From positions 1 to 23,110 of the IMG/VR virus record IMGVR_UViG_3300042485_000249: a stretch of 23,110 bases of DNA; one strand, written 5' to 3'. The notes beneath the pieces were generated by a model that did no database searches, was not told where the DNA came from, and saw only the letters and a list, made by a program, of their open reading frames with translations. The number at the start of each line of letters is the position of its first letter. Within the stretch, counting starts at the first letter, position 1. A program made the translations under genes and the position numbers. Source of the DNA: a virus. Below, piece after piece: positions 1 to 23,110 of this stretch.

Positions 1-94
1 GACAGTAGTTGCACCATGCATCTAAATCGTTGTAGATTTGTCTTACTTCAGGCTTCATAGTAAGATACTTTTTAAGCCAAACTGGATTTGCCAC
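1..94 (-). CDS. Hypothetical protein, 3' part outside window
   Basis: A reading frame starts at a GTG at 92-94 and runs off the left edge, leaving about 31 visible codons (M-A-N-P-V-W-L-K-K-Y...). An AGGAG ribosome-binding site lies at 103-107, about 8 bases before the GTG, and overlaps the stop codon of the preceding gene. This is why I accept such a short fragment and its non-ATG start. It is the last visible member of the operon that includes the QueD-like and DpdA-like genes. No function can be assigned from the fragment. Confidence 0.6.
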   Translation of the reverse strand, partial: MANPVWLKKYLTMKPEVRQIYNDLDAWCNYC

Positions 95-106
95 GGAAAA
101 TTCTCC

Positions 107-550
107 TTAAATAGTGACAGACTGCAAGGGACGAGTACAATTGTACTCAACGGAACATCCATTCTCGCCATCTTCGGATACTTCTATCCAAACATCGCGA
201 TTGGGATACTTTGTAGCGATTTGCATATACAAATCATCTGATATCATTTCACAACTCTTATAATTTAACTGTAAAATATTACTTATGTATAAGTTTACCA
301 ACCATCGTTTAAATTGGATAAATTCGATTTCTCTATCATCATGGAACACATCAATGGCGACCCTAAAATGAAAAATATGACGATGAGGACTAGCAAGAAA
401 CGAAACATCGTATTCATCTCCAGTGGCAAGTTGTGGATTGTTAGCGGCATCTGGATAACAGTGAATACCTTCTTTAGTAAACGTTACCCAGATCTTTTTT
501 TGTGCTGAATTAATAATTCTATCTATTTTTTCACGTTCTGCTTGTATCAT
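107..550 (-). CDS. Divergent QueD / 6-pyruvoyl-tetrahydropterin synthase-like (T-fold) protein
   Basis: This 147-aa protein looks like a remote member of the PTPS/QueD T-fold family, which acts on dihydroneopterin triphosphate in pterin and 7-deazaguanine (preQ0) synthesis. Three histidines fall where the family binds zinc: H30, then an H-x-H at H56/H58 followed by an alternating hydrophobic strand. A conserved block around residues 73-84 (REIEFIQFKRWL) mimics the family's I-D-F-x-x-L-K region. The end (residues 100-136), a helix then V-x-E-D-G-x-x-x-x-x-E-Y, matches the family's C-terminal V-W-E-T-P-x-x-x-A-E-Y region. The catalytic Cys usually placed shortly before H-x-H is absent. Family assignment is inference from motif order. 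Context supports it: a DpdA-like gene lies two genes upstream. The start overlaps the preceding stop (ATGA). Confidence 0.5.
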   Translation of the reverse strand: MIQAEREKIDRIINSAQKKIWVTFTKEGIHCYPDAANNPQLATGDEYDVSFLASPHRHIFHFRVAIDVFHDDREIEFIQFKRWLVNLYISNILQLNYKSCEMISDDLYMQIATKYPNRDVWIEVSEDGENGCSVEYNCTRPLQSVTI

Positions 551-1074
551 TTAATAATCTCATCTTTACCATATTGATCCCAATTAGTAAACTTTGTTTC
601 ATCTAATAGGGTACTAAGTTTATGACACCATACACCTGGGTTTGTAGCCGCAAAGTCTACATCGTCTAACTTAATTGTAGCATTATATCCTAGCTGTTGT
701 AAATAGGGCAATTTTACCGAAATCTGTGGAATAAATCTACGTTTCTCTGTAAGCCCACTTTCAAGTAGTCCCTCTACATCGCGTACATCAAAATCTAAAG
801 TACACCAATATCCTGCTTCTAAACATACATAGATCATATCTTCCCACGGACGCCATGTTTCAACATCATTAGTTCCATTAGGTTTAAAACTTTGATTGGC
901 ACCAAAGTAGATGTGTGTGCAATAGTGCTCACCAGCTAACTCTAATATACTATGAGGTTCGTGGACACCTACTACAAATAATGTCTTCATTCCGTATGCA
1001 GGTGTACGCTCAATTTCGTCACCTACAAAAAATGTAATTGCTTCTGCTGTGCCGGATGTATAATCACGTTTCAT
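547..1074 (-). CDS. Conserved phage protein of unknown function
   Basis: This is a 175-aa soluble protein with an alpha/beta pattern. Hydrophobic strands occur near residues 31-37 (TLFVVGV), 53-57 (THIYF), 88-95 (YWCTLDFD) and 115-120 (PQISVKL), and the C-terminal part contains T-N-P-G-V-W-C-H. I do not recognise an enzyme family: there is no radical-SAM CxxxCxxC, no P-loop and no zinc cluster. It is joined by 4-base ATGA overlaps to both neighbours, between the YdcH-like gene and the QueD-like gene. Co-translation therefore suggests a role in the same process, possibly deazaguanine metabolism. That role is inferred only from position. Confidence 0.75.
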   Translation of the reverse strand: MKRDYTSGTAEAITFFVGDEIERTPAYGMKTLFVVGVHEPHSILELAGEHYCTHIYFGANQSFKPNGTNDVETWRPWEDMIYVCLEAGYWCTLDFDVRDVEGLLESGLTEKRRFIPQISVKLPYLQQLGYNATIKLDDVDFAATNPGVWCHKLSTLLDETKFTNWDQYGKDEIIK

Positions 1075-1259
1075 TGTTGTGCCTTAAGTTTTGTTTTTGC
1101 TTCTACGATTTGACGTTTGATTATTAATTTTTCTAACTTCATTTTGCCTAGATGTGCATCATCTAAATAATGAGTATATCCTTCAGCAATTTGTTGTTTG
1201 ATTACACGGTGTTTTTCTTCTAACTGTGCAATATGATGAGGTAAATTGTCTGCGTCCAT
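1071..1259 (-). CDS. Small YdcH/DUF465-like protein
   Basis: This 62-aa protein is highly charged and predicted to be a helical hairpin. The order L-x-x-x-H-x-x-I-x-x-x-I, then D-D-A-H-L, then K-x-E-K-L-x-I-K-x-x-I resembles the short YdcH/DUF465 family, whose molecular role is poorly known. It lies immediately downstream of the DpdA-like gene's ORF order on the minus strand, with one base separating the dpdA stop from its ATG. Its own stop overlaps the start of the next gene. It could be a structural adaptor for one of these proteins, but that is a guess. Family resemblance is moderate because the protein is so short. Confidence 0.6.
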   Translation of the reverse strand: MDADNLPHHIAQLEEKHRVIKQQIAEGYTHYLDDAHLGKMKLEKLIIKRQIVEAKTKLKAQQ

Positions 1260-1260
1260 A

Positions 1261-2898
1261 CTAGTCCTCCAATCCTGCTTCTAAGTTATCTAAGTTACCT
1301 TCGTCTAATCCGCTGTCATCTATATGATGTTCTTCAACTTCTTCAGTTTCAAACAAGTCATTAAACATAGTGCTAGCATTAACAGTTTTCTTACCAGTGG
1401 CACCACGAGTGCCAATAATCTGCATCCAAAACTTACTGTGATCTTCGATGATCTGCTCTGCTTCTGCACGTGTACCTGCAGCAAAAATACTATCTACTAC
1501 ATCTTTAAAGTATACACGATCAAAAGACTCTTGTACAAGCATTTTTGGTATTACACCTTGATCATACTGACGGTTGGCTTCTTGTACACTATTTAAATGA
1601 CTCCACACGTTATGCCCCATCTGGATAGCATAAGCAAAGCTATCCCATGAAGTTTTACCAACTTTGTTAATCTTATTAAGTGCAGGTGGAGTAGTGTAAT
1701 GATTTTGATTAGTTACATCAAATGGTTCACCGTTTAATTCTGCAGCAGTTTTGCGTACACCATCGTGATAAACACAAACATCATTGATTTGTATACGTGA
1801 ACTAATCGGGCTATCTGTAAAGTTCTTAAAGATTCCGTCTTGTAGTACAGCATCACTAAACTTACGTGTATCAAGTGCGTACTTTTTATTGTCTACACTT
1901 GGAACCATACGATATACCCATTTCTTACGGTCTTCAATTTCAGTTTGAATGTAGATCTGACCGTTAGCTGATGCTAAGAATGGACTTGCGCAGTCAAATG
2001 ATATAGTAAATGCAGGGTTGACATATTTTCTAACAGCACGTTGAATATCAGTTAACAAGCATGCCCACTCTAGCTTACTTGTACCCAAGAAGTGCATCCA
2101 ATCATGAATGCCTTCTACTAGTAACCCATCATAGCGCATAGCTACTAGACGTTTTAGAACTAAGTGTACATCACACATGTTCTGTCCACCCATAGCCCAA
2201 CCATTAAAATGCTTGCCTGGATATTGTTTAGGATCGCAGTACTTCTTCATACGATCATACCAATCGTCTGCGTCTGCATGATTCTCACCCTGTAGAACAT
2301 TTAAGAACTTACAAGCACCTGTACGATTGTTAATAAACCAATCATTATTGATATACGTACCTTCTACGGCTTCATCATAGGTGTTAATACCTGTAGCCTT
2401 ACGACCTGCCGGACTACGAGCTACCCAAGCTGGAATATCTAAACACATACCATAATCCATGTATGCGTCCATCCAAGTAAGAACTAACTCACGTTTCTTC
2501 TGTGCTTTAGGACAGTTAGGATTCTTCCAATCACCTTCCCAAACCCCCTTACCGATCTGGAAACCTCCAGAGTCACCAAGGATAAAGCTACGTGTACGAT
2601 CTCTATTACGCACCATATCTTCTTTAGGACTGTGTTTGTTTACATCTAACTCTGCGTGACCTGCTGAGTATAAACTCCAATGATAGGGAAAATATGCCGC
2701 GTCTGGGTTAAGCCAATTAAGTCCTTCAATACCATTTTCAAAGTTTGCAGGTATACGAGTACTTTCAACATAGGTATTACCGTTAGCATCTGGATAACGT
2801 TGCTTGCCTACATAGGTAGCATAAAAGCCTGACAGTGCAGGTAAAAAGACAGCATAGTCTTTTTGTTTACTGGTTAAATTATCTATTTCATGTGCCAC
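1261..2898 (-). CDS. dpdA: DpdA-like TGT-fold protein (7-deazaguanine insertion into DNA)
   Basis: This 545-aa protein carries the landmarks of the tRNA-guanine transglycosylase barrel. DSGGFQ lies at 109-114 (candidate general acid/base D109), and an LDIP segment with D154 sits where the base-recognition Asp is expected. N-V-L-Q-G-E is at 200-205, G-W-A-M-G-G-Q at 233-239, and F-D-C at 301-303 supplies the candidate nucleophile D302, followed by A-N-G-Q as in TGTs. The C-terminal zinc-binding Cys/His cluster of bacterial Tgt was not seen, and the protein is longer than Tgt (about 375 aa). Both points, plus a phage replication operon, favour the DpdA group, which exchanges guanine for a 7-deazaguanine in DNA. 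The start is a GTG with GAGG upstream. It overlaps the upstream gene by 11 bases. A tRNA-modifying enzyme is the alternative. Confidence 0.75.
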   Translation of the reverse strand: MAHEIDNLTSKQKDYAVFLPALSGFYATYVGKQRYPDANGNTYVESTRIPANFENGIEGLNWLNPDAAYFPYHWSLYSAGHAELDVNKHSPKEDMVRNRDRTRSFILGDSGGFQIGKGVWEGDWKNPNCPKAQKKRELVLTWMDAYMDYGMCLDIPAWVARSPAGRKATGINTYDEAVEGTYINNDWFINNRTGACKFLNVLQGENHADADDWYDRMKKYCDPKQYPGKHFNGWAMGGQNMCDVHLVLKRLVAMRYDGLLVEGIHDWMHFLGTSKLEWACLLTDIQRAVRKYVNPAFTISFDCASPFLASANGQIYIQTEIEDRKKWVYRMVPSVDNKKYALDTRKFSDAVLQDGIFKNFTDSPISSRIQINDVCVYHDGVRKTAAELNGEPFDVTNQNHYTTPPALNKINKVGKTSWDSFAYAIQMGHNVWSHLNSVQEANRQYDQGVIPKMLVQESFDRVYFKDVVDSIFAAGTRAEAEQIIEDHSKFWMQIIGTRGATGKKTVNASTMFNDLFETEEVEEHHIDDSGLDEGNLDNLEAGLED

Positions 2899-3229
2899 TT
2901 TTTTCTTCCTCGTAGACCAACGCTTCTATCATCTTAAACTGTTCGTAAGCTGATTTGAGTGTGGGGTATTTTGCCATCTTAGCCTTAAGCTCATCTTCTT
3001 CACGCATCTTAAGTCCTGCCCATCGCAGAACTTCGTCAGCTTCGTAACTCATTCCAACACTAACATTCTGACTTATGTTAATCCAACTGCCACCATCAAA
3101 CACTTCCATCTGTTGCGTCATGGTATTGTAACGCACATTACCAGCACTCTGTCCGTTGTTGCCAACGTACGGAGCACTGTATGAGCTAGAAGTCAAGAAC
3201 GGACTAGACACTGTCAGGTTGTTAATCAT
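2888..3229 (-). CDS. Small hypothetical phage protein between clamp and DpdA
   Basis: This 113-aa protein has two parts. The Ser/Asn-rich first half contains V-R-Y-N-T-M-T-Q-Q-M-E-V-F-D-G-G-S-W-I, a beta-hairpin style also seen at the ends of phage structural proteins. The charged helical second half (about residues 60-108) contains K-Y-P-T-L-K-S-A-Y-E-Q-F. I do not recognise a function. Its ATG overlaps the sliding-clamp stop (TAATG), and its 3' end overlaps the GTG of the DpdA-like gene by 11 bases, so it is probably translated with both. A clamp-associated or modification-accessory role is possible from position alone. Confidence 0.7.
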   Translation of the reverse strand: MINNLTVSSPFLTSSSYSAPYVGNNGQSAGNVRYNTMTQQMEVFDGGSWINISQNVSVGMSYEADEVLRWAGLKMREEDELKAKMAKYPTLKSAYEQFKMIEALVYEEEKSGT

Positions 3230-3960
3230 TATTTGCTTTGTGCCGGTAAGATGTAGTTGTAAGTTGCCATACCGCTATCAACAGTAATCTGTGCCGCGCC
3301 TTCATCACTAATACGGAATGTTTTGTCACCTGGCAAGTTAAGAATACTAATAACTGCCGCAACTGGCCATGACCAACCTTTGGTTAACGTACCAGCAATA
3401 TCACTTTGGAATACAAAGTTACCTGCATGGCTACTGTGATCACCAAAGAACAATTTTAAGTCTGTGCCTTCTGTTTTAGCAGTAAACGTAGTTTCGTCAC
3501 TGTTAGCACTTGCTTGGAATTTCAAACGTAAAATGTTAGCAACAGTTGGTTGGAATTCAACATTCCATCTAACACCTTTGAACTTGACTGTTTTAAGTTT
3601 ATCGTTAACAATTTCTGAACTCATAAAACGATAGTCGTTTTTAAAGTCGCCTGCTTTGTTTTCAAAATGCAAGCCTACCGGAACTGACTCACCATTGCGA
3701 TCTTGTCTAGTTAATGAAATCTTAGCATCGTCTTTGTATTCTGGAATGTTAAGGATAGTGTTTAGTTTGCCCAAGTTTGGCATACCAAATGTACCAACAA
3801 ATTCTGGCACTGGATTGTTTACTTTTGCCTGTACAATAACTGAACGATCTTCAGCAATTGCTTCGATACTTGTTTCTGTATCTGTGCCTGTTACCTTAAC
3901 TAGGTCAATAATACCTAGCCCATAAGTATTTTTAACAATGTCTAATAAATGATCACGCAT
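3229..3960 (-). CDS. 45: T4-type DNA polymerase sliding clamp (gp45-like)
   Basis: This 243-aa protein matches the marine T4-like version of gp45, the trimeric ring that tethers the gp43 polymerase and, in T4, also activates late transcription. Supporting segments are P-N-L-G-K-L-N-T-I-L near residue 60, Y-R-F-M-S-S-E-I-V-N near 110, V-K-F-K-G-V-R-W-N-V, and W-S-W-P-V-A near 195. It ends in a strand-rich section with I-T-V-D-S-G-M-A-T-Y. Length is close to T4 gp45 (228 aa). A good Shine-Dalgarno (TTAGGAG) precedes the ATG. It lies downstream of gp43, with one methyltransferase-like gene inserted between. The late-transcription role is known for T4 and only inferred here. Confidence 0.85.
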   Translation of the reverse strand: MRDHLLDIVKNTYGLGIIDLVKVTGTDTETSIEAIAEDRSVIVQAKVNNPVPEFVGTFGMPNLGKLNTILNIPEYKDDAKISLTRQDRNGESVPVGLHFENKAGDFKNDYRFMSSEIVNDKLKTVKFKGVRWNVEFQPTVANILRLKFQASANSDETTFTAKTEGTDLKLFFGDHSSHAGNFVFQSDIAGTLTKGWSWPVAAVISILNLPGDKTFRISDEGAAQITVDSGMATYNYILPAQSK

Positions 3961-3989
3961 GTAGTTCTCCTAATAAAGTGTTATAATGT

Positions 3990-4018
3990 ATTGTATATGA
4001 TGTATTTAGAAAATGCAA
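3990..4018 (-). promoter_or_regulatory. Possible sigma-70-type promoter for the clamp gene
   Basis: In the 72-base gap before the clamp gene the minus strand reads TTGCAT (4018-4013), a 17-base spacer and TACAAT (3995-3990). The -10 is good and the -35 is weak. A start site here would leave a short leader containing the TTAGGAG ribosome-binding site. The rest of the gap (3961-4032) is AT-rich and shows no terminator. Confidence 0.35.
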
Positions 4019-4032
4019 CAGATATGGTAAAA

Positions 4033-5154
4033 TTATTTTTCAACAATTGCACCTAATACCTGATGCGCTTTTGATGTAGCAAGTACTCCGGGTTTTTGGG
4101 CGTTTATTAAAAAATTACATTCCCAATTAATATCAGGTGAAATTAAATCAACAATTGAACTAATTTCGTAACCATGATATTCAAATAATTTTTGTAGAAC
4201 TGTGGTAGACGTGTATTTGAAATATTCTTGTTCAATTAATGTATCAGAACACGGATGGGTAGTTCTTACTGTGCATATTAATTTGCCGCCAGGTCTCAAT
4301 AATTTAATAAATGTAGTGAGATAATTGTTAATAATATTAACATCGAAAAAATTTAAAAAGTTACAACAAGAAATAATCCCAAATTGTTCTTGTGGTAATG
4401 CAGAATAATCTTCAGCTTGTATATCATATATACGTAGTCGGCGTTGATATTCTTTAGGATAATCAATAATTATAGTTGCAACTGAAACATCACTTATATA
4501 AACCTTATCTACATGATTTATGAGATATAGTGGATCTGATGCTACCATACAATCGATCCAATTTTTTGATACGGGATTGATTTGCAATGCAGGATAATGC
4601 CAATCACACTGCGCCCTAATATTTGTTAATATTATGTCTAATATGTTGTCGTTGGTATCACCACAGCCCTTAGGTAAATATGTTTTTAAAAATGTTTCTA
4701 AATATTCTAAAGAATCACACAACTTATAAATTTTATCTAAGGTAATTAATTTAGTTAATTCTATAGAGCTAGCATTGATATCTGTTTCAATTTTATCAAT
4801 TATTGTTTTTATTAAATTAATACTTTGTTCTGTATTTGTTTTATTTTCATTCTTAAAGTTAGTAACACTTTCTTTAGTTATTCGACGACTTTCGTTAATC
4901 AGTCGTTGACTTTCTTTAGCCAGACGTTGACTTTCTTTATATTTAATTTGTATATCTTTAGCTGCATTTTTAAAATTTGTCTTAGTTTTTAGACAATGAT
5001 TTTGATGTTGTTTAGCGATAACCTGCACCTTGCCAACATAGTCAGACGTGCCACTAATAGTTTTTATATTAGATACTTCAAAATTATTAGTCAAGTGAAC
5101 TAACGTATCGCGAAGGGCGATTAGTTCATCTAATTTTTTCTGTAGATCATTCAT
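4033..5154 (-). CDS. Coiled-coil protein with methyltransferase-like C-terminal domain
   Basis: The 373-aa protein has two parts. Residues 1 to about 155 are helical and Lys/Asn/Ser-rich, with tandem heptads at 73-96 (KESQRLA, KESQRLI, NESRRIT, KES...). From about 184 on it resembles a class I SAM-methyltransferase: D-W-H-Y-P-A-L-Q-I-N-P where motif I is expected, A-S-D-P-L-Y-L at 205-211, F-G-I-I-S-C-C-N-F-L-N near 258-268, and L-L-R-P-G-G-K-L at 285-292. The glycine-rich SAM loop is missing (N-P-V-S instead of G-x-G), so catalysis is uncertain. It is inserted between gp43 and gp45. Its heavier use of A/T-ending codons (AAT, AAA, ATT) than its neighbours suggests later acquisition. TAATG overlaps join it to gp43. 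A structural or glycan-related role is an alternative to nucleic-acid methylation. Confidence 0.6.
   Translation of the reverse strand: MNDLQKKLDELIALRDTLVHLTNNFEVSNIKTISGTSDYVGKVQVIAKQHQNHCLKTKTNFKNAAKDIQIKYKESQRLAKESQRLINESRRITKESVTNFKNENKTNTEQSINLIKTIIDKIETDINASSIELTKLITLDKIYKLCDSLEYLETFLKTYLPKGCGDTNDNILDIILTNIRAQCDWHYPALQINPVSKNWIDCMVASDPLYLINHVDKVYISDVSVATIIIDYPKEYQRRLRIYDIQAEDYSALPQEQFGIISCCNFLNFFDVNIINNYLTTFIKLLRPGGKLICTVRTTHPCSDTLIEQEYFKYTSTTVLQKLFEYHGYEISSIVDLISPDINWECNFLINAQKPGVLATSKAHQVLGAIVEK
4866..4949 (-). repeat. Four imperfect 21-bp tandem units encoding coiled-coil heptads
   Basis: Units begin at plus-strand positions 4866, 4887, 4908 and 4929, each opening with (G/C)ACTTTC and 21 bases long. 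They encode seven-residue repeats of the type K-E-S-Q-R-L-A in the methyltransferase-like gene. The period is exactly in frame, so copy-number change would lengthen the coiled coil without a frameshift. Confidence 0.75.
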
Positions 5155-7817
5155 TAATCAAAACTAAACAATGCATCAAATGTAGTTTTAATGTCTGTGC
5201 TTTCTGTAATATTCCATTTAAGCACACCTAGCAAGTTTTCTACTTTTTGATCAACAATTGTTGATTCCATTAGGTCATTATCAAATGGCAAGTCTTTAAA
5301 CCATTGTGGGATATGAGTGCCATCTGTTGGATAGCCTACACTAGTAAACCCAATTGGATTATCTTTAAGTTTACACACAATAGTCTTCATACCATCAACA
5401 ATACTAATTGAATAGTTATCACCGTGCATACGTTTTAGATTATTCCAGTTCATTGCCGCACGTACATGACCTGGCATATTAGCGCGACCTTCACGTTCTT
5501 CTGCTTTGGTAAACTTAGTCAAGTTGTTTACACGTTTAGGTGTACCTTTCTCCCAAGCAGGCCTATCCTGAAACGCAAGTTTAAACTCACGCACCATATC
5601 AATAATAGCAGTCTTATCTACACCAGTAAGTGTTGCTAGTAAAATATCACTTAAGAAGTCTTGTACAACCTTAGGCGTATCCGAACGTTTTAAGTCAAGG
5701 CCCATAGCTTTAACTTTACCCGGCTTACCATTTACATCCATACGCTTGCCATCTAAGTCTGTGATTAGTACAGCATAGCGTTTCTTCTTAATAAACAAAC
5801 CTTTACTTGCTACAACCTCACGACCACCTTTAATTACACTGCCCATACTACGTGGCACATGAAACGCACGTTCCATCATTGCAGGGAAACTCTCGTTGAC
5901 CCGATCCGATATATCATCATATAATTGAATTGCAATGCTAGGATTCCATTCCATATTACCTGCGGCTACTTCATCTTTAATCATTGGCCATGCACTAAAA
6001 TAACAAGAGTCAGTATCACCGTAGATAATAGCATCGCCTGTATGATCATACACACCCGTGATACATTCATTAATAAATGCATCCATGTGTTTGGCAATAG
6101 TACGACCAGTAAGTGTAGTTGACTGCCCGATACGTTTATCAAAGAAACGACAGCCCGGGTTCAATAGCGCACCATACAAACTGTTCAAGTTAATCTTTTT
6201 AACTAATTGACGTTTATCCCAGAACGCAATCTCTTCTGGATCGGTACATGAACGCATCTTAGCCTGTAGTTCTTTACGTTCAGCATACCATCGTTTAAGC
6301 AAGCCTGGAACAACTGCTTCTTTCTCAAAACTAAAGATAGTACCATTGGCACTGAGTATCCATGGTTGATTACTGTCAAAGATTAAGGTCCATACTTCTG
6401 CCGCACTGTGTACAGTACTTTCACCAGAAGTTTCCCAATCGATTGTGAGCTCAACTCCGGGTTTACTTTCCATAACCGCAGTATACTCTAAGGTAGCAAA
6501 CAATCCCTCCCACGCATCAGCGAAACTTGACTTATTAGCCATCTTCTCTTGAATATAATGGTCTGTCATGATTGGACGTAGTTGCCCTATGATTGATTCC
6601 GGTCCCATGTTCAACGCACGAATTGCACTAGGATACAGCGAGTTAATATCAACTGACCCAATCCAATCATGCATGCCTGCTTTTGGAGTTGCCACATAAG
6701 CACCTGCTGCCTGTGTATCTCCCATATCGTCTCTGTTTTTACGATTAGGAACAATTAAGCCTTGTTGATGTGCTTCGTTAATAATAGCCTGTTCAGTAAC
6801 TGCTACAGCACCCATAGTTGTTTGTAGCAACACTGTGTTGTCATGTGCTAGTTCGTTGGCTAGGTCTAAGAAGCGTAGTTTCTTATCTAGTTTACCCAGC
6901 AACATAGTATCCTGACGGTTATAGTCAATAAACTTAGGAAAGTCTTTGTTATACAGTTGATCTAATGTACCTTCATAAGCAACCTTGCGCTCATCTAGTT
7001 CATATTCACCGATAGCATCTAAACTATAACTATGTCGTTCTTCATAGGTATATTTGCGGTATAACTGCATGTAGTCTAAATGCACCCTGCCAATCAAGTC
7101 AAAAGTGATGTTTGCGGCACCAAAACGTTCAAATTCACGCTGTTTTGGGTACTGACCCCATAGACAAAAGCGTCTAGTGTCATCTTTGCTTAAGACACGT
7201 GTAACACGCCCGATAGTATATGGAATATCATAGCCTTCACTGTTCCAGCCACTTAAGACATCTGCATCATCGATTAGATTAAGGAATGTATCCAACATGT
7301 CTGCTTCACGTTCAAACATAAAACAGTTTTCATATTGGTCGCAAATTTCTTGTGCTGTTTCCCAACTATAGCTCTTAGGAGGAATAACTAAGGTAACTAA
7401 CTTGTCTAGCCAATCTAAGTAAACTGATATAGCTGTAATAGGATTAAATGGATCGCTGGTAGGAGCATACCCACGTGCTGGGTCAAAGTCTGTTTCAATA
7501 TCCCAAAACGCAGTTTGTAGTTTGGGAGAATCGACACCAAGATAGTTATCTGATAAACAACGGAACACAGGATTAATATCACTTTCCCATATCCGCTTGC
7601 CTGATTGAATACGTGTCTCTTTATGAAATTCTTTACCTATACGAGTGCTAAATCGACTTACTGGAGTGTCGTATACAGTACGATACTTGCCTTTAGGATC
7701 GTCCATGTACATGACATAATTTGCTGGATACTCGACATACTCACGCATGCCTTCTTTTCTTTCTACTACATAGATGCGATCTTTTGCTCTGTCAAACAGT
7801 GCGTCAACATAACTCAT
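5154..7817 (-). CDS. 43: T4-type family B DNA polymerase (gp43-like)
   Basis: At 887 aa this is almost the length of T4 gp43 (898 aa). It has both activities of the family. The 3'-5' exonuclease motifs are D106-x-E108 (WDIETDFD), N-S-E-G-Y-D197 and Y-N-R-Q-D303. The polymerase motifs are A, D390-I-N-S-L-Y-P-S; B, K-K-I-N-L-N-S-L-Y-G near 539-548; and C, Y-G-D-T-D-S at 598-603 (D600, D602). All expected carboxylates are present, so the enzyme should be active and proofreading. The ATG is preceded by AGGAG at 7823-7827. A small hairpin abuts that site (separate entry). It works with the clamp encoded two genes downstream. Loader genes gp44/62 are not in the window. Confidence 0.97.
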   Translation of the reverse strand: MSYVDALFDRAKDRIYVVERKEGMREYVEYPANYVMYMDDPKGKYRTVYDTPVSRFSTRIGKEFHKETRIQSGKRIWESDINPVFRCLSDNYLGVDSPKLQTAFWDIETDFDPARGYAPTSDPFNPITAISVYLDWLDKLVTLVIPPKSYSWETAQEICDQYENCFMFEREADMLDTFLNLIDDADVLSGWNSEGYDIPYTIGRVTRVLSKDDTRRFCLWGQYPKQREFERFGAANITFDLIGRVHLDYMQLYRKYTYEERHSYSLDAIGEYELDERKVAYEGTLDQLYNKDFPKFIDYNRQDTMLLGKLDKKLRFLDLANELAHDNTVLLQTTMGAVAVTEQAIINEAHQQGLIVPNRKNRDDMGDTQAAGAYVATPKAGMHDWIGSVDINSLYPSAIRALNMGPESIIGQLRPIMTDHYIQEKMANKSSFADAWEGLFATLEYTAVMESKPGVELTIDWETSGESTVHSAAEVWTLIFDSNQPWILSANGTIFSFEKEAVVPGLLKRWYAERKELQAKMRSCTDPEEIAFWDKRQLVKKINLNSLYGALLNPGCRFFDKRIGQSTTLTGRTIAKHMDAFINECITGVYDHTGDAIIYGDTDSCYFSAWPMIKDEVAAGNMEWNPSIAIQLYDDISDRVNESFPAMMERAFHVPRSMGSVIKGGREVVASKGLFIKKKRYAVLITDLDGKRMDVNGKPGKVKAMGLDLKRSDTPKVVQDFLSDILLATLTGVDKTAIIDMVREFKLAFQDRPAWEKGTPKRVNNLTKFTKAEEREGRANMPGHVRAAMNWNNLKRMHGDNYSISIVDGMKTIVCKLKDNPIGFTSVGYPTDGTHIPQWFKDLPFDNDLMESTIVDQKVENLLGVLKWNITESTDIKTTFDALFSFD

Positions 7818-7827
7818 TTACTCTCCT

Positions 7828-7843
7828 ACCGCTTGTGGCCGGT
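7828..7843 (-). promoter_or_regulatory. Hairpin abutting the gp43 ribosome-binding site
   Basis: On the minus strand ACCG pairs with CGGT around an 8-base loop (GCCACAAG), directly next to AGGAG of the polymerase gene. T4 gp43 represses its own translation through a hairpin with an 8-base loop over its ribosome-binding site. The layout here is similar but the loop sequence differs and the stem is only 4 bp. A GGTTAACC palindrome lies just upstream. Confidence 0.3.
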
Positions 7844-7878
7844 TAACCTTGTGCTTGTACGTAAAGTGTACGACTCTT

Positions 7879-8169
7879 TTATTGTAACATTAATAGCCGG
7901 TAATAGCCTACTAAATCGATTAAAAATATAGTTACGCTGGTCATTAATAGACCAAAACTGCCTCTACTTGCCGCTGAATACATACTGATAATTAATGCAG
8001 TAAAAAACAACGGATAGATTATCAATAACGGCACATCGGGCACTGTCAATGTAAACAGCATGGCTATTACAAAATTCAATGCCCAATTGACTGTTTCTAA
8101 TATTAATCGTACTGGATGGCTATGCCAATCGTGACGAATAAAATCCGCAGTCTTGTGCCAATCGATCAA
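7879..8169 (-). CDS. Small predicted membrane protein
   Basis: The 96-aa product has three hydrophobic segments, at roughly residues 22-42, 46-65 and 72-92. They follow a His/Trp-containing amphipathic start (I-D-W-H-K-T-A-D-F). No catalytic motif is visible. The only usable start is a TTG that overlaps the stop of the dsbA-like gene (TTGA), with a weak ribosome-binding site, so translation probably depends on coupling. It lies between a dsbA-like gene and gp43, from which it is separated by 61 bases. It is likely an inner-membrane protein of unknown role. Confidence 0.7.
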   Translation of the reverse strand: MIDWHKTADFIRHDWHSHPVRLILETVNWALNFVIAMLFTLTVPDVPLLIIYPLFFTALIISMYSAASRGSFGLLMTSVTIFLIDLVGYYRLLMLQ

Positions 8170-8423
8170 AGTGTACGACCGACAGTTTCCAAAATATCAG
8201 TAACAGTTTCGTGGTCTTGGTTAGTTTCGCCGAATTTAGATTTTTGTGCAATCTTAATTGCTTTCTTAAGCAGACCTGGCTTAATTTCTAACTCTTCTGC
8301 TACTGCTTTAATAGTATCGCTAAGGCCTGCACTTAAATCTTCTACTTCTTGTAGTACTTGTACGCCTTCGTTAACGATTTGAATAAGTTTTGCCTTTTGT
8401 TCGGCTGAAAACATTAATGCCAT
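8166..8423 (-). CDS. dsbA: DsbA-like double-strand DNA-binding protein
   Basis: This 85-aa, mostly helical protein has the pattern D-T-I-K-A-V-A-E-E-L-E-I-K-P-G-L-L-K-K-A-I near residues 35-56, then a basic stretch and an acidic C-terminal helix. It resembles T4-like DsbA (T4: 89 aa), a small DNA-binding protein that favours late-promoter regions. The resemblance is in size, helix layout and the K-x-L-x-K-K-A core. I cannot confirm it without an alignment. It is the first gene after a strong sigma-70-like promoter, with AAAGGAA before the ATG. It therefore probably opens the early/middle replication operon. Confidence 0.55.
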   Translation of the reverse strand: MALMFSAEQKAKLIQIVNEGVQVLQEVEDLSAGLSDTIKAVAEELEIKPGLLKKAIKIAQKSKFGETNQDHETVTDILETVGRTL

Positions 8424-8449
8424 GATGTCATTCCTTTAGTTAAAAATAT

Positions 8450-8478
8450 ATTATATATGAATTACTTATCTGAGTCAA
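8450..8478 (-). promoter_or_regulatory. Near-consensus sigma-70 promoter upstream of dsbA
   Basis: The minus strand carries TTGACT (8478-8473), a spacer of exactly 17 bases, and TATAAT (8455-8450). It lies about 27 bases before the dsbA ATG. This is the best host-type promoter in the window and marks the boundary between the upstream cargo-protein block and the downstream replication block. Confidence 0.75.
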
Positions 8479-8487
8479 GCGTTATGG

Positions 8488-8907
8488 TTAAGATATTCTA
8501 CACTTGCGTAGAACTTTGGTAACTGTTGTGAATTCTAAAGCTAAATCATCGTAGATATCTTCTACAGGTTTTACAACAACCGCACGTGTAACGTAAGCAG
8601 ATTGTCCCATTTCAGCATAGTAAGTATCAGTGGGCCAGCGACGTTTGTTCCATTCCATTGCGTTAATTAGTAAGCATTCATCGCCTACGTCTTTAAGTAA
8701 TACTTTGCGTTGAGCTACTGGTAAGTTGGCACTGGCCATTAGTTTAATACCTACGGGTTCTGTATTGACCTGCGGTTTATCTAAGAAATGTGCGAATAAG
8801 TGTACAACGTAGGCTTCGACATTGTGTGTTAATGTGATGGAAAGTGATGTTTCTGCTTCTTTGATAAGCTCGTAGGATTCTTTAACGTAAGTTTCCCAGT
8901 TGGTCAT
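8488..8907 (-). CDS. Conserved hypothetical protein
   Basis: The 139-aa protein starts with a helical region, followed by V-V-H-L-F-A-H-F-L, then a G-D-E-C-L-L-I strand and Y-A-E-M-G-Q-S-A-Y. No known enzyme motif is evident. It is joined to the superoxide dismutase gene by an ATGA overlap and is the last gene before the promoter region at 8424-8487. Its N-terminus (M-T-N-W-E-T-Y-V-K-E-S) only loosely resembles the targeting peptide of the genes upstream, so I do not count it as cargo. Near its stop, TTCTAC and GTAGAA form a 6-bp hairpin without a T tract. Confidence 0.75.
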   Translation of the reverse strand: MTNWETYVKESYELIKEAETSLSITLTHNVEAYVVHLFAHFLDKPQVNTEPVGIKLMASANLPVAQRKVLLKDVGDECLLINAMEWNKRRWPTDTYYAEMGQSAYVTRAVVVKPVEDIYDDLALEFTTVTKVLRKCRIS

Positions 8908-9443
8908 AGTCTTTGATTAACGACATCCCAGTTAATAATGCGCCAAATGTTTTTTAAATACTCGGTCTTGTCTGCTTGATAGTCTAAGGCCCATGCGTGT
9001 TCCCACCAATCTATCAATAGCGCAATATCTTTGCGCACTTGATGATTTTTGATAGTTTTTATGTCGCCTGATCGGCTCATATAAACCCATCCACTGCCCT
9101 GTATTGACATAGCAGTTGTTTTAATTTCTTCTTGAAACTGTTTGTAACTACCGTATTTCTTTTCTATTAGAGTTTTAACACTGCCTGTAGGATTGTTAAC
9201 ACCTTTGGGAGGCATCAATTGTGGGAAAAATATGTTATGCAGATAGGCTCCTGCTTCGTTAAACTCAGCGTTACCTTCACCCGCGTTGTAACGTGTGACA
9301 TAACCTTTAGCTAAGGTAGCATAATGGTAATCTATAGTAGCTTTACTCATCACAGGCTCAAGATCGTCGCGATCGTAAGGTAACTTGTTGAGCTCTAAGT
9401 CAACTTTGCTTTTACTTTCTACTAAGGTAATTAAATCTCTCAT
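8904..9443 (-). CDS. Fe/Mn-family superoxide dismutase (Mn-type residues) with capsid-targeting-like N-terminus
   Basis: The protein (179 aa from the chosen start) matches the Fe/Mn SOD family, which converts superoxide to peroxide and oxygen. All four metal ligands are present: H40 (I-D-Y-H), H69 (Y-L-H-N-I-F-F), D145 and H149 (D-W-W-E-H-A). The gateway Tyr (Y48) is present but the partner His of E. coli MnSOD (H30) is Leu. G65 together with Q135 points to Mn rather than Fe. An in-frame upstream ATG exists at 9524, but it lies inside the preceding gene. The ATG at 9443 comes one base after that gene's stop and gives the N-terminus MRDLITLVE-S, matching its neighbours. About 20 extra residues precede the usual SOD start (L-P-Y). 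Confidence 0.88.
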   Translation of the reverse strand: MRDLITLVESKSKVDLELNKLPYDRDDLEPVMSKATIDYHYATLAKGYVTRYNAGEGNAEFNEAGAYLHNIFFPQLMPPKGVNNPTGSVKTLIEKKYGSYKQFQEEIKTTAMSIQGSGWVYMSRSGDIKTIKNHQVRKDIALLIDWWEHAWALDYQADKTEYLKNIWRIINWDVVNQRL

Positions 9444-9444
9444 A

Positions 9445-9873
9445 TTAGTTTGCCTTGTTGCCCTTGTCTTTTTCTGTGATAGGTCCGCCAGTAACCCAAG
9501 CAGAACAACTACGTTCGCCGGCACATTTAAAGTGCAGGAAGTTACAGTAGCCTAGGTCGCTTAGATTAATAGTGGCATTAGCATCTATGTGTTTTTCGTC
9601 GCCTTGTATACCTTTGGCAATACAATCGCGCATGCTGTCACTAACATCAAAAGCTGCACAGTTACCACATAACATAGTCTTGGCAGTGGCTTCTTTAACG
9701 TTGAATACCTTAGCGGATTCCTTCCAGTAGTTTTCTGGCTTGTTAGGATTAGCAGGACCGTAATGATACTCGTCAATGGCGTGTTGTCTATTTTTTAAAT
9801 TGACATTGATGTCCGCAGTTGCCACAGGACAACCACGACTCACTGCTTCTATCAGAGTAATTAATTCTCTCAT
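9445..9873 (-). CDS. HiPIP-like iron-sulfur protein candidate with capsid-targeting-like N-terminus
   Basis: The 142-aa protein (chosen start) has six notable cysteines in its second half: C69-x-x-C72, C84, C110, C117 and C123-S-A-W. The order C-x-x-C, then G-x-C-x-x-F, then C-S-A-W resembles high-potential iron-sulfur proteins, which hold a 4Fe-4S cluster for electron transfer. The assignment is inference. A zinc-binding or disulfide-rich domain is possible. The frame is open up to 10002, but the ATG at 9873 follows the previous stop by one base and yields MRELITLIE-A, almost identical to the SOD N-terminus next door. Its pairing with SOD suggests a redox function. Confidence 0.6.
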   Translation of the reverse strand: MRELITLIEAVSRGCPVATADINVNLKNRQHAIDEYHYGPANPNKPENYWKESAKVFNVKEATAKTMLCGNCAAFDVSDSMRDCIAKGIQGDEKHIDANATINLSDLGYCNFLHFKCAGERSCSAWVTGGPITEKDKGNKAN

Positions 9874-9874
9874 A

Positions 9875-10534
9875 CTACCATTTACGGCATGACCAGTAGC
9901 GTGCTTTAGTGCGCGGCCCTGGGTTGGCACAGTTGTGACGTGCTCTGAATGATTTACGGCGTGCTGGATTTGATTTCTTAATACGCATATTAGGATCACC
10001 AAAGTTTACTTTTTTGACGTTACCTGTGCTAGGATCTTTAACGTAGACTTTAAACTTCTTAACATCACCTTGCATTGGTTTGCCCAATGGCACTTTACGT
10101 CCGTGATATTCAGCTTCGTCTAGTTGTTCATCTTCGTTGTACCACATTTCGCCATAAGCTTCAAAAAACTCATCACCGTGATATGTTTCTTCTATGCGTG
10201 GATCAATGCCTTGTTCTTCCTGGCTGATTAGATAATCCCAAACGCTGACCAACATACCCTGTGCTCTAGCAATTTTTTCCTGAGCCCATTCAGGTAAGTT
10301 TTCATTTTCATCAATAGTATCTATTAAGCCATCAACAGCACGTTTTAATGTGTGTAGATTGCTTTCTGCCATACCAGCTTCATCATCGTACTCAGCATTA
10401 AATTCTTCGCTGACTTTAACACAGTTATTAACGCGAACATCACCTTTCATTTTAGTGCCTTGTTTGCGATAACCTTTCCAACACTTAGCGTCTAAGCGTT
10501 GTTGTTCTTCTGATAAAAATTCATTTGACTTCAT
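9875..10534 (-). CDS. Modular phage protein of unknown function, targeting-like N-terminus
   Basis: The 219-aa protein begins MKSNEFLSE-E, fitting the (L/I)-x-E pattern. Three modules follow: a Cys-containing C-W-K-G-Y-R-K-Q-G-T-K-M stretch (residues 18-40); a helical module around 60-105 with L-P-E-W-A-Q-E-K-I-A-R-A-Q; and a basic C-terminal module (about 160-219) with K-V-Y-V-K-D-P-S-T-G-N-V-K-K, R-A-R-H-N-C and W-S-C-R-K-W. The last module is strongly positive and could bind DNA or RNA. Similar short modules recur in marine T4-like phages, as far as I recall, without known function. It overlaps the metallopeptidase gene by ATGA. Confidence 0.75.
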   Translation of the reverse strand: MKSNEFLSEEQQRLDAKCWKGYRKQGTKMKGDVRVNNCVKVSEEFNAEYDDEAGMAESNLHTLKRAVDGLIDTIDENENLPEWAQEKIARAQGMLVSVWDYLISQEEQGIDPRIEETYHGDEFFEAYGEMWYNEDEQLDEAEYHGRKVPLGKPMQGDVKKFKVYVKDPSTGNVKKVNFGDPNMRIKKSNPARRKSFRARHNCANPGPRTKARYWSCRKW

Positions 10535-11196
10535 TTGTTTTTCCCCGATTTCATGTTAGCACACCAGTGTGCCATGCGTTGCTTTTCGCCGCTACTATTT
10601 TTTGCTACACTTCTTAATTTACTTATACTTTGACCACAATCTACTCCGCTACGTTTGGCTAAGCCTTTACGTCCTGGCTTCTTACCATCCGCAAAGTTCT
10701 CATCAGTTTTCTTACGACCTGCACAGTGAGCCTTTTGACTAAAACCTTTAGGATTGCTACAATTAATACTCTTTTTGTATTTTGCACTCCATGCTTCAGG
10801 TAATGCTATTGGATCGGCCTGCATATAGCTAGGATGTTTTTGATTAAACAAACGCATAATAACACCAGCTTCTGCATTGGCTTCGTTCTCAATTGGACTG
10901 CCTGTTTCGCCAGAAGTGCTATCAAGTTGATCATCTTGGCCCTGCGCATAGTGCACCATTTCGTGTGCCAGAGTGCGCAGTACATCTACAGGATTTCGAT
11001 TATCAACAACTACATAAATTACTTGCTCATCATTGACATAACGACCAAATGTTGTATCATCTAGTGATTTAACTAACTTAATTTTAGGAATGTGATCTAA
11101 GTTTAAATGTTGAACTGCGATGGGCAAAAAATCACGCAATGCATCTATCAGCGTTGGCTTAGGTGGCCCTTGTTCAAACATTTCATATAAATTCAT
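10531..11196 (-). CDS. HExxH zinc metallopeptidase-like protein with Cys-rich C-terminal modules
   Basis: The 221-aa protein has H78-E79-M-V-H82 in a helix, followed by P-I-E-N-E-A-N-A-E-A-G, where E105 is a likely third metal ligand. This is the layout of small zincin peptidases of the IrrE/SprT-like class. The C-terminal part (about 140-221) is basic and carries C-S-N-P-K-G-F-S-Q-K-A-H-C and a final Cys-containing segment (M-A-H-W-C-A-N-M), possibly a zinc-binding or nucleic-acid-binding tail. The N-terminus M-N-L-Y-E-M-F-E-Q resembles the cargo-type leader. The substrate is unknown. A TATAAATACTATA late promoter lies 29 bases upstream, inside the preceding gene, and AGGA precedes the ATG. 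Confidence 0.75.
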   Translation of the reverse strand: MNLYEMFEQGPPKPTLIDALRDFLPIAVQHLNLDHIPKIKLVKSLDDTTFGRYVNDEQVIYVVVDNRNPVDVLRTLAHEMVHYAQGQDDQLDSTSGETGSPIENEANAEAGVIMRLFNQKHPSYMQADPIALPEAWSAKYKKSINCSNPKGFSQKAHCAGRKKTDENFADGKKPGRKGLAKRSGVDCGQSISKLRSVAKNSSGEKQRMAHWCANMKSGKNK

Positions 11197-14100
11197 TACG
11201 CCAATCCTGCTAGTCTACGTATAGTATTTATAGATTCGTTTGCTTGTGTTGGTAATGCTCTAACTGTTAAAGCACCACTTTCTAGTCCTAGGTCTTGTTC
11301 TAACTCGCGTGCCTTACGATGAGCATAAACCATATCAGCACCTTGTATTCTTGACACTACACTACCATCAGCTTTAACTACTTCAAAATCTGTAGCAGTA
11401 GTCTGTGCTACAGTTGGTTCCAATGGTAATTCTTGTTGTACTGGAGTTGCGCCGTGTTCGCTAGCATCGCGCTCACTGTCGCTGATACCACGACGACGTA
11501 GTTCACGTTTAATAATAACTCTAAAGTAAGCAGTCTGTTGATCATTTAATACTGCGGTTGTGCTGACATTACGTAACACGTTGATTAGATCCATGTCACT
11601 CTTATCTGCTACATTGTCTAACCAATCACGATGTGCTTGAGGTAAACTATCACGCACTGCGTTTTCAGCACCACCTGCGTTGGCAGCTAATTCGTTATTA
11701 CCGCTACGGCGGCGTATTTCTTGATTAACAGTATTAACAATAAAGTCTATTTGGCCCGGCTCTAAATTAGTAAAGTGGGCATTAACACCGTGGACCATAT
11801 TATCAAGTATACGCTGTAGATTGCCGTCTGTTTTGTTACGGATATCCTGTAGCCACTCTTGCCATTCATTAGCTAAACTGTCAAACACTTCTCTGCTGGT
11901 TGTTGGTTGTTCTGCCGGAGTTGCTCTATAGTATCTGGTATCAACATTATTAACGCTACCGTATACATGTAATGCTTCGTCACTGGTTCTTGCGTTTACA
12001 GTGCCAGCGGGTTCACCTAGACCGTTTATAATATTCCAAGTTACTTCTGGACGGCCAGCGTCCTGTGTAGTAGCAATAGCATCTAAATCATCAACAGTAA
12101 CAGTAATACCGTGTTCTCTACTAAAAATATCTATAGCTTTAAGTTTAGCCTGACGTGGACTATCCGCATCAACATATATTGGATCCCAATTACGATAAGC
12201 ACGAGTAGAAGTTTTAACCTTCCAGCGGGTTTCATTGCCGTCAACTACACCTTGATCCATTCTACTGCGTAGTTCACGGTCAATCTGTTTAACTATCCAA
12301 CCACTAGCATCTGCATCTAAATTATCACCACCATTTATTATTCGTTGTCTAACAGAGTTTGCTGTATCTACAGTAACACTAGGTAATGTGTCTGCTAGCC
12401 AATCAATCCAACTAATTGGCACTGATGCTGGTGGTGTATTTTCTTTGTTAGTATCCACAAACAATTCAGCTTTAAGTTGGCTGATACTTTGTTCGCGGTT
12501 CATACCCATTTGCTTGCCACCTTTGATAATGGCTTCGGTACTGCTTGTAGCAAACACCATTTGTTTGCCGCCACTGCCATCTTTATTCCTAACCCAGTAT
12601 TGTTGTTCATCACCTTTCTTCTCTTTACGAGCTACCTGTGCTTGACGAACATTGTTAACTAGTTCTGTTTTGTTAATTTGCCCTAGTGCATAGCGACTGA
12701 ATAATGCAACACTATTGTTAGGGTCAGTCCACTCGCCTTCTGGGCTAATTAGTTTGTATAGTTTCTTAGCATACTCTTGTTTGTATGCTGACTCGTCCGT
12801 GGCAATGCGTAGGCTTTGTGCTAGGCGTAGAGCAGTATTAACAAGTTTAGGTATGTCTTCGTTTAGATAATCGCCTCCCGGACCACGGAATTCTACGTAG
12901 TTGCCTTTGGTATTGATACTTGTATACTTTTGTGTAACTCCACTGTGTACTAGTTTACTAGCTGCCGCTCCAAGATGTTCTTTCATCTTAGCTAACAATG
13001 CCGTGGCATTTTCTGGATTCTGTTGAATCTTTTCTCTAACAATCTTCATAGCACTTTTAGCATAAGTGTTATAAGCACGACCAAACTCTTGAAGTACGTA
13101 TTCGTCACCTAGGAATAATGCTAGTTTAACATAGTCTAGATTATCAGTGGTCATGTTAGGCACACTGATGTTCATGTGTAGGCCCGTTGATTTGTTAGTA
13201 TAACAACCTGCAAGTTTGGCCCATTGTTTAACTTTCTTCAACATCACCAGGCCATCTTTAAGCGGCATTGCCGGACTGATAAACTCTAGACCAGCGTCAC
13301 CTTGGTCAGCATCAATTGAACCATCTGGCTCAATGATAAAGTAACCTTCTTGTTGTTGTTGACTACGACTACCACTGTGGTAATTACCAAAACCGCGTGC
13401 TTCATATCCGGTAGCACCATAAAAGTCATCAGCTACTTGATCTACGTCTGCGTCGCCACCGCCGTTGCCTTCGTTGGCATCATACATGTGTGGCCAATCA
13501 AATCCCCAATGACGTTCGGCGTCCTGCATGTCACCAATGCCAATGTCGCTTAACCATGCTGCTTGATCGCCATCACCACCGTTACGGAAATCATCTTCCA
13601 TCTCCTGGCGTGCTTCATCGTAGGCAGATTGATACTCATTACTATTAGTATCTCCCATCAACTCGTCTACTCGATCTTCGATCATTTGTAATGTTAGATC
13701 GCGAATCTCTGCATTAGCTTCTTCACTAGTAGCATCTTTGTCTGGGTTTGCTTCTTTCCAGCGTTGATGTGCTTCTTCGGATGCATCATCACGACTAACT
13801 TCATCTTCTAAACGTTCACGAATTGACTTATCTAAATCATCTACATTATCATCTATATAACGATTAGCAGCTTCATAACTCCATTCTAAGTATTCATCAA
13901 ACATCTCACTTCGAGCACGATCTGCATCACTGCGACCCATATTACTGAAATCACCGTTACGGAAGAAGTTAACAATATCGTCAATGTCATAGGCGCTTTC
14001 GTTGTATTCGTAATCGTATTCCCAGTCGGGTTCATCATCACCTGTGCTGGTATTGGGTACACACATTTCAAATTCAATACCCATAAGCATACCATCAGCT

Positions 14101-14201
14101 TCTGGACTGTTAGCGAACGCTTCTAGGCTGGATGGACTCATCGATACTTCATCAATGATCTCTGCTTCTTTTAGGGCTTGTTTTATTTGACTATATCGCA
14201 T
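11196..14201 (-). CDS. Large amidoligase-like protein with repeated C-terminal modules
   Basis: The 1001-aa protein has a glutamine-synthetase-fold amidoligase signature. It begins G-I-E-F-E at 41-45. A long acidic insertion follows (about 50-265). Then come G-L-E-F-I-S-P-A-M-P at 304-313, S-T-G-L-H-M-N-I-S at 338-346 and Y-V-E-F-R-G-P-G-G near 435-443. Amidoligases join carboxylates to amines with ATP; the substrate here is unknown. The C-terminal half alternates two repeat types. Beta-alpha modules start near 535, 659, 721 and 938. Helical W-x-D/W-L modules lie at about 597-647, 772-833 and 850-905, two of them ending E-(I/L)-R-R-R. The N-terminus reads MRYSQIKQALKE-A, a possible (L-K-E) cleavage site. 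It ends in S-I-N-T-I-R-R-L-A-G-L-A. An ATPase role is unproven. Confidence 0.65.
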   Translation of the reverse strand: MRYSQIKQALKEAEIIDEVSMSPSSLEAFANSPEADGMLMGIEFEMCVPNTSTGDDEPDWEYDYEYNESAYDIDDIVNFFRNGDFSNMGRSDADRARSEMFDEYLEWSYEAANRYIDDNVDDLDKSIRERLEDEVSRDDASEEAHQRWKEANPDKDATSEEANAEIRDLTLQMIEDRVDELMGDTNSNEYQSAYDEARQEMEDDFRNGGDGDQAAWLSDIGIGDMQDAERHWGFDWPHMYDANEGNGGGDADVDQVADDFYGATGYEARGFGNYHSGSRSQQQQEGYFIIEPDGSIDADQGDAGLEFISPAMPLKDGLVMLKKVKQWAKLAGCYTNKSTGLHMNISVPNMTTDNLDYVKLALFLGDEYVLQEFGRAYNTYAKSAMKIVREKIQQNPENATALLAKMKEHLGAAASKLVHSGVTQKYTSINTKGNYVEFRGPGGDYLNEDIPKLVNTALRLAQSLRIATDESAYKQEYAKKLYKLISPEGEWTDPNNSVALFSRYALGQINKTELVNNVRQAQVARKEKKGDEQQYWVRNKDGSGGKQMVFATSSTEAIIKGGKQMGMNREQSISQLKAELFVDTNKENTPPASVPISWIDWLADTLPSVTVDTANSVRQRIINGGDNLDADASGWIVKQIDRELRSRMDQGVVDGNETRWKVKTSTRAYRNWDPIYVDADSPRQAKLKAIDIFSREHGITVTVDDLDAIATTQDAGRPEVTWNIINGLGEPAGTVNARTSDEALHVYGSVNNVDTRYYRATPAEQPTTSREVFDSLANEWQEWLQDIRNKTDGNLQRILDNMVHGVNAHFTNLEPGQIDFIVNTVNQEIRRRSGNNELAANAGGAENAVRDSLPQAHRDWLDNVADKSDMDLINVLRNVSTTAVLNDQQTAYFRVIIKRELRRRGISDSERDASEHGATPVQQELPLEPTVAQTTATDFEVVKADGSVVSRIQGADMVYAHRKARELEQDLGLESGALTVRALPTQANESINTIRRLAGLA
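11225..11232 (-). promoter_or_regulatory. T4-type late promoter inside the 3' end of the amidoligase-like gene
   Basis: The minus strand reads TATAAATA followed by CTATA, very close to the T4 late consensus TATAAATACTATT. It lies within the last codons of the 1001-aa gene (Ser-Ile-Asn-Thr-Ile). It would start transcripts about 20 bases before the metallopeptidase ATG, leaving room for its AGGA ribosome-binding site. Confidence 0.75.
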
Positions 14202-14207
14202 ATTAAG

Positions 14208-14215
14208 TATTTATC
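14208..14215 (-). promoter_or_regulatory. Late-promoter-like GATAAATA before the amidoligase-like gene
   Basis: The minus strand reads GATAAATA-CTTAAT-ATG. It overlaps the last codon region of the upstream gene and sits only six bases before the ATG. With T4 spacing the start site would fall at or just before the ATG, giving a leaderless transcript. It may be functional, degenerate or coincidental. Confidence 0.4.
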
Positions 14216-14789
14216 GTAAACCTATTTTCATAAATCGTTTGTAGGTTTGTCCATCTGCACCTTCAAGTTGAATAGTATCTAATACTAATTCTTCAGCTAA
14301 GGGATACGCACGATTAAAGCTATCAAGGGTTTGGTGTAGATTATCTGGATTGTCAGGTTGACCATCACGACCTTGTATGGCCACAACACTGCCTTTGGGC
14401 ACATTGTCTAACCATTGATTAAATCTGATATCGTTAGTGCTGGTATTAATGACTAATATACGATCGCCTACAAACTGTGTGTCTAAGCAATCTTGTGTTA
14501 CTGCTACGATCTTATCTTCTATGCCTAACTGACGATTAAAACGTTGTGTCCATTCTGTGTTCTTAGGATCTATATCTATTAGATAAGCTGTATCAAACTT
14601 AATTTTTTTATATAACAGATATGGACCCATACTGCCATACCATGAGCCTAATACGTAAACATTATCAAACTCTGTTAGGTCTAAACGATTGAGCGTAGTT
14701 AGTAGCCATAGTTTGCCAAGGTTGAGATCTTCAGTGCGACTGCCCTGCGGAGTATCTGGAGAATTTTCAAATAGTTCTATGGCTAACAT
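14211..14789 (-). CDS. Class I methyltransferase-like (Rossmann) protein, targeting-like N-terminus
   Basis: The 192-aa protein contains V-L-G-S-W-Y-G-S at 46-53, where motif I of SAM-methyltransferases lies, and L-I-D-I-D-P at 70-75 with the expected acidic residues after strand 2. N-T-S-T-N-D-I and V-V-A-I-Q-G-R strands follow. The G-S-W-Y-G loop lacks the standard G-x-G-x-G, so SAM binding is likely but not certain. The substrate is unknown. It starts M-L-A-I-E-L-F-E-N, similar to the leaders of adjacent genes. It lies six bases after the 146-aa gene's stop and just before the amidoligase-like gene. Confidence 0.65.
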   Translation of the reverse strand: MLAIELFENSPDTPQGSRTEDLNLGKLWLLTTLNRLDLTEFDNVYVLGSWYGSMGPYLLYKKIKFDTAYLIDIDPKNTEWTQRFNRQLGIEDKIVAVTQDCLDTQFVGDRILVINTSTNDIRFNQWLDNVPKGSVVAIQGRDGQPDNPDNLHQTLDSFNRAYPLAEELVLDTIQLEGADGQTYKRFMKIGLR

Positions 14790-14795
14790 AATATA

Positions 14796-15236
14796 TTAAG
14801 ATCCTAGTTTAGTTAATTCGTAAGTAACTAGGTCACCGTGATCCTCAGAGTATTCATCATACCCCCATGCTCTAGCATAACGAGCAACTAAACTATTATA
14901 TAGTTTTGCTCTACTTTCGCTACTTTGATTAGGATCACCATCTTTGCTTGCTGTAAACATTATCCGCCATGGCTGTTCTTTTTTGATGAATTGTTGTATA
15001 GCAGACAGCACCGTAGCGAATATACGATAAGCATCACCTTCGCCGGTTACTGATTGGCTATTGTTTCTGTAAAACTCGACTTGCCACTCACCGTCGCCTT
15101 CGTTGTTAAACATTATACTAAGATTAGTACCACCATCTAATCTAGCCAGCGCATCGTAATCACCGTGCTCACCTTGCTCCCATCGTAAAGGATAAGGTTG
15201 ATTAAAACTTTCAATGATGAATTCACGTGCTCTCAT
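14796..15236 (-). CDS. Hypothetical protein with capsid-targeting-like N-terminus MRAREFIIE
   Basis: The 146-aa protein starts MRAREFIIE-S, one of the clearest examples of the shared leader. The rest is alpha/beta, with G-E-W-Q-V-E-F-Y-R-N, a helix near 70-90, W-R-I-M-F-T-A-S-K near 94-102, and S-R-A-K-L-Y-N-S-L-V-A-R-Y-A. The last two elements resemble a recurrent marine-phage domain, but I know no function for it. Its ATG follows a structured 91-base gap and has an AGGA ribosome-binding site (TAGGATCATT). Removal of the leader would leave a soluble protein of about 137 aa. Confidence 0.75.
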   Translation of the reverse strand: MRAREFIIESFNQPYPLRWEQGEHGDYDALARLDGGTNLSIMFNNEGDGEWQVEFYRNNSQSVTGEGDAYRIFATVLSAIQQFIKKEQPWRIMFTASKDGDPNQSSESRAKLYNSLVARYARAWGYDEYSEDHGDLVTYELTKLGS

Positions 15237-15327
15237 AATGATCCTATGCTCACTTTTGGCATCCCTCCAGGCCAGCAGCCGGCCACACCAAACACCATAA
15301 CGAGTATGGGCCTAAGGTAGGTGTTCT
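15237..15327 (-). promoter_or_regulatory. Structured 91-base intergenic region with GC-rich hairpin (15270-15284)
   Basis: This is the only sizeable gap in the cargo block and is locally GC-rich. The minus strand can form GGCCGG-CTG-CTGGCC with one G-T pair (15284-15270). It can also form CCATA-CTCGT-TATGG, and an alternative AACACC/GGTGTT pairing that would compete with the latter. No T tract follows, so it is not a classic terminator. It could be an RNA processing site or a translational leader for the 146-aa gene. Confidence 0.4.
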
Positions 15328-16323
15328 TTAATTCTTATAATAGAAGTAGTGTATATCTTCTTCTGGATTATACTTTACTACTAAATCGTCTAACACAAAC
15401 TCATCGCCGTATTCGTCAACCAACTGCGCAAACGTGGTGGCATCACCGAAAATATATTCAATAACATCATCATCGGTACAATTACCTTGATAGCTTAATC
15501 CTTCGTCTTCGCTTATAAATTCATTTGCTCTCATATCGGTCTGATTCAACACATACCTATCATACAAATCACTTAATTGGAAATCACTACGAATTAGTTG
15601 CTCTTCAGCACTGCCTGTAGGCCACGGTTTCTTTTTATTATATGCTATTTGGTATGCTTTTTCTGGAGTTAACGGCACATTTTTTCTAACTGTGTCCTTA
15701 AACACGCTGTATAGAATAGGGTAGTCATCATCACCTACCATACCTGACGCTACAGGTTGTTGTCCACCCTCACGGCGGATAAAATCAGCAAATACTTCTT
15801 GAAACACTTTTTTTGGATTACGACAGTAATCTCTGCTGGATTGGCAGTCATCAGTAAAGCCTTCAAAGTGTACACGGTAATCGCCTACTTCGTCTACACC
15901 AACATCTTCCGGTGTTAGATTATTTAAAAATTCTTCAACTTCTGGATCTAGTGATTCAGTTAATTCTTTAACAGGCACATACGCTGGTATGTGCGTTATT
16001 CCTAATTCTCTTGCCTGCCATGCACGATGGTTACCATCTAAGATATGCCCTTGTCTGTCTATGACAATAGGTTTACGTTTGATATCGTCTGGTAAGATTT
16101 CATCAGCATAGTCTACATCGACGTGTACTACACGACCATACGGATCATCGTCTGCGTCAATTTGTAATTGATCTACTGCTACAGTTTTTAGTACATATTC
16201 TGTATTGGCTAATATTATTTGATCTAGGTTACTGTCTTTTTGTGATGCTGGATGTATGCTGTTGACATAGTCTAAGACCTTGCCGGCGCTAACATTTTCT
16301 AAGATAAATTCTTTAGCTCTCAT
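15328..16323 (-). CDS. ParB/sulfiredoxin-like domain protein with a second internal targeting-like motif
   Basis: The 331-aa protein begins MRAKEFILE-N. Residues 83-117 hold a ParB/Srx-type core: K-P-I-V-I-D-R-Q-G-H, then I-L-D-G-N-H-R-A-W-Q-A at 94-104, where G-N-H-R matches the family's G-x-H-R nucleotide-binding motif. Members are nucleases, CTPases or reductases, so activity cannot be chosen. The middle part (about 130-260) is unknown. At residue 264 a second leader, MRANEFISE-D, occurs in frame (ATG at 15532-15534), followed by a 58-residue acidic tail. This looks like a fusion of two cargo genes. I saw no good ribosome-binding site before the internal ATG. The 5' end overlaps the NTase gene's stop (TAATG). 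Confidence 0.7.
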   Translation of the reverse strand: MRAKEFILENVSAGKVLDYVNSIHPASQKDSNLDQIILANTEYVLKTVAVDQLQIDADDDPYGRVVHVDVDYADEILPDDIKRKPIVIDRQGHILDGNHRAWQARELGITHIPAYVPVKELTESLDPEVEEFLNNLTPEDVGVDEVGDYRVHFEGFTDDCQSSRDYCRNPKKVFQEVFADFIRREGGQQPVASGMVGDDDYPILYSVFKDTVRKNVPLTPEKAYQIAYNKKKPWPTGSAEEQLIRSDFQLSDLYDRYVLNQTDMRANEFISEDEGLSYQGNCTDDDVIEYIFGDATTFAQLVDEYGDEFVLDDLVVKYNPEEDIHYFYYKN

Positions 16324-17024
16324 TATTTTAAACTCAAATCATCGTCTTGTTGTTGACGGTATGCTTTACTTAATTTGTCCATGTACTTCATATTACGTAG
16401 GATTTTAAATGCTAGATTTTCTGTGCTGAATTCACCGCCTGCATCTAAACCTGCACGGCGCATTTTACGAATCTTTTCTGATATGCGTTTAATATCTTCT
16501 GGATCATCAGCGGCTACAATAGCATGATCAATTTGGCTACGTAGATCTAATACTTTGGCATTAACACTAGCACGATCAATTGATGGTACTTTAAAGTCAG
16601 GAGTTTTAAGCCACTTATTGTTTAACAAACTATACACACCTTCGCTAACTGGAGGTTGCGCAACATCTTCTACATACAATTCTACATCATAACCGTAGAT
16701 GGTAATGTCGTGTCCATCATTCCAAATTTGTTTCTTGGCACGATAGAACGCTTCGGCAATATCATCGCACTGTAGGTCACTGTAGTTAGTAACCACGTGT
16801 ACATCAAAGTCACTGAACTTAGTCCAGTTATAGTTGGCCATACTACCTGTAAGTACAACATCTTCTACTTTAAAATTAGGAATCTCTAAGTAGCTAACAA
16901 ATCGTTCGGCTATTTCTAATAGACGATCACGCACTTCTTCGACGAGTGTGTTATTGTCCCAGGCCGCTGGATTCAGCTGACTGTTATAAGCAACGTTGTT
17001 CTTGGTAAAATCTCTAGCTCTCAT
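16323..17024 (-). CDS. Nucleotidyltransferase-fold protein (Pol beta type)
   Basis: The 233-aa protein has L-T-G60-S61-M-A-N-Y-N-W, then S-D72-F-D74-V-H, the G-S...D-x-D signature of Pol beta-like nucleotidyltransferases. A third acidic residue is available in Y-D-V-E115-L-Y-V. All three catalytic carboxylates are therefore present. The C-terminal part (about 150-230) is helical and basic (I-R-K-M-R-R-A-G-L-D). The target (protein, RNA or small molecule) is unknown. The N-terminus M-R-A-R-D-F-T-K-N-N keeps the M-R-A-x-x-F start but lacks the x-E cleavage site, so it may be an uncleaved or degenerate leader. TAGGAT precedes the ATG. Confidence 0.8.
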   Translation of the reverse strand: MRARDFTKNNVAYNSQLNPAAWDNNTLVEEVRDRLLEIAERFVSYLEIPNFKVEDVVLTGSMANYNWTKFSDFDVHVVTNYSDLQCDDIAEAFYRAKKQIWNDGHDITIYGYDVELYVEDVAQPPVSEGVYSLLNNKWLKTPDFKVPSIDRASVNAKVLDLRSQIDHAIVAADDPEDIKRISEKIRKMRRAGLDAGGEFSTENLAFKILRNMKYMDKLSKAYRQQQDDDLSLK

Positions 17025-17032
17025 TGTTTATC

Positions 17033-17410
17033 CTAACCGTTTGTAAAATCAAATAACGCATCTTCGCCTTTGTCTGTTAAGGCAGAATTCTGTACCAATC
17101 CATTGGCTGCTAATGACTGTTGTAGTGCGTCAAAGTCTTTAGTTTGTCCTAGACTATCATAGCCATACCCTAGCTCGTTGTCGTGTGCAGTTTGAATTGC
17201 TTTTAGCACTAACATAGTGCCGTACCCTTTTCTTTGAAATTCTGGGGAAATACTCACGTCGTGAAATGCATCACCTTCTTCGTCAACACTATATTTGTAT
17301 GCGCCTACTTTGACATTTCCGACAAATAATTCCACAGTGAATCCACGAGCAAAGTTACTTTGGCTACTTACTCGAAATTTATTAGTGTTAGTAACTTCGT
17401 TTATCAGCAT
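17033..17410 (-). CDS. GNAT-family acetyltransferase
   Basis: The 125-aa protein carries the acetyl-CoA binding motif Q59-R-K-G-Y-G64 after a strand V-S-I-S-P-E-F, and the helix M-L-V-L-K-A-I that follows is typical of the GNAT fold. Length is at the short end for a single GNAT domain. The substrate, protein or small molecule, is unknown. The N-terminus (M-L-I-N-E-V-T-N) is only weakly like the shared leader. It lies between the 453-aa unknown gene (1-base gap) and the NTase gene (8-base gap) in one operon. By analogy with injected phage enzymes it might modify host proteins, but that is speculative. Confidence 0.8.
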   Translation of the reverse strand: MLINEVTNTNKFRVSSQSNFARGFTVELFVGNVKVGAYKYSVDEEGDAFHDVSISPEFQRKGYGTMLVLKAIQTAHDNELGYGYDSLGQTKDFDALQQSLAANGLVQNSALTDKGEDALFDFTNG

Positions 17411-17411
17411 A

Positions 17412-18773
17412 TTAGTGTATTGCGTATTCTATACGCTTGCCTTCTTTATCTGTGTACAGTAAACTAACGTCCCATGCTCCATTACCACCTGCACGTTTAA
17501 CGTAGATGTGATCTTTAATCCATTCTGCTACACCACCGTCACTATCTCTGCCGCGGATATTTTGTTCTAGGCTGTAGATAAAGATTTGATCGAGATCTGA
17601 TATTTCTTGTGTATCGGCACCCCACTCACGACCTGTTTCTTCGGCTAGCGCACGCACATCCCATGGCTGTAAATCCACAGCATTATTGATAGAGACAATA
17701 AAATCATTTGCTTCGTAATTCCAACTGGTGTAACTTTCGCCAGCATCTGCTGCAGCATCAAAGTCAATTTCGCCTTCTTCCTCGTGGCCTTCTGGATATA
17801 CATATCCTTTTTCACGTAGGTAATCCCACCAGTAGTCGTCCCCAACTACCCAATCATTGACTATTTCACTAACATGATCGTTTACGGCTGTTTTAATTTT
17901 TTCTATTAACGGTTTTAGTACTTCGTCGGAAGCAAAGACTATCCAATCATTCAAATAGCCTTCTGGCATTTCTTCCTGGAAAAACGGTACTAAATTGCCA
18001 AAGCGCACTGTTAGTAAATCTACAATACTGTCTACACTGTTGTCGCCTTCGTCCATAAACTGACCACTAGGGAAGTGTAGTTGATATTTTTCACCTTCGT
18101 AGTCAGGCCGTTTAGGCAGTAGGATATACATTTGTCCATCGCGGGCATACTGCTCGAATCTATTGTTTTCACGTGCGGCTGTACACCATCTAGTGCCTTG
18201 ACCATAGTAACAGGCTGCATCTTCGTCATGCGGCACAATAATGCGCACAGCTTCATTTTCGAACGCAGTGTAGGCATCGCCCTTGCTCATAGTTTTAGCA
18301 GCATCCTGTTCTTCTTTGGCCGCTAAGGCGTTACGCAGATCGAGATTTTGTGCAATATCTTCTAGTCCAGCAAAGTCAATGCGACCAATGTCACGATACT
18401 CTGCAGGTAAGATTTTTTTAACTTTAAATTCGTGATACATTTTAAGCGCACTGTTACCACGGCTTATTATATCTTCTAATTTGATGCCTTGGTTAGCATA
18501 TACTTTAGTCAACCATTGTACATACTCTTTATTAGGAGTAGGGTCGGAATTTTCAATTACAACCATGATATGGTCAATGATTATTTGACGTTGTTCTGCT
18601 GTAATCGCATCATTAATCTTGATCTTTTGATCAATGAACGCACGGTCTGTGCCTAATTGTGTACCAGAAAGAGTGTGACTCTTATCCTTGCCCAATGCCG
18701 CAACAAGTTTGTTGCCAAAGACATTGACTGTTTTCTCTCTGCTGTACTCTCTTAAAAATTCTTTAAATCGCAT
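17412..18773 (-). CDS. Large phage protein with GTRWCTA motif, unknown function, targeting-like N-terminus
   Basis: The 453-aa protein begins MRFKEFLRE-Y, with L-R-E as a possible cleavage site. Its most distinctive section is G-T-R-W-C-T-A at 193-199, followed by Y-I-L-L-P and Q-L-H-F-P-S-G-Q-F-M-D-E-G-D at 231-244. The pattern of W-C plus a beta-hairpin ending D-E-x-D looks like a conserved catalytic or binding core, with C197, H233 and the acidic residues as candidates. I do not recognise an established family. The C-terminal 170 residues are acidic and Trp-rich. It overlaps the upstream NTase gene by 11 bases. Confidence 0.75.
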   Translation of the reverse strand: MRFKEFLREYSREKTVNVFGNKLVAALGKDKSHTLSGTQLGTDRAFIDQKIKINDAITAEQRQIIIDHIMVVIENSDPTPNKEYVQWLTKVYANQGIKLEDIISRGNSALKMYHEFKVKKILPAEYRDIGRIDFAGLEDIAQNLDLRNALAAKEEQDAAKTMSKGDAYTAFENEAVRIIVPHDEDAACYYGQGTRWCTAARENNRFEQYARDGQMYILLPKRPDYEGEKYQLHFPSGQFMDEGDNSVDSIVDLLTVRFGNLVPFFQEEMPEGYLNDWIVFASDEVLKPLIEKIKTAVNDHVSEIVNDWVVGDDYWWDYLREKGYVYPEGHEEEGEIDFDAAADAGESYTSWNYEANDFIVSINNAVDLQPWDVRALAEETGREWGADTQEISDLDQIFIYSLEQNIRGRDSDGGVAEWIKDHIYVKRAGGNGAWDVSLLYTDKEGKRIEYAIH

Positions 18774-19704
18774 CGAACTGTCCTAATATACGTTGTGCTT
18801 CTCTTGTTAATAATGCTTTGGTATCTTCAGCTTTTTTCTTAGCTTCCGGTGTCACAGCTTTATCAAACTTACTGCTATTAACTGCCTTGCTTATTTTACT
18901 TATGTAAATTGCTTTCACTTGTTCTATTAACTCAGGACGGCCCAAACTTTCAGCAATGCCAACAATACTGTTAATAGTATTTGAAGTTTTTATTTCGTCG
19001 CCCATGCCTGGATACTTGGCTAAACGTGCGCTGATAGTTTTAGCACCAAGGAATGTAGCAATATCAACTGCCCATGTGTCGGGATTATTTGTTATGGTTT
19101 TAAGCTCTGTATCTTTAGTTTGTCTAAAACTAACTGGCACACCATTTTGTAATTTAACCTGTACTCCACGTCCACCAAAGCTAAGATTTAATGCTTCTGC
19201 CAATGATGAATATAAACTTGCACTTAGTACACCTTTAACATTGTACTCTGGTCCTAAGGCACGACTCCACTGTTCGTTCTCATAGTATGCTGTAACAAAG
19301 TCAACTTGTACATATTGCTCGCCTACTTTAATTATAACATTTGTGCCGTTGTTAGTTGAGTAATTAGGGTTACTGTCGCAAAACTCTTTAATAGCTGAAC
19401 TGTATGTTTGTTCGTTGGCATTGTCTGACATATCAGGCAAGCGTGGCACAAAGAAGTTAACATCAATGTCACCGTATTCACGAGTTGGATTTTGTGCAAG
19501 GTCGCGTTTGTAGTAGGTTGTACTACCAACTGGTGTACCTATCTTAACTGGTGCTAGGTCTTTAGTTTTTAAGAAAGCATTTAATGCTTGTTCGAACGCA
19601 GGTAATGATTGTACAACAACATCAACCAGTGCAGGTGTAATATGTGTACCTTGTGTTAAGGTACTTGCCCAACCGCCTTCTAAGATAAACTCTTTAGCTC
19701 TCAC
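18763..19704 (-). CDS. Nucleotidyltransferase-fold protein with capsid-targeting-like N-terminus MRAKEFILE
   Basis: The 313-aa protein starts MRAKEFILE-G from a GTG codon that overlaps the upstream stop (GTGA). A Pol beta-type signature follows: V-G60-S61-T-T-Y-Y, then Y-G-D79-I-D81-V-N-F-F, and V-Q-V-D135-F as the third carboxylate. This resembles nucleotidyltransferases of the CCA-adding, MNT or OAS/cGAS-like superfamily, but the substrate cannot be read. The rest is helical, with a Lys-rich tail. It is distinct in sequence from the NTases at 16323-17024 and 19701-20438. Confidence 0.75.
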   Translation of the reverse strand: MRAKEFILEGGWASTLTQGTHITPALVDVVVQSLPAFEQALNAFLKTKDLAPVKIGTPVGSTTYYKRDLAQNPTREYGDIDVNFFVPRLPDMSDNANEQTYSSAIKEFCDSNPNYSTNNGTNVIIKVGEQYVQVDFVTAYYENEQWSRALGPEYNVKGVLSASLYSSLAEALNLSFGGRGVQVKLQNGVPVSFRQTKDTELKTITNNPDTWAVDIATFLGAKTISARLAKYPGMGDEIKTSNTINSIVGIAESLGRPELIEQVKAIYISKISKAVNSSKFDKAVTPEAKKKAEDTKALLTREAQRILGQFDAI

Positions 19705-20438
19705 AGTACTGACTTCCAGTTCTTAAACCACACCGCGGAACCTTCGCCTACTATTGCCTGCTGTGATTCTGGTAGTTGTACATTTTCTTTACCTAATGTT
19801 TCACGTGCATCTGCTACTAAGGCATTGTAGTTAGGTAGATTTTTAATCTTGGCAACGATAGTTTCGACTGATGCTAGATCAGCGGCACTGCCATTAAATA
19901 ATTTGTGTGCAATTTCACTTGGATCTTTTGAAATAACTTCGTTCGTAGCACGATCCATTAGGCCATTCTTGTATGACCATTTCATGCCCTGTGCTTTGGC
20001 AATACTAGCAAGTAATACATGACGATGCATACCTTTAAATGGGCTACCTTCTGGGCTACCTGTCATACTAAAACGTTGGAAGTTTGGATCACCAAACATA
20101 AAGTCAGTTTGTACATAGCCATTCTTTGCTTCACCATTGATAGGAGTTTTAAAATGTACGCTATCGCCTGTCTTTTTAATGTCAGTTGGCTCGATGCCTT
20201 TCTTTAATAGTTGCTGTACAAGTACTTCTTTGCTGATTTTGCTAGCATCAACTGCTAGATCTAAGTCGCCCGAAGTTTCTTTGTAGCCAGTTGACCCTAG
20301 CATATTATCTACTAGATTAAGTCCAGTAAGTTGTTCTAACCATTGTACTGTTGGAATAACATCGGCACGAGCAATACGCTGTGTTGCTTCGCTACCATCA
20401 GCTAGTTTAAATACATTTCCACCTTCGGTTATTTTCAT
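19701..20438 (-). CDS. Third nucleotidyltransferase-fold protein
   Basis: The 245-aa protein contains L-G48-S49-T-G-Y-K, then S-G-D58-L-D60-L-A-V-D, and V-Q-T-D112-F, giving the complete set of NTase-fold catalytic residues. F-K-G-M-H-R-H near 134-140 may contribute to the active site. The short N-terminus M-K-I-T-E-G contains an I-T-E site but is shorter than the other leaders. It is the first gene of the cargo operon. AATAAATA lies upstream and AAAGG precedes the ATG. The substrate is unknown. Similar phage proteins are, as far as I recall, annotated only as nucleotidyltransferases. Confidence 0.75.
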   Translation of the reverse strand: MKITEGGNVFKLADGSEATQRIARADVIPTVQWLEQLTGLNLVDNMLGSTGYKETSGDLDLAVDASKISKEVLVQQLLKKGIEPTDIKKTGDSVHFKTPINGEAKNGYVQTDFMFGDPNFQRFSMTGSPEGSPFKGMHRHVLLASIAKAQGMKWSYKNGLMDRATNEVISKDPSEIAHKLFNGSAADLASVETIVAKIKNLPNYNALVADARETLGKENVQLPESQQAIVGEGSAVWFKNWKSVL

Positions 20439-20462
20439 ACGAGACCTTTATATTCTATTAAG

Positions 20463-20470
20463 TATTTATT
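20463..20470 (-). promoter_or_regulatory. T4-type late promoter (AATAAATA) before the cargo operon
   Basis: The minus strand reads AATAAATA-CTTAA, a close variant of the T4 late consensus, 24 bases before the ATG of the first NTase gene. That leaves a leader of under 20 bases with AAAGG. It lies just downstream of the nuclease terminator, so it is well placed to drive the run of overlapping genes to about 15.3 kb. Confidence 0.65.
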
Positions 20471-20510
20471 TGAATAAGTTATTATAGTTTATAATAGTTT
20501 AACAGTCAAT

Positions 20511-20534
20511 AAAAAACCGCCCTTATGAGCGGTT
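20511..20534 (-). terminator. Rho-independent terminator after the endonuclease gene
   Basis: On the minus strand AAACCGCTC and GGGCGGTTT (one T-G pair) form a 9-bp stem around an ATAA loop. The downstream arm ends in a run of six T. It starts about 17 bases past the nuclease stop codon and separates that gene from the cargo operon. Confidence 0.9.
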
Positions 20535-20551
20535 TGGTTTGTTTGGATTAG

Positions 20552-21265
20552 TTACTTAGGCAATGCAAACTTTAGTCCTGATGCTTGTTCTACAGCAGCC
20601 ACAGTAGTTTCGTACTTAGGTAAGTCTGCTACAGGCAGTGGACCGTTGGGCATTAAATAAGCCTTAACTTTCTTACTGTTCTTTTCAATGATAATCTTGT
20701 ATAAGCGTGTAGGAATACCTAAACCATTACCCGTCTTTTGATGGCCAGCATCAAAGATACCACCCGAAATAATGTAGTAGTCTGTACCTGGTTGCTTTGC
20801 CCACTCACGTTCAAATGTTTCTAACTGTTTCCAAATGCCACGGTTGTTGTTGGCTATTTGCGGTTGCATATTGCTTAGGTAAAAACTCTCACTCATGATT
20901 GCTGGATCTTGTGTGTTATTACCTGCTGGGCTCATATGACCACGGTCATGTGTACGACCTACTGTAGCATAGTCAGCAAGTGTTGCTGAACATGCCGGTG
21001 TAACTTTTGGGTCTGGGCGGAAGTCATCTTTACGTTTAGCAGGACCAGTCATATCTTCTGATGATAATCGTTCGAATACTGCAATAGGTGCTTTAACAGC
21101 ACAGCTATGTATAATAGCATAATTCTTGTGACAAATTTCTTGATCGCCCGGCTTGGCTGCGTAGGTTGCACTACCTGCGGCTGTTAATGCAGGGCACTCT
21201 TGATTGATACCTGCCCATGCCGTTGATGATACTAAAATTGATAATACTAATACTAACTTTTTCAT
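20552..21265 (-). CDS. Exported DNA/RNA non-specific endonuclease (beta-beta-alpha-metal type)
   Basis: The 237-aa precursor has a clear signal peptide: MKK, a hydrophobic core V-L-V-L-S-I-L-V, and a cleavage site after A-W-A (about residue 18). The mature part carries D107-R-G-H110, the catalytic motif of Serratia-type nucleases, then S-N132-M-Q-P-Q with the metal-binding Asn, and N-R-G-I-W-K-Q-L-E149. Several Cys could form disulfides, consistent with export. The enzyme should cleave single- and double-stranded DNA and RNA outside the cytoplasm. It has its own late promoter and AGGAG ribosome-binding site on one side and a terminator on the other. The cargo genes lack a signal peptide, so its route differs. 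Confidence 0.92.
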   Translation of the reverse strand: MKKLVLVLSILVSSTAWAGINQECPALTAAGSATYAAKPGDQEICHKNYAIIHSCAVKAPIAVFERLSSEDMTGPAKRKDDFRPDPKVTPACSATLADYATVGRTHDRGHMSPAGNNTQDPAIMSESFYLSNMQPQIANNNRGIWKQLETFEREWAKQPGTDYYIISGGIFDAGHQKTGNGLGIPTRLYKIIIEKNSKKVKAYLMPNGPLPVADLPKYETTVAAVEQASGLKFALPK

Positions 21266-21282
21266 TGAAATCTCCTATAATA

Positions 21283-21290
21283 TATTTATA
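21283..21290 (-). promoter_or_regulatory. T4-type late promoter (TATAAATA) before the endonuclease gene
   Basis: The minus strand has an exact TATAAATA, with the stop codon of the upstream oxygenase gene inside it. The spacing gives a leader of roughly 12 bases holding TAGGAGA before the nuclease ATG. Confidence 0.75.
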
Positions 21291-21900
21291 CTACAGGCAT
21301 CCACGTATTCAATACAAACGGTGTAGCATGTACATATTTTAATGGTACAAAGTCCATGCTGATACTAATCCTAGGTTCATCACCAGTCCAGGGTTCTACC
21401 ATATGTACATCACCTATATCTTCGTACAAGGTAATAGTATTATTTTCGCAGGGCATGTCATAGGTAGCATCGGGGAATTTATAGATAGTTGTGCTGGGCT
21501 CTGCGTTTATATAATAGCTACAAACATAAGTTTCGTGTAGGCCACTTAGCGCACCCCAATGGTTGTGCCAGGGGATACTGTCACCTTTTTCTAAATAGTT
21601 TAACCAAGCGTGTACACAGTAAGGTTGATCATATTGATTAACTTCTTTAAAGAAAGTACAGGCTTCTCGATATAGTTGATGTATTTCTTGATAGGGAAAG
21701 GTTAGTGCATTGTAGTAGTCGTGATACTTGCTACTCATAGGCACACCTTCTAACTGTTTAGCTAACTCGTTCTGATAGTATTTGTTGTCGGGTACAGTAA
21801 GATCGCTATAGGCTTTGGTAATCTTATTGTTAATACGTCTAGCATCACGTTTAAGTCGATCTAGATCTAGATTAATCTTTTTTATTTGTATTGGTGTCAT
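21286..21900 (-). CDS. 2OG-Fe(II) oxygenase-like protein
   Basis: The 204-aa protein has an N-terminal helical part (about 1-90), then a double-stranded beta-helix core. W-H112-N-H114-W is followed by L-S-G and a strand pair (Y-V-C-S-Y-Y-I). A distal H166 lies in D-V-H-M-V-E-P, and R177-I-S-I-S-M-D-F follows. The order H-x-H, S-G, H...P and R-x-S-x-S matches phage and bacterial 2-oxoglutarate-dependent oxygenases with H-x-H/D...H iron ligands and a 2OG-binding Arg. The substrate is unknown. It overlaps the desaturase gene by 29 bases, so translational coupling and a shared lipid- or membrane-linked role are possible. It could instead hydroxylate a protein residue. Confidence 0.7.
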   Translation of the reverse strand: MTPIQIKKINLDLDRLKRDARRINNKITKAYSDLTVPDNKYYQNELAKQLEGVPMSSKYHDYYNALTFPYQEIHQLYREACTFFKEVNQYDQPYCVHAWLNYLEKGDSIPWHNHWGALSGLHETYVCSYYINAEPSTTIYKFPDATYDMPCENNTITLYEDIGDVHMVEPWTGDEPRISISMDFVPLKYVHATPFVLNTWMPVV

Positions 21901-22636
21901 TTGAAATTAATCGTGATAATTGATAAGTCCAGTCAATGCCTTGACCTAGACTATGATCTGCTAGACTTTGGTCTTCGTGATGGTTTTTATGCCATGTTTC
22001 ACCAAAGCCAAACCACATATAACTTCTACTGTTATTAGGACCTAGATCATCATGTTGCATCAACAGTACTAATGCTACTGCCCATAAGGTTAGACTGCAA
22101 GGAATTAACCATAAGAATAGCAATGCTTTCCAACTGATTAGATAAAATATAGCCGCGTTAGCAAATACAAATGGCCAATAGAATTGATGTACAAATCCGT
22201 AACGTTTTGTCAATTCTGCCATGTTTCTGTTAAATTTAATTTCTTTTTGATCTATTTGTCTGTGGAAACAGTATAACACACTACGCCAGCCGCGATTTGG
22301 ACCATGCGGATCCTGATCACTATCGTGTATTCTGTGATGCACTTGATGGATGCTAGCATAGCATATTGGACTGCCCATGCCGCCCATCATAGCACACCAA
22401 GCAACAAACCATTCTGTGGGCTTGTTCATAGTAAAGTAATGGTGACAGTAATAACGGTGCATACCGATATTATTACCAATAGCCAGATATAAGAAGTAAA
22501 AGATAAAACTACCTAACCACCATAGCCAATCTGCACCGCTGGTAACAGCTAGATATAGATATACAGGCAACATAACCTGCATTAGAGTCATCCAAAAATA
22601 ATTAGGTTGACTTAGCCATTTGATAAATTTATTCAC
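21872..22636 (-). CDS. Membrane fatty-acid desaturase
   Basis: The 254-aa protein is a membrane di-iron desaturase. It has three histidine boxes: H60-R-Y-Y-C-H65, H97-Q-V-H-H101 followed by D-P-H-G-P-N-R-G-W, and W-H216-K-N-H-H220. Hydrophobic helices lie near 14-33, 37-56, 76-92, 152-172 and 173-194. The family inserts a cis double bond into acyl chains, classically delta-9 of acyl-CoA or lipid-linked chains, using an external electron donor. No fused cytochrome b5 or ferredoxin domain is present. Length is a little short of bacterial DesC-type enzymes. The GTG start overlaps the stop of a second desaturase gene (GTGA), and its 3' end overlaps the oxygenase gene. Confidence 0.9.
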   Translation of the reverse strand: MNKFIKWLSQPNYFWMTLMQVMLPVYLYLAVTSGADWLWWLGSFIFYFLYLAIGNNIGMHRYYCHHYFTMNKPTEWFVAWCAMMGGMGSPICYASIHQVHHRIHDSDQDPHGPNRGWRSVLYCFHRQIDQKEIKFNRNMAELTKRYGFVHQFYWPFVFANAAIFYLISWKALLFLWLIPCSLTLWAVALVLLMQHDDLGPNNSRSYMWFGFGETWHKNHHEDQSLADHSLGQGIDWTYQLSRLISNDTNTNKKD

Positions 22637-23110
22637 GGTTGCCCTTTTGTATTAAATTTAGGAAAAAATATTTTACTAAAATGATATGTGTAATCTATTT
22701 CATTAGTATATATCGCTGTATTTGGCGCCATTGGCCAATTGTGATGATTTAAATGCAGTCCTTCATACCAAGGTTCAATTAGATGTGTTGAACAGTTATT
22801 GGCCTTCATTGGCCAATGCTGTCTTAATACTGCAAATCCAATACCCCAAATTGCTAGTGACACAGGGATTAACCAACAAAATAAAAATATTTTATAATCA
22901 ATCATCCATAATAGTGCGGCATTGGCTAATATAATAGGAACATAATACCTATGTAACCACCAATACCTTTTACTTAATTCTAAAACATGTCTATTGAATA
23001 CAGGAGTTATGCTGGGATTAATTGGGCGTTGGAAACAGAATAGAACTGAACGTAGTCCGCATGATGGGCCATGTGGATCCAATGGGGTATCGGTATATTT
23101 AGGATTATGA
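22633..23110 (-). CDS. Second fatty-acid desaturase, 5' end outside the window
   Basis: The frame stays open to the right edge. The visible part begins H-N-P-K-Y-T-D-T-P-L-D-P-H-G-P and so extends the frame beyond any internal start (the apparent start at 23082 is a TTG). D-x-x-x-D-P-H-G-P after the second histidine box and G-L-H-L-N-H-H near the end match the same family as the next gene. Two hydrophobic helices lie between. It differs enough from its neighbour (for example C-G-L-R-S versus R-G-W-R-S, and H-W-P-M versus H-D-D-L) to be an old duplicate or separate acquisition. About 159 codons are visible. The first histidine box is off the window. Confidence 0.85.
   Translation of the reverse strand, partial: HNPKYTDTPLDPHGPSCGLRSVLFCFQRPINPSITPVFNRHVLELSKRYWWLHRYYVPIILANAALLWMIDYKIFLFCWLIPVSLAIWGIGFAVLRQHWPMKANNCSTHLIEPWYEGLHLNHHNWPMAPNTAIYTNEIDYTYHFSKIFFPKFNTKGQP

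Follow-up and report, generated by a model that had tools for sequence, protein, structure and literature searches.

Why would a phage superoxide dismutase (SOD) begin with a short leader resembling the one that directs proteins into the T4 head? This question is raised by the open reading frame at 8904-9443 (-) of an IMG/VR virus fragment of 23,110 bases (the window, meaning the whole stretch of DNA analysed here). Comparison with other phages leads us to a reading to which we assign a probability of about 0.72: the SOD would be a head-packaged cargo of a T4-type jumbo phage, with its leader cut off and the enzyme delivered at infection.

Genomic Setting

The window DNA polymerase, which phrog_262 spans over its full length, has its nearest cultured-phage matches in two jumbo phages, Sinorhizobium phage Phosso and Agrobacterium phage Atu_ph07. 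No head genes, the gp21-family protease included, were found in the 23-kb window. Several other genes were observed there. A 545-aa protein with a GTG start (1261-2898, (-)) is kept in near relatives and gave no Pfam or PHROG match. An adjoining pair of fatty-acid-desaturase-like genes lies at 21872-22636 and 22633-23082 (-), the first with a weak NCBIfam match. The gene at 20552-21265 (-) encodes a DNA/RNA non-specific endonuclease whose start is signal-peptide-like, and an exact TATAAATA is present 18 bases upstream of this gene; near-matches to this T4 late promoter sequence are rarer than chance, with no excess of the motif.

Enzyme Core of the Phage SOD

The 179-aa product of 8904-9443 (-) matches both Sod_Fe_C (4.2e-24) and Sod_Fe_N (3.5e-11) past the Pfam cut-offs. 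In an alignment of 46 phage homologues, the metal ligands H40, H69, D145, and H149 are invariant, in agreement with the first-pass annotation, which had described all four as conserved. Gateway residue Y48 and L44 are invariant as well. The latter occupies the position of E. coli H30, and the replacement by Leu that the annotation had pointed out is indeed present; its invariance among phage SODs indicates a family trait and not decay. The AF2 model has an overall pLDDT of 92, and structure comparison with solved SODs gave Z scores of 23-24 over 162-168 residues at an rmsd of 1.6-2.2, so that the product, as modeled, adopts the SOD fold. Judged from its sequence, 8904-9443 encodes a phage Fe/Mn-family SOD with an intact active site and predicted activity.

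A scan of viral contigs detected at least 579 phage SOD relatives. A bacterial origin was also considered and set aside: the genome_contigs scan returned a single match, a 3.9-kb MAG contig at 58% identity, and a cellular donor was therefore not seen.

Metal Preference

The first-pass annotation had further assigned the enzyme to the Mn type on the basis of G65 and Q135. The first of these residues holds, being invariant among the 46 phage homologues. The second varies (Q/E/A/K), and because Q135 is not conserved, the Mn-type label is not supported; the invariant residue is instead the adjacent H134, which is placed by alignment alone in a region where the profile alignment could be off by one or two residues. 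The phage SOD also carries HYATLA, in which the HH of HxxxHH is lost, and has L143 two positions ahead of the Asp ligand. SodFM3/4 enzymes are marked by a lost HH in HxxxHH together with a C-terminal His (PMC10172142), and the cambialistic S. aureus SodM likewise has a Leu two residues before the Asp ligand (PMC13008324). L143, the lost HH, and the invariant H134 point tentatively to a SodFM4-like enzyme with an Fe or mixed preference, and from these residues Fe or mixed metal use appears at least as likely as use of Mn. The possible likeness to the SodFM4 subfamily (PMC10172142) lies in the lost HH and in a C-terminal His that likely occupies the water-binding place, whereas the phage SOD differs in its shortened helical hairpin and in belonging to a clade that is phage-only as far as searched. 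The text of the SodFM survey does not mention phages (PMC10172142).

The N-Terminal Leader

The proposed leader, MRDLITLVE, is encoded at 9417-9443 (-), with a predicted cut at E9|S10. The first-pass annotation had chosen the start that adds MRDLITLVE-S to the SOD. No ATG, GTG, or TTG occurs between M1 and codon 31 of the open reading frame; the leadered start is thus the sole one that keeps the SOD core, and its ATG lies one base past the upstream stop. The extension is also conserved. Among SOD loci, for which all counts given here are from the best 80 of at least 579 viral relatives, a hydrophobic-x-Glu triplet stands 9-13 residues ahead of the SOD core in 80 of 80, and the P1' residue after the leader Glu is Ala or Ser in 66 of these best 80.

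Residues 1-10 form the sole segment of the AF2 model with pLDDT <50 and are disordered in it. For 50 solved SODs, among the matches listed, the alignment begins at model residue 12-15, mostly at 14 or 15. In the model, residues 1-13 lie outside the SOD fold. A Sec-type signal peptide was ruled out by inspection of the SOD leader, which has neither a hydrophobic core nor a cleavage motif.

Leaders on Unrelated Proteins

A similar leader, MRELITLIE (9847-9873), begins the Cys-rich protein encoded at 9445-9873 (-), a putative cargo that gave a body-only match to a leaderless homologue. This leader belongs to the family: at least 95 viral contigs carry the Cys-rich family with the same leader, and leaders such as MRNYINLLEA are kept in most of 80 loci. 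An SOD gene is found within about 2.5 kb in only 7 of these 80 loci. The leader consensus is MRDLINLVEA in the SOD family and MRNLINLLEA in the unrelated Cys-rich family, and the mean BLOSUM score between leaders is 21; segments drawn at random from these proteins score -10 ± 6.7, and 0 of 20,000 reach the leader mean. The homologue in Actinomycetia phage DSL-LC01, where an S77 protease was not found, matches in the body only and has a quite different N-terminus. From these sequence comparisons, the leader is apparently a module shared by unrelated phage proteins. Its style on the SOD differs by phage, as in MRATEFLTES with neighbors MRARDFLIE and MRANEFIIE.

The Cys-rich family is itself highly conserved, with seven invariant Cys residues, one of them near the leader. 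The structure model of the window protein is poor (pLDDT 54), and no Pfam or PDB match was found for it; the family's label as a high potential iron-sulfur protein (HiPIP) comes solely from the annotation of distant phage homologues.

The leaders extend well beyond these two genes. Using patterns that were drawn after the window was seen, we counted a leader ending in hydrophobic-x-Glu in 10 of the 12 genes that follow one another between 8904 and 19704, compared with 12 of 147 internal Met positions. Past the Cys-rich gene, all on the (-) strand, the tagged genes encode a protein with leader MKSNEFLSE (9875-10534) whose C-terminal half is common to other phages (HVA1 family); a metalloprotease-like protein with leader MNLYEMFE (10531-11196; weak PHROG metalloprotease match); an amidoligase-like protein with leader MRYSQIKQALKE (11196-14201; Amidoligase_2, 3.2e-06); a possible methyltransferase with leader MLAIELFE (14211-14789; weak NCBIfam match, 0.011); a protein with leader MRAREFIIE (14796-15236) that matches phrog_16075 (6.4e-14), a family without assigned function; and a ParB-like protein with leader MRAKEFILE (15328-16323; weak PHROG ParB matches). 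The ParB-like protein has a second, internal leader, MRANEFISEDE (MRANEFISE near 15508-15534), and resembles a fusion of two leader-tagged genes. Degenerate leaders begin a nucleotidyltransferase-like protein (MRARDFTKN; 16323-17024; NTP_transf_2, 1.4e-4), whose cyanophage homologues match its body only, and a GNAT acetyltransferase-like protein (MLINEVTN; 17033-17410; Acetyltransf_1, 4.7e-06). The last two genes encode a protein with leader MRFKEFLRE (17412-18773), kept in relatives, and a protein with a GTG start and leader VRAKEFILE (18763-19704).

With a slightly adapted EF-type pattern, leaders were found on 13 of 368 ORFs and 1 of 1930 internal starts in one near relative, and on 7 of 227 ORFs and 1 of 1267 internal starts in another. 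More distant relatives have few leader-tagged genes. In the near relative G021 (L232-L248), three tandem genes around 70098-71409 start with MKINEILAES or MKLFEIKKET and make up another cluster of tagged genes outside the island.

Comparison with T4 Head Targeting

In the T4 record, ipII and ipIII start with MKTYQEFIAE|A, gp24 with MAKINELLRE|S, and Alt with MELITELFDE. The first ten residues of IPIII suffice as a capsid-targeting sequence (CTS), and gp21 cuts after L/I-x-E (PMC9026906). The EF-type leaders match the T4 CTS, and leaders that end in Leu/Ile-x-Glu conform to the motif cut by the gp21 protease. S77 (gp21-family) protease genes occur in long relatives of the window, as do genes for Gp23 capsid proteins; near the N-terminus of the latter, an L-x-E|[SN]A site is conserved. 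At the gp67 place, a small gene between portal and scaffold, a similar leader is present in relatives and in PA5oct. The capsid-targeting role that had been suggested for the SOD leader is strengthened by this T4-like motif, by its presence on unrelated proteins, and by the gp21-family protease of the relatives, and it remains a prediction at the sequence level.

Across T-even phages, internal proteins vary behind a common leader (PMC9026906; PMC12373910; PMC3012670), and T4 internal proteins of this leader class are injected (PMC12373910). The window resembles T4 IPI-III and Alt in its short leaders ending in L/I-x-E, unrelated bodies, and variable island, and in the gp21/gp23-type head genes, which here are found in relatives. 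It differs in that an entire metabolic enzyme, SOD, is the putative cargo and in that at least ten tagged genes, as read from sequence, stand in tandem. By comparison, the sequence case for head targeting of the SOD is strong.

Evidence from Cultured Phages

Pseudomonas phages PA5oct, MIJ3, Callisto, and Paride have homologous SODs (41%) with a leader-like start. In contrast to the window, these phages are distant relatives with few leader genes, and a packaged-cargo role is not described in the literature on them that we examined. The PA5oct homologue (41%), which starts with MNDSIKKYISIAEA, carries the record note "ESI-MS/MS". The same note stands on 93 of about 438 genes (21%), those for ribonucleotide reductase and thymidylate synthase among them; since these are likely soluble enzymes, detection may reflect carry-over. 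Leader genes were not enriched among the MS/MS-noted genes of PA5oct (2/90 versus 2/332, p 0.20), and we no longer used this proteome to test the leader. The note on the SOD homologue is thus a hint of virion presence, not proof.

Vibrio phage 2.275.O has the protease and an SOD (L083:7968-8537) without an N-terminal leader. In this single case, the C-terminus reads MLDE|SVNIRHLINFISK, resembling a cut site followed by a leader, and targeting may here depend on a signal relocated to this end of the protein. No close relatives of this leaderless SOD were found in viral contigs.

Variable Presence and a Second Context of SOD

The near relatives G021, G022, and G033 keep the flanking genes and lack SOD at this place. 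In G032, SOD lies between the same two neighbors as in the window and has the EF-type leader MRAQDFLTES. By analogy, the SOD place appears to vary like the T-even internal-protein locus. Genes that look similar to the fatty-acid-desaturase-like pair are inserted close to the SOD place in two relatives (L162 and L221).

Many other phages carry SOD in a second context, between IF-1 and IscA-type genes, without the tandem leader island; these SODs retain the leader. Among the best 80 of at least 579 SOD loci, an IscA/HesB-type Fe-S gene is near SOD in 43, mostly within 900 bases downstream, and an IF-1 gene in 48, usually just upstream. None of these 80 loci has both IscA and a window-type polymerase, which divides the SOD loci into two groups.

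Proposed Mechanism and Alternatives

We propose that the first nine residues of the SOD act like the T4 CTS and would attach the SOD to the prohead core as the head is assembled. A gp21-type prohead protease would then cut after Leu-Val-Glu, leaving in the head a 170-residue SOD of ordinary appearance that starts about five residues ahead of the usual start. The freed enzyme would be delivered to the host along with the DNA and there clear superoxide, either at entry or shortly afterward; alternatively, it could protect the packaged DNA. Packaging, cleavage, injection, activity, and benefit are what we infer for this SOD.

The SOD could also be an ordinary auxiliary metabolic gene product that acts in the cytoplasm during infection, with an extension that is neutral or aids folding or oligomerization. 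SOD belongs to the auxiliary genes already known and has been suggested to buffer ROS while infection proceeds (PMC12542629), and the metabolic neighbors described above (IscA-type downstream in 43 and IF-1 in 48 of the best 80 of at least 579 loci) would suit such a role. The Glu of the extension and its flanks, however, are conserved in all 80 of these best loci and are common to unrelated proteins, and the extension lies outside the modeled fold; we consider this explanation quite unlikely. A packaged SOD might instead stay inside the virion and protect DNA or Fe-S cargo, with no role after entry. The adjoining Cys-rich protein with the same leader and the Fe-S genes near many phage SODs are consistent with such a protector; against it stands the injection of T4 internal proteins whose leaders are of this class (PMC12373910), and we consider it unlikely as an end point.

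It is very improbable that the leader targets the baseplate, tail, or membrane, or flags its protein for proteolysis, rather than directing it to the head. The second-context SOD does lie close to tail-fibre-type genes, as read from their N-terminal repeats, but the leader matches both the T4 CTS and the gp21 motif, similar leaders occupy the gp67 place in relatives and PA5oct, and the sequence has no Sec-type hydrophobic core.

Implications

Head packaging followed by delivery, our preferred reading, has a partial parallel among viruses. We know of no T4-type leader on the Cu/Zn SOD of chlorovirus PBCV-1. That enzyme is packaged in the virion, and this virus-borne SOD is proposed to lower superoxide during infection (PMC7019647); it differs from the SOD described here in having a Cu/Zn fold and coming from an algal virus, compared with an Fe/Mn fold in a bacteriophage. 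T4-type internal-protein targeting is known, and what is new is SOD as its putative cargo. A broader proposal, to which we give slightly less than even odds, is that T4-type jumbo phages use a generic head-targeting leader to bring in an enzyme kit with active SOD and a Cys-rich redox protein among its members, so that superoxide in the host would be gone before phage gene expression.

If this is true, virion-delivered enzymes would go beyond anti-restriction proteins and ADP-ribosyltransferases to include an antioxidant enzyme delivered by a bacteriophage particle, and hosts of a phage lineage often met in metagenomes would receive a stress enzyme at entry. As a sequence handle, the leader would moreover serve to list the injected cargo of uncultured jumbo phages, and the question of what phages inject would become testable from sequence.
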